Positions 1 to 56,581 of a stretch of 56,581 bases of DNA are shown in pieces. The DNA is from Thermogladius sp. (GTDB taxonomy: Archaea; Thermoproteota; Thermoprotei_A; Sulfolobales; Desulfurococcaceae): contig JAEMPJ010000026.1 in NCBI GenBank assembly GCA_022759365.1, forward strand, positions 17,401-73,981, written 5' to 3'. Made by a program: the position numbers and the translations under genes. The number at the start of each line of letters is the position of its first letter. The stretch's first letter is position 1. The notes beneath the pieces were generated by a model. The model saw nothing but the letters and a program-made list of their open reading frames with translations, was not told the origin of the DNA and searched no databases.

Positions 1-49
1 AGGCTCCACTCGTGAACCATTCCACCACTGCTCTAATAGTAGGTTGAAC

Positions 50-1291
50 CTAAGTAATATACGCGAGGTAGATAGTGGAAGCCAGGCCTATGGTGAATGA
101 AACAATGAAAGAGGTGAAGGGGCCTAAGTACGCATACATTAAGCCAGCAACGTATGATGCCAGGGCGCTACCAAGCGTTTCAAGAGTCCTCTGAATACCC
201 GTCGCTCTACCCCTCAGCTCTGTTGGTAGAACATGGGTTAGGATGGATGAGATGGATGAGCCTACTATTGCGCCACCGATGCTTGATATGATATTGGCCA
301 GGTAGACAAGGGGGATAGTGGCCCTGTTAAAGTAGGGGATGGCGTAGAATAACTGTGCCAGCGCTATAAGAGAGCTGGAGGCCAGCATCGTCTTCTTATC
401 GGGGAGGCTCATCTTAGCCGATAAGATAAGAGAGGCGAGGATTGAAGATGCGCTTCCAAGTGTTGTAGCAACCCCCCAGTTAAACGCGTTCATCCCAAGG
501 CTGTTAACAGCGTAGATTGCCCCAAAAGTGTTAATCACACCCACTGTGAGCTGGCTGAAGATGGCTGTGTAAACATAGAATTTGACCGCCTTGTGCAACA
601 CAGGCCTGTACCCGGCTAGCTCGAGTACTATACCCGATAAATCCTTATTGTGTGGGGAATACGTCTCCCTCAAGGCCTTAATTCTCAGGAAAGCTACTAT
701 GATCGATATCACGCCTGAGACGAGGAACCCAATCCTGATCCCAAGCGTACCGTAAATATCGTAGAGTACACCCCCAACAACGGGCATAAAAAGCCATGGC
801 AGGCTTGAAAACGCGTTTAGAACCATGAACCCTTTCATCGTTTTATCCCTCGGCATCGAGTCCATCACTATGGCTGTTAAAGCAGGCTGGTAGAAGTGGC
901 TTGCGTTGTCAACCACTACAACGACCGTTAGATACCTCCAGTCTGGGACTACGGCGTAGAAGAACTGGACTACAGCAACCATGAAAGTGCCCATTATTAT
1001 GGGTCTAACCCTACCCCATAGATCTGTGAGGATACCGCCGAGCGGTAGGAACACGGCGAGGGCTATGAATCCGAGCGAACGCATTATAGATATCTCGATA
1101 TCGCTCGCACCTAGATTCCTAGCGTACAATGAGAAAAACGGCATTACCATCGCACTGCTCAACGCGAACAGGAACCAGGATACGGCCATTACGCCTACGT
1201 TCCCTGATAAAACGGCTCTCAAATCAGCTAAGTAGCCTCTCAACCCGCTCAACAATGAGGCACCTATTGAAGTCCTAAATTTTCTCACCAT
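50..1291 (-). CDS. Major facilitator superfamily (MFS) transporter
   Basis: Secondary transporter of the plasma membrane; the substrate cannot be told from sequence. About 413 residues with roughly 12 hydrophobic helices in two halves. The loop after helix 2 carries an MFS-type motif (GGILTDLWGRVRP), and a second-half loop has a related LPTELRGRATG motif, which is the usual MFS pattern. I place the start at the ATG at 1291, which overlaps the last 17 bases of the HMG-CoA reductase gene; a TTG at 1306 is an in-frame alternative. The overlap suggests translational coupling downstream of the reductase, although no functional link to isoprenoid synthesis is evident. Family call is firm; substrate unknown. 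Confidence 0.85.
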   Translation of the reverse strand: MVRKFRTSIGASLLSGLRGYLADLRAVLSGNVGVMAVSWFLFALSSAMVMPFFSLYARNLGASDIEISIMRSLGFIALAVFLPLGGILTDLWGRVRPIIMGTFMVAVVQFFYAVVPDWRYLTVVVVVDNASHFYQPALTAIVMDSMPRDKTMKGFMVLNAFSSLPWLFMPVVGGVLYDIYGTLGIRIGFLVSGVISIIVAFLRIKALRETYSPHNKDLSGIVLELAGYRPVLHKAVKFYVYTAIFSQLTVGVINTFGAIYAVNSLGMNAFNWGVATTLGSASSILASLILSAKMSLPDKKTMLASSSLIALAQLFYAIPYFNRATIPLVYLANIISSIGGAIVGSSISSILTHVLPTELRGRATGIQRTLETLGSALASYVAGLMYAYLGPFTSFIVSFTIGLASTIYLAYIT

Positions 1292-2552
1292 GCAAATAGG
1301 CTTCAAGGAGTTGCTTAGCGTACTCGTAGCTTACCTTGCCATCTCTAATCATCCTCTCCGCGATCTTATCCACGAGATCACCCCTCGCGCCAGCGGTTAT
1401 AGCGAGGTTCCTGGCGTGCAACCTCATATGCCCCTTCTGAATCCCCTCGGATACAAGTGCTCTCAAAGCCGCTAGGTTCTGGGCCAGGCCCACAGCAGCC
1501 ATCACCTCTGAGAGCTCCTTAGCAGTCTTGACGCCGAGTATCTTCAAGGCAATTCTCGCAGTCGGGTGGACTCTAATAGTCCCCCCGACAGTGCCGACCT
1601 GGAGGGGTATTTCAAGCGAGCCCACCAGGTAGCCTTCCTCATCGATCTCCCACCTGCTCAAAGGCTTGTAGACCCCTGTCCTGGCAGCGTAGGCGTGCGC
1701 GCCGGCTTCAATAGCCCTGTGGTCCTGTGCTGTAGCCAGGGCTACAGCTATTATCCCGTTCATAATACCCTTGTTGTGCGTGACAGCCCTGTAGGGGTCA
1801 GCCTCGGCTATAATGCTTGCCTCGACAATCCTCTCCGCGACCTCCCTGCCCCCCACGTTCTCAGGCCGAGTCCTGGCCCACGCCCTCACGATCCTCCTTG
1901 TAGCGTAGTTGGAGAGTATTCTAAGCCTGGCCTCGCCGCCCGTCAACTCCTCTATGCGGGGTGCTATGGACTCGACTATGGTGTTGATCGTGTTAGCCCC
2001 CATAGCGTCTAGGACGTCGACTATGATGTGGACTACTATTATCGGGCCCATAGGCGAGTCGACGACTCTCACCTCTATATCCCTGGGCCCTCCACCCAGG
2101 CTCACTATCGTTGGAGCGCTCTTCCTAGCCTCCTCAAGTAACTCCTGCTTGGCCTCCAGTATCCTCATAGCCTTGTAGTACGGTGCCCTAGCCCCGACTA
2201 TGTGTATTTGACCTATCATCTCCTGGGGGCCTGCCAAGCTCTTAATCCCCTCGCCCTCCCTGAGCATTTTAGCCGCGTTGCTCGCGGCCGCAACCACACT
2301 CGGCTCCTCGATCACCATTGGCACCAGGTAGTCTCTACCGTTGATCCTGAAGTTGACTGCCACCGCGAACGGGTATGTCATACCCCCGATCACGTTCTCT
2401 ATCATGGAGTCAGCTACCTCCCTGGGGAGACCGCCCAGGTTGCTCAGCGTCCTGACCTCCTCCTCTGTTAAACCAGCCCATTCCGCAACGATCTTCAGCC
2501 TCTCGTTCATGTCCAGCTTGTAGAAGCCCTGGATCCTGCTTGTCTTCTCCAT
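1275..2552 (-). CDS. mvaA: Hydroxymethylglutaryl-CoA reductase, class II
   Basis: Converts HMG-CoA to mevalonate with NAD(P)H, the committed step of archaeal lipid isoprenoid synthesis (class II enzymes can also run oxidatively). The 425-residue protein reads like the Pseudomonas mevalonii class II enzyme and not the class I enzyme of most archaea. The catalytic set is present: Glu about 52 in ENVIG, Lys about 261 in THNKGIMNG, Asp about 277 in AQDHRA, His about 379 in LHARNLA, plus DAMGAN about 182. The ATG at 2552 is chosen because a GGGGTG ribosome binding site lies just upstream and residue 1 then aligns with relatives; an upstream in-frame start at 2621 is unlikely. Mevalonate kinase lies 8 kb away in the same window. 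A class II enzyme in a crenarchaeon suggests ancient transfer from bacteria (inference). Confidence 0.93.
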   Translation of the reverse strand: MEKTSRIQGFYKLDMNERLKIVAEWAGLTEEEVRTLSNLGGLPREVADSMIENVIGGMTYPFAVAVNFRINGRDYLVPMVIEEPSVVAAASNAAKMLREGEGIKSLAGPQEMIGQIHIVGARAPYYKAMRILEAKQELLEEARKSAPTIVSLGGGPRDIEVRVVDSPMGPIIVVHIIVDVLDAMGANTINTIVESIAPRIEELTGGEARLRILSNYATRRIVRAWARTRPENVGGREVAERIVEASIIAEADPYRAVTHNKGIMNGIIAVALATAQDHRAIEAGAHAYAARTGVYKPLSRWEIDEEGYLVGSLEIPLQVGTVGGTIRVHPTARIALKILGVKTAKELSEVMAAVGLAQNLAALRALVSEGIQKGHMRLHARNLAITAGARGDLVDKIAERMIRDGKVSYEYAKQLLEAYLHGEKI

Positions 2553-2570
2553 GTTGAACACCCCTTGTTT

Positions 2571-2580
2571 GTATTTTAAA
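2571..2580 (-). promoter_or_regulatory. TATA-like element upstream of HMG-CoA reductase
   Basis: On the minus strand this reads TTTAAAATAC, about 20 bp before the chosen ATG and next to the GGGGTG ribosome binding site. The spacing is short for a TATA box with a leader, so another upstream element may be the real one. Confidence 0.35.
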
Positions 2581-2633
2581 GTGGGAATAAAAGGATCACG
2601 TAGAATCCCCTCCCTAGTCACGAAAGATTAGAT

Positions 2634-2645
2634 AGGGATATCCCT
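2634..2645. promoter_or_regulatory. Perfect 12-bp palindrome between hel308 and the reductase gene
   Basis: The sequence AGGGATATCCCT is its own reverse complement. It lies about 82 bp upstream of the reductase ATG and 68 bp after the Hel308 stop, in a gap of about 160 bp. It could be an operator or chance; there is no second copy that I noticed in the window. Confidence 0.2.
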
Positions 2646-2712
2646 GTATGCCTGGAGCCGATTAGGAGAGAGCTCTCGAAGAGGCGGCTACCCCGCTGAA
2701 TCCAGTACTCCC

Positions 2713-4857
2713 CTACCCCTGCCCCTGTCCTAGGTATCCAAGCCTCTTCAACTCCTCGATGATCGATTCCACTATCCTTTGGCCGAAGCCCGGTAGGCTC
2801 ATCAACTTGCTTGGAGGCGTCCTGGCTAAGTCTGCCAGTGTTCTTATACCGTGGTTTATGAGCACTCTAGCCCTCACCCTACCTATCCCCCTGAGCCTTA
2901 TTAGCTCAAGAGCGTCTTCTCTCACACCGTATTGTATTCTGAGTGAAAGCTTGTTCAATTGGTTTGAGAAAGCTGTGTTTCCAAGCAACCTCTCGATTTT
3001 CGCTAGGGATGAGGTAATCCAGGTGGCAGTCTCCCTCATCGCGTATAGATCCCCTGGGCCTATCTCATACCTGCTTGTAATCCTGTCTTCATCCACCTCG
3101 TTAATCCAGTCCCTTAAAACCAAGGCGTGAACGTACCCCACGATCAAGTTATCGATCTCCTGGTCGCTCATCTTCCCTAACCCGATCCTCCGGGCGAGTT
3201 GCGACCGCAGGGCCTCCTCCTCGTATATTTCAACAATGTCCTCCGGTATGTATGGCCTGCCCCTACTGTAGTCGACCGTCGTGGTCACGACATGTAGCAC
3301 ATCTAACTCATCATACTCCCCGGGCTTATTCTTAACGTAGTAGTGGACTGTGAGAGGGTCTAGGTATGTTAGGGAGGTCAACCTCCCGAGCCTAGTCGCC
3401 TTGTAGAAGTCGCCGTTGGACTCCAGCATCTTCATCTCGACTAGCAATTTAATAGTCTTCTCCACCTGGCTTGAGAAGGCATCTATCCCGCCGTACTGGC
3501 GTGAGCCGAGCGTGTGAGCGTAGATCTCTAGTATGCTCTTCCGATCCCTGGCCTCACCGCCTGCTATTATCGACAGCGTGTGTATCCTGAGGCTCCTCTC
3601 GCTGGAGATCTTGCTGACGACGCTCTCTACGCCAGACCTAAGGTATTTCAACGCCTCCCCGCTACTCCTGGCATCAGCTATAATAGCCTCACCGATCTCG
3701 TCAAACCTAGGCCTACCCGCCCTCCCAGCCATCTGCTTGTATTCGAATACAGGTATATTCACCATTTTAGACGAGGATGGGTCGTACCTCTTAACCGAGA
3801 CTATAACCCTCCTAGCAGGGAGGTTTACCCCTGCTGCGAGTGTTGGGGTCGCGTAGACGACCTGCAGTTCCCTCCTCCTGAAGGCCTCCTCGACAGCCCT
3901 CCTAGCAGGCATCGATAGCCCGGCGTGGTGGTAGCCCACGCCTCTCTCCATTAGGTGGAGGAGCCTTTCCCTCTCCATCCTGCTCGGGCTCTCCATCAAG
4001 GTCTCGACAACCCTCTCGTCGAGCCTCCCCGCCTTCAAATCCACGGTAGTGTTCGCCGTCGCCTCAGCCAGCTCCTCAACCCTCCTCCTGTTGTGGACGA
4101 AGGCGAGAACCTGGAAGCCTTTTAAAGCGGAGTGGACCGCCAGGTTCAACACTCTTTCATCGTAGTCGCTTTCAACATCCTCCGAGGAGCCGTCGTTGAA
4201 GATGATCTTCCCCGACTTCTTATCGTAATACCCCTCCCTTAGCTTGACAGGCCTCCAGTCTAGGTTGACGAGCCTTGCCTCAAGCCACTCGGCGAGCTCA
4301 GCGGGGTTCCCTATAGTTGCAGATAGCCCTATGACCCTTGAGGACGAGGCTTTAAGCCTTGCTATTATCATCTCCACCACGGGGCCTCTCTCCGGGTCGT
4401 TTATCATATGCAACTCGTCTACAACGACAACGCGGACTCTGCTGATCCAAAACGGTTTAATTCTCAGGAGGCTGTCAAACCTCTCGTACGTCGCTATGAT
4501 AACGTCTTTATCCTCCAACTCCTCGGCAGGCGAGTCGTAGTCCCCTGTTGTAATACCTATCTTGAAGCCCAGCTCCTCGAGTATCTTGAACTCCTCATAC
4601 TTCTCGCTTGCTAGGGCCCTCAAGGGTAGCAAGTAGACGCCCTTCCAACCAGCCTGCACAGCTCTAACAATACCCATCTCTCCTATCAGGGTCTTACCGC
4701 TTGCTGTTGGAGACGAGACGAGCAGGTTTTGATCGGTGAAAAGCCCCTGCCTGACAGCGTCTTCTTGAACAGGGTTTAACCTCTCAATACCCCTCTTCAA
4801 AAGCAACTCAATGTAGTCTCTCCTCAAACCGTACTTCTCGAGCTCCTCTACTCTCAA
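2713..4857 (-). CDS. hel308: ATP-dependent DNA helicase Hel308 (Ski2-like)
   Basis: Superfamily 2 helicase that unwinds lagging-strand forks and helps restart stalled replication. Motifs in order: Q-motif-like LNPVQEDAV, Walker A SPTASGKT, DELH box (motif II), GLSATIGN (motif III), YATPTLAAGVNLPAR, and QMAGRAGRP (motif VI). The C-terminus carries the winged-helix, ratchet and helix-hairpin-helix region (LRGIGRVRARVL and LPGFGQRI). I choose the TTG at 4857 because the protein then begins MRVEEL, as archaeal Hel308 proteins usually do, with a GGTG ribosome binding site 5 nt upstream; an in-frame TTG at 4890 would add 11 residues. Length about 714 residues is normal. It is transcribed divergently from moeA. 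Confidence 0.93.
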   Translation of the reverse strand: MRVEELEKYGLRRDYIELLLKRGIERLNPVQEDAVRQGLFTDQNLLVSSPTASGKTLIGEMGIVRAVQAGWKGVYLLPLRALASEKYEEFKILEELGFKIGITTGDYDSPAEELEDKDVIIATYERFDSLLRIKPFWISRVRVVVVDELHMINDPERGPVVEMIIARLKASSSRVIGLSATIGNPAELAEWLEARLVNLDWRPVKLREGYYDKKSGKIIFNDGSSEDVESDYDERVLNLAVHSALKGFQVLAFVHNRRRVEELAEATANTTVDLKAGRLDERVVETLMESPSRMERERLLHLMERGVGYHHAGLSMPARRAVEEAFRRRELQVVYATPTLAAGVNLPARRVIVSVKRYDPSSSKMVNIPVFEYKQMAGRAGRPRFDEIGEAIIADARSSGEALKYLRSGVESVVSKISSERSLRIHTLSIIAGGEARDRKSILEIYAHTLGSRQYGGIDAFSSQVEKTIKLLVEMKMLESNGDFYKATRLGRLTSLTYLDPLTVHYYVKNKPGEYDELDVLHVVTTTVDYSRGRPYIPEDIVEIYEEEALRSQLARRIGLGKMSDQEIDNLIVGYVHALVLRDWINEVDEDRITSRYEIGPGDLYAMRETATWITSSLAKIERLLGNTAFSNQLNKLSLRIQYGVREDALELIRLRGIGRVRARVLINHGIRTLADLARTPPSKLMSLPGFGQRIVESIIEELKRLGYLGQGQG

Positions 4858-4895
4858 GAACACACCTTTCCAAGATAACCCATATCCCAACCAAT

Positions 4896-4965
4896 CTTAA
4901 AAGATGGGCCCCACTAATCAAACGAGGATTTATCTCCATTAACACCTATCTAGTAGATGGTGGTG
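4896..4965. promoter_or_regulatory. Divergent promoter region between hel308 and moeA
   Basis: Minus-strand TTTTAAG at 4896-4903 sits about 40 bp before the hel308 TTG. Plus-strand ATTTATCT at 4928-4935 sits about 27 bp before a likely moeA transcription start, followed by a GGTGGTG ribosome binding site at 4959-4965, 8 nt before the moeA TTG at 4974. Confidence 0.5.
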
Positions 4966-4973
4966 CCCCGCGG

Positions 4974-6956
4974 TTGTCTAGGAAAATCTTCCACAACCTT
5001 GTTAGCCTGGGAGAAGCGCTTAGTTTAATAGAGAAATACTACCCGCTTAAACCACTGGGTGTGGAGAGAGTTGGTTTAGAAAAGGCTCTTTTCCGCGTCC
5101 TGGCAGAGGATGTTTATTCGCCTGTCGACTACCCTCCCTTCGACAGGAGCGAGGTCGACGGCTACGCTGTTAGATCTGTTGACACATCATGGGCCGACGA
5201 GGTCTCGCCCGTCAAGCTAACAGTCACAGGTAGAGTCGAGGTAGGGGAGAAACCAGCCTACACTGTAGGGGAGGGTCAAGCGGTCGAGGTCTCGACTGGG
5301 GCTATGATTCCAAGAGGAGCTGACTCGGTGGTTATGGAGGAGTATGTTAGGAGGTCTGGGAGCGAGCTCTTGGTCTACAGGGGCGTGTACCCTGGAGAGA
5401 ATATAAGTACTACTGGGAGCGACGTCTCGATCGGCGACCTAGTCCTGCAGAGGGGCGTCGTCTTAACGCCTGAGAGGATAGGGTTGTTGGCTGGCTTAGG
5501 GCTGAGAGAAGTGCTCGTCTACAAGCAACCCCGTGTAGCAGTTTTCTCTACTGGTAGAGAGCTCGTTGAGCCCGGCCACCCCTTGAGTCCAGGCATGATC
5601 TACGATGTGAACAGCTTCCTCATCACGTCATTCCTCAACTCGATAGGAGCAGTGGCAAGAAACCACGGGATTCTACCCGATGACGAGGAAGTAGTCTACA
5701 AACGCTTGAGCGAGGCCCTGGTGGAAAACGATATCATTATCACTAGCGGCGGAACCAGCGCTGGTGTGAAAGACGTCGTCTACCGCGTCTTCGACAAGCT
5801 GGGGGAGCCTGGTGTGGTCATTCACGGCCTGAAAGTTAAGCCGGGTAAGCCGACGGTTATCGGGGTAGCAAGGGGGAAGCTGTTGATAGGGCTCCCAGGC
5901 TTCCCGCTGTCATGCTACATGGTCTTATTGAAGATCGTGAAGCCGATTATAACCAGGCTCACAGGCCTCGCCGAGCCTGCTGAGAGGAGGGTTGAAGCGA
6001 GGATCCCGGTTAAGATAAGGAAGAGAGTTGGCTTCTCCACGTTTATACCGGTCAGCCTAGTCCTCTCACGAGACGGCCTGGTAGCCTACCCGCTCCAAGC
6101 TGGTAGCGGGAGCATTAGCTCCCTTGTCTACAGCGACGGCTTCATTACAATAGGGGAAAACGTGGAGTTAATCGAGGAGAACGAGACTGTCCAAGTAGAT
6201 TTAATGAGACCGCAGGTTGAAGTGGAGGGGAGGCTTGTGATCATAGGTAGCAACGATCCACTGCTGTACCGCATTGTAAGCGAGCTAGGCCTGGTGAACA
6301 GGGCGAAGATAATACCTGTTGGAAGCCTAGGAGGCTGGCACGCTGTGGCCAGGGGGGAGGCTGACATCGCCCCAACTCATCTACTCGACGAGGAGACAGG
6401 GCAGTATAATACGCCATTCATCCTGAAGCTTGGCTTGAAGGGTAGGGCCGTCATTGTTAAAGGCTACAGGAGGCTCATAGGCCTGGTCTACGAGAAGGGG
6501 AACCCCAAGAACATACAGGGGATAGAGGATTTCCTTAGACCCGACATTAGGATAGTCAACAGGAACAAGGGGTCAGGAGTGAGGGGTTTCATAGACGCGG
6601 AGCTGAAGAAGCTGGGTTCTAAACTAGGCTTAAGCCTCGAGGAGGTCTCAAAGAGGGTTAACGGCTACTTCTACGAGGTTAAAACACACACAGCGGTCGC
6701 GGCGGCTGTAAAGCAGGGTAGAGCCGATGTAGGGGTTGCTGTAGGTTGGGCTGCCTCCGTCTACGGTTTAGATTTCAAACCTTTAAGCTGGGAGGAATTC
6801 GATTTCCTAATACCCTTGGATAGACTGCAACGTAGCGAGATCCAGAAGTTCATCAACGCGTTGAGGAGCAAGGAGTTCATGGAGAAAGTTGTCAGGGAAT
6901 TCAAGCCCTACTACCAAGTATACGAGGCTACTGGAGAGCTGGCCTCCCCGCCGTGA
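4974..6956 (+). CDS. moeA: Molybdopterin molybdenumtransferase MoeA fused to a periplasmic-binding-like domain
   Basis: MoeA inserts molybdate (or tungstate) into adenylylated molybdopterin. Residues 1 to about 400 are the MoeA part: VDYPPFDRSEVDGYAV, the VSTGAMIPRGAD motif, and the MPT-binding segment with TSGGTSAG and LKVKPGKP...GLPGFPLSC. Residues about 420-660 form a type 2 periplasmic-binding fold (GSNDPLLYRIVSEL, NRNKGSGVRGFID, AAAVKQGRADVGVAVGWAAS), which in other proteins binds molybdate or similar ligands. The fusion is known in archaea, so the 660-residue length is not an artefact. Start is TTG at 4974 with GGTGGTG upstream. In a hyperthermophile the metal is probably tungsten for aldehyde:ferredoxin oxidoreductases (inference). 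Confidence 0.92.
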   Translation: MSRKIFHNLVSLGEALSLIEKYYPLKPLGVERVGLEKALFRVLAEDVYSPVDYPPFDRSEVDGYAVRSVDTSWADEVSPVKLTVTGRVEVGEKPAYTVGEGQAVEVSTGAMIPRGADSVVMEEYVRRSGSELLVYRGVYPGENISTTGSDVSIGDLVLQRGVVLTPERIGLLAGLGLREVLVYKQPRVAVFSTGRELVEPGHPLSPGMIYDVNSFLITSFLNSIGAVARNHGILPDDEEVVYKRLSEALVENDIIITSGGTSAGVKDVVYRVFDKLGEPGVVIHGLKVKPGKPTVIGVARGKLLIGLPGFPLSCYMVLLKIVKPIITRLTGLAEPAERRVEARIPVKIRKRVGFSTFIPVSLVLSRDGLVAYPLQAGSGSISSLVYSDGFITIGENVELIEENETVQVDLMRPQVEVEGRLVIIGSNDPLLYRIVSELGLVNRAKIIPVGSLGGWHAVARGEADIAPTHLLDEETGQYNTPFILKLGLKGRAVIVKGYRRLIGLVYEKGNPKNIQGIEDFLRPDIRIVNRNKGSGVRGFIDAELKKLGSKLGLSLEEVSKRVNGYFYEVKTHTAVAAAVKQGRADVGVAVGWAASVYGLDFKPLSWEEFDFLIPLDRLQRSEIQKFINALRSKEFMEKVVREFKPYYQVYEATGELASPP

Positions 6957-6997
6957 ATAGCGGAGGTTCTTTTAGAGAGGGTTTAACCCCGGGCTGG

Positions 6998-7090
6998 CCT
7001 CCGGCTCCTCAATTATCCCGGAGGGGCTGAGGGTATGCGTGGATTGGCTCCCATCGTTGATTAGTAAAGCCTATCATTCCATGGGGAGCC
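6998..7090. other. Structured convergent gap with two inverted repeats
   Basis: The 168-bp gap between the 3' ends of moeA and the facing membrane-protein gene holds two stem candidates. One is CCTCCGG at 6998-7004 with CCGGAGG at 7018-7024 (13-nt loop). The other is GGCTCCCAT at 7046-7054 with ATGGGGAGCC at 7081-7090 (26-nt loop, one bulged G). They may be transcript-end structures for both genes or part of a small RNA. I find no C/D boxes or ACA box in standard places. Confidence 0.35.
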
Positions 7091-7124
7091 ATGTTTGTCA
7101 GGGCATCAAGCTAAGTGGCATCCT

Positions 7125-7889
7125 TCATCCGCCGGGCTTAACAAACTCTTTCATCGTCAAAACATATTTCACTTCAACGTGAAAACCTCTAAACTTGTCC
7201 ACTATACTCCCCAGGGTGAGAAGCAACTTGTAGCATGCTATTGGTGTAATAGAGTTGAAGAGGAGAGAGCCAAACGCTATAGCCTTGTCTTCAAGATCGA
7301 TGCGGGTGCTCAAACTAGTTTTCCTGGTTTCAATCACCGCACTTATTTCCTCTTCCACCAGGTTTATGTAATCTACAATGCCCTCAATAGAGACCTTTGC
7401 TTGTGCGAGGAAGAACGCGTTTAACGCGCTGTAGAGCTCGAATAGGATGACCGCGTAGATGAGTGTTCTATACGATAAAAGGGATACCAGGCCTACGAGG
7501 ATCGCCAGCGGATACCACTCCATGTATGTCCTAAAACCTCTCTTAAACTCCCTGGAAGCCGCTTCGAGGGGGTCAACCCTGAGGCCGGTCTTCTCCATTA
7601 TAAGGTCGGCTACGAGTGAAGTGTACTCAGCTATGTTATCCGCAAGCTGATTCACGGTGGACAACAAGTAGAGCATTAACGCCGAGGTGGCTGCTTGGCC
7701 TATAAATCCAATGACTAGGCTGGAGGAAACAACTTCATCAGGTAGGTTTAGCAACGCGCTGAAAGATAGCAGTATAATATAAACTGGGCTTAGAAGGCTG
7801 AGGTATAGAGTTGAAAGCAAAGCTCTGCTCGAAGGGTTGAAACCCCCCAGCTCCCGTATGATACCGTCCATTCTTTTAACTACGCTCAT
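7125..7889 (-). CDS. Membrane protein of unknown function
   Basis: 254 residues with four or more hydrophobic stretches: about residues 25-50, 57-82, 125-165 and 207-225. They are separated by a charged helical region that includes DNIAEYTSLVADLIMEKTGL. No catalytic motif is recognised. The ATG at 7889 lies 2 bp after the stop of the cysteine-containing gene at 7892-8326, so the two are almost certainly co-transcribed. The layout (paired N-terminal helices, an amphipathic middle, C-terminal helices) is reminiscent of membrane scaffold or secretion proteins, but this is only a shape comparison. Function unknown. Confidence 0.7.
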   Translation of the reverse strand: MSVVKRMDGIIRELGGFNPSSRALLSTLYLSLLSPVYIILLSFSALLNLPDEVVSSSLVIGFIGQAATSALMLYLLSTVNQLADNIAEYTSLVADLIMEKTGLRVDPLEAASREFKRGFRTYMEWYPLAILVGLVSLLSYRTLIYAVILFELYSALNAFFLAQAKVSIEGIVDYINLVEEEISAVIETRKTSLSTRIDLEDKAIAFGSLLFNSITPIACYKLLLTLGSIVDKFRGFHVEVKYVLTMKEFVKPGG

Positions 7890-7891
7890 AG

Positions 7892-8326
7892 CTAGCCCTT
7901 TCTCAGCAAGCCGTCTACGTGGGCGAGAAACCTGCTGGTTTTAACCGAAGCCTGGGAGACCTCAACCAGCTTACCCTCGTGTATTACAAAGTGCCTCCTC
8001 CTACTGTTGTCCAGCCTCATGACCTTGAAAACCTCCTCTACCATCCAGTGTAGTTGAGTACAGTGCATACTGCCGTCAACCGTCAAGACGGCGACCTCCT
8101 CGTACTCGCCTCTACCCAGGATGCCTGCGAGCTTGAATCCAACCATGTTAACGTGCTCCGCCTCAAGGCAGACGGAGAGAGGACAGTAGCCTCTCTCGAT
8201 GAAACTCTTGTAGACCTCCGGGTGTTCTAGCTCGACGCACCTCCCGAGAATAAGGAGCCTGCGGCAGTTTCTTATAAGCCTCGACTTAGCGTTGACGTCG
8301 ATAAGCCTAGGCGCCGTGTACGCCAA
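7892..8326 (-). CDS. Conserved hypothetical protein, cysteine-containing
   Basis: 144 residues with no signal peptide or membrane helix. Cysteines occur in RNCRRLLILGRC (residues about 20-29), RGYCPLSVCLEAEH (about 47-57) and MHCTQLHW (about 88-93), enough to suggest metal or FeS binding, though no named motif fits. The alternating beta/alpha pattern (LLILGRC, EEVAVLTVDGSMH) suggests a small Rossmann-like fold. Start is TTG at 8326 with GGTGG 7 nt upstream. It is first in a two-gene unit with the membrane protein at 7125-7889. Function unknown. Confidence 0.65.
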   Translation of the reverse strand: MAYTAPRLIDVNAKSRLIRNCRRLLILGRCVELEHPEVYKSFIERGYCPLSVCLEAEHVNMVGFKLAGILGRGEYEEVAVLTVDGSMHCTQLHWMVEEVFKVMRLDNSRRRHFVIHEGKLVEVSQASVKTSRFLAHVDGLLRKG

Positions 8327-8368
8327 TCTTCGTCCACCAGACCAAACTACCCTTAGGCTAAGTAAAAA

Positions 8369-8379
8369 ATATTATATGG
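8369..8379 (+). promoter_or_regulatory. TATA box of the gene at 8407
   Basis: ATATTATATGG lies in a very AT-rich stretch, about 33 bp before the ATG at 8407. It predicts a transcript start about 7 bp before the start codon, giving a near-leaderless mRNA. Confidence 0.6.
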
Positions 8380-8406
8380 TTGAACTAAATATTAGTTGGG
8401 AAAAAC

Positions 8407-8760
8407 ATGTCCACAGTGAAAACAGGCCCAGTCCGTTTGAGCGGCTACGCTATTAAGTTGAGGAGAGTAGTCAACGCGTCTGTTGCAAGCTATTTGAAGA
8501 GTAAACCAGAGGTTTCTAAGAAGGAAGTTCAAAGGAAAGTCAATGAGTCATTAACCAATTTGAATAAAATCATCTACCAGGTTCTAGTCGAGAAATATAT
8601 GGCTCCAAAAGACGCTATCGTAAACATAGAGCTTGAATACGAGATAGCAGACACGGAGTTTAAGATAAGGAACATCAAGGTAGACCTATACGAGTTGAAC
8701 ACGTCGATCTCCGATGAAGCTACAGCGGAGTTGAAGAAGCTTCTAGGGCTTCAAACCTAG
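8407..8760 (+). CDS. Small conserved archaeal protein (probable DUF2258 family)
   Basis: 117 residues, soluble, beginning MSTVKTGPVRLSGYAIKLRR. That start resembles what I recall of the archaeal DUF2258 family, whose function is not known to me. The middle is helical and charged (EVSKKEVQRKVNESLTNLNKI), followed by an acidic beta-rich part (AIVNIELEYEIADTEFKIRN). The strong AT-rich promoter and near-leaderless start suggest a well-expressed housekeeping protein. It sits just upstream of the nitrilase gene (39-bp gap) and may be co-transcribed with it. The family name is moderately certain; no function is claimed. Confidence 0.7.
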   Translation: MSTVKTGPVRLSGYAIKLRRVVNASVASYLKSKPEVSKKEVQRKVNESLTNLNKIIYQVLVEKYMAPKDAIVNIELEYEIADTEFKIRNIKVDLYELNTSISDEATAELKKLLGLQT

Positions 8761-8799
8761 TTTTTACAACCCCTACCTCTCTTCACGGGTGGAGCCGGG

Positions 8800-9630
8800 A
8801 TGTCGGATGAAATGGTAGTCGGCATTCTGCAGGCAAACTTAGGCGGCGAGCCCGTTGAAAACGCTTTAAAAATAAGCAGTATGGTGAGAAGCCGGTTTAA
8901 GGAAGCTGATATAATTCTCACACCCGAGTACAGTATGGCGAACCCGTTCAAAGTCGGTGACCCAAAGAGCTTCTACGAGAAAGCGGAGGGTATAGGTGAC
9001 AGCAGGTTTCTCAGTATCCTGGAGAAGACGGCCAGTGAAACAGGTAGTCTTATCTTGACGCACTTCATCGAGAAGACGAGTACACCCCCTAAGACCCGTA
9101 GCTCAAGCGTCCTAATCACACCGGGTGGTGAGAGAAGGCGGGTCTACAGTAAGATCCACCTGTTCAACGCCTATGGCTTCAGGGAAGGCGATTTCTTCGA
9201 GGAGGGCTCCCAGACCAGCATGCCTCTCAACGTTAAAGGTTTCACGGTAAGAGTGGCTATCTGCTACGATCTAAGGTTCCCCGAGCTCTTTAGGTTATAC
9301 GCGTGGGAGGGGGCTGACGTGGTGTTGTTGCACGCTGGATGGGTCAGGGGTTACCTGAAGGAGAGTCAACTGGACTTCCTAGCCAGGGCACGTGCCCACG
9401 AGAACACTATCTACCTCGCTGTCTCCAACCAGGTAGGAGAGCTATTCACAGGCGGTAGCGGATTGTACAGCCCCCTGGGGTATAAGGTCTACGACTTAGG
9501 ATTCAGCGAGAAATATGTTGAGGTCTCAATGGAAAGAGAGGAGATCGCATTAGCGAGGAAGCTGATCCCCGTCGTCGAGCAGTCTAGAGCAAAATGGAAT
9601 ATAAGGGAAAAAAGAGAAAGAGGTTTATAA
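8800..9630 (+). CDS. Carbon-nitrogen hydrolase (nitrilase superfamily amidase)
   Basis: Cytosolic hydrolase of amides or N-carbamoyl compounds. The Glu-Lys-Cys triad is visible: Glu43 in TPEYSMANP, Lys118 in RVYSKIHLF and Cys155 in VAICYDLRFPEL. A conserved GGSG appears later (LFTGGSGLYSPLG). Length 276 is normal for the family. The exact substrate cannot be read from the sequence; an omega-amidase or beta-ureidopropionase-type activity would fit the nucleobase/ureide theme elsewhere in the window but is only a possibility. The ATG at 8800 follows a GGTGGAG-like ribosome binding site. Confidence 0.9.
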   Translation: MSDEMVVGILQANLGGEPVENALKISSMVRSRFKEADIILTPEYSMANPFKVGDPKSFYEKAEGIGDSRFLSILEKTASETGSLILTHFIEKTSTPPKTRSSSVLITPGGERRRVYSKIHLFNAYGFREGDFFEEGSQTSMPLNVKGFTVRVAICYDLRFPELFRLYAWEGADVVLLHAGWVRGYLKESQLDFLARARAHENTIYLAVSNQVGELFTGGSGLYSPLGYKVYDLGFSEKYVEVSMEREEIALARKLIPVVEQSRAKWNIREKRERGL

Positions 9631-9634
9631 AAAC

Positions 9635-10051
9635 TCATTTAAGAGACTCTAGTTTTTTCATTATCTCCTGGTACATCTCCTCGCTGGCGAAAACAGCTTC
9701 AACCTCAGAGTCCCTGATCTTGACCACGAGGCCCTCTAGAGGGTGCTTAGGCGGGTCTGGTAGACTGGGATCCGGCTTCTCCTTCCCAATATACACCCAT
9801 TTAACCCCGCCGCTCTGACCACGCTCAATCTTATACCAGTACCTCCCGTAGTAGTAGTACTTTGTCTTCACAGCACCCTTCTCCTTTCTGACAGCTATGT
9901 GAACCGGCTTCAAATAGTAGCCCTTCTGGCGCGCTATGTTGTTGTACTCGTAGATTTGTTGCAGGTAGTCGGCGATGACTATGTTGAGTTTCTTCAGGAA
10001 GTCCAGCGATTCCTTGACCTTCTTCTTCATGCGCTTCGTAGCTACCTCCAT
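9635..10051 (-). CDS. Hypothetical protein, tyrosine-rich middle
   Basis: 138 residues with a lysine-rich helical N-terminus (residues 1-40), then a tyrosine-rich beta segment (KTKYYYYGRYWYKIERGQ, then VKWVYIGKEK), and an acidic C-terminal helix. The middle resembles small RNA/DNA-binding beta modules in which YYYGRYW is followed by YIGK (as in DUF6788-type proteins), but I cannot assign a family firmly. The ATG at 10051 is only 5 nt from the D box of the predicted guide RNA upstream; an in-frame ATG at 10030 is an alternative. It converges on the nitrilase gene with a 4-bp gap. Confidence 0.6.
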   Translation of the reverse strand: MEVATKRMKKKVKESLDFLKKLNIVIADYLQQIYEYNNIARQKGYYLKPVHIAVRKEKGAVKTKYYYYGRYWYKIERGQSGGVKWVYIGKEKPDPSLPDPPKHPLEGLVVKIRDSEVEAVFASEEMYQEIMKKLESLK

Positions 10052-10056
10052 ATTTG

Positions 10057-10105
10057 TCAGACCATGGGAGTCATTTCATTATTATCAAAAACGTATTTTC
10101 ATCAT
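10057..10105 (-). ncRNA. C/D box guide sRNA, probable homologue of Sulfolobus sR1 (16S U52)
   Basis: Minus strand, 49 nt. C box ATGATGA at 10105-10099, a degenerate D' (TTGA), C'-like ATAATGA, and D box CTGA at 10060-10057. The 12 nt before the D box read GACTCCCATGGT. They pair fully (one G-U) with GCCATGGGAGTC, which I recall in the 5' domain of crenarchaeal 16S rRNA. The fifth-nucleotide rule then selects the U of CCAU, the site modified by Sulfolobus sR1 (16S U52). A minus-strand TATA (10131-10140) lies about 26 bp before the C box. The boxes and spacing are seen; the target is from memory. The D box is 5 nt from the next ORF's ATG, so the two may share a transcript. Confidence 0.78.
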
Positions 10106-10130
10106 CCCTATTTAAATTTTAGCACAAAAA

Positions 10131-10140
10131 ACTTATATAT
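10131..10140 (-). promoter_or_regulatory. TATA box of the guide RNA / 10051 gene
   Basis: Minus-strand ATATATAAGT predicts a start near 10109, about 4 nt before the C box. A second TATA-like element (minus CTATTTAAAT's complement region, about 10107-10117) could serve the downstream protein gene. Confidence 0.55.
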
Positions 10141-10194
10141 TGTTTTTACCAGCCACACTTCTATGTTCCATGGAGAAGCCGGTTTTTGAGTAAT

Positions 10195-11127
10195 CTAGCT
10201 TCTCCTCACCCCTTCACTATCTATCCTAGCCACCATTGGTTTCCGGCCCTGCTGGCTGATCTTATCCAATACTTTCGGGAGCTTAGCCTCATCTACAATA
10301 GCTATGATCACACCCCCACGCCCAGCCCCACAAATCTTAGCACCCAGAGCCCCTGCTTCACGTACAGCCCAGATAAGGCTGTCGAGTAGGGGTGTGGAGA
10401 CACCTAAGGACACTAAGAGACCGTGGTTTATATCCATCAACTCCCCTAGCCTTGCGAAGTCGCCTCTCTCAAGGGCTTTCAAGGCCTCCTCAACTAGTGC
10501 CCCAGCTGCATCGTAGATCCCCGACATGACCCGATGGTACTTCTCATACCTCCTCAAAACATCCTCCACTACCTGCCCTGTCGACCTCTTTACCCCGGAG
10601 TCCACTATCAACAGGTATATGTCATCCGGCCATTTTACTTCAACTCTTTTGAACTCCCCTCCTTGATAGTAGAGTACGCCGCCGTACGTGGAAAGCGTGT
10701 TGTCTATTCCGCTTGGTTTAACATGGTAGACTTTCTCAGCCTCGAAGGAGACCTCCCATATGAGTTTTTTATCCGGATCCAGACCTTTGAGAGCGGCTAA
10801 TGCGTGAGCGGTTGAGACCGCGACCGCAGCCGAGGAACCCATCCCGGCAGCCATAGGTATCTCGGAGTCGATGATGACATGGAAATCCTTCGTTAAACCT
10901 ATCCTCGAAGACAGCTCTTGGTAAACCCTTAGCAAACCCTTATCCAGAACCCTCCCGGAATCCAGGTCTAGTAGCAAGCCCAGTTGCCGGGACTCTACAA
11001 CACCTCGACCCGGCCCAGCACACGCCTTCGCATACACGTTGACAGCCGCGCCTATCGCCGGCTTACCTTTCACTACAAAATGCTCTCCAAAGAGGATCAC
11101 CTTACCCGGCGCTATAGAACACGCCAT
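10195..11127 (-). CDS. mvk: Mevalonate kinase
   Basis: GHMP-family kinase that phosphorylates mevalonate, the step after HMG-CoA reductase in isoprenoid synthesis. It shows the family's N-terminal APGKVILFGEH, the ATP-binding PMAAGMGSSAAVAVS loop, the catalytic-region GIDNTLSTYGG, and the C-terminal GAKICGAGRGGVIIA motif. About 310 residues is normal. I take the ATG at 11127 (MACSIAPGK) because archaeal relatives begin a few residues before APGK; a GTG at 11136 is possible. It is divergent from the Mrp gene across a very short, palindromic promoter region. Confidence 0.93.
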   Translation of the reverse strand: MACSIAPGKVILFGEHFVVKGKPAIGAAVNVYAKACAGPGRGVVESRQLGLLLDLDSGRVLDKGLLRVYQELSSRIGLTKDFHVIIDSEIPMAAGMGSSAAVAVSTAHALAALKGLDPDKKLIWEVSFEAEKVYHVKPSGIDNTLSTYGGVLYYQGGEFKRVEVKWPDDIYLLIVDSGVKRSTGQVVEDVLRRYEKYHRVMSGIYDAAGALVEEALKALERGDFARLGELMDINHGLLVSLGVSTPLLDSLIWAVREAGALGAKICGAGRGGVIIAIVDEAKLPKVLDKISQQGRKPMVARIDSEGVRRS

Positions 11128-11133
11128 CTCCAA

Positions 11134-11179
11134 CACTCAACTATAAAACCCTATGTGCGAGGTTTATAGGTTTTGAGTG
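11134..11179. promoter_or_regulatory. Imperfect palindromic divergent promoter of mvk and mrp
   Basis: The left arm CACTCAACTATAAAACC (11134-11150) and the right arm GGTTTATAGGTTTTGAGTG (11161-11179) are near reverse complements, separated by 10 bp. Each arm contains a TATA element reading outwards (minus GTTTTATAG, plus GTTTATAGG). Both genes would then be near-leaderless, starting close to the ATGs at 11127 and 11185. Confidence 0.55.
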
Positions 11180-11184
11180 ATGCT

Positions 11185-12012
11185 ATGAGTAAAAATAGGC
11201 AGGTTGAGCCCCTCTTCGCTCTTACAAACAAAGTAAGGGATAGGGTTGGAGGGATAAAGCATAAGATCATGGTTTTAAGCGGTAAAGGAGGGGTCGGCAA
11301 ATCCTTTATCTCATCAATGCTATCGCTTGCTCTAGCCGAGAGAAACTACCGTGTGGCGATAATGGACGCTGACATCCACGGCTCAAGCATCCCAACTCTA
11401 CTCGGGTTACATAATGCGAGGCACTACGCTGACGAGGAGGGTATTCTACCCGTTGAAGGCCCGCTGGGAGTGAAAGTAGTGGCTGTAAACCTGATGCTCG
11501 ACTCACCTGACTTGCCGGTGGTGTGGAGGGGGCCGCTGAAGTCGAGAGCTATAATCGAGCTGTTGGCAAAAGTCAAGTGGCCTCAAGGGGACTTCCTGAT
11601 TTTAGACCTGCCGCCCGGGACTGGAGACGAGGCCATCACGATCGTCCAGTCCATCAAAGACCTGACCGGGGCGATCATAGTGACAGCGCCCAACATCTTG
11701 TCCGAGGTCATAGTCTCTAAAGCAGTCAATTTCGTTGTCAAGAACAATGTTAGGTTGCTCGGCATCGTGGAGAACATGAGCTACTTTAAATGCCCTGAAA
11801 GCGGGAGGGAGTACCCTATTCTGGGGAGGAGCACTGGCGAGGAGCTTGCCAGGAAGTACAACACGAGGCTCCTAGCCAGAATACCCTTAGACCCCCTGAT
11901 AGCAAGCGCTCTTGAGAAGGGGGTGCCATATCTCCTGGCATACCCCGAAGGGGAGGCTGCCAAAGCAATTAGATCGCTAGCTGAAGAAGTTTTAAGGATT
12001 CTACAGCAATAA
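11185..12012 (+). CDS. Mrp/NBP35-type P-loop ATPase, FeS cluster carrier
   Basis: Cytosolic ParA/MinD-like ATPase (ApbC/Mrp family) that carries and delivers FeS clusters. The deviant Walker A GKGGVGKS is near residue 35, followed by DADIHGSSIPTLLG (switch I), DLPPGTGDEAI (switch II/Walker B) and the family motif VENMSYFKCPESG, which holds one Cys; a canonical second Cys (CxxC) is absent. About 275 residues. I choose the ATG at 11185 because the TATA box predicts a start near there; an in-frame TTG at 11173 would add four residues. FeS delivery is consistent with the several FeS and radical SAM proteins in the window. Confidence 0.88.
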   Translation: MSKNRQVEPLFALTNKVRDRVGGIKHKIMVLSGKGGVGKSFISSMLSLALAERNYRVAIMDADIHGSSIPTLLGLHNARHYADEEGILPVEGPLGVKVVAVNLMLDSPDLPVVWRGPLKSRAIIELLAKVKWPQGDFLILDLPPGTGDEAITIVQSIKDLTGAIIVTAPNILSEVIVSKAVNFVVKNNVRLLGIVENMSYFKCPESGREYPILGRSTGEELARKYNTRLLARIPLDPLIASALEKGVPYLLAYPEGEAAKAIRSLAEEVLRILQQ

Positions 12013-12038
12013 GTACAACCAGGTTAAACGGTGGTATA

Positions 12039-12710
12039 TTGGGGGAGCAGGAGCAGGGTGGGAAGAAGCCTAACTGGCTACTCATAAAAGAGGCATGTCT
12101 AGACCTGGTTAAGTCGGGTAAAAACTTCTTCAGCCGCCGTGAGATCATAAACGTCGCAAAGCAGAAGGACCCCTCTAGATCCGATATGAGCCTAGACTTC
12201 GAGATCGACCTGGTCACGGTTAACAGCAACAGCAAGGACAAGTACAGGGATCCCGATAAACTATTCCTGTTTAGAATCGACAGGGGCTCCTACACTTTAT
12301 ACGACCCCGAGATACACGGGCCAATAGAGAAGTATATTGAGCTAGCGAGGGCTAGCCCGGCGCGTAAACAAGTGATAGCCCAAGTTGTTAAAGACTTGGA
12401 GGAGAGGGGGTTCGAGGTCTCGGAGAACAAGCCTTCTAAACCGCTTCAACCCGATTTAACTGCGTGGAAGGACGAGAAGAAGATCGGGGTGTGGATTATA
12501 GATCCAAGCGCCGATAGGCCTACGCAGTTGAAAAACCTCTACCTCTCAATAGGCTCCTCACTCGTAGACCAGAGCTTCGACGGCTATTTCATTATAATAC
12601 CGCAAGACCTAGCAAATAAAATAAGTGATAGAGTCAAGAGCGTACTCGAGTCCTTCAACACGAGAATTATAGTTCTCAGGGAGGAGAAGAAGTACACTCT
12701 ACTTATTTAA
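12039..12710 (+). CDS. Unknown two-domain protein: winged-helix-like N-terminus, possible degenerate nuclease-like C-terminus
   Basis: 223 residues. Residues about 15-95 look like a winged-helix or DUF7669-type module: NFFSRREIINVAKQKDPSRS, a TVNSNS strand, and RIDRGSYTLYDPEIHG. Residues about 130-215 have a PD-(D/E)xK-like layout, with PDLTAWKDEKKIGVWII followed by alternating helices and strands. The usual final (D/E)xK lysine is replaced, so catalysis is doubtful. TTG start at 12039 with GGTGGT upstream; 26 bp after mrp on the same strand, so possibly co-transcribed. Its end overlaps the facing cdvB gene by 12 bp. No function is known to me. Confidence 0.65.
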   Translation: MGEQEQGGKKPNWLLIKEACLDLVKSGKNFFSRREIINVAKQKDPSRSDMSLDFEIDLVTVNSNSKDKYRDPDKLFLFRIDRGSYTLYDPEIHGPIEKYIELARASPARKQVIAQVVKDLEERGFEVSENKPSKPLQPDLTAWKDEKKIGVWIIDPSADRPTQLKNLYLSIGSSLVDQSFDGYFIIIPQDLANKISDRVKSVLESFNTRIIVLREEKKYTLLI

Positions 12711-13253
12711 CGCGGGCGGCTGGAGATTCTCGTTTTCAAGCTTCGTCTTCAACAGGCTCCTAGCCTCCTCGAGCACTTTCCTAGCGTCAGGCGTCTCAGT
12801 CGTATCGAGCTGCAGCGGTGGCCCTGTCTCGAGATTGGTGCTGGCCAGCTCTCTTATCGAGACCTCTAGCTCGGAGAAGTAGACAGCTAAGTCGGAGATC
12901 TTCGACTCAGGTATCTTCTTGATCTCGCCTACAATGCTTGAAACCTCGTCAGCTATCAGCTTGAAGTCCCTCATGGCTATCGCGAGGTCTATGCTCAGCG
13001 AGACTTTCTCGAGGACGAGTTTCAGCACTTCAAGCCTGCTCCTCATGTTGTCAAGCTTAGCTATCTCCTCAGCGTATCTCTTAGCAAGATACGTCTCACC
13101 CCTCGCCTGGAGTTCAACAGCCATGTCCATCAACTTACTCCGCCTACTATTAATCCTGTCGATGAGAGCGTCAAGCCTCTGAATACTGGCCCTCACATTG
13201 TATAGCGCTGTTAAAGCAGATTTCAAAGGGTCAACTTTCTTCTTGAAAACCAA
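12699..13253 (-). CDS. cdvB: ESCRT-III-like cell division protein (CdvB paralogue)
   Basis: Snf7/ESCRT-III family protein that polymerises at the division septum in crenarchaea. 184 residues: basic N-terminus (VFKKKVDPLK), long helical hairpin with repeated coiled-coil heptads (residues 20-120, including LDNMRSRLEVLKLVLEKVS), then an acidic helix and a short C-terminal tail. There is no obvious winged-helix extension or clear MIM2 proline motif as in the long CdvB, so it is probably a CdvB1/B2/B3-type paralogue. Start TTG at 13253 with GGTG 7 nt upstream. It is monocistronic with its own strong promoter and apart from any cdvA/cdvC, as expected for a paralogue. Confidence 0.85.
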   Translation of the reverse strand: MVFKKKVDPLKSALTALYNVRASIQRLDALIDRINSRRSKLMDMAVELQARGETYLAKRYAEEIAKLDNMRSRLEVLKLVLEKVSLSIDLAIAMRDFKLIADEVSSIVGEIKKIPESKISDLAVYFSELEVSIRELASTNLETGPPLQLDTTETPDARKVLEEARSLLKTKLENENLQPPALNK

Positions 13254-13286
13254 ATCAGCACACCAACCATGTTATTCTCCACTAGG

Positions 13287-13300
13287 TTTATTTATAAAAT
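13287..13300 (-). promoter_or_regulatory. TATA box of the cdvB paralogue
   Basis: On the minus strand ATTTTATAAATAAA precedes the TTG start at 13253 by about 34 bp, next to a partly palindromic ATACC..GGTAT. The rest of the 205-bp gap to aglB shows no further gene; a GTGATGA near 13338 lacks a partner D box. Confidence 0.6.
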
Positions 13301-13458
13301 ACCGGGGTATTATCATCGCAGAGCTGATTAGGTTCCTGTGATGAGTGTTTCAAACCATAGAGCTATATCATCTTCCTTCCCCGCGGAGGTTTTGCTTGTA
13401 GTCCCCGGTGTCGGGACGCTGATTTGAAAACCTGTAATTGGAGTGTAGATCGTGTTTT

Positions 13459-15912
13459 CTAATAGGTTATGACCTGGTATATTGTAATCACTTCGTATAG
13501 GTAGGCCCCGTTTACAACAACCTTGTTACCCGATTTATCGAGGAAGGGCTCAGCTATTACAGCGTAGGGTTTCAAGTATGGGTCGTTGGCTAACGGTCTA
13601 TCACTCGCCCCCAGTGTTTTAGTGGATAAGACCTGTATGTAGGTTGTCAAGTTCAACTGGTCGACAAGAGATGATAACTGGGGGTAGGATGCTGTAAGCG
13701 ATGAAACCGGGTTGGCTACACCGGTATACCAGGTGAATGTCACGTTGGATTTCCACTGTTCATTGAGGTATAAGATGCCGTCGACCATCATCTTGTATAG
13801 TAGAGGCGCGTTCGAAAGGTCGTCGAACCTGGGTGATACGACCAGGTTGTTCTGGAAGAAGTAGAGGTAGAAGGAATCACCTAGGGAGACGTAGGATACG
13901 TTAACCCCTTTCGCCCCGAGCTCTCCTATTACTGAGTCCCCGATCCTTATCATCCAGATGCTCTTAGGGATATCATCCAGGCCCACCATTAAGCCCGGTA
14001 TAACAGGTGTCACATCATAAGAGTTGTTGCCTGTCGGCCTGAAGCTGAACACGTCGAAGACTAGGATGTAGGTCTTGTTTACAGGCGTGTTAAGTAGCCT
14101 GAGTAGTTGAACTACTTCACTGGTGTTCTGGGCTGTCAGTATTAAACCAAGTATGCCGATCTGAGTTATGTTAAGTGTTGAACCGTCAGCCACAGACGCC
14201 CTATCCCCGAGGACGCTTATCGGGTACCCGTAATCCCACCACGCCACTATGACTGAGTCGGGTGATGTATTCCTTATCGCGTCTATAGCCTTGTACCATG
14301 CGTTAGTCCAATACGGAAGCGTGGTGTAGCCTGCTTTAATACTGGGGACCACGCTGTTCATCTGGAGGTAAGTTGAGTATCCTGCTAACGCTATGTTGGC
14401 GAGGAGGAGTACTGTGAATATCAGTGAAATCAGGAATATCTCCGGGCTCGTTTGCCTAGCATAAACCCTCTTCCTCCTATCCTTCGCGTAAACGCTCTCC
14501 TGCGGTATCAGCCTTGAGGATACCACATCTGCGAAAACACCTGCTACTGTGAGGCCGGTTGTCGCCGCCGTAACCTCCATGTAGGCCGCGTTCATATAGG
14601 CGTACACTGCCAGCAGGAATGACACTGCTATGAGAGCCCTGTCAGCTCCGCCTTTGTATATTAGATACAATGCGCCGATCACCGCTAGGAGGAAGGGCGA
14701 GACAATAAACATCCAGTCAGAGTAAGTCCCCCAGCTCCTTAGGATTCCTGAGATGCCCATAGTCGATAAAGCAGGCTGGTGCTCCTCTACGCTCTCGAAT
14801 ATAGGGTTTGAAGCTATCTCCCTTAAACCTAGAATCCACGCGAAACGCCCAGCGATCTCGAGTTTACCCATGTAAACGAGCACGACGCCGGCGATCACCA
14901 GGATTATGAGGATCAGGAAGTATCCTCCCAGCCTGATTAGAGGCTTCCGCAGACCCAACCTCTTATACTCGTGGTATTGAATCGAGTATGCGAGGGGTAT
15001 CAGTGTTGAAGCTAGGACAACCATGCCTAGACCGTTCACCTTAAACGGGCTGATCTGCAACATAGAGGTTATCGCTGGAGACCCGAAGACCACGATGTAA
15101 GTCAGCAGGAGCATCAGTATGTTGAGTATGATGAACCTGGGTGTGGCGTCCTTCGAGGATATGAGTGGGAGTAGGATCAGGTATGCTGTGAAGCCGCCTA
15201 GCACGTAGATGAAGCCTCCCCACGACCAACCCAGGAGGCCGAACGCTATCGAGGACCCTATTAGCAGGACCACCGTTTTAACGTTGAGACCCCTCGAAGA
15301 GTACTGCTTGTAGAACAATATGTACAGGTAGAAGAATAGTGTAGCAAACATTATTCCTATACCGTACTTTGTTGAGAATCCAATTATACTCCTACCAGTT
15401 GCGGCCGGCACTAAAGCGTAGAACACTGCGGCGAGCAGGCCTGCTAGAACACTCCCACGCGTGAGCTCGTACGCTGACAAGAACACGAACAGTATTGTGA
15501 ACACCGTGAAGATCAAGGGCTGTACGACACACCAGTCTTTGAGAGATATCCCGGTGAACTTGACTAGATTGTATGATAAAGCCTCCCACATGGGTAGAGC
15601 CGGGTACTCGGAGTGGGTGAAATCCCTTCCCCAAGGATACCAGAAGATATGAGTAGCAGGGTTATCCTGTGTGAGGCTATACCATGACAATAAACCGTGC
15701 TCGTATATGTAGTTCGCCTGCCAGTAGACCACGAATGGGTCTGCCTCGTATAGTTCAAGCCCGTAGTTTAAACCAGGCAGAGCCCTAACGTAGACTCCAA
15801 TAACGATGATCAAGGCGAGGAGGGAGTACACTATGAGCTTGTACTCTCTGCTGTGCTCTCTTTTAAATTCGTAGAAAACCCTCCCCAGTTTATAGCTTAA
15901 CTCCGACAACAC
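13459..15912 (-). CDS. aglB: Dolichyl-phosphooligosaccharide-protein glycotransferase AglB (STT3)
   Basis: Integral-membrane oligosaccharyltransferase that moves lipid-linked glycans onto Asn in NxS/T sequons of exported proteins. 817 residues: about 13 hydrophobic helices in the first 520 residues, an acidic first loop (YGLELYEADPFV) with the metal-binding acidic residues, then the WWDYG catalytic motif near residue 555 and a C-terminal extracellular domain. GTG start at 15912 (or TTG at 15909) follows a GGGTG ribosome binding site; a GGTATATAGG box lies near 15930. The window also encodes exported proteins rich in sequons (the binding protein at 53531 and the permease insert at 50377), which are plausible clients. 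Confidence 0.93.
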   Translation of the reverse strand: MLSELSYKLGRVFYEFKREHSREYKLIVYSLLALIIVIGVYVRALPGLNYGLELYEADPFVVYWQANYIYEHGLLSWYSLTQDNPATHIFWYPWGRDFTHSEYPALPMWEALSYNLVKFTGISLKDWCVVQPLIFTVFTILFVFLSAYELTRGSVLAGLLAAVFYALVPAATGRSIIGFSTKYGIGIMFATLFFYLYILFYKQYSSRGLNVKTVVLLIGSSIAFGLLGWSWGGFIYVLGGFTAYLILLPLISSKDATPRFIILNILMLLLTYIVVFGSPAITSMLQISPFKVNGLGMVVLASTLIPLAYSIQYHEYKRLGLRKPLIRLGGYFLILIILVIAGVVLVYMGKLEIAGRFAWILGLREIASNPIFESVEEHQPALSTMGISGILRSWGTYSDWMFIVSPFLLAVIGALYLIYKGGADRALIAVSFLLAVYAYMNAAYMEVTAATTGLTVAGVFADVVSSRLIPQESVYAKDRRKRVYARQTSPEIFLISLIFTVLLLANIALAGYSTYLQMNSVVPSIKAGYTTLPYWTNAWYKAIDAIRNTSPDSVIVAWWDYGYPISVLGDRASVADGSTLNITQIGILGLILTAQNTSEVVQLLRLLNTPVNKTYILVFDVFSFRPTGNNSYDVTPVIPGLMVGLDDIPKSIWMIRIGDSVIGELGAKGVNVSYVSLGDSFYLYFFQNNLVVSPRFDDLSNAPLLYKMMVDGILYLNEQWKSNVTFTWYTGVANPVSSLTASYPQLSSLVDQLNLTTYIQVLSTKTLGASDRPLANDPYLKPYAVIAEPFLDKSGNKVVVNGAYLYEVITIYQVITY

Positions 15913-15968
15913 TCAACACCCTTAGCTAGGAAGCCTATATACCGTGGTTGAAGTATAAAAAACATTCT

Positions 15969-16925
15969 TTAAGGAATGAGCAGGGCTAGGATCGATTTCT
16001 GAACATGCTTTCTATTCTCGGCTTGATCCCACACCACACTCCACTTCCCGTCTATCACATCGTCTGTGACCTCCTCTCCCCTGTGCGCGGGCAGGCAGTG
16101 CATGAAGATCGCGTCTGGCTTAGCCTGCCTCATTAGTAGAGAGGTGACCCTGTAGGGCTCTAGGTCTCTTATCCTCTTCTCTCTCTCGCTCTCCTGCCCC
16201 ATACTAACCCAGACATCGGTGTACACCACGTCCGCATCCCTGACGGCTCTCCATGGATCCCTCTCAATCTCGAAAGAGCCACCGTACTTTACAGCAGTCT
16301 CATTGAACAGCTTGACCACAGATGGGTGCGGGTCGTAGCCCTTGGGGGAGGATATGACCAGTTTTCCACCGAGTAAACCCACGGCCAGCATTAGGCTGTG
16401 GGCGACGTTATCCCCTCCGTCTCCAACGAAGACTATCTTGAGCTTAGAGATATCCCTCCCCTTCTTCTCCATTATAGTGAAGACGTCTGTTAAGCCCTGG
16501 GCAGGGTGGTGTAGGTCGCTTAAGCCGTTTATCACTGGTATACTGCTGTACTCGGCTAGCTTCTCGAGCTTACGATGCTCGTAGACCCGGGCCACTATGC
16601 CATCCACGTACCTGGAGAGGGTTCTCGCAGTGTCCTCAATAGTCTCCCCTCTCGCGAGTTGCATCTCGCTGGAGTGTAGAGCGATGACGTCGCCCCCGAG
16701 CTCTTTCATAGCTGTCTCAAAGCTGACTCTAGTCCTAGTGCTGGGCTTCTCGAAGATCATCGCTAAATGCCTTCCTGGGAGTAGCGGGATAACCCTTTCA
16801 CCCATCTTGAACCGGGATTTCAAGTGGGCGGCTACGTCGAGCATCAACTGGATCTCTTCCCTAGTGAACTCGGCTAGAGTTAGGAAATCCCTGTTCTTCA
16901 AACCATTATACAACGGCTTCACCAT
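15969..16925 (-). CDS. argF: Ornithine carbamoyltransferase
   Basis: Exchanges carbamoyl phosphate and ornithine with citrulline and phosphate; in fermenters it can run backwards to feed carbamate kinase. 318 residues, normal length. Carbamoyl-phosphate site STRTR in KPSTRTRVSFE, HPAQGLTD, ornithine loop with VSMGQE, and the catalytic HCLPAHRGEEV are all intact. It is the orthodox member of three transcarbamylase-fold genes in the window (others at 18175 and 44315). ATG at 16925; a TATA-like ATTTTTACC on the minus strand about 25 bp upstream suggests a leaderless mRNA. Divergent from the DUF711 gene. Confidence 0.95.
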   Translation of the reverse strand: MVKPLYNGLKNRDFLTLAEFTREEIQLMLDVAAHLKSRFKMGERVIPLLPGRHLAMIFEKPSTRTRVSFETAMKELGGDVIALHSSEMQLARGETIEDTARTLSRYVDGIVARVYEHRKLEKLAEYSSIPVINGLSDLHHPAQGLTDVFTIMEKKGRDISKLKIVFVGDGGDNVAHSLMLAVGLLGGKLVISSPKGYDPHPSVVKLFNETAVKYGGSFEIERDPWRAVRDADVVYTDVWVSMGQESEREKRIRDLEPYRVTSLLMRQAKPDAIFMHCLPAHRGEEVTDDVIDGKWSVVWDQAENRKHVQKSILALLIP

Positions 16926-16999
16926 ACAAACTTGAGTGGCGTGGAGGTAAAAATCTTTGACATCCCCGAGGGCTATCCTTTTATTACCCTCTCAACGCC

Positions 17000-18133
17000 A
17001 TGAACCGCCCTCTGATGAGGCCCATGAAGCCGGTTGTGAGGGCAGTCGCGTATTTCACGCCGCGGTTCAAGGATGTAAACGACTTGAAGTCGACGCTCGA
17101 GAAGGCTGTTACACTGCTCTCCGATATTGCTAGACTCGTGGAGAATGAGGGGTTCACGGTGTTCACGAAAAGGATCACGCTACCTCAAAGCGAGATAGGG
17201 TTGGCCGACATTGTTAAAGCTCTAGACAACCTGGGTTTAGTGGAGAAGGGTATTCTTGTCAGCATCGGCTCCCTCGATGTCGATAAGGCTGGGTGGAAAG
17301 CGGTTGCAGAGACAGTTCTGGGAGGATACTACGCCAGCTTGTTGTTCAACGAGAGCAACCCGGTAGAGTCTGCTAGAGTTTTTTCTAAAATAATTCACGA
17401 GATAAGCGACGCCGACCCGTCAGCTGCCACGAGGATAGCTGTTGGATTCCATGATCAACCCCTTGAAACACCCTATTTCCCTGATTCAACCAGTAGCGGC
17501 GTGGAAGGGGTTGGCTTCTCATTCTTATACCCGGATTACCTCAGAGAGGCTGTAAAAGAGGGGGCGAGTATTGGGGAAGCCTTCAATATGTTCTCCCGTT
17601 CAGCGGCAAGTCTATTCAACGCTGTTAAGAGGGCGTTTCGACTAAGGTTGGTTGCTGATTTCAGCTTGTCGCCCTGGAAGGAGAATAGCGTGGTGAAACT
17701 GCTGGAGGCCGTTGGCTACAGGGTTTTGGAGCCCGGTTTCCACTACGGTTTATTCGAGCTGAACAAGCATATAAGGAGGGTTGCTGAGGCAAGTGGTGCC
17801 GCCGCTGGGTTCAACGAGGTGATGCTCCCCTACGCTGAGGATGACGAGCTTATTAAACTTGGATCCAGGGGTGTTCTCACAGCATACGACCTCCTATCCT
17901 ACTCCTCTGTATGCGTGGCTGGGCCAGACATGCTTGTTGTCCCATCCTCCACCGGGGAACTCTCCAGGTTTATACTAGACTCGTATGGTGTGGCGGCCAC
18001 CAAGAATAGGCCGATGGCCCTAAGGGTAATACCGGTAAACAGTGAGCCCTTGGAGACAGTGGATCTAGGGCGCTTTGGTAAAGTCCCCGTTATACCCTAC
18101 TCCCGGCAAAATTCCAGGCTGAGTAAACGTTAA
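17000..18133 (+). CDS. DUF711 (UPF0210) family protein
   Basis: 377 residues matching what I recall of the DUF711/UPF0210 family, an uncharacterised protein group related in fold to pyruvate-formate-lyase-like barrels. Features are the N-terminal VRAVAYFTPRF, a central GVGFSFLYPDY, LVADFSLSPWK, and the C-terminal FNEVMLPYAEDDELIKLGSRG and CVAGPDMLVVP segments. In-frame ATGs at 17000, 17015 and 17024 are all possible; the TATA element at about 16976-16986 favours one of the later ones. It is 41 bp upstream of the YgeW-like gene on the same strand. Function unknown; the position next to a carbamoyltransferase is the only clue. Confidence 0.8.
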   Translation: MNRPLMRPMKPVVRAVAYFTPRFKDVNDLKSTLEKAVTLLSDIARLVENEGFTVFTKRITLPQSEIGLADIVKALDNLGLVEKGILVSIGSLDVDKAGWKAVAETVLGGYYASLLFNESNPVESARVFSKIIHEISDADPSAATRIAVGFHDQPLETPYFPDSTSSGVEGVGFSFLYPDYLREAVKEGASIGEAFNMFSRSAASLFNAVKRAFRLRLVADFSLSPWKENSVVKLLEAVGYRVLEPGFHYGLFELNKHIRRVAEASGAAAGFNEVMLPYAEDDELIKLGSRGVLTAYDLLSYSSVCVAGPDMLVVPSSTGELSRFILDSYGVAATKNRPMALRVIPVNSEPLETVDLGRFGKVPVIPYSRQNSRLSKR

Positions 18134-18174
18134 ATACTGCAAGCCGGATAGCCAGGATTGTTGAGGTGTAGTGC

Positions 18175-19251
18175 ATGAGCGACGCATGGTTCCTAGGCCT
18201 GCTCGAAGGAAAACACTGGCTATCCAACGCGGACTACGACATAGACACGGTATTCACCGTGTTAAAGGCCGCGAAAGAGCTGAAGGAGATGTTCCATAAG
18301 GGTGTGAGGAAAGTTAACTGGCTTGACGGCAAGACGCTGTACTTGATCTTCTACAATAAGAGCCTGAGGACTAGGAACAGCTTCCAGACAGGTATGTACC
18401 AGCTGGGAGGCCAGGCAATATACATATCCCCAGACCAGGTTTACACGCCGACTCTACCAGAGGACATGGTGCCGTATGCTACTGAGGCCATCAGCGACGT
18501 GGCTAGGGTTCTGAGCAGGTATGGTAGCGGGATCGCTATCAGGATCTACGGTGATGCCGCCAAGTGGATTATTGGGAGAGGGCATAGGATTATAGAGGAG
18601 TTCGCCAAGTGGAGTAAAGTGCCAGTCCTGAACATGGAGGACGATATCTGGCACCCGTTCCAGTCACTAGCCGACGCCTTAGCGGCGTTCGAGGCGCTAG
18701 GCTTCCCCAAGGATCTAAGGGGTAAGAAAGTCGTCGTCAGCTACGCGTACAGCGGTGGGCTGAAGCCACTCGCCGTGCCACAGGATGTAGCTACAACCTT
18801 CGCCATGCTGGGCGCAGACGTGTATGTAGCCCACCCACCGGGATTCGAGCTATTAGACGATGTCATGAACAAGGCTAAGAAGTACGCTGAGCACTGGGGT
18901 AGCGAGTTCAAGATAGTCCACAACATGGATGAGGCGTTCGAGGGCGCTACAATAGTCTACCCGAAGGCATGGAGCCCCAAGGGCTTCTTCCCACCCTTCA
19001 ACACGAAGGTCGACAAGGAGGGGGCTACAGCGTACCAGAACAAGTTCAAGGACTGGATAGTTACAACTGAGAGGTTGGAGAAGGCTGGTAAACCATTCTA
19101 CATGCACTGCGGCCCCGCTGACAGAGGCCAGGAGGTTACAGACGAAGTGCTAGACAAGTACCCGAAGAGCCTGTACTTCGAGGAAGCAGAGAACAGGTTG
19201 CACGTGCAGAAAGCAGTAATGGCTATGGTAATGGGCAGTAGAAAGTGGTAG
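18175..19251 (+). CDS. YgeW-like carbamoyltransferase (paralogue 1)
   Basis: Transcarbamylase-fold enzyme of 358 residues, longer than OTC. The phosphate loop is SLRTRNSF (SxRTR), the carbamoyl-phosphate His is in HPFQSLAD, and the catalytic region reads MHCGPADRGQEV, with G in place of the L of HCLP. The insert AYSGGLKPLAVPQ matches the signature of the E. coli YgeW group (WAYSPSYGKPLSVPQ), whose amino substrate is unsettled; the YgeW fold is knotted. GAGGTG ribosome binding site 7 nt before the ATG, TATA-like CGTTAAATACTG at about 18128, and a T-tract after the stop suggest high expression as its own unit. Probably transfers or phosphorolyses a carbamoyl group of a ureido compound (inference). 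Not anabolic OTC. Confidence 0.85.
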   Translation: MSDAWFLGLLEGKHWLSNADYDIDTVFTVLKAAKELKEMFHKGVRKVNWLDGKTLYLIFYNKSLRTRNSFQTGMYQLGGQAIYISPDQVYTPTLPEDMVPYATEAISDVARVLSRYGSGIAIRIYGDAAKWIIGRGHRIIEEFAKWSKVPVLNMEDDIWHPFQSLADALAAFEALGFPKDLRGKKVVVSYAYSGGLKPLAVPQDVATTFAMLGADVYVAHPPGFELLDDVMNKAKKYAEHWGSEFKIVHNMDEAFEGATIVYPKAWSPKGFFPPFNTKVDKEGATAYQNKFKDWIVTTERLEKAGKPFYMHCGPADRGQEVTDEVLDKYPKSLYFEEAENRLHVQKAVMAMVMGSRKW

Positions 19252-19252
19252 T

Positions 19253-19281
19253 TTTCGTTTTTTCTTTTTCCTTCTCCTCAC
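19253..19281 (+). terminator. T-tract terminator after YgeW-like gene
   Basis: A T/C-rich run with several T4-T7 tracts starts 2 bp after the TAG stop, typical of intrinsic archaeal termination. Confidence 0.65.
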
Positions 19282-19324
19282 TCTTCCCACTCCAAGCCCT
19301 TTCTAAGCTTGATAGGAGTGCGGG

Positions 19325-20215
19325 ATGAGGGTCAAAGGAATCAACTATGGACTATCCCTCTACTCCTCCTATATACTACCATTGTTTGATCTCGAGGAAG
19401 TCTCCGGCGGGTTCATCTTCAGGAAGAAGCATGGAGCCTACAGAGGGCTAATGTGCAGGTTTGATAAGAGGAATCTTGAAACAAATTGTAAGATCCCCCG
19501 GCACTGGCCTGAGGAGGTTGTATACAAGACGCTCGGGTTGGATAAACACTACTTGTATCAAAAACTAGCCGCTGAGGTGGATGGTAGAGGGTTTGTGGAC
19601 ACTATTACCTTAATGTACTCGCCCCCGGATAAGACACTTGTAGCATACACGATATACTTATCGCAGAACACGAACTACCACACTAACACGGTTAGATGGG
19701 TTAGAGAGCTCTTGGAGACCGGTGTCATCAAGGCGAGATCATACCAGGTGTCTTGGTTCATGGAAAACAAGAATCTTATAAGAGAGAGCACTTCGCTCGG
19801 AGACCCCCTGGAAGAGGCTGCGAGACTCCTCACATTGAGAGGAGTGGGATTCAAGGGTAGCCAAGCCTACCTGTTATACGCCCATGGCCTAACAGAGTAT
19901 GCCCCCTTAGACCGGCATTATAGAGCTTTGGTGAGCGAGTACCTCAACCTGCCTCCCCCCGATAAAAAGTTTTGTCTAAGAGCGTTTTTCAACTGTGGGA
20001 GATGCCCTTTATCGGGTGAGTGCGTGTACAGCCGGCTTAGAAGTAGGCTGGGCTATTTCAACGGCGTCCTCCAGTCAATTGTTTATATAGCGGGTAGTCT
20101 AAAGAAGGCTGGGGGCAGAGGTATAGTTGAAGTTTTAGTAGGGGGCTTCGAGGACTTGAGCGATTTATTGCTGGATAAAGCCTCTTTATACCTTAGTAGA
20201 CGCTTATCTACTTAG
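19325..20215 (+). CDS. Endonuclease III-superfamily DNA glycosylase/lyase with 4Fe-4S cluster
   Basis: Base-excision repair enzyme of the HhH-GPD fold, 296 residues. The first ~110 residues are an extension not seen in EndoIII. The core then has LSQNTN (helix B motif), the hairpin GVGFKGSQAY with the catalytic Lys aligned to EndoIII K120, and PLDRHY with the catalytic Asp aligned to D138. The cluster ligands follow as C-x6-C-x2-C-x5-C (FCLRAFFNCGRCPLSGEC), exactly the EndoIII/MutY spacing. Both catalytic residues are kept, so it should be a bifunctional glycosylase/AP-lyase; the lesion is unknown. GGAGTG ribosome binding site before the ATG. It is 14 bp upstream of a radical SAM gene. Confidence 0.82.
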   Translation: MRVKGINYGLSLYSSYILPLFDLEEVSGGFIFRKKHGAYRGLMCRFDKRNLETNCKIPRHWPEEVVYKTLGLDKHYLYQKLAAEVDGRGFVDTITLMYSPPDKTLVAYTIYLSQNTNYHTNTVRWVRELLETGVIKARSYQVSWFMENKNLIRESTSLGDPLEEAARLLTLRGVGFKGSQAYLLYAHGLTEYAPLDRHYRALVSEYLNLPPPDKKFCLRAFFNCGRCPLSGECVYSRLRSRLGYFNGVLQSIVYIAGSLKKAGGRGIVEVLVGGFEDLSDLLLDKASLYLSRRLST

Positions 20216-20229
20216 ACCAGCTGATCCCG

Positions 20230-21009
20230 ATGCCGGGTTTAGACCCCTTTAAACTCGGGGAGGAGGTTCGCAAGCAGGTTACTAGAGTTAGAGGCGGCGT
20301 CGAGGAGAGAAGATACTACAGGTTCAGGGGCGGTAGATGGTATGGGGGTATTGCTACCGGTGATGTTGTCGGGTGCAACCTGAGGTGTAAGTTCTGCTGG
20401 AGCTGGAGGTTCAGCTACTACACGGATAGAGGCGAGTTCTACAGCCCTCTAAGGGTCTTCCACACTCTTAGAGACATCGCTGTTAGAAGGGGTTACAAGT
20501 ATGTGAGGCTCAGCGGGGGAGAGCCAACCTTATCATGGAGGCACCTCGTCGAACTCCTCAGGCTTTTCAGCGAGACAAACCTCATTTTCATACTAGAGAC
20601 GAACGGGTTGCTAATAGGCAAGTATGAGGAGTACGCTCGTGAACTCGCAGGTTTCCCCAACATAGCTGTTAGGGTGTCTTTCAAGGGGACTACACCCGAA
20701 GAATTCGAGTTGTTGACTGGAGCCGACAGATCCTTCTTCGAATACCAGTTTAAAGCCCTTGAAAACCTGTTCAACGCCGGCTTAAAGCCCGGGGAAGACT
20801 TCTACCCAGCCGTTATGTTGAGTTTCAGTAGCAGGGACAACTACAATAGCTTTAAGAAGAGGCTTAGTCAAATACACCCTGCTCTAGCTGAGTCCATTGA
20901 TGAAGAGTACGTGATCCTCTACCCCCATGTAGTCGAGCTTTTAAAGAAGAGCGGGCTTAAGCCCCGCGTAGCTTACAAGCCCGACGGCGTACCGGACTTT
21001 ATGATCTAG
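20230..21009 (+). CDS. Radical SAM protein of unknown substrate
   Basis: 259 residues. The 4Fe-4S/SAM motif C-x3-C-x2-C is at about residue 50 (GCNLRCKFCW), followed by the SAM-binding RLSGGEPTL and LETNGLL strands of the TIM-like half barrel. There is no SPASM or second cluster motif, and no spore-photoproduct-lyase signature. It starts 14 bp after the DNA glycosylase gene and surely shares its mRNA. The pairing could mean a joint role in nucleic acid repair or modification, but other radical SAM roles (cofactor or RNA modification, activase) cannot be excluded. Confidence 0.85.
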   Translation: MPGLDPFKLGEEVRKQVTRVRGGVEERRYYRFRGGRWYGGIATGDVVGCNLRCKFCWSWRFSYYTDRGEFYSPLRVFHTLRDIAVRRGYKYVRLSGGEPTLSWRHLVELLRLFSETNLIFILETNGLLIGKYEEYARELAGFPNIAVRVSFKGTTPEEFELLTGADRSFFEYQFKALENLFNAGLKPGEDFYPAVMLSFSSRDNYNSFKKRLSQIHPALAESIDEEYVILYPHVVELLKKSGLKPRVAYKPDGVPDFMI

Positions 21010-21054
21010 GGCCATCTATGTATGCGAATATACAAGACAGGGAAGGATTGTATT

Positions 21055-21064
21055 GTTTAAAAAC
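21055..21064 (+). promoter_or_regulatory. TATA box of carbamate kinase
   Basis: GTTTAAAAAC predicts a transcript start near 21086. A GGGTGG ribosome binding site precedes the ATG at 21104. Confidence 0.55.
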
Positions 21065-21103
21065 TCTTGAAGGAATCTCTTCTATTCTAAGCAGGGTGGT
21101 TGA

Positions 21104-22075
21104 ATGGCTAGAGACGATAAATACATGGTAATAGCGTTCGGTGGAAACGCGTTCCAGACTAAAGGCGATAAAGGCACCCCTGAGGATTATTGGAGGAACG
21201 CGTACAGGGCTGCAGATATAGTGGTCTCCCTGCTAGAGGAGGGTTATAGGATAGCTCTGACACACGGCAACGGCCCGCAGGTCGGTATAATAGCTGAATG
21301 GATGATGGCGGGGCTTAAGATGAAGCAATTGCCGCCTATGACGCTGGATATAGCAGGGGCTATGACCCAGGGTTGGCTCGGCTATCTACTACAGCAAGCC
21401 TTGTACAACAAGCTCTTAGAGAAGGGGCTTCTAGGCTCGAAAGTGAAGGGTGTTGTAACGGTCGTAACGCAGACGCTCGTCAACAAAGATGACCCGGACT
21501 TCAAGAACCCCAGCAAATACATTGGCCCATGGTACGAGAAAGAGGAGGCCGAGAAGCTGGCTAAAGAGTATGGCTGGGTCATCAAGCCCGACCCAAGGGG
21601 CGGGTATAGGAGAGTAGTCCCCTCACCAGACCCGTTCATCCAAGTTGAGATAGAGGCTGTTAGAACACTCCTCGACAACGGCTTCATAGTGATCGCGGAT
21701 GGCGGCGGCGGGATACCAGTGTATAAGGATGAGAAGGGGCTCCTGCACGGCGTGGAGGCGGTCATAGACAAGGATTTAGGCGCGGAGAGGATGGCCACAG
21801 CGCTTGGAGCCAGCGTCCTGTTAATCCTGACAGACGTTGAGAAGGTCTACTTGAACTACGGTAAACCAGACGCGAAACCCCTCGACGTACTCACAGTGAG
21901 CGAGGCGAAGAAATACTACGCTGAGGGACACTTCAAGCCAGGTAGCATGGGGCCTAAAGTGCTGGCCAGTATAAGGTTTATTGAGAACGGCGGTAAACTA
22001 GCCATTATCGGCCATCTGTTAAAAGCCAAGGAAGCCCTTGAAGGGAAGTCGGGCACCCGGATCATACCTGGTTGA
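21104..22075 (+). CDS. arcC: Carbamate kinase
   Basis: Makes ATP from ADP and carbamoyl phosphate, releasing carbamate (NH3 + CO2); in Pyrococcus a related enzyme was first taken for a carbamoyl-phosphate synthase. 323 residues of the amino-acid-kinase fold: AFGGNAFQ at the N-terminus, THGNGPQVG, TVVTQTLVNKDDPDF, ADGGGGIPV, KDLGAERMATALGAS, ILTDVEKVYLNYG, and the terminal FKPGSMGPKV motif. It has its own TATA box, strong ribosome binding site and downstream T-tracts. With three transcarbamylase-fold proteins in the window it is the likely ATP-yielding end of carbamoyl-group catabolism. Confidence 0.95.
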   Translation: MARDDKYMVIAFGGNAFQTKGDKGTPEDYWRNAYRAADIVVSLLEEGYRIALTHGNGPQVGIIAEWMMAGLKMKQLPPMTLDIAGAMTQGWLGYLLQQALYNKLLEKGLLGSKVKGVVTVVTQTLVNKDDPDFKNPSKYIGPWYEKEEAEKLAKEYGWVIKPDPRGGYRRVVPSPDPFIQVEIEAVRTLLDNGFIVIADGGGGIPVYKDEKGLLHGVEAVIDKDLGAERMATALGASVLLILTDVEKVYLNYGKPDAKPLDVLTVSEAKKYYAEGHFKPGSMGPKVLASIRFIENGGKLAIIGHLLKAKEALEGKSGTRIIPG

Positions 22076-22090
22076 GTGTTTTAAGAAGAA

Positions 22091-22123
22091 TCTTTTTCTC
22101 CTCTCTACCTTCTTCCTATTTTT
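22091..22123 (+). terminator. Pyrimidine-rich terminator after carbamate kinase
   Basis: Runs of T5, CT-rich sequence and a final T5 follow the stop by 16 bp. Beyond this the gap to the DMT gene holds only the small hairpins listed separately. Confidence 0.55.
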
Positions 22124-22260
22124 AACACTACATATTCAAACTACGATGCTTCAGGTTTACTTGCAGACCATTAGTAGCCGGATAAGTCCAGTATACTCTA
22201 CTTTTCTAGAGCTATTAACCCGAAATACCATCTTCCTCACAACCTAGGCTATCTGCTGGA

Positions 22261-22310
22261 GGTGGAAAGAACCACCATAATAGTTAAATAAAGCCCTACC
22301 TTTGAGTAGG
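22261..22310 (+). promoter_or_regulatory. TATA element flanked by two small hairpins upstream of the DMT gene
   Basis: GGTGG (22261-22265) pairs with CCACC (22272-22276), and CCTAC (22295-22299) pairs with GTAGG (22306-22310). Between them lies TTAAATAAA, a good TATA box about 26 bp upstream of about 22315. The second repeat would sit between TATA and start site, where a repressor could bind. No known riboswitch pattern is recognised. Confidence 0.35.
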
Positions 22311-22361
22311 CACAAGTGACTGCCCGGCTTGCTCTACAGGGTTACTAGAGGATGGAGAGTT

Positions 22362-23195
22362 ATGGAGGATAGAATCAAAGGGTTAACCGCGCTAGTGTTG
22401 ACGTCGCTCATATGGGGTTCCAGCTTTATATTCATCAAGCTCAGCGTATCCAGTATCGATGGCCTCGCCTATACTTTTTATAGGGCTGTGCTAGCGCTTG
22501 CGATACTAGCCCCTGTGGGGTTAGCTTATAGGAGAAGATTTAGCCCGAGGAGCTTGAAGAAAAGCTTCATCGTAGGCTTATCATACATTATAGGCCTCGC
22601 GTTGCAAGGGCTTGGAACAGAGTTCACGACTCCCTCTATCTCGGCTTTTGTAACCGGTTTAAACACGGTTTTCGTGTACATCTACGAGTTCTTTAAAGGA
22701 AGCGGGAGCTGGACTAGGCTCTCGGCTTCACTTGTTTTGTCGACTGTAGGGCTATACCTCCTCACAAAGCCCTCGGGTGAGCTGACCCTAGGTGTACTGC
22801 TTGTTCTAGCTGGAGCAGTGGCTTGGGCTGTTGAAATAATCCTCGTGAGCGTCTGGAACAGAGAGCTCTCCGCGGATACATTATCCTTTCTAGTTGGCCT
22901 ATTACTCCCAGGCCTGCTTCTAGCCCCCTACATTTTAATAGCCGATAGGACTATACCTAGCGCCACCACACTACTCTTCATCCTCTACCTAAGCTTGTTC
23001 TGCACTATAGTAGCTTCGATACTCCAAGTGCTCGGCCAGAAATACGTGCCAGCATACGCCGCTGCCACAATATACCTTCTAGAGCCGGTTTCCGCCATGA
23101 TCTTCTCAGTGGCATTCTACGGTGAGAGGCCTGCCCCCGAGCAGGTCGCCGGCTCCCTATTGATTCTCATAGCCATCTACGTTGCCTCGAAGTAG
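22362..23195 (+). CDS. EamA/DMT-family permease
   Basis: Drug/metabolite transporter superfamily carrier with about ten helices in two EamA repeats (first repeat from LVLTSLIWGSSFIFIKLSV, second from LLVLAGAVAWAVEIILVSVW). It ends with the typical AATIYLLEPVSAMIFSVAFYGE helix pair. The ATG at 22362 is chosen because a GGAGAG ribosome binding site is close upstream; a TTG at 22329 would add 11 residues of non-membrane sequence. It lies between carbamate kinase and the SsnA-like gene, so uptake or export of a nucleobase or ureide is a reasonable guess, but the family transports many solutes. Confidence 0.85.
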   Translation: MEDRIKGLTALVLTSLIWGSSFIFIKLSVSSIDGLAYTFYRAVLALAILAPVGLAYRRRFSPRSLKKSFIVGLSYIIGLALQGLGTEFTTPSISAFVTGLNTVFVYIYEFFKGSGSWTRLSASLVLSTVGLYLLTKPSGELTLGVLLVLAGAVAWAVEIILVSVWNRELSADTLSFLVGLLLPGLLLAPYILIADRTIPSATTLLFILYLSLFCTIVASILQVLGQKYVPAYAAATIYLLEPVSAMIFSVAFYGERPAPEQVAGSLLILIAIYVASK

Positions 23196-23227
23196 TTGCT
23201 CCACTATTCGTAAGTTGGCAAATAGAT

Positions 23228-23239
23228 AGTTTTATTTGA
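23228..23239 (+). promoter_or_regulatory. TATA box of the SsnA-like gene
   Basis: AGTTTTATTTGA predicts a start near 23259, followed by a GGGGGT ribosome binding site and the GTG at 23272. Confidence 0.5.
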
Positions 23240-23271
23240 TGCCTCGGGTAAAATTGAATAAGGGGGTATGA

Positions 23272-24654
23272 GTGAGGGAGAAAGTTGATATCCTGATATC
23301 AAACACCTTACTTGTAACAATGAACAATGAGAGACGTGTAGTCCCCAGAGGGTTTGTAGCCGTTAGAGACGGTGTTATCGTGGATGTGGGCGTCGGCGAC
23401 GGGAGAGAGAAGTATTCAAGCGAGGAAGTCATAGACGGGGCCAAAACAGTCACCGTCCCAGGCTTCATAAGCGCCCACACACACTTCTACGGCGCACTCC
23501 TCACGGGTAGCCCCTGGTTCGGCAGGATTGAGCCGCCTTCAGACTTCATGCAGAACCTCCAGAGAATATGGTGGGCTCTAGACGTGATGCTATGCCACGA
23601 GGAGGCTTACGCCGCCGCCCTGATCGGCTCCATAATGTACGCCAAGTCCGGTGTAACCAACTTCTTCGACAATATTAGCGCCCCCAACTGCATCGAGAAC
23701 ATACTCGACAGCATGGAGAAGGCTGTGAATGAGGTTGGGTTGAGGGGGATACTCAGCTTCGAGGCCACGCAGAGGAGGAGCATCGAGGAGGGTGTGAGGG
23801 GTGTTAGAGAGAACGAGAGGTTTATAGTCAAGAACAATAGAGACCCTAAGAAGAGGGTTAAGGGCGCGATCTACCTCCACGCCAGCTTCACTGTCACCGA
23901 TGACTTGTTCAAGCTCGCTATGGAGATTGCGGAGAAGCACGATGCGTTAATAGCGATCCACACGGAGGAGGGCCTAGTAGACGTCTACCACAACATCGAG
24001 AGATACGGGCTTAGGCCCATTGAGAGGATGGAGAAGCTTGGGTTCCTCTCCCCAAGAGTCCACTTGGTCCACGCAGTCCAGGCCACTGACGAGGAGATAG
24101 CTTTGATCAAGAAGAGGGGGGCCCACGTCGCGCACAACCCTATGAGCAATATGCTGAATGCAGTCGGCGTCCCGAAGATACCTAAAATGCTCGAGCTAGG
24201 CATTAACGTAGGGTTGGGAGACGACGGCTATATCTTCAACATCTTCGAGAATATGAGGGCAGCATACCTAATACACAAGGTTTGGAACCTTGACCCAAGG
24301 CTCATGACGCCTCTACAAGTTGTTGAAATGGCCACCGTTAACTCTGCTAAGATGTTCCACCAAGAGAGAGAGCTGGGGAGCATCGAGCCCGGGAAGAAAG
24401 CGGATCTTGTTGTTATCAAGCCCAGAACACCTTCAACACCTGTAAACGAGAAGACCATCTACGCACATCTAGTGAACTCCTTCTCCTCCGACGACGTGGA
24501 CACAGTTATAGTGGATGGGAGGTTTGTCGTGAAGGAGAAAAAGTTTGTCAACATCGACCTGGATAAAGCCCTCGAAAAAGTCCACAGAGTCGTCGAGAAG
24601 CTATGGGATAGAATGCTTGCGGAAGGCAAATACCAGCTGGACTACTTGAAATAG
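23272..24654 (+). CDS. ssnA: SsnA-like amidohydrolase (Atz/Trz family metal hydrolase)
   Basis: Metal-dependent deaminase/hydrolase of heterocyclic rings. 460 residues. Metal ligands: HTH in FISAHTHFYGA (about 68-70), His in AIHTEEG, His in LVHAVQATDEE, and Asp in GLGDDGY. ISAHTHFYGA, the IWWALD segment, LHASFTVTDD, MSNMLNAVGVP and the C-terminal GSIEPGKKADLVV all match the SsnA subgroup better than guanine deaminase or TrzA. In E. coli ssnA lies in the ygeW/yqeA (carbamate kinase) locus tied to anaerobic purine breakdown; here the same three families lie within 6.5 kb. GTG start with a GGGGGT ribosome binding site; the ATG 4 nt upstream is out of frame. Exact substrate unproven. Confidence 0.85.
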   Translation: MREKVDILISNTLLVTMNNERRVVPRGFVAVRDGVIVDVGVGDGREKYSSEEVIDGAKTVTVPGFISAHTHFYGALLTGSPWFGRIEPPSDFMQNLQRIWWALDVMLCHEEAYAAALIGSIMYAKSGVTNFFDNISAPNCIENILDSMEKAVNEVGLRGILSFEATQRRSIEEGVRGVRENERFIVKNNRDPKKRVKGAIYLHASFTVTDDLFKLAMEIAEKHDALIAIHTEEGLVDVYHNIERYGLRPIERMEKLGFLSPRVHLVHAVQATDEEIALIKKRGAHVAHNPMSNMLNAVGVPKIPKMLELGINVGLGDDGYIFNIFENMRAAYLIHKVWNLDPRLMTPLQVVEMATVNSAKMFHQERELGSIEPGKKADLVVIKPRTPSTPVNEKTIYAHLVNSFSSDDVDTVIVDGRFVVKEKKFVNIDLDKALEKVHRVVEKLWDRMLAEGKYQLDYLK

Positions 24655-24655
24655 T

Positions 24656-24683
24656 TTTCCAAAATAATATTTTTCATTTTTAT
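24656..24683 (+). terminator. T-tract terminator after the SsnA-like gene
   Basis: Two T4-T5 runs and an AT-rich stretch follow the stop immediately. The rest of the 200-bp gap before cren7 is very AT-rich and shows no gene. Confidence 0.5.
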
Positions 24684-24814
24684 CCAACACTTTATATAAC
24701 TCCCACACGGTTTTCTATGAGTTTATTTAATTGTCTATCCGTGAATACCATTTTTCTAATCCGGTATTAAGCTGTATCACTATCCCATAATTTATTATTG
24801 CTACTTATGAAAAA

Positions 24815-24824
24815 TTATATAAAA
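24815..24824 (+). promoter_or_regulatory. TATA box of cren7
   Basis: TTATATAAAA in an A-rich context predicts a start near 24843 and a short leader carrying the GGGG ribosome binding site. Confidence 0.7.
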
Positions 24825-24859
24825 CCCTTAACAACTAATAATAACATAAGGGGATGTAT

Positions 24860-25057
24860 ATGGCTGCGAGAGAGCCTTGCAAAAATGCTATCAAAGTGAA
24901 GACGCCCTCTGGGAAGGAGCTGGAGCTCATCCCGAGAAAAGTCTGGCAACTCAACCCTAGTGGAAGAAAGGGCGTTAAAGTAGGTTTATTCCAGGACCCT
25001 GAAACAGGCAAGTTCTTCAGGCAGAAGGTGCCAGACGACTATCCGCTCTGTGGTTAA
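24860..25057 (+). CDS. creN7: Chromatin protein Cren7
   Basis: Small basic SH3-like protein that binds and bends double-stranded DNA in crenarchaea. The 65-residue product shows the family core: [38 protein letters not shown], and [11 protein letters not shown], with the DNA-intercalating strand residues and loop conserved. The ATG at 24860 is preferred because AAGGGG ends 6 nt upstream; the ATG at 24854 would directly abut the ribosome binding site. The strong TATA box and T-tract terminator fit an abundant protein. It lies as a single-gene unit between the SsnA-like and PreA-like genes. This family marks the host as Thermoproteota. Confidence 0.96.
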
Positions 25058-25060
25058 ACC

Positions 25061-25078
25061 TTTGTTTTTTGTTTTTTA
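25061..25078 (+). terminator. T-tract terminator after cren7
   Basis: T3, T6 and T6 runs begin 4 bp after the TAA stop. Confidence 0.7.
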
Positions 25079-25134
25079 ACCATAGAAAATTATTTTTACC
25101 TCGCCTCCTGGAATAATGTTTGAGAGGTGTGAGA

Positions 25135-26355
25135 GTGCCGAGTCTAGAAGTCGAGTTTGCGGGTCTCAAGTTCAAGAACCCCCTCATGAACGCTGCCTGC
25201 CCAGTATCGAGAGACGCGGAGTCTATGAAGATCCTCATAGACAACGGCGTCGGCGGTGTTGTGGCGAAGACTATTAGCGTTAAGCCAGCTATTGTCCCGA
25301 GGCCCAGCATGGCCGCTGTAGACAGGGGTATAACTAGGATGCAGGTTCTCAAGACGATTAAACCAGGGGATATAAGGATTGTCAACCTAGACAGCGGGAA
25401 CAACAGGTTCATATTCGGTGTTTTAAACGCAGAGCTGTGGAGCGATATACCGGCGGAGCACTACTTGGAACGCGAGTACCCTATTGTCAGAGAGTACGCG
25501 AGGAAGAACAATGTCCCCTTCATAGTAAGCATAGGGTATACACCTGAGGAACTATCCAACCTAGGCCCTAAAGTGGAGAAAGCTGGCGCGGACGCTATTG
25601 AGTTCTCGACGCACTACATCGGGAAGGACTACAGGCCTGTTGTGGAGGCTGCCAAAGCACTTAGGGAGAGCGTCAGCATCCCGATCTTCGCAAAGCTGAG
25701 CCCGTTCACGCCCAACATACCTGAACTCGTTAAAGAACTCGAGAAAGTGGGGGTCAACGGTCTCGTCGCCACGAACACTATCGGCCCTGCTCTAAACATA
25801 GACGTTGAGACTGGTATGCCTATTGTCGGCGGCCCTTATGGATTCGGTTGGCTCAGCGGGCCAGCGCTTAAACCCCTAGCTCTAGCAATAGTCGCGCAAG
25901 CAGCGCTGAACACGAAGCTACCTATCATAGGCGTCGGCGGTATTAGCAGGGGAGTCGACGTTATAGAGTACTTCATGGCTGGGGCATCAGCAGTCCAAAT
26001 ATGTACGGCGGCTTTAATCGAGGGCCCAGGCGTCTTCAAGAGGATCTTGAAGGAAACCGAGGAATGGCTGGAGAGGCATGGATACGAGAGCATTCTCGAT
26101 GTAAAGGGGCTTGCCCTGAAACACCTGAAGCCGGAGCCGCGTAGAGTGTGGGCGGAGCCCCCCATAGTCGACCCTAAGAAGTGTATTGGATGCGGGTTCT
26201 GCGAGCAGGTCTGCAACTACGACGCTGTGCACGTCCTACCAGACGAGAAAGGGAAGAGAGTAGCTAGAGTGGATGTAAACAAGTGTTATGGATGCGGCTT
26301 GTGCACCAGCGTCTGCCCGACGAGGGCGATCGCGTTCAAGGAGTACATTGGCTAA
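25135..26355 (+). CDS. PreA-like flavoprotein (dihydropyrimidine/dihydroorotate dehydrogenase family) with two 4Fe-4S clusters
   Basis: FMN TIM barrel plus a ferredoxin-like C-terminus, about 406 residues, as in the PreA half of dihydropyrimidine dehydrogenase. Barrel features: SLEVEFAGLKFKNPLMNA at the start, AKTISVKP, AKLSPFTPNIP, ATNTIGP, GFGWLSGPALKP and IIGVGGISRG. Clusters: CIGCGFCEQVC and CYGCGLCTSVC. The active-site loop that normally reads NFSCPHG reads EFSTHYIG, so the catalytic Cys is replaced by Thr; the substrate may differ from uracil/thymine. The GTG at 25135 has GAGGTG 8 nt upstream; an upstream TTG (25120) is less likely. Single-gene unit with T-tract terminator. No PreT partner is adjacent. 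Confidence 0.85.
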   Translation: MPSLEVEFAGLKFKNPLMNAACPVSRDAESMKILIDNGVGGVVAKTISVKPAIVPRPSMAAVDRGITRMQVLKTIKPGDIRIVNLDSGNNRFIFGVLNAELWSDIPAEHYLEREYPIVREYARKNNVPFIVSIGYTPEELSNLGPKVEKAGADAIEFSTHYIGKDYRPVVEAAKALRESVSIPIFAKLSPFTPNIPELVKELEKVGVNGLVATNTIGPALNIDVETGMPIVGGPYGFGWLSGPALKPLALAIVAQAALNTKLPIIGVGGISRGVDVIEYFMAGASAVQICTAALIEGPGVFKRILKETEEWLERHGYESILDVKGLALKHLKPEPRRVWAEPPIVDPKKCIGCGFCEQVCNYDAVHVLPDEKGKRVARVDVNKCYGCGLCTSVCPTRAIAFKEYIG

Positions 26356-26360
26356 ACCGC

Positions 26361-26388
26361 TTTTTTCTTTTCTCTTCTTTTATTTAAT
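26361..26388 (+). terminator. T-tract terminator after the PreA-like gene
   Basis: T6, CT-rich and T4 runs follow the TAA stop by about 5 bp. Confidence 0.65.
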
Positions 26389-26455
26389 TATTTAAATAAC
26401 TGTCGCGCAATCCTTGATGACCATCTTTACTTGTTTAAATAAATTTTTAACACAG

Positions 26456-26466
26456 GCTTAAATAAG
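26456..26466 (+). promoter_or_regulatory. TATA box of the pgk-gap-usp operon
   Basis: GCTTAAATAAG about 35-45 bp before the ATG at 26500; a GGTG ribosome binding site lies at 26491-26494. Confidence 0.55.
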
Positions 26467-26499
26467 AGGAGGCTTATTGCAGTAAATCTTGGTGTATTC

Positions 26500-27747
26500 A
26501 TGGGGTCATCATTCTACGACCTCCTCACGCTAGATGACATCGATGTATCCGGGAAGAAGGTTTTCATGAGGATCGACATCAACTCCCCTATTGACCCTGA
26601 GACAGGTAAGATCCTGGATGACAGGAGAATTAGGATACACGCCAAGTACGTGAGAGAAGTAGTAGAGAAATACAAGCCGGCCCTTGTACTGGGTTCGCAT
26701 CAGGGTAGGCCCGGTGAAAGAGATTTCACGACACTCGAAGAGCACGCTGAGCTTCTAAGTAAGTACAGTGGCTTGAATATAAGGTTCGTCGACGACGTGA
26801 TAGGCCCCGCCGCCAGGTCGGCTATCAGAGAGCTAAAGCCGGGAGAGGTTCTCCTGTTGGATAACCTACGGCTTGTCTCAGAGGAGGTTGTTGAATCCGC
26901 GCCTGAGGCGCAGTCTATGACGATGTTTGTGAGAAGGCTCTCAAGTTTATTCGACTACTATGTTAACGATGCTTTCGCGACAGCTCATAGGAGCCAGCCG
27001 AGTATCGTGGGGCTCCCGCTCGTCCTGCCTAGCGTTATGGGGCCTTTGTTCAGGAAGGAGATCAACGCTGTGGAGAAAATCTTCTCTTCAACCACGGGCC
27101 CCCGGATCTTCATACTAGGGGGATCCAAGGTACACGACTTAATGAGAGTCGCGGAGAACCTGGTGAGGAATAGGCTGGCGGACAGAATTCTCACAATGGG
27201 TTTGCTCGCCCAGCTCTTCCTTTTGGCTAAAGGAGTTAGGCTGGGCGAGGAGAACATGAGGGTGCTCGAGGAGAAGAACATCCTCACACTTGTCCCGAGG
27301 GCGAGGCTTTTGTTAATGAAGGGGGCGCCGATCGAGACGCCCGTGGACGTTAAAGTCCACGTTGAGAAGGACAACCTCGTCGAGAATGTGGCTATAACCA
27401 AGCTACGCGGGGTGATAAAGGACATCGGCGAGACAACTGTTGAAATCTACAGCGAGCTGATTAAAGAAGCCTCTTTAATCGTGATGAGAGGGCCGGCTGG
27501 TGTTATAGAGGACGATAGGTTCAAGGAGGGTACACGGAGAATGCTCGACGCTATATACGCCTCCCGGGCGTTTGTTGTAATAGCTGGCGGCCACCTGGGC
27601 TCCATGATAGATGAGAGCAAGGTTAACGATAGAATTCACGTCTCAACCGGTGGAAACGCCCTGTTGCTCCTATTAAGCGGGGAGGAGCTACCTGCTGTGA
27701 AGGCGCTCCAGATGAGCAAGTCGATTTTCTATGGGGGTAAAAAGTGA
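26500..27747 (+). CDS. pgk: Phosphoglycerate kinase
   Basis: Interconverts 3-phosphoglycerate and 1,3-bisphosphoglycerate with ATP. 415 residues, normal for archaea. MRIDINSPID holds the substrate Arg/Asp pair, followed by GSHQGRPGERDFTTLEEHA, LLDNLR, VNDAFATAHRSQPSIVG, FILGGSKVHD, and the nucleotide-site MRGPAGVIED with the final IAGGHLGS. In hyperthermophilic archaea, which often bypass this step in glycolysis with GAPOR or GAPN, it serves mainly gluconeogenesis. First gene of a pgk-gap-usp unit; stop and next start overlap by 4 bp. Confidence 0.96.
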   Translation: MGSSFYDLLTLDDIDVSGKKVFMRIDINSPIDPETGKILDDRRIRIHAKYVREVVEKYKPALVLGSHQGRPGERDFTTLEEHAELLSKYSGLNIRFVDDVIGPAARSAIRELKPGEVLLLDNLRLVSEEVVESAPEAQSMTMFVRRLSSLFDYYVNDAFATAHRSQPSIVGLPLVLPSVMGPLFRKEINAVEKIFSSTTGPRIFILGGSKVHDLMRVAENLVRNRLADRILTMGLLAQLFLLAKGVRLGEENMRVLEEKNILTLVPRARLLLMKGAPIETPVDVKVHVEKDNLVENVAITKLRGVIKDIGETTVEIYSELIKEASLIVMRGPAGVIEDDRFKEGTRRMLDAIYASRAFVVIAGGHLGSMIDESKVNDRIHVSTGGNALLLLLSGEELPAVKALQMSKSIFYGGKK

Positions 27748-28766
27748 AGGCTGCTATAGGCGTCAACGGTTACGGGACCATAGGCAAGAGGGTGGCTGAA
27801 GCAGTAAGGTCTATGCCCGATATGGAGCTTAAAGGTATTGTGAAATACACGCCCGACTACACCGTTATAACCGCTTCCAGGCAAGGCATCCCCGTGTATG
27901 TCCCAGAAGGCAAGGAGGGTTTATTCGAGGAAGTCGGCGTCAGACCAGCCGGTACAATCGAGGAACTGTTGAAGTCGGTTAACTTGGTAGTCGACGCCTC
28001 CCCCGGCGGTAAAGGAGCCTTGAACAAACCGACTTACGCTAAGTGGGGTGTTAAAGCGGTTTTCGAGGGAGGGGAGAAGCCGGATGTAGCCGAGGTAAGC
28101 TTCAGCACGCTCTGTAATTACAACGAGGGGTTGGATAAAAGGTATATCAGGGTTGTCAGTTGCAATACGACCGGCTTGCTCAGGCTTATATGCCTGCTAG
28201 ATAGACATATCGGTGTGAAGAGGGTTAGAGCTGTAATCGTTAGGAGGGCGAGCGACCCGAAGGAGGACAAGGGGATTGTTAACACTATTAAACTGGATCC
28301 GCCGGCTATACCAAGCCACCATGCTCTCGACGTGAAGACTGTCCTCCCCAACCTGGACATAGAGAGCGTGGCCCTTATCGCTCCCACGACTTTGATGCAT
28401 GTCCATATTGTGTATGTTAGATTGAAGAGGGAATCCAACCTCAACGAGGTTATAGAACTACTGTCCTCCATACCCAGGATCGCCTTGATAGAAGCCTCTA
28501 GGATGGGGCTCGACTCCACTGGTAAGATCGTGGAGTTGGCCAGGGATTTAGGGAGGAAGAGGTACGACATCTACGAGAACATCGTGTGGAGGGATATGGT
28601 GAAGGTAGACGGCGAGGATCTGACGATAGTCCAGGCAGTACACCAGGAGGCCATCGTGATACCCGAGAACATCGACGCTATTAGAGCCTCGCTGGGATTA
28701 GCAAGCAACGCCGAGGAGTCTATGGAGCTGACGGATAGATTCCTTAATATAGGGCTACTTCGTTAA
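27744..28766 (+). CDS. gap: Glyceraldehyde-3-phosphate dehydrogenase, archaeal type II
   Basis: Phosphorylating NAD(P)-dependent GAPDH working with Pgk, chiefly in gluconeogenesis. 340 residues. N-terminal Rossmann motif VNGYGTIGKRVA, the archaeal EGGEKPD segment, and the catalytic Cys in VVSCNTTGLLR near residue 140; the class signature HALDVKTVLP and a C-terminal ENIDAIRA follow. The GTG start overlaps the pgk stop by 4 bp (GTGA), showing translational coupling. Not the tungsten-dependent GAPOR or GAPN. Confidence 0.96.
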   Translation: MKAAIGVNGYGTIGKRVAEAVRSMPDMELKGIVKYTPDYTVITASRQGIPVYVPEGKEGLFEEVGVRPAGTIEELLKSVNLVVDASPGGKGALNKPTYAKWGVKAVFEGGEKPDVAEVSFSTLCNYNEGLDKRYIRVVSCNTTGLLRLICLLDRHIGVKRVRAVIVRRASDPKEDKGIVNTIKLDPPAIPSHHALDVKTVLPNLDIESVALIAPTTLMHVHIVYVRLKRESNLNEVIELLSSIPRIALIEASRMGLDSTGKIVELARDLGRKRYDIYENIVWRDMVKVDGEDLTIVQAVHQEAIVIPENIDAIRASLGLASNAEESMELTDRFLNIGLLR

Positions 28767-28784
28767 AACTAGAATGGTGAGTAC

Positions 28785-29195
28785 ATGGCTGAAGCACCAA
28801 CATACGAGATAAGCTTTATGCTGAGGAGGATACTCGTCCCCTTTGACGGTAGTAGCTTGAGCGTGAAAGCCCTGAACATCGCAGTAGACCTCGCTAGACA
28901 CTACGGCTCACACCTAACCGTCCTCTATGTCAAGATGCCCGGCGAGAAAGAAGACCCTCTAGAGCTAGCTAAGTCGATAGTTGGCAGGAGGATTACAAAC
29001 GTGAAGTATAAGGCTGTAGAGCTCGCTGGGAACGAGAGTATTTCAACGATCATATTGAGGGAGGCCGTTGAGGAAAGCTACGATATTGTAGTCGTCGGGG
29101 CACGAGGTAAAACAAGCTACTTCGACCTGGCTATTGGGAGTATACCCCTCGCATTAGCAGTGAACTCGACTTCCTCTGTTCTAATAGTCAGGTAG
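28785..29195 (+). CDS. Universal stress protein (UspA family)
   Basis: 136-residue nucleotide-binding alpha/beta protein of the Usp family. N-terminal RRILVPFDGSSLSVKAL and the C-terminal ATP loop GARGKTSYFDLAIGS follow the G-x2-G-x9-G-S rule, so it should bind ATP. Partner and signal are unknown. GGTGA ribosome binding site before the ATG at 28785; 18 bp after gap, probably the last gene of that operon. Its last 15 bp overlap the end of the facing dehydrogenase gene. Confidence 0.88.
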   Translation: MAEAPTYEISFMLRRILVPFDGSSLSVKALNIAVDLARHYGSHLTVLYVKMPGEKEDPLELAKSIVGRRITNVKYKAVELAGNESISTIILREAVEESYDIVVVGARGKTSYFDLAIGSIPLALAVNSTSSVLIVR

Positions 29196-30047
29196 TTTTT
29201 TCCACTTCCTCAAGTAGCCGAGGGCTGCCTGAGGGTAGTCTTTCGAGCCCATCCTCTCTAGTAGCCCGCTGTAGTAACTTGCTACACCGCTCGCGACAAC
29301 TCCGGGATAGCCGTTGGTATGTAGCTCGCTTGAGATAAGCTTGAAGTCTTTTGCCGCCCCTGCCACCGTGAACCTGGCCTTCTTTTCCTCAGTGATCCTA
29401 TGCCAGTACCTGTCGAAAATTTGCTTAATCCATATGGCGTCTGCTACTTCGAGGAGTTTCGAGACATCTACGTTATAGGCTTCAAGTATTGATAGGGACT
29501 CGCCTATTAAAGCCGGGAGTGATAGGGCTATATTGTTCACGGCCAGCTTAAGGGCTGTAGCTGAAGGTATCTCGCCTACGTATACGACTTTCGACGAGTA
29601 CTCTGAGATGAAACGCTCGAGCTCGTTAAACCACTCCCTTTTGCCGCCGACCATCGAGACCAGGCGGCACTCCGTAGCCTCGTCGACACTGCCGTAAACC
29701 GTCCCCTCTAAGTATTTGACCCCGTGCTCTATGAGAGTTGTGGCTATTAGCAGACTTGTCTGAGGTGAGATCGTGGACGTATTCACTATAAAGCCTGTCT
29801 TAACCTTCTCGTACACCCTCCCTTTAACTAGAACCTCCAGGTTCGCGTAGTCGTCGAAGAGTGATACTACTGTGTAATCCGCGTTCACCCCCTCTAGTGA
29901 CGTGACTGCCTCACAGCCTATTCTACCACACAGTTCCACAGCCTTGCTTGAGGTCCTATTATATGCTATTACTTTGAATTGTTTCCTCGAGAGGCATGTT
30001 GCGATCGAGGAACCCATTAAACCCGTGCCAATAACCAGCACTCTCAT
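29181..30047 (-). CDS. NAD(P)-binding beta-hydroxyacid dehydrogenase family protein
   Basis: 3-hydroxyisobutyrate/6-phosphogluconate dehydrogenase superfamily, 288 residues. The Rossmann motif IGTGLMGSSIA is at residues 6-16, NTSTISPQTS is the family's substrate-loop sequence, GTVYGS follows, and the catalytic Lys sits in TALKLAVNN near residue 171. Substrate unknown; such enzymes often reduce small semialdehydes such as glyoxylate or succinic semialdehyde. It overlaps the upstream glucan-phosphorylase-like gene by 4 bp, so the two are co-translated, hinting at sugar or sugar-acid metabolism (inference). Confidence 0.88.
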   Translation of the reverse strand: MRVLVIGTGLMGSSIATCLSRKQFKVIAYNRTSSKAVELCGRIGCEAVTSLEGVNADYTVVSLFDDYANLEVLVKGRVYEKVKTGFIVNTSTISPQTSLLIATTLIEHGVKYLEGTVYGSVDEATECRLVSMVGGKREWFNELERFISEYSSKVVYVGEIPSATALKLAVNNIALSLPALIGESLSILEAYNVDVSKLLEVADAIWIKQIFDRYWHRITEEKKARFTVAGAAKDFKLISSELHTNGYPGVVASGVASYYSGLLERMGSKDYPQAALGYLRKWKKLPDY

Positions 30048-31573
30048 TTCAAACCAGCCTCCAAGTAATATCTAGCTAGTACTCGCCTCATATCAACTTT
30101 ACTTGGAGTTTTCAAGACGCTGTTAAATGAGATCTCCCAATACTTCTCCTTGTCGCTGTAGTACATGTCTATTGCCTCCAACAGCTTCTTCTTGAACTCA
30201 CTGTATTCTTTCTCATCGATCTCCTTCGACCTCGGATCATCGTATATGTTGATGAAATCCCTTATGTCCTCCCCGAAAAACCAGCCGTTGACGTTGTCCT
30301 CGATCACCTCTAGTGCCGCCCCATCACGGGAGGATAACACGGGTACCCCGTTCACAAGGGCTTTCATAAAACTAGTCCCACTGGCCTCCCAGCCGCTGAA
30401 GGGGGTGAAGAGCAGGATGTCGCTCCCCCGCAGTATTGTTCTAGCCGCAGGTATATCATAATCGCTGACATAGACCACGTGGTTTACCTTCAAGTGCAAC
30501 TCCCTGAATCTCCTAGCATAGTTCAACCCGTCGAAGTCTTTCGGGTGGGGTTTACCACCTAGCACGAAAACAGCCTTTACATCCGGGTTCTCCTCGATAA
30601 ACCTCGCTATAAAGTAGGGTCTCTTGTATTTAGCCAGCCTCCTAACCCATGCAATAATAGGTTTATCATCAACGACCAGGTCTGGTTTAATGCTCTTCAG
30701 GTATGAGACGAGCTTACTCCTATTATCCATCCTTACATTCACAACCATCTCTCTGCTCAGCGTGTTCTTAGTGTATGCTTCGAGGAGCCTTGGATCCATC
30801 CATCTCTCTAGGCTTATCCCGTTAGTTATCGCGATTATTTTATCAGCGTACTTGCTGAACAGCTTCTTGGCTATCTCCTCCTGCTTCTTGGAGACAACTA
30901 TGCCTCTACTTAATTTGCTAAGAGCGTAGTCGGTTAGCGACACGGTGTCTCCAAGGAAGAGGCCGAATTCTCTGGCTATCAACCCCCCGGGGAAATAGGG
31001 GTGGCCCCAGGGTCCGGGCGTGTGAATTATGATTCTAGCTCTATCATCTATGTTCAATGCCGTCAGTAACAACGCTGTGTGGGCCTCCTCTAAGTCTATC
31101 ACGCTCACGTTCTCTAATCCTATGAAGTCCTTGATGAACGCCGCGGCTGATTTGGCGAGGAACGCGTAGACCAGGAATTGGTTTTCAAGAGTGTCAGCCA
31201 TGTAAACCCTGTCTGTTAGATTCCTAGCCCACTGGGGGCAGACAGCCTCGAAGAAGACTGCCCTGGCTGTTTTATAAGGGTAGACTAGGGGTCTTACAAC
31301 AACCTCCTCGCCTTTCAAGGTCACAGTGAACTCGTCCCATGGTTGAAGTTTAGCTAAAACGCTTGAAACCTGTCTCTCGGGTTCTAAAACTGGTTCAACC
31401 CCGTTGAACCTTAGTTTCACATACCCCCGCCTGTAGAAAAGAGATAGAGCCCAATAATCTAGCCCGATCTCCCCCGCCGTAATCAGTTTATCTCCTTCCA
31501 GAACCCCTAAGCCCCCCGCATACGTTTTAAGCTCGTCTATAGCTATCTCAGGGGTTACACTCACTATAACCAT
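30044..31573 (-). CDS. Short alpha-glucan phosphorylase-like glycosyltransferase (GT35-like)
   Basis: 509 residues against about 800 for classical glycogen phosphorylases. The N-terminus has EIAIDELKTYAGGLGVLEGD, the phosphorylase family opening, and the C-terminal half has VRRLAKYKRPYFIA and the pyridoxal-phosphate segment EASGTSFMKALVN, close to the family signature with its PLP lysine. Sequence between these is much shorter than in the long enzymes. It probably releases glucose-1-phosphate from alpha-glucans or acts as a related glycosyltransferase; activity of the short form is inferred. GGTGG ribosome binding site before the ATG at 31573; coupled to the dehydrogenase downstream. Confidence 0.82.
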   Translation of the reverse strand: MVIVSVTPEIAIDELKTYAGGLGVLEGDKLITAGEIGLDYWALSLFYRRGYVKLRFNGVEPVLEPERQVSSVLAKLQPWDEFTVTLKGEEVVVRPLVYPYKTARAVFFEAVCPQWARNLTDRVYMADTLENQFLVYAFLAKSAAAFIKDFIGLENVSVIDLEEAHTALLLTALNIDDRARIIIHTPGPWGHPYFPGGLIAREFGLFLGDTVSLTDYALSKLSRGIVVSKKQEEIAKKLFSKYADKIIAITNGISLERWMDPRLLEAYTKNTLSREMVVNVRMDNRSKLVSYLKSIKPDLVVDDKPIIAWVRRLAKYKRPYFIARFIEENPDVKAVFVLGGKPHPKDFDGLNYARRFRELHLKVNHVVYVSDYDIPAARTILRGSDILLFTPFSGWEASGTSFMKALVNGVPVLSSRDGAALEVIEDNVNGWFFGEDIRDFINIYDDPRSKEIDEKEYSEFKKKLLEAIDMYYSDKEKYWEISFNSVLKTPSKVDMRRVLARYYLEAGLK

Positions 31574-31615
31574 TAGACCACCGGAAAGAGCCTAGATTAT
31601 TCAAGTACTCTGAAA

Positions 31616-31625
31616 GTATTTAAGC
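31616..31625. promoter_or_regulatory. Bidirectional TATA element (GTATTTAAGC)
   Basis: The near-palindromic element serves the plus-strand peptidase, predicting a start right at its ATG (31642, leaderless), and on the other strand could serve the phosphorylase-like gene 43 bp away. Confidence 0.5.
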
Positions 31626-31641
31626 TACCCTTTACACAGTG

Positions 31642-33273
31642 ATGGAAAAGGTGTTAAATACGAACCTCCGCGATACAGCTGTAAAAATCCTCAAGGAGAC
31701 CCCCAGGACATTGGGGAGGGATGTGGTTAACGTTCTCGCGAGGTACAACAGGCTAACTGGTTCAAGCGGGCTTTTAGAAGCTGTGGGCGAGTTGAAGAAT
31801 ATTCTCGAGAACGCCGGGTTACCGGCTCGTGTCCACATGGTTGAAAACAACTCGAGAAAAGGCTTTATCGAGACGCCTGCTGGGTGGGATCCGGTTAGTG
31901 CGGAAGTCATGATTAAGATAGGTGATAGGGTCGTTGAGAAGCTCAACTTAGCCGAACACCCTACTCTACTCTCGGCCCACAGCCCAGGGGGCGAGGGTTG
32001 CGGCAGGCTGAGAGTCTGCGAAAAAGAGTGCTCCGGTGAAGTAGTGTTGACGGGCCTCAACCCGTATGACGCGTATAAAGTGATCGACGCGAGGCTGATA
32101 CTACACTATGATAAAAACAGGTTCCACGAAGCCGTCCCCTACACTGGTCTATTCCTCCAGGAGCAGGAGGTAAAACATGGTAAGGTAGTAATGAACATAC
32201 CCTACCGTCTTGCATCAGAGTTGATGTCCAGGTTGCTTGTGAAGCCCGACCTAGAGGTCGAAGTCTGCTGGAGGGCGGAGGTTAGATACCATAGTAAGGG
32301 GATACCTGTTTTAGTTTCATGTGGAGAAGAGCCCTCAACGCTGGTTGTGAGCCATATATGCCACCCCAAACCTGGGGCGCACGATAACGCGAGCGGGAGC
32401 GCCGCAAACTACTTGGCGGCTTTTGCCAAAAATAATATAGGGGATACTCGTCTTAGATCGCTGTGCCATGTCTGGGTTCCAGAGTATGCTGGTAGTGTCT
32501 TCCTAGAAGACATCCTCGGCGGGTTGCCAGAATACGTGATCAACCTGGATATGGTTGGATCAAAACAGAGCGTGACAGGATCTGTTCTATCAGTAGTCAA
32601 CCCTCCCCTCTTCATGCCCGCCGAGGCCTCAGCCGCCCTTTACATCTCAGCTAAAAGCGTCCTGGACACCGTGGAGAGCTTCGAGGGGGTTGGGCAACCT
32701 TCCGTGAGATATGATGTGACACCCTATAGTGCTGGAAGCGACCACGATGTGTTCATAGCTTGGGGCGTGGACTCCGGTATGCTCAACGAGTGGCCTAGTA
32801 GATTCTACCACACCGACATGGACTCGCCAGACACTATTTCACCATCGCAGATAGCCAACACTGCTACTATAACTTTACTGTCAGCTATTATTCTCGGCGA
32901 CAAAGGCTTGAGGGATAAGGCGACAGCAGTCTACAGGGCATATTTGAAGTCCTGGTATCAAACCAAGTCTTTGATCTACGGGAAAGAGCTAACCCTACCC
33001 GAATACAAGAACACCGGTAAACCTGGTCTAAAGCTCCCATCACCTATATCGACGAGGTTCATCTACAAGAAGCTTGGCAGAGAAGCCTTCTACAAGGTTA
33101 GAGGTTTGAGGGGGGCCTTCACGTATTTAACCGTGTACGCTCCTCTCTCAGAGGCCTACGGGATACCAGACCACTTGTCTAAGTTCATTTCGGAGGAGGT
33201 TATCGAGTGGAGTAGAGAGGAGGTCGGGGTCGTCTCCAAGATTTGGGAAGAGTTGAAGACGTATATACGGTGA
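31642..33273 (+). CDS. M28-like aminopeptidase (DUF4910 family)
   Basis: 543 residues. Zinc-site features of the family are SHICHPKPGAHDNASGSAAN (the HICHP..HDN motif near residue 240), an acidic NLDMVG segment, a GSDHDVF motif near residue 370 and WPSRFYHTDMDSPDTI with a C-terminal His/Asp. The C-terminal ~100 residues look like the winged-helix tail seen in DUF4910 proteins. Probably a cytosolic aminopeptidase feeding amino-acid fermentation. ATG at 31642 is likely leaderless (TATA about 26 bp upstream); a GTG directly before it is possible. It ends 4 bp before pheT. Confidence 0.85.
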   Translation: MEKVLNTNLRDTAVKILKETPRTLGRDVVNVLARYNRLTGSSGLLEAVGELKNILENAGLPARVHMVENNSRKGFIETPAGWDPVSAEVMIKIGDRVVEKLNLAEHPTLLSAHSPGGEGCGRLRVCEKECSGEVVLTGLNPYDAYKVIDARLILHYDKNRFHEAVPYTGLFLQEQEVKHGKVVMNIPYRLASELMSRLLVKPDLEVEVCWRAEVRYHSKGIPVLVSCGEEPSTLVVSHICHPKPGAHDNASGSAANYLAAFAKNNIGDTRLRSLCHVWVPEYAGSVFLEDILGGLPEYVINLDMVGSKQSVTGSVLSVVNPPLFMPAEASAALYISAKSVLDTVESFEGVGQPSVRYDVTPYSAGSDHDVFIAWGVDSGMLNEWPSRFYHTDMDSPDTISPSQIANTATITLLSAIILGDKGLRDKATAVYRAYLKSWYQTKSLIYGKELTLPEYKNTGKPGLKLPSPISTRFIYKKLGREAFYKVRGLRGAFTYLTVYAPLSEAYGIPDHLSKFISEEVIEWSREEVGVVSKIWEELKTYIR

Positions 33274-33277
33274 TTAA

Positions 33278-34942
33278 ATGCCGACGATAAGCATTCAGCT
33301 GGAAGATTTATACAGGCTTCTCGGGAGAAGGCTTGATAAAAAGGATCTCGTCGACCTACTCACGAAGTTGAAGTGCGAGGTGGAGGAGTTCTCGGACACA
33401 GTGTTAGTCTACGAGGCAAACCACGATAGACCTGATCTCTTCAGCGTCGAAGGGTTGGCGAGGGCGATTAAGAACCTTCTCGGTTTCCCGGCCGGGGAGC
33501 CGAGGGTCTCAGAGTGCGGTGTTAGAGCCTATGCTGAGAGTGTTGAAGGGAGGCCTTACGTGGCCTTCGCCGTGGTGAAGAATGTTACATTGGACGATGA
33601 GGCGTTGAGGCAGATCATTCAGCTACAGGAGAAGTTGCACGCCACATACGGGAGGAGCAGGAGGAAGGCTAGTATAGGCCTATACGACTTAGACAGAGTT
33701 AAGCCACCTATCTACTACAAGAAGGCGGATCCGGATACAACAAGGTACAGGCCATTAGGCTATGACAGGGATATGAGTTTGAGGGAAGTCCTGAAGCACA
33801 CTGATAAAGGGAGAGAATACGGTTTCATAATAGAGGGAATGCCGAAGTTCCCAGTTATAGCCGACAGCGAGGGCAGGATACTTAGTTTAGCGCCCATCCT
33901 GAACAGCGAGGATGCAAAGGTTACAACCTCTACTAGGAACATACTGGTCGACTCCACGGGCTTAGACCCAAGGATAGTTGTGGACATGGCTACTATAGTC
34001 GCTTTCAACCTCTATGAGAGGGGTAGCGCCACGGAGTTGTGCATCGTGAAGACAGTCTACGAAAACGGGACAGTGCTGGTCGCGCCAAGGCTTGAGGGTG
34101 TTATCCAAGAGGTATCCTTGAAAGAAGTAAACGAGCTCATAGGAGCTAATATCACCGTTGAGGAGGCTATAGGGCTCTTGAAGCAGTTTGGTTACAAGGT
34201 CTTGAGTGTAAGAGACGGGAGGATCACAGCCCAAGCACCGCCTTACAGAGTTGATGTATTGAGCTGGGTGGACGTTGCCGAGGACATAGCCATCGCGTAC
34301 GGGTATGATAAGCTTGGAGAAGAGGCAAGTGAGCTCCCCCCTGCCACGCGCGGGGGTAGGGAAAACCCGGTTGAACACTTCTCGTATTTCCTTAGAAGTA
34401 TAATGGTGTCCATGGGTTTCAGCGAGGTCGCCAACTACATGATGACGAACACCAACCTAGACGTAAGTATATTCGGCAGGAGAGTCGAGCCCATACTCGT
34501 AGCCAACCCTATCAGCGAGAGGTTTACGTCTATTAGGACATGGCTCACTCCAGGCCTCCTAGGTGTGATCGTTGAAAACAAGAACAAAGCCTCTGACTTC
34601 AAGGTATTCGAGGTAGGAGACGTCGCCTACGTGAAGGAGGGGAGGGTCATAGAGGAGAGGAGAATAGGGCTAGCAGTCTCCAACTACAACGCTACTTTAA
34701 CAGACGGCTTAGCCGCGGTTAAAACCCTTCTCAACACTCTTGGTTTAAGCCCGCGGTTCACCGAGGGGAGCGTCGAGGGTTTACTCAAAGAGAGGACGGC
34801 TCTAATACTGATCGGCGATGAAGTAGTTGGGTTCGTCGGAGAGATCCACCCCGAGATATTATACAAGCTGAACTATGATAGGCCTGTCGTCGTCGCGGAA
34901 ATCAACATTGAGAAATTGTTAAAAACACTGGAGAAACATTAA
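33278..34942 (+). CDS. pheT: Phenylalanine-tRNA ligase beta subunit
   Basis: Archaeal/eukaryal-type PheRS beta, 554 residues. Begins with PTISIQLEDLYRLLGR, has the B3/B4 editing-like domain in the first half, the B5 domain (IGANITVEEAIGLLKQFGY, then PPYRVDVLSWVDVAEDIAIAYGYD) and a catalytic-like C-terminal core (VANPISERFTSIRTWLTPGLL). GGTGATT ribosome binding site before the ATG at 33278; directly follows the peptidase gene. Its partner pheS lies 2.3 kb away on the opposite strand, so the two subunits are not in one operon. Confidence 0.96.
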   Translation: MPTISIQLEDLYRLLGRRLDKKDLVDLLTKLKCEVEEFSDTVLVYEANHDRPDLFSVEGLARAIKNLLGFPAGEPRVSECGVRAYAESVEGRPYVAFAVVKNVTLDDEALRQIIQLQEKLHATYGRSRRKASIGLYDLDRVKPPIYYKKADPDTTRYRPLGYDRDMSLREVLKHTDKGREYGFIIEGMPKFPVIADSEGRILSLAPILNSEDAKVTTSTRNILVDSTGLDPRIVVDMATIVAFNLYERGSATELCIVKTVYENGTVLVAPRLEGVIQEVSLKEVNELIGANITVEEAIGLLKQFGYKVLSVRDGRITAQAPPYRVDVLSWVDVAEDIAIAYGYDKLGEEASELPPATRGGRENPVEHFSYFLRSIMVSMGFSEVANYMMTNTNLDVSIFGRRVEPILVANPISERFTSIRTWLTPGLLGVIVENKNKASDFKVFEVGDVAYVKEGRVIEERRIGLAVSNYNATLTDGLAAVKTLLNTLGLSPRFTEGSVEGLLKERTALILIGDEVVGFVGEIHPEILYKLNYDRPVVVAEINIEKLLKTLEKH

Positions 34943-35020
34943 CTCACTTTGAGGATGAAGCTTGGAAGGGATGACCTTAAAAGGGATGAAATCACGGGCC
35001 TTTCTGAAAGGTAGTTGAAA

Positions 35021-35134
35021 GTGGTCGATGTCGAGACGCTTATTGTGATCGTGGTCTCGGTGATCTTGTTGATTATAGGATTTATATTAGAGTTGGCCGC
35101 TAAGAGGACTCTACTTAGAAGGCAGGTAGAATAA
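35021..35134 (+). CDS. Possible 37-residue single-helix membrane protein
   Basis: GTG start at 35021, TAA stop at 35132-35134. A short acidic N-terminus (MVDVET) is followed by one hydrophobic helix of about 20 residues (LIVIVVSVILLIIGFILEL) and a basic tail (AAKRTLLRRQVE). This charge layout obeys the positive-inside rule for an N-out helix. The ribosome binding site is weak (AGGTAG). Its last 24 bp overlap the end of the facing radical SAM gene. No homologue is recognised; it may be real or chance. Confidence 0.4.
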   Translation: MVDVETLIVIVVSVILLIIGFILELAAKRTLLRRQVE

Positions 35135-36046
35135 CTGGTTCTCCCATATTTGTTTTGAGACGAGTCTCCTGCTTACAAGGGTTTCAGCAGCTACTACACC
35201 TATCTCACCATATATCTCGTTGACCTCGTTTGCCTTGAGAGGCTTCCTCAAAACATGGTTGTAGACTTCTATGAACGCCCTTCTGACCCTAACCCTTGGT
35301 GGAGCGCCTGGTTTAAGACAAGTTTGAACCCATGAACCCTCGTCCTCAAGCATTTCTTTTAAACGTTCTAGTGTTTGACGGGATACGGGTTTAAGATTGC
35401 TCTGCCTCACGGGCCTGTCTATTGTCTTCAACAAGACCTTCCTCGCTTTAAGCCTCTTAATCAGCATAAGGTAGTCATCCAAATACTCGGTGAAGACGCT
35501 CTCGGCTCCCTGCCTTGCGACCACGACCTCCAGGATAAGCTTCTCCGCAGACTTCCTGGTATTGTTAAACAACTCTCTTAGCTTCTCCAGGTACTCGCTC
35601 CTAGTTACATTGATTGACGGGCGGTACAAGGTGTTCCAGTCCATGTCTGCTATGTAAAATGGTATATGTAGTTGGTCGACCAACTCGACGACGGCCTCTA
35701 GAGCTCTTTGAAAATACCCTAACGTTCTGACAACGAGTCTTGAACCATGCTGCTCCGATACTTCTCTGAGACCTTTAACGAGCTCTGTTAACTCATCGTA
35801 AAGGAATGGGTCTGAGGAACCGTAAACGTAGATCGTATCAATCTTCAGCTCTCTCTCCTGCAAATCCCTTTCAACTCTCTTAACCAGCTCTCCAGGACTG
35901 TATTTCAGGAGAGATCTCGCAGGGTTGAGGACACTGCACATAGCGCAGGCCATGTAGCAGGGGGTTGAGAAGCTTACTGGGTCTACGCCGAGGGAGACCC
36001 CTAGACACCTACTGGGGTGGGGGCCGTAAACAGGTTCTAGGCTCAA
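35111..36046 (-). CDS. Radical SAM protein (COG0731-like motif)
   Basis: 311 residues. The N-terminal YGPHPSRCLGVSLGVDPVSF resembles the GPVPSRRLGxSLGVDP opening of COG0731 radical SAM proteins, followed by the cluster motif CYMACAMC (C-x3-C-x2-C, about residues 30-37). The barrel part has YVYGSSDPFLY instead of the usual GGEP. It is not TYW1 itself, because the extra cysteines and second cluster of TYW1 are absent. It overlaps the RNA methyltransferase gene by 4 bp, which in turn lies 36 bp after pheS, so a tRNA-modification role is plausible but unproven. Confidence 0.8.
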   Translation of the reverse strand: MSLEPVYGPHPSRCLGVSLGVDPVSFSTPCYMACAMCSVLNPARSLLKYSPGELVKRVERDLQERELKIDTIYVYGSSDPFLYDELTELVKGLREVSEQHGSRLVVRTLGYFQRALEAVVELVDQLHIPFYIADMDWNTLYRPSINVTRSEYLEKLRELFNNTRKSAEKLILEVVVARQGAESVFTEYLDDYLMLIKRLKARKVLLKTIDRPVRQSNLKPVSRQTLERLKEMLEDEGSWVQTCLKPGAPPRVRVRRAFIEVYNHVLRKPLKANEVNEIYGEIGVVAAETLVSRRLVSKQIWENQLFYLPSK

Positions 36047-37251
36047 CCAGTGTGCACCTTGCTCTCTAATACGGCGAGGTACATGCCTTGTCCATCCACT
36101 ATGTGGGGCATGATCCTATATGTGTTGTCACTCGACTTAAACCCCTTGTAGGCTTTAGACAGGTAGGGCTCACTCAAGGGGACAGGCTCTACAAGATTTT
36201 CGCGGATAGCCTCATCTACGATGAGCTCCCCTTCATCGGGGAGAATACTGCATGAGATGTAGATGACTCTCCTACTGTTCCTTAACACCCGCCTGAGGAG
36301 CTTCAACTGAATACTCTTCAGGCGCTCGAGAGATAAAGGTGAAAACCTTATTTTAACAGTCGGGTCAGAGTAGATCGCACCGGTGCCTGTACACGGGACA
36401 TCAAGCAATGCTTTATCGAAGATAGAACGGTACTCTAGTAGAGTTGAATCCCCATTCAACACGACAACTCTATCCAACCCCCCGTAGGTTGACAAGACTT
36501 CTCTAATGTATCCCACTCTTCGCGGCGAGTAGTCTACCGCAACCGCTTTCAAGCCTCTGCTTAGAGACAAAGCTAGTTGGAGCTTCAAGCCCGGGGAGCT
36601 ACAGGCGTCTAGTAATGTGCCTTCAAAAGGCCCTGAAGCCTGGATGGCTAACACGCTTGAAACATCCTGGGGGATCAGGAGGCCTTTCTTCACACACTTA
36701 ATTGAATTCACGGGTTGGAATGCTCCTCCCAACAGCCTGTATGATAGGCCCGTGAATTTGGAACCTTGATATTTAAACCCCTCATCCCTAAGACAGGTTA
36801 AAGCAGTCTCAACACTAGTTTTTAGAATGTTGACCCTCAGCCACCTCTTCCTTACGTTTAGGCTTCTCAGAATTCCCTCAAGCTCCTCGTAATCAACATG
36901 GCTACTAAGCCTCTCAACCAGGAGCGGCGGGTAACCGTACTTTACAGCAAGCCCTTTGATCCCGCCTATACTATCAGCGTATTTCTCAACCTCCTTTACA
37001 ATTTTTTCTATTTCAAAACCTCTTGAAGACATATAAGAGGCTATCCCTGACGGTGTTTGGCTGAAACCCTCTCTCCTAGCTAGGAGTCTAATCGAGTGAT
37101 AGTATATGAGCGTCTCGTAGCCTAGCTTAAACAGTTTTTTCCTCGTATCCGCCCTGAAACTTTGTTTCCGGGTGATGTGATTGAAGGCTTTTTCATAGCT
37201 GATCTTCCGTTCAGTAACAGCGTGGAGTAGCTGGGAAACAAAGAATTTCAT
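36043..37251 (-). CDS. RNA cytosine-C5 methyltransferase (NSUN/RsmB family)
   Basis: SAM-dependent m5C methyltransferase of tRNA or rRNA, 402 residues. An N-terminal helical region (residues 1-110) resembles a NusB domain. The catalytic core has LLDACSSPGLKLQLA (SAM motif I), LLDVPCTGTGAIYSDP (motif IV with the release Cys) and YISCSILPDEGE (motif VI with the nucleophile Cys). Both catalytic cysteines are present. Overlaps the radical SAM gene by 4 bp and follows pheS; probably one transcription unit of translation genes. Exact RNA target is not deducible. Confidence 0.9.
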   Translation of the reverse strand: MKFFVSQLLHAVTERKISYEKAFNHITRKQSFRADTRKKLFKLGYETLIYYHSIRLLARREGFSQTPSGIASYMSSRGFEIEKIVKEVEKYADSIGGIKGLAVKYGYPPLLVERLSSHVDYEELEGILRSLNVRKRWLRVNILKTSVETALTCLRDEGFKYQGSKFTGLSYRLLGGAFQPVNSIKCVKKGLLIPQDVSSVLAIQASGPFEGTLLDACSSPGLKLQLALSLSRGLKAVAVDYSPRRVGYIREVLSTYGGLDRVVVLNGDSTLLEYRSIFDKALLDVPCTGTGAIYSDPTVKIRFSPLSLERLKSIQLKLLRRVLRNSRRVIYISCSILPDEGELIVDEAIRENLVEPVPLSEPYLSKAYKGFKSSDNTYRIMPHIVDGQGMYLAVLESKVHTG

Positions 37252-37287
37252 CTCGTAAACTGATATCCCATAGCACCCCGATTCAAT

Positions 37288-38838
37288 TTATTCTGGTCTT
37301 GGACGCACGATGACGTCTCGCCCACTAGCCTTCCCGGTAAAGAATGGGAGAGGCCTCCTAGGCATATCTCTCAGCAGATCTAGATCTCTAGCGAACAACT
37401 CCCTGATATCGTCTACGCCCATAAACCACATCGCAAGCCGGTCGACTCCTATACCCCAAGCAGCGGCCCTATACTCTTTAGCCCCCAGCATCTCCATTAC
37501 CTCAGGCCTGAATATCCCGCCCGGGAATACCTCCACCCATCCCAGGCTCGGGTGTTTAATGTAGCCTTCAACACTGGGCTCCGTGAAGGGGAAGTAGCCT
37601 GGTTTAAACCATACCTCCTTAATCCCGAGTGCTGAGGCGAACTCTTTGAAGAAGTAGAGGAGATGCTTGAAATTGACGTTCCTCCCAACTATGATCCCGT
37701 CGAGCTGGTAGAACTCCATGCTGTGCTTGGCATCAAGATTCTCGGGCCTGAAAACCCTGTCTATGGTGAAAGCCCTGTATTCCCCTCCACCCCTGCTGTA
37801 TATGGTTCTAGCGGAGACGGCTGTGCATTGCGTCCTGAGCACAAGGCGTAGAGCCCTGGATTGATCCCAGCTGTACTTCCAGCCTGTTTCGTGGATCCTC
37901 CTCACCCTCTCAAACGCCTCTGAGGGTACGTCTACTACCGCCTTGTTGACTACGAAGAAAGTGTCGTGTATCTCTCTCGCAGGGTGGTCTTGTGGTTGGA
38001 ACAGTACATCGAAGTTCCAGAACTCGGCTTCAACATGGGGGCCTCTCACCTCCTCGAAGCCCATGGCCACGAGCACTTCGCGTAGTTGTTTTATGAACTC
38101 CATGAACGGGTGTGATAGTGAGGGTTTCAAGCCGGGCGGTGGAATAGACAGATCGAATTTTTTGACAACAGCCTCCTCTAACTGAGCGTAGTGGGATGGT
38201 AACACCACGGTTAACAGTTGCTTGGGGACAATTATGTTACGGCTTATAAGCTCCTTTAAATCCCCTTTCGCTTTAACTAAAACCACGCTCTTTTTCTTTG
38301 CGGAGATCATTCTACGCTTCTTCAACACTTCCACAACGTTTTGAGGGGGTTCAAGGCCGTTCTCAACTGTTAGGAGCATGTACCTTAAGTAAGCCGATTC
38401 CTCCCGTAAGCCAAGGCACTTTACTTCATCATTCAGCTTAGCGCGGCCGTCTCTGTCTACTTTCAAACAACCATCTCTCACTAGGATTTGAAACGCGACA
38501 TTTGCATCCTCTTTACTCAAACCCGCTTTATTTGCTAGACATTCGATGAATTCTCTTACGCTGGTGTGAAGGCACTTCCTGAAGATCCTTAGAGAGACCT
38601 CCTCCGGCAACCCTCTCTCTAGGTATCTCTCACCGTACTCTGTTAATTCATATACAGTTTTCTGCTCCGTGGAAACCTCCAGCAACCCTTTGTTAGCCAG
38701 CTCTGCTAGATCCCTCATGATGTCCTCAGGTTGAACCCCTACCCTAGAAGCCAGCGTGTTGACATCCACTTGATTCAGCTCTGCCACCACTCTTAGGACA
38801 TCATACTGCCTCTTCCCCACAATTATTTGCTGGCTCAA
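37288..38838 (-). CDS. pheS: Phenylalanine-tRNA ligase alpha subunit
   Basis: Archaeal-type PheRS alpha, about 516 residues. The N-terminal third consists of winged-helix modules (YDVLRVVAELNQVDVNTLASR and following), the catalytic core has motif 2 (FRPENLDAKHSMEFYQLDG) and motif 3 (AAWGIGVDRLAMWF). The TTG at 38838 is preferred because GAGGGG lies about 7 nt upstream; a TTG at 38853 would add five residues. First gene of a pheS / RNA methyltransferase / radical SAM unit, convergent with pheT. Confidence 0.95.
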   Translation of the reverse strand: MSQQIIVGKRQYDVLRVVAELNQVDVNTLASRVGVQPEDIMRDLAELANKGLLEVSTEQKTVYELTEYGERYLERGLPEEVSLRIFRKCLHTSVREFIECLANKAGLSKEDANVAFQILVRDGCLKVDRDGRAKLNDEVKCLGLREESAYLRYMLLTVENGLEPPQNVVEVLKKRRMISAKKKSVVLVKAKGDLKELISRNIIVPKQLLTVVLPSHYAQLEEAVVKKFDLSIPPPGLKPSLSHPFMEFIKQLREVLVAMGFEEVRGPHVEAEFWNFDVLFQPQDHPAREIHDTFFVVNKAVVDVPSEAFERVRRIHETGWKYSWDQSRALRLVLRTQCTAVSARTIYSRGGGEYRAFTIDRVFRPENLDAKHSMEFYQLDGIIVGRNVNFKHLLYFFKEFASALGIKEVWFKPGYFPFTEPSVEGYIKHPSLGWVEVFPGGIFRPEVMEMLGAKEYRAAAWGIGVDRLAMWFMGVDDIRELFARDLDLLRDMPRRPLPFFTGKASGRDVIVRPRPE

Positions 38839-38884
38839 GCAATCCCCTCTCAACCCTGCATAGTCGACCCGCTTACCTTTAATA

Positions 38885-39658
38885 CTAAATTGGTTCCATC
38901 ATATAGCTTTTAACAAGCAACCTCGTATACTCGTGCCTCGGGTTAAGGATAACGTCCTCAAAGAATCCCTCCTCTATTACACGCCCTTCTCTAAGTATAA
39001 TCACCCTTTCAGCTAAGTACTGGGCTACAGCTAAGTCGTGGGTCACTAGGAGAATACCCATCTTGTAATTATGGTAGATCGTGTTGATCAAGTTGATTAT
39101 CTGAGCCTGGGTTGAGACATCTAGTGAGGAGGTCGGTTCATCCAGGAGGAATAACTTCGGCCTGTTGATCAACGCCCTGGCTATTAGAACTCTCTGCAAC
39201 ATTCCTCCACTAAGACTTGACGGGTAATACTCTAGAACCTCCTCGGGTAGCCCAACTAGTTTAACCGCCTCTTTTATAAGCCTATTTACTTCCTCCCTCG
39301 AATAGCGTGAGGTCTCGAGGGGTTCCATCAGACTTGTTTTTATTTTCACCCTAGGATCCAGCGCCTTAAATGGATCCTGGGGAACATACCCTATCTTCTT
39401 AACTGCTCTCAGCCAGGCTTTCCTCGAACTATAGATGTCTAGGCCTTCAATGAGCACCCTACCCTTAACCGGTTTTAGGAGCCCTAATATGACTTTTAGG
39501 AGGGTTGTCTTCCCGCTACCGCTCTCACCTATAACCGCTACTCTCTCGCCGTCTCTTAGAGAGAGGTTAATATCCCTTAAAACAGGGGTGAAAGTTTTCG
39601 TTAAAGATGAGAATGATGTGACGCTGAGGTAGCCGGCTGTAACGTTCTCCACTTTCAC
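38885..39658 (-). CDS. Oligopeptide ABC transporter ATPase (DppF/OppF type)
   Basis: Nucleotide-binding subunit of a peptide importer. Walker A GESGSGKTT, Q-loop YVPQDPFKAL, signature LSGGMLQRV, Walker B LFLLDEPTSSLD and H-loop THDLAV are intact. I choose the GTG at 39658, whose GTGA overlaps the preceding TGA stop; an upstream ATG at 39691 would add 11 residues. Last gene of the complete operon at 38885-44179. The C-terminal OppF zinc/cysteine patch is absent, as in many short DppF proteins. Confidence 0.92.
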   Translation of the reverse strand: MKVENVTAGYLSVTSFSSLTKTFTPVLRDINLSLRDGERVAVIGESGSGKTTLLKVILGLLKPVKGRVLIEGLDIYSSRKAWLRAVKKIGYVPQDPFKALDPRVKIKTSLMEPLETSRYSREEVNRLIKEAVKLVGLPEEVLEYYPSSLSGGMLQRVLIARALINRPKLFLLDEPTSSLDVSTQAQIINLINTIYHNYKMGILLVTHDLAVAQYLAERVIILREGRVIEEGFFEDVILNPRHEYTRLLVKSYMMEPI

Positions 39659-40626
39659 GAGGTAGTCTTGTCCACCAGGGGTTTCCAGCATTTAACCCTC
39701 CTCCCGTCTATGACCTGTGTTTCCACATGGTTTAAGCAGACCTCATCTCTAAACGGGCATCTCTCATAGAAGTAACAACCCTCCCTGAGAAGGCCTGGTT
39801 TTGGCGGTTCCCCAGGTATGGAGGCCAGGGTTTTCTTGAAGCCCAGCAGTGGGACAACGTCGACTAAGAGTTTTGTATATGGGTGGAGTGGTCTCGTTAA
39901 GACGCTGATTGAATCGCCCTCCTCAACGATTTCCCCAGCATACATGACGGCGACTCTATCACATGCTTTACCGGCTAGGAGGATGTCATGCGTGATTAAG
40001 ACGATTGTCACACCGTAGTTGTCTCTCACATCCTTGAAAAGCCTCATCAGCTGGAGTTTTAAGTGCGCGTCGACACTAGAAGTAGGTTCGTCTGCCACGA
40101 GCACTTTAGCCCCCGTGGCCAGGCTTAGTCCTATAGCAACCCTCTGCAGCATCCCACCACTCAGCTCATGGGGGTAGTGTTCTAGGACGCCCTGGCCAAG
40201 GCTCAGAGTCTTCAATATAGCGGTCGCCCTCTCCTTAGCAGTCTTCTCGTTGAGGCCCTGCTCTCTCAATACTCTCCAAAACTGATCCCATATCCTCATG
40301 TAGGGGCTTAAGGATGAGCCGGGGTTCTGCGGGATGTAAGAGGTGAGCTTGCCCCTCACACCCTCATACGATCTCAAGTCGTCTTTGATGACCCGCCTCC
40401 CATATATTATTAGCTCGCCCCTTGTTACGGAGTAGGGGGGTAGTACACCGGCTATCGAGCTTCCGAGAGTAGTTTTTCCGCAACCACTCTCTCCAACGAG
40501 ACAGTAAATCTCGCCTTCTCTGACCTGCATGTCAACATTCTTAACCACCCAGAGAACCCTGTCTTCCTCGTCTAGGTAGCCGATGCTCAGGCCCTTTGAT
40601 TCAACGGCTAGAACCACAGCCTCCAC
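39655..40626 (-). CDS. Oligopeptide ABC transporter ATPase (DppD/OppD type)
   Basis: 323 residues. Walker A GESGCGKTT, signature LSGGMLQRV, Walker B VLVADEPTSSVD and H-loop THDI are present. The C-terminal OppD/DppD extension has the FeS/Cys motif region GCYFYERCPFRDEVC, which defines this subfamily. Overlaps the permease gene upstream by 19 bp and is coupled to the second ATPase gene. Works as a heterodimer with it to power import. Confidence 0.93.
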   Translation of the reverse strand: MEAVVLAVESKGLSIGYLDEEDRVLWVVKNVDMQVREGEIYCLVGESGCGKTTLGSSIAGVLPPYSVTRGELIIYGRRVIKDDLRSYEGVRGKLTSYIPQNPGSSLSPYMRIWDQFWRVLREQGLNEKTAKERATAILKTLSLGQGVLEHYPHELSGGMLQRVAIGLSLATGAKVLVADEPTSSVDAHLKLQLMRLFKDVRDNYGVTIVLITHDILLAGKACDRVAVMYAGEIVEEGDSISVLTRPLHPYTKLLVDVVPLLGFKKTLASIPGEPPKPGLLREGCYFYERCPFRDEVCLNHVETQVIDGRRVKCWKPLVDKTTS

Positions 40627-41510
40627 CTCCTCCTAAGCTTCGGGTCTAACTCGTCTCTCAGAGCATCGCCGATCATGCTGAAGCCGAGGGCTGTCACCAT
40701 GATGAAGAAACCTGGTATAAGGCTTATCCAGGGCATTTTCGTGATATAGTAGAGCCCGTTCTGGGCTATTACACCCCAGTCAGGGTAGTCCGGGGGGAGG
40801 CCGAAGCCCAGGAAGTTTATGGCTGAAGCCTCCAGCAACACGCTGCCGAAGTCTGTGACTGCCTGGACTATCACAGGCGGGCTGACATTTCTGAGGACAT
40901 GCCTGACCACGATTTTGTAGCCGGGTAGGCCGGATAGCTTGGGGATGGTAACGTAATCCATCTCGCAAACACTCCTCGCGTAAACCGAGGCCACTCTCCC
41001 ATACCAGGCCCACCAGGTCAGCACCATCGAGGCTATTATGACATGTAATCCAGGTCCAAAAGCCATCTTCAACGGGATTGCGATCAATATAGCTGGGAGA
41101 GCGAGGAAAACCTCTATGAGGTAGTTCAAGGAGTACTCGACTAAACCCTTGTAGTATGCGGCTAAGACACCTAGTGTGAGGCCGATCACCAGACTAACCC
41201 CTACTACCAAGACTATCTGGAGGAGCGCTGTAGAAGAGCCTAGTAAAACTCTGGAGAACAAGTCTCTACCCTTGTCGTCAGTGCCGAACAAGTGGGCGAG
41301 GCTCGGGGGTTGTCCTGATACATTTGTCTCGTTTAGCGGGATCAACCCCCACCCCTCGCTCGGGTAGGGTACTATGAAAGGGGAAAGTACGGCTAGGAGT
41401 GTTATAGCTGAAACTATTATAAGCCCGATCCTGAACCTCATTCTCCTTTTCCAAACCCTCCTGACAGTAGAGACAACACTTATCATTAATGTCGGAACCC
41501 TTATCCTCAT
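40608..41510 (-). CDS. Oligopeptide ABC transporter permease (DppC type)
   Basis: 300 residues, six helices. After the first helix comes the family motif HLFGTDDKGRDLFSR with normal short spacing, and the EAA loop reads VCEMDYVTIPKLSGLPGYKIVVRHVL. The C-terminal LGFGLPPDYPDWG is typical. Overlaps the DppB gene by 4 bp. Pairs with DppB to form the channel. Confidence 0.93.
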   Translation of the reverse strand: MRIRVPTLMISVVSTVRRVWKRRMRFRIGLIIVSAITLLAVLSPFIVPYPSEGWGLIPLNETNVSGQPPSLAHLFGTDDKGRDLFSRVLLGSSTALLQIVLVVGVSLVIGLTLGVLAAYYKGLVEYSLNYLIEVFLALPAILIAIPLKMAFGPGLHVIIASMVLTWWAWYGRVASVYARSVCEMDYVTIPKLSGLPGYKIVVRHVLRNVSPPVIVQAVTDFGSVLLEASAINFLGFGLPPDYPDWGVIAQNGLYYITKMPWISLIPGFFIMVTALGFSMIGDALRDELDPKLRRRWRLWF

Positions 41511-42535
41511 AATTTCACCCTTGGGTCAATCCACGCCTGAACTATGTCCGTTATAGTGTTCGCGATAATGTAGAAGCTGCTGATAATGATCAACGTGGCT
41601 ACAGCTAGTTTGAAATCATTTGATACTACAGCGCCGACAAGTAGGCTTCCTAACCCTTCTCTTCCAAAAACGTACTCAACTACCATCGCGTCAACCAGGC
41701 TGTAAACGAAGGACAAACCCATGACCTGGGTCAAACCTGGTATAATCCCCTTGAACGCGTAGTCCCATATAACCGTCCTCCTGCTCACGCCTAACGCTAT
41801 GGCTTGTTTGACATAGTCCTCGCTGAGTGCTTCTGACATCAACACCCTGACGACTCTTATACCTGTACCTATAGGGTATAACGAGACAACTATAGCTGGT
41901 GGTATAAGCCTCTTTAATACGTCGAAAAATAGAATAATGTTACCCTGAATTAATGTATCTATGAGATAGAAGCCTGTTATCGGTTTGAAACCCATGATCG
42001 TAGCCAGCCTGGTATCTATTCTTCCGTAAGATGAAACTCCGAGAACCTCGGAGAAAACTAGGAAGAGAGCCATACCAGTCCAAAAAGAAGGGGTGTTGGC
42101 CACTATAAAACCAATTGATTCGAGAACGTCTCCTTTAAATGAACCTCTCCTAAGCGAGGAGAAAACACCAAGTAAAACGCCTATGGGTATGCCAATTATG
42201 TATGCGAAGATCAATAATTCGAGAGTTGAAGACATGTGCGTCCATATGGCTGTTAAAACGGGTGTTTTAGTTGATATGGAGACCCCTAGATTCCCGGTAA
42301 GAACATTGTATATGAACAGAATTACCTGGAGGTACAATGGTTTATCCAGGTTGAGCTCGACTCTAGCAAATTCAATGGCCTTCTCGGCTCCAGGCCCTCT
42401 CGGATTACCCGCCCACCTCGCAGCTGGGTCACCGGGTGATAGGATTATGAGCAGGTATGTTACAACGATAATCCCTATTACAATGAAAACAGAGTAAAAA
42501 ACTCTTTTGAAGAGGTAGTTTAGGCTAGCGACCAA
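41507..42535 (-). CDS. Oligopeptide ABC transporter permease (DppB type)
   Basis: 342 residues with six helices: N-terminal FKRVFYSVFIVIGIIVVTYLL, the DppB-type PGDPA segment after helix 1, an EAA loop SEALSEDYVKQAIALGVSRRTV, and a C-terminal EYVFGREGLGSLLVGAV. Start is TTG at 42535, only 3 bp after the binding-protein stop, so tightly coupled. Confidence 0.92.
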   Translation of the reverse strand: MVASLNYLFKRVFYSVFIVIGIIVVTYLLIILSPGDPAARWAGNPRGPGAEKAIEFARVELNLDKPLYLQVILFIYNVLTGNLGVSISTKTPVLTAIWTHMSSTLELLIFAYIIGIPIGVLLGVFSSLRRGSFKGDVLESIGFIVANTPSFWTGMALFLVFSEVLGVSSYGRIDTRLATIMGFKPITGFYLIDTLIQGNIILFFDVLKRLIPPAIVVSLYPIGTGIRVVRVLMSEALSEDYVKQAIALGVSRRTVIWDYAFKGIIPGLTQVMGLSFVYSLVDAMVVEYVFGREGLGSLLVGAVVSNDFKLAVATLIIISSFYIIANTITDIVQAWIDPRVKL

Positions 42536-42538
42536 CTA

Positions 42539-44179
42539 CTATGCCACCTGCACGTACTGGTAGAATATCACATACATGTACAACGGGTTCACAGCAGAGC
42601 TCGGTAGCGTTACTCTCGGATTGTAGACGAAGACCTTCACCTCATCCCATAGATTCACTGCCACGGCATTATTAAACAACGTCTCCTGAGCTTCCCTATA
42701 CAACTCCATTGCTTTACCGTAATCAGACCCCTCTAAGGCGAAGGCCTCATCTATCAATTGGTTGAAAGTCTGGTTATCGTATCCACTCCAGTTCCACTCC
42801 TTGCTCTCGCCGTGGAATAAGTTGTAGAGGTAGTCATATGGCGATATTATTGTTGGCCACCAGTCGTTTATGAGCAGGTGAGGAGTGTTGTCTGGATTAT
42901 CCCAGACACTCTTCCCGGCTTCTTTAATGGACTCCCATGTAGAAGGTATGATCTTGACGTTCACACCGATCTCAGCCAGAGAAGTCTTGAGTATGCTGGC
43001 GAAATCCTCCTCCTCTGGATAGTCGGATTGATACATGAACTCGATCGTGACACCAGGCTTGACACCGCTCTTCTCCAGGTAGATTCTAGCAAGAGTCAGG
43101 TTCTGCTTGAATGAGAGGCCTTCCACGAAGCCGGGGAAACCGTGGGGGACATAGCCGCTACCTAACAAAGCGTACCCCTTCATAGCTTGATCCACTATCC
43201 TATCCCATGGTATAGAGTATAATACTGCGAGTCTGAACTCCGTGATGTTAGTTGGGTATCTCCTCGTATTGAAGACCAGGAAGTAACTGTGGAACGTGTT
43301 TATTCTTAACTCTTTGAAGCCCTTGTTAACCAGATCCTGGATGCTTACTCTTGGAACGCTTGTAACTATATCCAGCTCTCCGCTTATTAGTCCATTGTAC
43401 TGGTCCTGCGGATCAGTCTTAATTTTGATCACAACTTTGTCCGGGGCTTTATCATTCCTCACCATGCTCCACCCCCACCATTTATCAAACTTGACTAAGA
43501 CGACCTGGTTATAGGGGTCGTATGATTCGATCATGTAGGGGCCGGTGCCCTCGTCGGCACCCTTATTAAACCAATCCCTCAGCTTTAGATCCGTGTAATC
43601 CGATACACCGGCTTTCGCGAGAGCATTTGGGTTAAATATGTAAGCAGCGTAGCTTGAGGCTGCTATCAAATCCAGTCTTTGGGGATACTTCAACTTGAAT
43701 TCAACGGTGTAATCATCCAGCGCTTTAACATCCTCAACACTATCCCAAATATAGCCTAAGCCCACACCGTATTTTTCGTAGACTTCTTTAGCTCTCAGAA
43801 CACTTATTACAACCGCGGTGGAGTTGAAAGGCGAGTTGTCGTGGAACACGACTCCTTTCCTCAAGTGGAAGATCCAGACCGTGTTGTTCTCCTTCGACTC
43901 CCAGCTTTCAGCTAGAGCAGGTATTGTTTGATTCCTCAGGGGATCATAGTAGAGGAGCGGCTCGTAGACGCTCCCTAGCACGACCAGCCCTGTGTCATCC
44001 TCTAGACTAGGGTCTATTCCAGTAATCTTATCGTTGTAAGCGTAAACTAATACTCTCGGCTGAATCGAAGCCTGCCTAGTGGAGAGGTAGTAGGCTGCCC
44101 CGCCGGCAACAACTATCATAACTATTAGGGATACTAGGAGAAGCCTCCTCATGAATCTCACTAGGAAATCCTTAACCAC
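42539..44179 (-). CDS. Oligopeptide ABC transporter substrate-binding protein (SBP family 5)
   Basis: Extracellular peptide- or sugar-binding protein tethered by an N-terminal hydrophobic anchor. 546 residues, in the usual order: the opening segment VLGSVYEPLLYYDP, the domain motif LRKGVVFHDNSPFNS, then GTGPYMIESYDPYNQVVLVK, the SGELDIV segment, and the C-terminal FRLAVLYSIPWDRIVDQAMKGY. The likely start may be the ATG at 44152, given a TATA element at about 44192-44202; the GTG at 44179 gives a longer N-terminus. First gene of the complete dpp-like operon (A-B-C-D-F), divergent from the second YgeW-like gene. Confidence 0.92.
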   Translation of the reverse strand: MVKDFLVRFMRRLLLVSLIVMIVVAGGAAYYLSTRQASIQPRVLVYAYNDKITGIDPSLEDDTGLVVLGSVYEPLLYYDPLRNQTIPALAESWESKENNTVWIFHLRKGVVFHDNSPFNSTAVVISVLRAKEVYEKYGVGLGYIWDSVEDVKALDDYTVEFKLKYPQRLDLIAASSYAAYIFNPNALAKAGVSDYTDLKLRDWFNKGADEGTGPYMIESYDPYNQVVLVKFDKWWGWSMVRNDKAPDKVVIKIKTDPQDQYNGLISGELDIVTSVPRVSIQDLVNKGFKELRINTFHSYFLVFNTRRYPTNITEFRLAVLYSIPWDRIVDQAMKGYALLGSGYVPHGFPGFVEGLSFKQNLTLARIYLEKSGVKPGVTIEFMYQSDYPEEEDFASILKTSLAEIGVNVKIIPSTWESIKEAGKSVWDNPDNTPHLLINDWWPTIISPYDYLYNLFHGESKEWNWSGYDNQTFNQLIDEAFALEGSDYGKAMELYREAQETLFNNAVAVNLWDEVKVFVYNPRVTLPSSAVNPLYMYVIFYQYVQVA

Positions 44180-44191
44180 AACCAGGGCTTT

Positions 44192-44277
44192 TAAACAACA
44201 AGACTAGGGGTTGTCTCCTACTACCTCCACTAGCCAAAATCTTCCTGGATTCTTGCTTAATGTTCAAGTATTTAACC
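44192..44277. promoter_or_regulatory. Divergent promoter region of the peptide operon and the second YgeW-like gene
   Basis: Minus-strand GTTTAAAAG (about 44192-44202) faces the peptide operon. Plus-strand AGTATTTAACC (44268-44277) lies about 38 bp before the ATG at 44315, with a GGTGGTG ribosome binding site at the gene. Confidence 0.5.
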
Positions 44278-44314
44278 TTCACCCAATGTTAGGCTTTAGT
44301 AAGAGGGTGGTGGG

Positions 44315-45379
44315 ATGCCCTCGTTGAGATATCTGGTCAGGGAGCTGAGCGGGAAAGACTTAATATCAACATTGGAGTGGAGCGACGAGGAGATAAATAT
44401 AGCGTTGAAGCTGGCCGAGGAGTTTAAGCATATAGCGGCCTACTACGGCGTGGAGGCTATACCGAAAATCCTAGAGAGGAAAGTCTTCTACATGTTGTTC
44501 TTCGCCCCCTCCACTAGGACTAGAGCGGCCTTCGAGTCTGGAATGTACTTCCTCGGAGGCCACGCGGCCTATATCGACGCTACAACTACTAGGATGGCTT
44601 TCGGGAAGCAGGAGAAGGCTGGTGAGGCGATAAAAGACGTCGCTGCAATGTACGACTTGTACGGCCACGGCTTAGGTATAAGGATCCTCGACAAGGCCAT
44701 CGACTACCTCTACGGTGTCGGCAACTCTTACATAAGGGAGATGGCTAAAGCGGCTAAGATCCCGGTGATCAACATGGCGGACGACATGTTCCACCCGACG
44801 CAGGGCTTGGCGGATATATACAGTTTCATAGAGAAATTCGGGAACCCGCAGGGCAAGAAATACGTGATAATGTGGGCGTACAGCCCTGAGATAAGAGGGT
44901 GGTGTAGCCCCCAGGAGGATATGATACTGTTCCCAAGGTTCGGGGTAGACGTCGTTATCGCGAGACCACCAGGATTCGACCTAGACCCCAAGCTGGTTGA
45001 GAAAGCCAAGGAGCTTGCCAGAGACCACGGCGGCTCACTCGAGATAACCGATAACCTCCAGGAGGCTTTAAGAGGCGCCCACGCCGTCTTCCCGAGGAAC
45101 TGGGCTACGCCAACGCTCGTCCAGGTTGGGTATAGCAAGTTCAAGGATGAGGAGCTCAAGATCTACGAGAAGTACAAGAACTGGAAGGTTACGAGAGAGC
45201 TAATGGACTTGATGGATAAAAACGGCGTCTTAATGCACGTTCTCCCAATATTCAGAGGATTCGAGGCAGACGACGAGGTAATAGACGACCCTAAGAGGTC
45301 GATAATATACCCGCAGGCTGAAAACGGCTTGTGGACTAAAATGGCTGTGCTAGCGCTTACAATGTACGGTGTTAAGTAA
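44315..45379 (+). CDS. YgeW-like carbamoyltransferase (paralogue 2)
   Basis: 354 residues, transcarbamylase fold. The carbamoyl-phosphate loop is orthodox (PSTRTRAAFESGM), as is HPTQGLAD. The insert WAYSPEIRGWCSPQE matches the YgeW-type signature. The catalytic HCLP reads HVLPIFRGFEADDEV: the Cys is Val, and the substrate loop has changed. It differs clearly from paralogue 1 (which has HCGP), so the two probably take different amino substrates. GGTGGTG ribosome binding site, its own TATA box and T-tracts after the stop indicate a well-expressed single-gene unit. Divergent from the peptide ABC operon. Confidence 0.85.
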   Translation: MPSLRYLVRELSGKDLISTLEWSDEEINIALKLAEEFKHIAAYYGVEAIPKILERKVFYMLFFAPSTRTRAAFESGMYFLGGHAAYIDATTTRMAFGKQEKAGEAIKDVAAMYDLYGHGLGIRILDKAIDYLYGVGNSYIREMAKAAKIPVINMADDMFHPTQGLADIYSFIEKFGNPQGKKYVIMWAYSPEIRGWCSPQEDMILFPRFGVDVVIARPPGFDLDPKLVEKAKELARDHGGSLEITDNLQEALRGAHAVFPRNWATPTLVQVGYSKFKDEELKIYEKYKNWKVTRELMDLMDKNGVLMHVLPIFRGFEADDEVIDDPKRSIIYPQAENGLWTKMAVLALTMYGVK

Positions 45380-45382
45380 AGC

Positions 45383-45417
45383 GTTTTCACAAAATATTTT
45401 TCATCCCCTCTTTTTCA
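45383..45417 (+). terminator. T-tract terminator after the second YgeW-like gene
   Basis: T4, T5 and T5 runs within 40 bp of the stop, also close to the end of the facing gene. Confidence 0.55.
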
Positions 45418-45422
45418 CATCC

Positions 45423-45794
45423 CTACTCCACATATTCGTCTAACCCAACTTCCTTCCCTCGTTTCACAAACCTGATCCTGAGGTCAGGCTTGACATCTAA
45501 ACCAAGCCTTTCCAAGACTGCTAGAACAGTTAAACCGTCAAGTTTCTCAACAACCCCTCTCTTAACCAGCTCATACAACACCTCTATGACGATCCGATAC
45601 TCGCTTGGATAAAGCTGTTTCGTTTTTTCAACGAGCTCCAAAGCCCTATCGTCTGATAGCTTGCTGTAAACCACCTTCTCGGGATCCTCCGGCGACACCT
45701 GCTTCTCATCTCTCTTTGAAGCCTGGCTCTGCATTAATTTCCTCAGCATCTTCAGCTTCAATTCATCTGGTAACTCATCGCTCAAATAAACCAC
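45423..45794 (-). CDS. Hypothetical helical charged protein
   Basis: 123 residues, mostly helical and charged, without membrane segments. The N-terminus (DELKLKMLRKLMQSQASKRDEK) and the order of helices loosely recall PDCD5-type DNA-binding proteins, but the C-terminus (DLRIRFVKRGKEVGLDEYVE) does not fit well, so I do not assign that family. GTG at 45794 or TTG at 45785 (GGTGG 5 nt upstream) are both possible. Conserved gene with unknown function; the gap upstream (45795-45941) shows only its promoter. Confidence 0.6.
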   Translation of the reverse strand: MVYLSDELPDELKLKMLRKLMQSQASKRDEKQVSPEDPEKVVYSKLSDDRALELVEKTKQLYPSEYRIVIEVLYELVKRGVVEKLDGLTVLAVLERLGLDVKPDLRIRFVKRGKEVGLDEYVE

Positions 45795-45941
45795 CCTGAA
45801 CGTGTAAAGGATTCTGCTACAACCTACTCTCTTTATAATGATATTGGGTGGCTTAAATTCATACCCTATGCCTCCTGGAACCAGATATCCTCCTGAAGAG
45901 ATAAGGTGGAGTTTTTATATCGTGGCAACAAGGTTGGGTGT

Positions 45942-47297
45942 TTAGATAACAATAAGGAATATGAGGTAGATAGCGAGGTTTATCAAAGTTATCAAAACAC
46001 CTATCTTAGCAAAGTCGATAAAGGATATTGTATACCCCATCCTCGACTCAAGGTACTCGATGATAATAATATTCGAGGCGGCTCCAAGTAATGAAAGATT
46101 CCCTGCTATAGTTGTCGCCATCGCCAGTGTGAGCCAGACAGTCTCCTGGCTACCGGTGTAGCCTAGCTCATGTAGTTTGTTCAGCATGAGCTTGGTGAAG
46201 GGAACATTGCTGACGATCTGACTCCCAATGATCGAGAGCGCTGAGAGAGAAACGATGTTTAAGATCCGTGAAGAACTGTTCAGGGGAAACATGTCTAGGA
46301 GAGGATTCAGCACACCGCTCCTCCAAACACCCTCCATTGTTATAAACATCGAGATGAAGAAGACGATAGTACCCCAGTCGACGCCCGCTAGGATGCTCCT
46401 AGGATCCTCCGAGAACATGTAGATCGCTGAGGCTATTATAAATGGTATGAAGCCCCTCTCCTCAATGTGGGGCAACCCCAGTAGCTGTAGTATATCGTTT
46501 AAAACGAGTGCTGTAACCGACGATACTAGCCCGACCAACGCCAGGGCCGCGTCTCTCCTACTTCTAATTTTCTCCTCGGACACGATAACTACATTACTCC
46601 TCCCGCCATCGGCCACGCCGTAAATACGCATGAGGACTAGGGGTGTTACAACCAGGTTTAGCAGTGTCGGCAAAGAGAGAGCTACCGCGAATTTCACAAA
46701 GGGGGCTTGCAGACCCGAGTTATCAGTAATGAGCATGTTCTGCGGGTTCCCAATAGGAGTCATGACGGAGCCTATTGTAATGGAGAACGCGAGTAACAGG
46801 AACATCATCCTGGGGTCGACTCCCAGGGCTTTAGATATAGTGTAGGCTATTGGAGGGCCCATCAACGCCACTGTATCGTTCAGTGAAACAGCTGCTAGCA
46901 ATCCGAAGAGGAGAGAAGAAGCCAGTATAAGCGACCTCCTCGTCTTGAACAATGATATGAACTTACCGGCAAGATATGCTAACAGCCCTGATCTCTCAGC
47001 TAGGCTCGATATACTGAACATGCCGATCAAGAACAAGATTACATCGAGGTCAATCACGCTGCTAAGCTTCTCTATTCCGACAAGCCCCGACACGACTGTT
47101 ATGAAGGCTGTGAAATTCATTATACTCCAAACCGGCGTCCTAGGCCTCCTACTCCTAACTATCAGCGAGGCGAGGAGGAAGGCTACTATTACCCCTCCTA
47201 TAATCAATTTGAAATCCAGCGGCGACACCCCACGGAAATCATAGCCTAGGATTTCAGTTAAAGGAGAGGGTGTTCTAATATTAAAGAGTTGTCTCAT
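45942..47297 (-). CDS. SLC13/ArsB-type ion transporter
   Basis: 451 residues and about 11-12 helices. The pattern AVSLNDTVALMGPP in the first half and the TIGSVMTPIGNPQNML motif near residue 180, with a matching ASMGSQIVSNVPFT-like repeat (SIIGSQIVSNVPFTKLM) in the second half, are typical of the ion transporter superfamily containing ArsB, NhaD and SLC13 anion carriers. No arsenic genes are near, so arsenite efflux is not supported; sodium-coupled anion or Na+/H+ exchange is equally likely. Single gene, divergent from the DUF131 pair. Confidence 0.85.
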   Translation of the reverse strand: MRQLFNIRTPSPLTEILGYDFRGVSPLDFKLIIGGVIVAFLLASLIVRSRRPRTPVWSIMNFTAFITVVSGLVGIEKLSSVIDLDVILFLIGMFSISSLAERSGLLAYLAGKFISLFKTRRSLILASSLLFGLLAAVSLNDTVALMGPPIAYTISKALGVDPRMMFLLLAFSITIGSVMTPIGNPQNMLITDNSGLQAPFVKFAVALSLPTLLNLVVTPLVLMRIYGVADGGRSNVVIVSEEKIRSRRDAALALVGLVSSVTALVLNDILQLLGLPHIEERGFIPFIIASAIYMFSEDPRSILAGVDWGTIVFFISMFITMEGVWRSGVLNPLLDMFPLNSSSRILNIVSLSALSIIGSQIVSNVPFTKLMLNKLHELGYTGSQETVWLTLAMATTIAGNLSLLGAASNIIIIEYLESRMGYTISFIDFAKIGVLITLINLAIYLIFLIVI

Positions 47298-47356
47298 AAT
47301 TGAAAAAGTGGACGAGTTGTGAAGCTGTTTAAAGAGGGGTAAGGTATTATTTTCTA

Positions 47357-47617
47357 GTGGGGTTGAAGGTGCTAACTTTCATAATATGGGTTGGTTTCAT
47401 AATAAGCCTCATAGGCCTCCTCCTCATAGTGCTGAGCCTCATCTCGGGTGAGCGTGAGGAGGAGAGAGTGGAGGGAGGGGGTGTTTTAATTGTGGGCCCC
47501 CTCCCCATCGTATTCGGGAGTAGTAGGAAGGCCGCTCTCATAGCCGCAATTATTGGTGTCACCATGATCATTATCGTTCTGGCTCTGACCCTAATAATGG
47601 CCTGGTGGACTACTTGA
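47357..47617 (+). CDS. DUF131-family small membrane protein (1)
   Basis: 86 residues with two hydrophobic helices (residues 5-30 and 60-83) and a conserved middle GGVLIVGPLPIVFGSSRKAA. This matches the archaeal DUF131 (TIGR00304) family of unknown function. GTG start at 47357 or TTG at 47363. It overlaps the next gene by 13 bp; the second gene is a diverged copy, so this is a tandem pair. Confidence 0.75.
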   Translation: MGLKVLTFIIWVGFIISLIGLLLIVLSLISGEREEERVEGGGVLIVGPLPIVFGSSRKAALIAAIIGVTMIIIVLALTLIMAWWTT

Positions 47618-47898
47618 ACAATATTCTCCGCCTGGGTATAATATTGTTCTTCATCGGCATCGTTGTTTCAACAATCGGGATCCTGGTTGCGATTCTCGGA
47701 TCCACTGGCTCCATGACGAACGTTTCGACAGGGTTCTGCGTAGTCATATTCTTCATACCGATCTGCGTTGGGTCAGGCCCGATGAGCAATATCTTGATCG
47801 TGATAGCCTTAGCGTTATCGCTGGCGGTAATCCTTATCTCAGTAATACTAATCCTGATCACGCGGAGACGCTTAGCTGGTGGCGGGACAGCTGGTTAA
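47605..47898 (+). CDS. DUF131-family small membrane protein (2)
   Basis: 97 residues, two helices (8-30 and 60-87) around a central FCVVIFFIPICVGSGPMSN, where the first copy has the GPLPIVFGS form. The two cysteines here are absent from copy 1. GTG at 47605 or TTG at 47614. Its end overlaps the facing TtuA-type gene by 4 bp. Probably forms a complex with copy 1 (inference from the overlap). Confidence 0.7.
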   Translation: MDYLNNILRLGIILFFIGIVVSTIGILVAILGSTGSMTNVSTGFCVVIFFIPICVGSGPMSNILIVIALALSLAVILISVILILITRRRLAGGGTAG

Positions 47899-48875
47899 GC
47901 TTGTTTACTATCCGCTCTAATAGTGAAGCCGGCTGAACTCACTATAGAGCGCCTCACCTGCAACCCCAGAGGGTAGCCTAGAGCCCGCCTTGTAAGCCTG
48001 CAGAAAGAGCACTCCGAGCCCTCTGATATTAGACCACAGCTAGCGCAAGCCTTAGGCTTCTCAGCGCTCCTACCCTCCACCGCTAGAACTCTCCTCGCAT
48101 GAGATCTGAGCAGGGCTATCTTGAACCCCGGGGCCTCCTCCTCGGCCTTCTCAAGGAGGTCTCTAATAATCTTTTCTAGCCAGCCGATATGTTTGAACGG
48201 GCATTTCTCAGAGACATACATTAGGTTCTTCGCCTCCGCGAACTTTTCAATTTCAAACTCGTAGAACTCGTAGAAGGGTTTAACCCGCCTAGCCGCCAGG
48301 CCTTTTATCCCTGGGTTTACGGGGGAGATCTTGTACAACTGATCGTAGTCTTGAGTGAGGAAGCTCTTCAAAATGTACACTGAGATGTCGTCGCCGTGGT
48401 GTGCTGTCGCCACAGCGTCGAATCCTAGGTCGAGCGCGACAGCGTTTAAGACGTATCTTTTGACTACACCGCATATACTGCAGGGCCTCCTGGATCTCAG
48501 CGATGAAGCCAGCTCCGGGATGCTGGTATTGTAGTCTAACAGCCTCACGATAAAGTAGTCTAACCCCCTCTCAACACTAAACCTCCTGACGACTTCCGAT
48601 GATTTCCTCGAGTACTCACCTATACCTAGATCCACGTGGACTACCAGTAGCCTAGCCGACCCCAGCTTGGACAATAAGTCGGCTAAGACAATGCTGTCTT
48701 TACCACCAGACACGCCGACGATGACTCTTTCACCCTTCTTGAACATACCATACCTAGCTATGCTCCTCTCCAGCTTACGCAGGAGATATTCCTCGAAGTG
48801 CTTCTCGCAGAGGTTTAACTTAGCGTACGGCAGTCTAACCACGGCCTCCCTCTCGCAGTAATGGCATTTCGGCAT
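47895..48875 (-). CDS. tRNA 2-thiolation enzyme, TtuA/Ncs6 (CTU1) family
   Basis: 326 residues. N-terminal zinc finger CHYCEREA and CEKHFEE, the ATP PP-loop VGVSGGKDS at about 54, the catalytic cysteine pair RPCSICGVVKR (C130/C133 in TtuA numbering) with a third Cys in SEKCPFKHIGW, and a C-terminal zinc finger CASCGLISEGSECSFC. All three catalytic/cluster cysteines are present, so it should bind a 4Fe-4S cluster and thiolate tRNA at U54 (TtuA) or U34 (Ncs6); the C-terminal zinc finger supports this family. ATG at 48875. Heat stability of tRNA by s2T54 fits a hyperthermophile. Confidence 0.9.
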   Translation of the reverse strand: MPKCHYCEREAVVRLPYAKLNLCEKHFEEYLLRKLERSIARYGMFKKGERVIVGVSGGKDSIVLADLLSKLGSARLLVVHVDLGIGEYSRKSSEVVRRFSVERGLDYFIVRLLDYNTSIPELASSLRSRRPCSICGVVKRYVLNAVALDLGFDAVATAHHGDDISVYILKSFLTQDYDQLYKISPVNPGIKGLAARRVKPFYEFYEFEIEKFAEAKNLMYVSEKCPFKHIGWLEKIIRDLLEKAEEEAPGFKIALLRSHARRVLAVEGRSAEKPKACASCGLISEGSECSFCRLTRRALGYPLGLQVRRSIVSSAGFTIRADSKQA

Positions 48876-48921
48876 AGGGGCTCGAACCCACCTGTTGTCA
48901 AATCCTTTTTACCCCAACATG

Positions 48922-48930
48922 TTTTTATAG
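48922..48930 (+). promoter_or_regulatory. TATA box of a leaderless GT2 gene
   Basis: TTTTTATAG is centred about 25 bp before the TTG at 48951, so transcription should start at the start codon. Confidence 0.55.
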
Positions 48931-48950
48931 TATTCTCGGTGCCCATAGTT

Positions 48951-49889
48951 TTGAGCGGGGATAACAGCGTTGACTACACTATTCTAATACCAGTATTGAA
49001 TGAACGGGAAGGCCTTGAGAAAACCCTTGATGAGATAATAAGCCTCGGCTATGAACGGGGGAGAATAATCGTTGTGGACGGGGGTTCAACAGATGGGACA
49101 CCCGAAGTCGCGAAAAGATACGGTGTTAGAGTGGTGAAGCAGGATGGGAGAGGGAAGGCGGATGCTGTTAAAACAGGTTTGAAATACGTGGAAGGCGATG
49201 TTGTCGTATTAATGGACGGTGACTACACGTATCCAGCCCAGGCTATAAGAAGCCTCCTCGATAAGATTAGTGAGGGATATGATTTAGTCATTGGCGCTAG
49301 GAGATACGTGGAGAAGGGCGCTCAAAGGCTCCCCTACAGGTTTGGCAACTGGTTCCTGACCAAGCTATTCAACATCTTCTACGGCGTAAAGCTGACCGAT
49401 GCTTTAAGCGGCATGTATGCTGTGAAGAAGAGTGTTCTATCCGAGGTGGACTTCGAGTTCAAGGGCTTCAGCGTCGAGGCCGAGATCCTGTCCCACGCTC
49501 TCTCCACGGGGTACAATGTGGCCGAAGTACCGATAAAGTACAGAAGGAGAGTGGGCGAGAAGAAGCTTAAGATCAGAAACGGCTTCTCAATACTAGCTAG
49601 TATGGTGATGCTCACCTGGAGGTATAACCCGACTTTCACTTTATTTTTGCTTGGAACATTATTCCTACTACCAGGCCTCTACTTCGACCTTTACGTAGTG
49701 GTGAAATACCTGACGACTGGGGTCATCCACCATGTAAGAGCCTTGATGGGCGCTATCTTCACCACTACAGGTGTTGTGAGCCTAGGACTAGCCATCTCTG
49801 TCTTCTACTTGAAGAGGATGGAGATCAGGTTGATGAGGAGGATATCCCAGGCATGCTCACATCGTCCCCCTGAAAAAAGTGGTCTCTAA
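48951..49889 (+). CDS. Family 2 glycosyltransferase (dolichyl-phosphate sugar synthase type)
   Basis: Membrane-bound GT-A enzyme that loads a sugar on dolichyl phosphate, probably for N-glycan building. 312 residues from the TTG at 48951: ILIPVLNEREGLEKTL, VVDGGSTDGT, VLMDGDYTYP (DxD-like), GVKLTDALSGMYAV, FSVEAEILSHA and a C-terminal pair of helices, in the DPM1/GtrB style. Upstream in-frame residues back to 48861 look non-coding and overlap the TtuA gene, so the TTG is chosen. It may supply the AglB pathway encoded at 13459-15912. Confidence 0.87.
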   Translation: MSGDNSVDYTILIPVLNEREGLEKTLDEIISLGYERGRIIVVDGGSTDGTPEVAKRYGVRVVKQDGRGKADAVKTGLKYVEGDVVVLMDGDYTYPAQAIRSLLDKISEGYDLVIGARRYVEKGAQRLPYRFGNWFLTKLFNIFYGVKLTDALSGMYAVKKSVLSEVDFEFKGFSVEAEILSHALSTGYNVAEVPIKYRRRVGEKKLKIRNGFSILASMVMLTWRYNPTFTLFLLGTLFLLPGLYFDLYVVVKYLTTGVIHHVRALMGAIFTTTGVVSLGLAISVFYLKRMEIRLMRRISQACSHRPPEKSGL

Positions 49890-49936
49890 ATAACGTTTTT
49901 ATTCTTAAGGATTGTGATGAATTAAGAGGGATTGAT

Positions 49937-50212
49937 ATGAGCAGGGATCAGGTTGTCGGCTGGGGTCTCGTAGCTGTTAGCATCATAGTGATCGCCGTCT
50001 ACGGGTATATACTTTTCGCAACACCCTACGCCTTCCAGCTCCTCCAATTGACTGCGATAATAGCTGTAGCAGGCGTATTCGGGATTTTAGCGTGGATTGG
50101 CTACACGCTTGCCACAACACCGCCCCCTAAACCCATCGAGGAGATTGAGAAGGAGATTGAAGAGGAGTTGAAGAAACTAGAGCAGGAGAAGGCGGGGCAA
50201 AAACAGGGGTAG
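49937..50212 (+). CDS. Small two-helix membrane protein with coiled-coil tail
   Basis: 91 residues: two hydrophobic helices (8-30 and 34-58), then a PPPKPIEEIEKEIEEELKK coiled-coil tail facing the cytosol. No family name is certain. GAGGGAT ribosome binding site before the ATG at 49937. It follows the GT2 gene (47-bp gap) and could be co-transcribed with it. Conserved-looking codon use suggests it is a real gene. Confidence 0.65.
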   Translation: MSRDQVVGWGLVAVSIIVIAVYGYILFATPYAFQLLQLTAIIAVAGVFGILAWIGYTLATTPPPKPIEEIEKEIEEELKKLEQEKAGQKQG

Positions 50213-50270
50213 AAGCCGGTTTTAACATGGTCTCGAGCAACCTAATAGTATTTTTGATGGGTCATGGAAA

Positions 50271-50280
50271 ACGTAAAAAG
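50271..50280 (+). promoter_or_regulatory. TATA-like element of the predicted 23S guide RNA
   Basis: ACGTAAAAAG is centred about 26 bp before 50302, i.e. 4 nt upstream of the C box; the same spacing is seen at the other guide RNA at 10057-10105. Confidence 0.45.
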
Positions 50281-50305
50281 CCCTGCTATCCGTAGAAAGA
50301 GCTGG

Positions 50306-50354
50306 GTGATGAGTTACTCCCGGTTTGATCGGTGAAGAAAACTTACCTGGCTGA
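50306..50354 (+). ncRNA. C/D box guide sRNA with two 12-nt guides (predicted 23S domain IV targets)
   Basis: Plus strand, 49 nt, in the gap between two convergent genes. C box GTGATGA (50306-50312), guide GTTACTCCCGGT, D' TTGA (50325-50328), 3-nt spacer, C' GTGAAGA (50332-50338), guide AAACTTACCTGG (12 nt), and D box CTGA (50351-50354). Both guides are exactly 12 nt. From memory the D' guide pairs with CGGGAGTAAC and the D guide with GGGTAAGTT, which lie about 50 nt apart in helices 68-71 of archaeal 23S rRNA. Boxes are seen; targets are recalled and must be aligned to the genome's own 23S. A TATA-like element sits about 26 bp upstream. Confidence 0.72.
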
Positions 50355-50376
50355 AAATAGACTATGCTCCGGAGCT

Positions 50377-52290
50377 CTAGAGGGTTCTCAGCCTGGGTTC
50401 AACCATCTTCTCAATAGCTAGCCCCACTAGGACGAAAGCAAGGCTTGTAATCGATATTAGGAGTCCCGGCGGTACAATCCACCACCAGACATCATATCTA
50501 TTGGAGTCTCTCGCCCTACTCAACACTGCACCCCAGGTCGGGTAACCCGACCTGATCCCTAAGACGCTTAAGCCTGCCTCAGTGAGGATGGCAGATGGGA
50601 CTGAGAACACCATTGAGGCTACGCCGTAGGCAGCTACCTGGGGTAGTATGTGCTTCATTATCACCCTGTTGTTGCTTGCGCCTAGTGCAAGGGCCGCCTC
50701 AATGTACGGCTCCTCCTTTATGCTCAGCGTCATCGTCCTAACCGTTATGGCGAGACCGCCCCAGCCGAAGACTATCAGGACGACGATTATTGTCATGAGG
50801 ATCATGAACGGGTTGTTAACGAACACTAGCTCCGCTATCTGGCCCAGCAGTATCAGGATTGGAAGCAAGGGTATGTTCCCGATGACGTCTACAGTCCTCT
50901 GTATGGCCTCGTCAACGTACCCGCCGTAGTAGCCGCTTATAACCCCGAGCACCAGGCCTATGAGCGTTGTAGCGATAGCCGCTGTCAAGCCGATCGCCAT
51001 CGCGACCGGGAAACCATAGTATAGTATGACAGCTAAGTCCCTACCGATATCGTCTGTCCCCAACAAACCGTAGGCGGACCCCTTGAAAATTATCCTCACG
51101 GAACTTACTGGTAGCCCGGGTAGCCGTGTTAGAGGTGCTTCCGTAGAATACGACACTATCACCTGGGCTACGTAGCTACCCGTCAGTGGCTGAGTCTGGA
51201 TGTCGATGTTGTAGTATTTTGTCGTCGTCTCGAGATCGCTTATGATTTTCGAGAGCGAGCTCATAGATGAAGATAGAGTGGTGGACTGGTTTGCTGAAAA
51301 CGTGTTGTAGGCAATAGACATAGCGTAGGCCTGGGTGAGGTTCCCTAGAGCGGAGTAGAGGTAGGGTATCATACCTGAGGGTGTCCTAGCGTTTAAGGCT
51401 GCCTGGAGACTGCTTAGAGCGTTGCTTAAACCCGGTTTAACCGCGTTTGCGCCCGGCGCGGTCTCGGGGAGGCTCTTCAGCACTGAGTCGACCTGCTGGT
51501 AGATAGGGGTTATATCCGAGGATATGTTTCCTAGGGAGACTTTTATCACTAGTTTTCCGAATATGTAATATTGTGGGAAGCTCCTCATCAATGTAACAAT
51601 TTCATTCATGATGCCAAGCCTAACCACGGAGAGGAGGGTAGTATTACTGCCCACCACCTCAGCTAGCTGGGTTTCATTGATGTACCTGGCTCCTAAGGCC
51701 TGACCAACCCCGCCATAGTTCGTTAAACTGAGCTTTACATCCATCCTAGTATACCAGCCCGATACGTTTGATATAGTCGGCGACGTGGTTGCCAGGGTTA
51801 GGGTTAGGTTGTCTGGCCTAATGAGTATAAATGTTATAGTCGGGGAGATCACCTTCACAGTGTTATTTGCCTGGATGCTGAAGATTGCCGCACCCAGGAC
51901 TTTAGCAGTGACGTCCTGGGGGTACTGGGGCTGGGTGAGCTCGTATTTCGCTGTGTAGTTGTAGTACATGAACCCAGCCTGCTCACCCGACGATACAGGC
52001 TTCGTTAAAGCGCTCACGCTCTGAGGTGCCACAGGCTGGCCGAGGTAGCTCACCCACTCCGGGGGAACCAGCATCGGGTTTTCATCCCAGTAGGCGGGGC
52101 TCTCCCACATTGCCAGCAGGTTAGACGGCATTGTGACGGTCGCCGCAACCGATACGCCTACCAGGAGGATGAGCAGGATGAGGCCTACCTTGCCTGTACC
52201 GTAGCTCCAGATCTCCTTGAGGCCATCCCAAAGGGGTCTGATATATCTCTGCGAGATAGTTTTTGACATTGAGACCTGCCTGGAGGCCAT
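50377..52290 (-). CDS. Peptide ABC transporter permease (DppC type) with a large extracytoplasmic insert
   Basis: About 637 residues against about 300 for DppC. Helix 1 (about residues 36-56) is followed by some 350 residues of extracytoplasmic sequence, then the normal GTDDIGRDLAVILYYG and five more helices (EAA loop with EEPYIEAALALGASNNRVI, and TEAGLSVLGIRSGYPTWG). The insert has many NxS/T sequons (for example NYT, NNT, NLT, NVS, NET, NTT, NIS) and a helical, Ser/Thr-rich region. ATG at 52290 has GAGGTGG 5 nt upstream; a GTG at 52299 is possible. Stop-to-start with the DppB-type gene, so co-transcribed. ATPases are missing from this unit. Confidence 0.88.
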   Translation of the reverse strand: MASRQVSMSKTISQRYIRPLWDGLKEIWSYGTGKVGLILLILLVGVSVAATVTMPSNLLAMWESPAYWDENPMLVPPEWVSYLGQPVAPQSVSALTKPVSSGEQAGFMYYNYTAKYELTQPQYPQDVTAKVLGAAIFSIQANNTVKVISPTITFILIRPDNLTLTLATTSPTISNVSGWYTRMDVKLSLTNYGGVGQALGARYINETQLAEVVGSNTTLLSVVRLGIMNEIVTLMRSFPQYYIFGKLVIKVSLGNISSDITPIYQQVDSVLKSLPETAPGANAVKPGLSNALSSLQAALNARTPSGMIPYLYSALGNLTQAYAMSIAYNTFSANQSTTLSSSMSSLSKIISDLETTTKYYNIDIQTQPLTGSYVAQVIVSYSTEAPLTRLPGLPVSSVRIIFKGSAYGLLGTDDIGRDLAVILYYGFPVAMAIGLTAAIATTLIGLVLGVISGYYGGYVDEAIQRTVDVIGNIPLLPILILLGQIAELVFVNNPFMILMTIIVVLIVFGWGGLAITVRTMTLSIKEEPYIEAALALGASNNRVIMKHILPQVAAYGVASMVFSVPSAILTEAGLSVLGIRSGYPTWGAVLSRARDSNRYDVWWWIVPPGLLISITSLAFVLVGLAIEKMVEPRLRTL

Positions 52291-52301
52291 CCACACCACC
52301 T

Positions 52302-53405
52302 CTACCTGTACCTAACTCTTGGGTCAAGGTAGATGTATAGGATCTCCAGGATCAACCTCGCCAGGATATATACTAGAACCAGGATGAAGAACACGCCCAT
52401 GACGGTATTAACATCGCCGGTTGTAATAGCCGCGTATGTTAGAGTACCCATCCCGGGCCAGTCGAAGATAGACTCGGTGATTATTAGGCCGCCTAGGGAT
52501 CCTGCTAGGGCTAGTATAACGTATGTTACTATAGGCGGCGCCATCACTCTCACAATGTACTTCCTCGCTATATCTTTCTCCGGCAACCCCTTGGCTTTGG
52601 CGACCACCACGTAGTCCTCTCTAACAATCCTCAGCACCATGGCTCTAATAGAGTACAGCCAGGTGCTTAGAAAGGCTATGACAAGCGTTATCACTGGGAG
52701 AGTAGCATACCAGGCTATGTACGCCGTGTTAACCAATGGGTTGTCCCAGTAGCTGTTTATATAGGTCATTAGAGCCCTGTAGTTCGTTGGGAAAATCCTC
52801 ATCGTGTACCCGAAAACCGAGAGAAATATCATGGCAAGCCACCAAACTGGTACAGCGTTGAATAAAGCCGCGTAGCTCACGATCACCTTATCCCAGACCG
52901 AGCCATGCTTATATGCTATACGGGGTGCTAGAGGCAGGGCGATGACGGCGCAGATTGCCTCGGCGAGCGTCGCCATTAGTATTGTCCTGGGTAGAACCCC
53001 TGCTATAACTGTGATAACGGGCTGGGGCGGGAGTTTACCCACTAAAGCCGTTATACCCTCCTGGTTAGTGTACCCGAAGTCGAATTTGAGGCTGTTGAAC
53101 ACGAGCTTCCACATCCTAATGTAAGGCGGGACAGGGTTGCCGTTCGCGTCTATTAAACCATAATACTCCTCCCAGTAAAAGGTCATCTGGTTCTTGTAGT
53201 TCTGGATATCTGCTGGTGTTGCCCCGGGGTGTGTTCTGATAAATGCCTGTATATCCGCCTGGACATTTTGTATAACAAGAGCCTGGTATATCTTCTGCGC
53301 GAAGCCTGTTCCCTCCAGTATTACTGCTGTCAGTATCACTATGAGGATGAACGCTATAGTCAGCAATATAGCCCTCCTCACTATAACTCTTCCAGCACCC
53401 GGCAT
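52302..53405 (-). CDS. Peptide ABC transporter permease (DppB type)
   Basis: 367 residues. N-terminal helix, a ~100-residue external segment (ALVIQNVQADIQAFIRTHPG, then FYWEEYYGLIDANGNPVPP), then helices with the EAA-type loop VLRIVREDYVVVAKAKGLPEKDIARKY and a terminal FDWPGMGTLTYAAITTGD. The region before helix 2 is longer than in ordinary DppB, matching the trend in its partner. Own TATA box and GAGGT ribosome binding site. Function as the second half of the translocation pore. Confidence 0.9.
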   Translation of the reverse strand: MPGAGRVIVRRAILLTIAFILIVILTAVILEGTGFAQKIYQALVIQNVQADIQAFIRTHPGATPADIQNYKNQMTFYWEEYYGLIDANGNPVPPYIRMWKLVFNSLKFDFGYTNQEGITALVGKLPPQPVITVIAGVLPRTILMATLAEAICAVIALPLAPRIAYKHGSVWDKVIVSYAALFNAVPVWWLAMIFLSVFGYTMRIFPTNYRALMTYINSYWDNPLVNTAYIAWYATLPVITLVIAFLSTWLYSIRAMVLRIVREDYVVVAKAKGLPEKDIARKYIVRVMAPPIVTYVILALAGSLGGLIITESIFDWPGMGTLTYAAITTGDVNTVMGVFFILVLVYILARLILEILYIYLDPRVRYR

Positions 53406-53448
53406 CTCAACTCAACCTCACACCGTTTAATATAGGGATTTGGTAGGA

Positions 53449-53460
53449 GTATTTATACGT
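53449..53460 (-). promoter_or_regulatory. TATA box before the DppB-type gene
   Basis: Minus-strand ACGTATAAATAC sits about 45 bp upstream of the ATG at 53405. The permease pair can thus be transcribed separately from the binding protein, whose 3' end has T-rich terminator-like sequence at about 53500-53515. Confidence 0.55.
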
Positions 53461-53530
53461 ATTCCCTAGGTGGGAGAGTATCTACGTGGGTTAAAAAATA
53501 TATTTTATAATAATTTTGAGAGCCAGGCCT

Positions 53531-56524
53531 CTACTTCTTTCTAACTAGTGCGATTCCTCCCAATATTAGGGTTATTACTACGAGGCCTAGTGTAGCGTAC
53601 ACCAGGTTTTGCAACGTTGACACCTGGCTCTTCAAAGCCTCCACGTCGCTGGATGTTGCGACACCCTGCAACGTGGTCTGGACGCTCGCCAGCGTGCTCT
53701 TAATTGACGATACGTCGCTTGACAGCGAGGATAGTTGGTTGCTAGTCGAGCTCTGGAAGTTCGCTAGCGAGCTTTGAGTCGCATTAGCAATATCGGCTAG
53801 GCCTTCTAGAATAGATGCCACACTCTGGATCTGCTCTTTGATAAAGCTTGTCAAGGATGTGTTCAACGTGGACATCTGTTGGTTTAGATTGCTTATTTTC
53901 GTGTAGATGTCGTTAATACTCTGGTTGAGTGCGTTTGACAACCTGCTGATAGCCTCCTGGTTCAATGAGTTCATGTATTGTAGTGCCTCAGCTGTTGAAG
54001 CAGTGGCCAGCTCAACCCTCCTCATATCAGGTACAGCAATTACATCAGAGTAGGCTAGCAGTATCAAGTAGTATGTTGACTTGTAGTCGAGGTTGGTGGT
54101 GAAGTTCTCTGGGAGGGTTATCTGGAATGCCGTGTCGTTGATCTGCTGGGCGTAGTCTGCCACCAGGATATTGCCGGCTGCATCCTTAATTATGTACTCG
54201 AGGTGTAGTGGCGGAACACCGTTGACGGTTACAGTTATGTTGGCTGGGCTACCGGGGAGTATCTTGTCTGGGATAACCGATGAGAGAGTGTACCCTCCGA
54301 TGAGGGTTGTAATCGGCTTCCCGAAGTACCAGTCTCCCTTCTTGAACGGGTATGTTGGATCCCTGAAAGCCTGGTACACTGCCTGCTGGGCGTCCTTATC
54401 GAACTTGACCAACATGAATGGGCCTTGGCTTATCCACGCGTTGCCGTAAGTGTTGATCCAGTTCAGGTCTGCCTGTATCCTCGCGTTCCACTCATCCATT
54501 GTCAGGAAGCCGTCCGCGTAGGCGTTGGCCTTCTGGAACACTGTCTGGTTGTTCAAGTATGTCTGCAAGGTATCTTTAACTAGCGCCACGTGGTCTGGGT
54601 ATACTAGGCTGAACCACTGGTATCCCTTCCTCTGGTATAAGACGAGGTTTGTCTGGTTCCTCTGGTCTAAGGCCAGCTGCCAGGTCACAGTGTGTATTTC
54701 AAGCGGGTTAGCTACACCTGCCGCAGCAGCCATTGATGCGATGTAGTTGGTGTCGAAGAACCAGTAGTCTATGTAGACTATCAACCTCTTGTTCTGCGCG
54801 TCGAATACGAGGCCTTTTATCAAGCTTAGAGTGGGTTGCAGGTTGCTCGCTATCCTCGGCTCCAAACTGCTGTACACGGGGTCGAATGCTATGTCGAACG
54901 AGTAGGCCCACACCGCTGCTACATCAGCCATTGTGATCGTCATACCGTTGTGCCATTTAGTCCCAATCAGCTTGCTGAGGTCGAATATCACCATGCTCGT
55001 AGCCTTCGTCCCATTGGGTACTGGCACCCACTGCTTTGAGTTAACATCCCACATCACAGCGTTGGATGGGACATCCAGTTTACCTGTGGGCCCAGCCGTG
55101 TTAACGATATAGCTGGTTCTGAAGGGTATGGGCTCGCCGTTGAACGGGTGGTTCCATACCATGGGGTCGTATGTGGCGTATAGCTGGTCGAAGTAGTAGA
55201 CGCTCTGGAAGCCACCCCAGTAGTTCCACGCGTCACCAGCTGTGTACACCCATAGGTGGCCTATAGTGAGAGACGACTTGCCAGGAATGAAGGCTTCTCT
55301 AACGTTCCATATGCCTCTCAGCCCAGCACCTAGATCCAGTGTTATACCCTGAACCTGGCTTGTTGTAACCCACGTGTCTAGCCTTGTGGCTATCCATATT
55401 CTAACCGACTCCTGGATTATCATCTCGGTTGCCTGTCTATATAATTGTGTAAACTCGGCTTGGCTTGTGAAGTTACCCATGTATATTCTCGTAGTCAGGT
55501 CATCTATCGTGGAGTTCTGGTAGTTCCAGAAGCTCGGCTCCTGCCAGCCAGGCATGTAGCCGAACCATGGTGCGCCGTACTGCGCTATACTACTAGTATC
55601 CCACTTTGTTACACCTCCCTTACCCCAGCCCTCTGTGTAGATGTGCCACTGGAACTCCATTGGATCTGTACCATAGACGGTGTTGATAGCGTCTGTGAAC
55701 CTCATGGGTAAGATGTTCACGTTGAAGCCGAGGAGCTTCAGGTCTGTGGCGATCATGTTGCCTATATCATACCTTTCATCCTCGATTCTAATAATGAAGT
55801 TTATCGTTATCGGTTTACCGCCGTAGTACCATGTTCCTCCAACTTTTTGTGCACCCACGGCTGTCAGCGCGTTTGTTATAATACTGTCAGCGTAGGAGGG
55901 GTCGTACCTGAACTCATATTTAGCTACTATGTCAGCGATGATAGTGTACGTCGGGTCGTACTGGCTTAGGAAAGTGTACATTGGTACACCGAAGCCCTTG
56001 AGAATCTGGGATACAACGGTATCCCTGTCCACGAGGTAGTTCATAGCCCACCTAACAGCCTTAAACGCAAACGGGTTTATGCTACTCGTGTTGGGGTTGG
56101 CGCCCAACTCGACTATGGTCTGGTTGCCTTGTACACTGAACCCGACTATAGCCGCCAGAGGGACGCCCAGGGCTGCTGCAGCCTGCTTAATATTGAGTGT
56201 ACCATTCAGCGTCACAACCGAGACAGGCGCTGGATTGAGAATCAAGTCCATTAAACCAGCAGGGGCCTGCCATAAAGTCGCGTTGGGGACGCTCTGCTGT
56301 ATCTGCTGCGCCTGTAGAGGCCTCAGAGCATAGTAGTACATGTCTATCTGCCCGCTCCCAATAGCGTCTGGAACCTGCGATAAGTCCACTCTTGTGAATG
56401 TGATCTGGTCGGATGCTGGACCAGGCTGGGTTGCCTGGGCGCTCCCGATATTAGATACTACTGGGATTACAGCTGTTAGAACTACAACTAGTAGGACGAG
56501 AGAGAGTTTTCCAAGCAACTTCAT
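53531..56524 (-). CDS. Peptide-binding protein (SBP family 5) with circularly permuted domain and C-terminal anchored stalk
   Basis: About 997 residues. Signal peptide (MKLLGKLSLVLLVVVLTAVIP...), then SBP family 5 pieces in swapped order: SGQIDMYYY near 57, KAVRWAMNYLVDRDTV near 160, IATDLKLLGFNVNILP near 265 (normally the second half), followed by YDPMVWNHPF near 460, WHNGMTITMADVAAVW near 530, and SQGPFMLVKFD near 705 (normally the first half). Then an Ig-like domain (745-845), a long heptad coiled coil (850-970) and a terminal helix with RKK. Sequons are abundant. ATG at 56524 has AGGTG 6 nt upstream. Forms an importer with the two permeases downstream. Confidence 0.88.
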   Translation of the reverse strand: MKLLGKLSLVLLVVVLTAVIPVVSNIGSAQATQPGPASDQITFTRVDLSQVPDAIGSGQIDMYYYALRPLQAQQIQQSVPNATLWQAPAGLMDLILNPAPVSVVTLNGTLNIKQAAAALGVPLAAIVGFSVQGNQTIVELGANPNTSSINPFAFKAVRWAMNYLVDRDTVVSQILKGFGVPMYTFLSQYDPTYTIIADIVAKYEFRYDPSYADSIITNALTAVGAQKVGGTWYYGGKPITINFIIRIEDERYDIGNMIATDLKLLGFNVNILPMRFTDAINTVYGTDPMEFQWHIYTEGWGKGGVTKWDTSSIAQYGAPWFGYMPGWQEPSFWNYQNSTIDDLTTRIYMGNFTSQAEFTQLYRQATEMIIQESVRIWIATRLDTWVTTSQVQGITLDLGAGLRGIWNVREAFIPGKSSLTIGHLWVYTAGDAWNYWGGFQSVYYFDQLYATYDPMVWNHPFNGEPIPFRTSYIVNTAGPTGKLDVPSNAVMWDVNSKQWVPVPNGTKATSMVIFDLSKLIGTKWHNGMTITMADVAAVWAYSFDIAFDPVYSSLEPRIASNLQPTLSLIKGLVFDAQNKRLIVYIDYWFFDTNYIASMAAAAGVANPLEIHTVTWQLALDQRNQTNLVLYQRKGYQWFSLVYPDHVALVKDTLQTYLNNQTVFQKANAYADGFLTMDEWNARIQADLNWINTYGNAWISQGPFMLVKFDKDAQQAVYQAFRDPTYPFKKGDWYFGKPITTLIGGYTLSSVIPDKILPGSPANITVTVNGVPPLHLEYIIKDAAGNILVADYAQQINDTAFQITLPENFTTNLDYKSTYYLILLAYSDVIAVPDMRRVELATASTAEALQYMNSLNQEAISRLSNALNQSINDIYTKISNLNQQMSTLNTSLTSFIKEQIQSVASILEGLADIANATQSSLANFQSSTSNQLSSLSSDVSSIKSTLASVQTTLQGVATSSDVEALKSQVSTLQNLVYATLGLVVITLILGGIALVRKK

Positions 56525-56555
56525 GTACTGCACCTAGGTTATTGAAGTATGCCTT

Positions 56556-56569
56556 GACTATATAAATGT
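56556..56569 (-). promoter_or_regulatory. TATA box of the binding-protein gene
   Basis: On the minus strand ACATTTATATAGTC predicts a start near 56537, leaving a short leader with the AGGTG ribosome binding site. This is the first gene of its unit, so any ATPase genes lie elsewhere or in a divergent unit beyond the window. Confidence 0.65.
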
Positions 56570-56581
56570 TTCCACATAAGT

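Follow-up and report, generated by a model that had tools for sequence, protein, structure and literature searches.

The question raised by this locus is whether a binding protein of SBP family 5 (SBP5) can be encoded with the two halves of its domain in exchanged order and, if so, how widely such proteins occur. The gene concerned lies near one end of the window (by which we mean the whole stretch of 56,581 nucleotides analysed here) and on the reverse strand (-), as do all the window features described below. It occupies positions 53531..56533 and specifies a protein of 1000 aa, referred to here as the window protein. The start codon is either a GTG at 56533 or an ATG at 56524 (residue 4 of the longer form), the latter being the coordinate given in an earlier note on this DNA.

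Order of the two half-domains

The protein begins with a putative signal peptide (56432..56533; residues 1-34, approximate, with a hydrophobic segment at 4-32 and an inferred cleavage site). This is followed by the canonical second half of the SBP5 domain, here called half B (55280..56422; residues 38-418, about 145-349 of the Pfam profile PF00496), by a junction that connects the C-terminus of the canonical domain to its N-terminus (55259..55279; residues 419-425, defined as the gap between the two half-domain models) and by the canonical first half, half A (54320..55258; residues 426-738, PF00496 about 26-140). The junction, of about 7 residues, is kept in orthologues. The swapped motif order proposed in the earlier note is indeed present: GQIDM (residues 61-65), VRWAMNYLVDRD (residues 160-171) and LKLLGFNV (residues 265-272) come first, and YDPMVW (at about residues 455-460), WHNG (about 527-530) and GPF (704-706) come after these second-half motifs. 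The cut coincides with the canonical A/B boundary. It falls after ...RDPTYPFKKGDW, which ends half A, and before GPxxDxITF...GxIDM, which starts half B; in canonical terms this is between the ...NPxYW segment and the GxPxxDxI..GEID segment.

The window protein matches PF00496 above the curated cut-off (75.5 bits versus 32.4) in two stretches. When taken separately, residues 1-425 match only positions 160-349 of the profile (E 2.5e-17) and residues 426-744 match only positions 26-140, the latter weakly (E 0.0016). Since the pieces of the profile do not overlap, these are not two complete domains, and neither half alone holds a complete PF00496 domain; the earlier impression that there are no two complete tandem domains was therefore correct. 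Nor do residues 40-430 align over a full SBP domain, an outcome that had been named in advance as one that would refute the swap. A collinear match in canonical order is absent from the native chain, where the two pieces are reversed, and is obtained only after swapping: with the halves reordered in silico, the profile matches in a single stretch (26-349, 85.6 bits, E 4.7e-24), whereas the best native stretch scores 62.9 bits.

The closest PDB sequence is that of 7fi3, an archaeal dipeptide/oligopeptide-binding protein of 732 aa, which we take to be the OppA of Thermococcus. Unlike the window protein, it has the canonical A-B order. Both halves align with it: using a profile of seven orthologues, window residues 116-298 match 399-593 of the 7fi3 chain (E 6e-29) and residues 402-700 match 22-313 (E 8e-16). 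The swap is already visible with single-sequence phmmer. Circular permutation implies that segments are cyclically reordered without duplication, and this is satisfied in the comparison with PF00496, in that with 7fi3 and in the in silico swap. Three canonical SBP5 proteins from the same genome served as controls and all match normally; one, of 546 aa, is encoded within the window in a separate opp operon (42539..44179; PF00496 3-365 in one piece) and the two others are on contigs C27 and C21.

The exchange of halves was also applied to other proteins, using a profile derived from canonical proteins only. All eight permuted proteins from outside the clade of the window protein rose in score (from 84-155 to 158-254 bits), while each of the ten canonical proteins fell. 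The score of the window protein itself was unchanged and its half A was not matched by this canonical-only profile, because half A is too distant from the canonical seeds. Only the family profile and 7fi3 make the assignment of half A secure.

Half A has diverged from canonical profiles much further than half B has, and one might see here a chance fusion of two half-domains with separate origins, no single gene ever having been permuted. This is very unlikely: the nearest neighbours of the canonical-order L065 and L066 (described below) agree for both halves, 7fi3 pairs with both, and the swapped chain fits a single profile with neither overlap nor any large gap. Sequence comparison thus confirms, as far as it can, that the window protein contains one circularly permuted SBP5 domain whose two halves have changed places.

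Structure prediction adds little. AlphaFold2, supplied with 7 sequences only, gave a mean pLDDT of 52 with the window protein placed first and 48 with a relative (L034) first. In a Foldseek search with the first of these models, SBP5 structures are on top (NikA, AppA and TM1223; E about 1e-5) with TM-scores of about 0.13, a ranking that is no more than suggestive. An OppA-like fold is therefore inferred from homology; the native fold has not been shown.

Conservation and operon context

Only 48 bases separate the start of the gene from the upstream end of its contig (C3), and an artefact of assembly or gene calling had to be considered. We regard this as refuted to the point of being negligible. 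The gene contains no internal frameshift or stop, a full-length orthologue (80% identical) exists in a genome assembled as a single contig (G001), and about 90 further genomes carry the same arrangement. Full-length homologues numbering in the dozens align collinearly with the window protein. An alignment of 11 sequences (A3) finds matches in 99 of 151 genomes of the phylum and, counting from the matches listed, in 91 of the 151 a collinear match spans the new junction, many of these being closed genomes. Canonical order occurs in two of the 99 (G044 and G054), the rest of the listed matches being partial or fragmented. The full-length members that were retrieved, down to about 25% identity, all have the order B-A except for L065 and L066. 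A scan of IMG/VR found no relatives, and a search of plasmids found only weak matches to one or other half.

The permuted SBP adjoins two permease genes of the BPD_transp_1 type in the same operon, permB (52302..53405) and permC (50377..52299), as expected for the receptor of an importer of the Opp/Dpp type. PermC carries a large insert, with about 400 residues preceding a permease domain that begins at residue 448; its homologues are of 479-667 aa. The SBP-permB-permC operon is conserved in relatives, where two genes for ATPases of the OppD/F type usually adjoin it. In the genome under study no ATPase gene adjoins the permuted operon. OppD/F-like pairs are found in the canonical opp operon and on contig C40 (G000 C40:3209-5172), the latter with no neighbouring permease match on that contig. 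The pair on C40 may work with the permuted SBP and its permeases, which have no ATPase genes in their operon.

By its profile, key motifs and adjoining Opp/Dpp-type permeases, the window protein thus belongs with the OppA, DppA, NikA and AppA proteins of SBP5. It differs from these in its swapped halves and in having a C-terminal Ig-like module, stalk and transmembrane segment instead of an N-terminal lipid anchor. Its operon makes a role as receptor of an Opp/Dpp-type importer most likely, with ligand binding, transport, folding and the orientation on the permease all inferred. We consider it very probable overall that this is a circularly permuted SBP5 acting as the external receptor of the ABC importer encoded in the same operon, although fold, ligand and transport are inferences. 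In the window protein the old C- and N-termini are joined by a few residues; by inference, the permuted chain would fold into the normal two-lobed trap, which would bind peptides or oligosaccharides and hand them over to PermB and PermC.

Ig-like module, stalk and anchor

The SBP5 halves are followed by an Ig-like module (53999..54292; residues 748-845), recognised from sequence conservation and Foldseek. Foldseek matched an MG4 domain as well as GH2 Ig-like domains, and weak Pfam matches to MG2/Big_13 in relatives support the module, as the earlier note had supposed. Next comes a helical stalk (53624..53995; residues 847-970), which is a probable, though not proven, coiled coil judging from its hydrophobic periodicity. 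No shuffled sequence out of 2000 matched its helical/heptad periodicity; however, the best period is 3.6 and the coiled-coil register is therefore unproven. The type of stalk also varies. It is helical in the window protein and in L034-L036, whereas L031-L033 have a Pro/Thr-rich linker and, as these are close orthologues, proteins of the permuted type can do without a coiled coil. Of the coiled-coil stalk initially described, a helical stalk with strong periodicity remains, the coiled coil itself being optional.

A helical stalk of this kind, together with swapped halves and a short junction, would also suit an arrangement in which chains oligomerise through the stalk and each half B combines with the half A of a neighbouring chain, so that the binding sites form a domain-swapped cluster. 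We consider this improbable. The close orthologues with a Pro/Thr-rich linker have no helix and yet are permuted. Moreover, the N- and C-termini of canonical SBP5 proteins both lie in lobe I, so that closure within one chain should be easy.

The chain ends with a transmembrane segment and a basic tail (53540..53608; about residues 976-998). The C-terminal membrane anchor that had been noted is thus present, but it is not unusual in itself, since the canonical-order L065 and L066 likewise have a TTTP linker and a transmembrane segment at their C-termini. Work by Elferink from 2001 is reported to describe the Opp-class SBPs of Sulfolobales as C-terminally anchored; these sugar- and peptide-binding proteins likewise have a signal peptide, a linker and a C-terminal transmembrane anchor. 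To our knowledge none of them has been described as permuted. If the intrachain permutation is correct, the stalk would hold the binding domain above the membrane through a central point of the old sequence and not through an old terminus, and this new anchor point would change the seat of the SBP on the permease.

Other permuted lineages and changes of order

The order B-A is not limited to close relatives of the window protein but recurs in other SBP5 lineages of Thermoproteota. It is found with strong family matches in L102, L104 and L115-L119 (675-777 aa); in L102, for example, profile positions 145-361 come first and are followed by 4-154 at E 8e-28. L155 and L156 also have the order B-A, with an N-terminal transmembrane segment and a TTTP linker. 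In their relatives L160 (1-785 aa) and L142 the last part of B is followed by A and then by the rest of B (b2-A-b1). An N-terminal transmembrane segment with a Pro/Thr linker is common to both types. L156 and L160 share 56-61% identity once aligned in swapped order, and it follows that the cut site itself has moved and that permutation happens in conserved genes. Distant permuted members also occur in family f11 (L095, L096 and L157, presumably from Sulfolobaceae). L145 and L146 (804 aa) seem to have the C-terminal part of half B ahead of half A; the matches are weak (E 1e-4 to 3e-5) and this is possibly a further cut site.

A tree of both halves places the group of L155, L156, L160 and L142 inside the canonical SBP5 proteins and apart from the clade of the window protein. 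A single clade containing all permuted proteins was rejected by the AU test (p 0.004; p 0.017 when L065 is admitted to it). For both halves, the nearest relatives of the canonical L065 (4173-6863) and L066 (3964-6657) are permuted proteins, and the two nest within the permuted clade of the window protein. They come from two genomes of the same taxonomic order, belong to the subfamily of the window protein, have the same operon layout and carry a C-terminal transmembrane segment with a TTTP linker, but differ from the window protein in their canonical order. With 7fi3 as the only outgroup, one versus several changes of order could not be decided (AU p 0.27). When seven outgroups were used, the grouping of permuted proteins into one clade was rejected (p 3e-5), but this set includes the permuted L102, L104 and L115, and 7fi3 also fell inside the clade of the window protein. 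These trees involve large distances and quick searches, and the groups were named after the trees had been seen.

Several changes of half order among the SBP5 proteins of Thermoproteota are likely from these phylogenies. A true return from permuted to canonical order in L065 and L066 is possible but has not been shown. A broader proposal is that half order in this phylum is fluid, with A-B, B-A and b2-A-b1 interconverting repeatedly, returns to canonical order included, perhaps because a shift of the anchor re-orients the receptor on the permease; we find the case for and against this evenly balanced.

Circular permutation in nature is as a rule infrequent and ancient, but within this one large family of transporter receptors it appears common and repeated, with permuted pairs at the level of identity given above. 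No previous description of a naturally permuted SBP5 was found in the literature, where only open-access papers were searched. Circularly permuted periplasmic binding proteins have been engineered as biosensors by the same topological operation, but those are laboratory-made while the window protein is natural and conserved. Permuted SBP5 proteins offer a natural experiment on how the topology of the chain, the position of the anchor and the delivery of ligand are linked. They are probably misread, as fragments or as multi-domain SBPs, by automated annotation and by pipelines for domain architecture.

If repeated permutation is real, the origin of the permuted genes and the reversibility of the change become testable. 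They are inferred to have arisen, more than once, by duplication and fusion of an SBP gene followed by loss of the outer halves. An A-B-A-B intermediate was looked for in two long ORFs, L038 and L042, and was not found, both being simple B-A. These two are very long permuted SBPs (L038, 1078-5814, 1579 aa; L042, 1168-4902, 1245 aa) and, in L038, Ig domains of the Big_13/Big_7 type follow.
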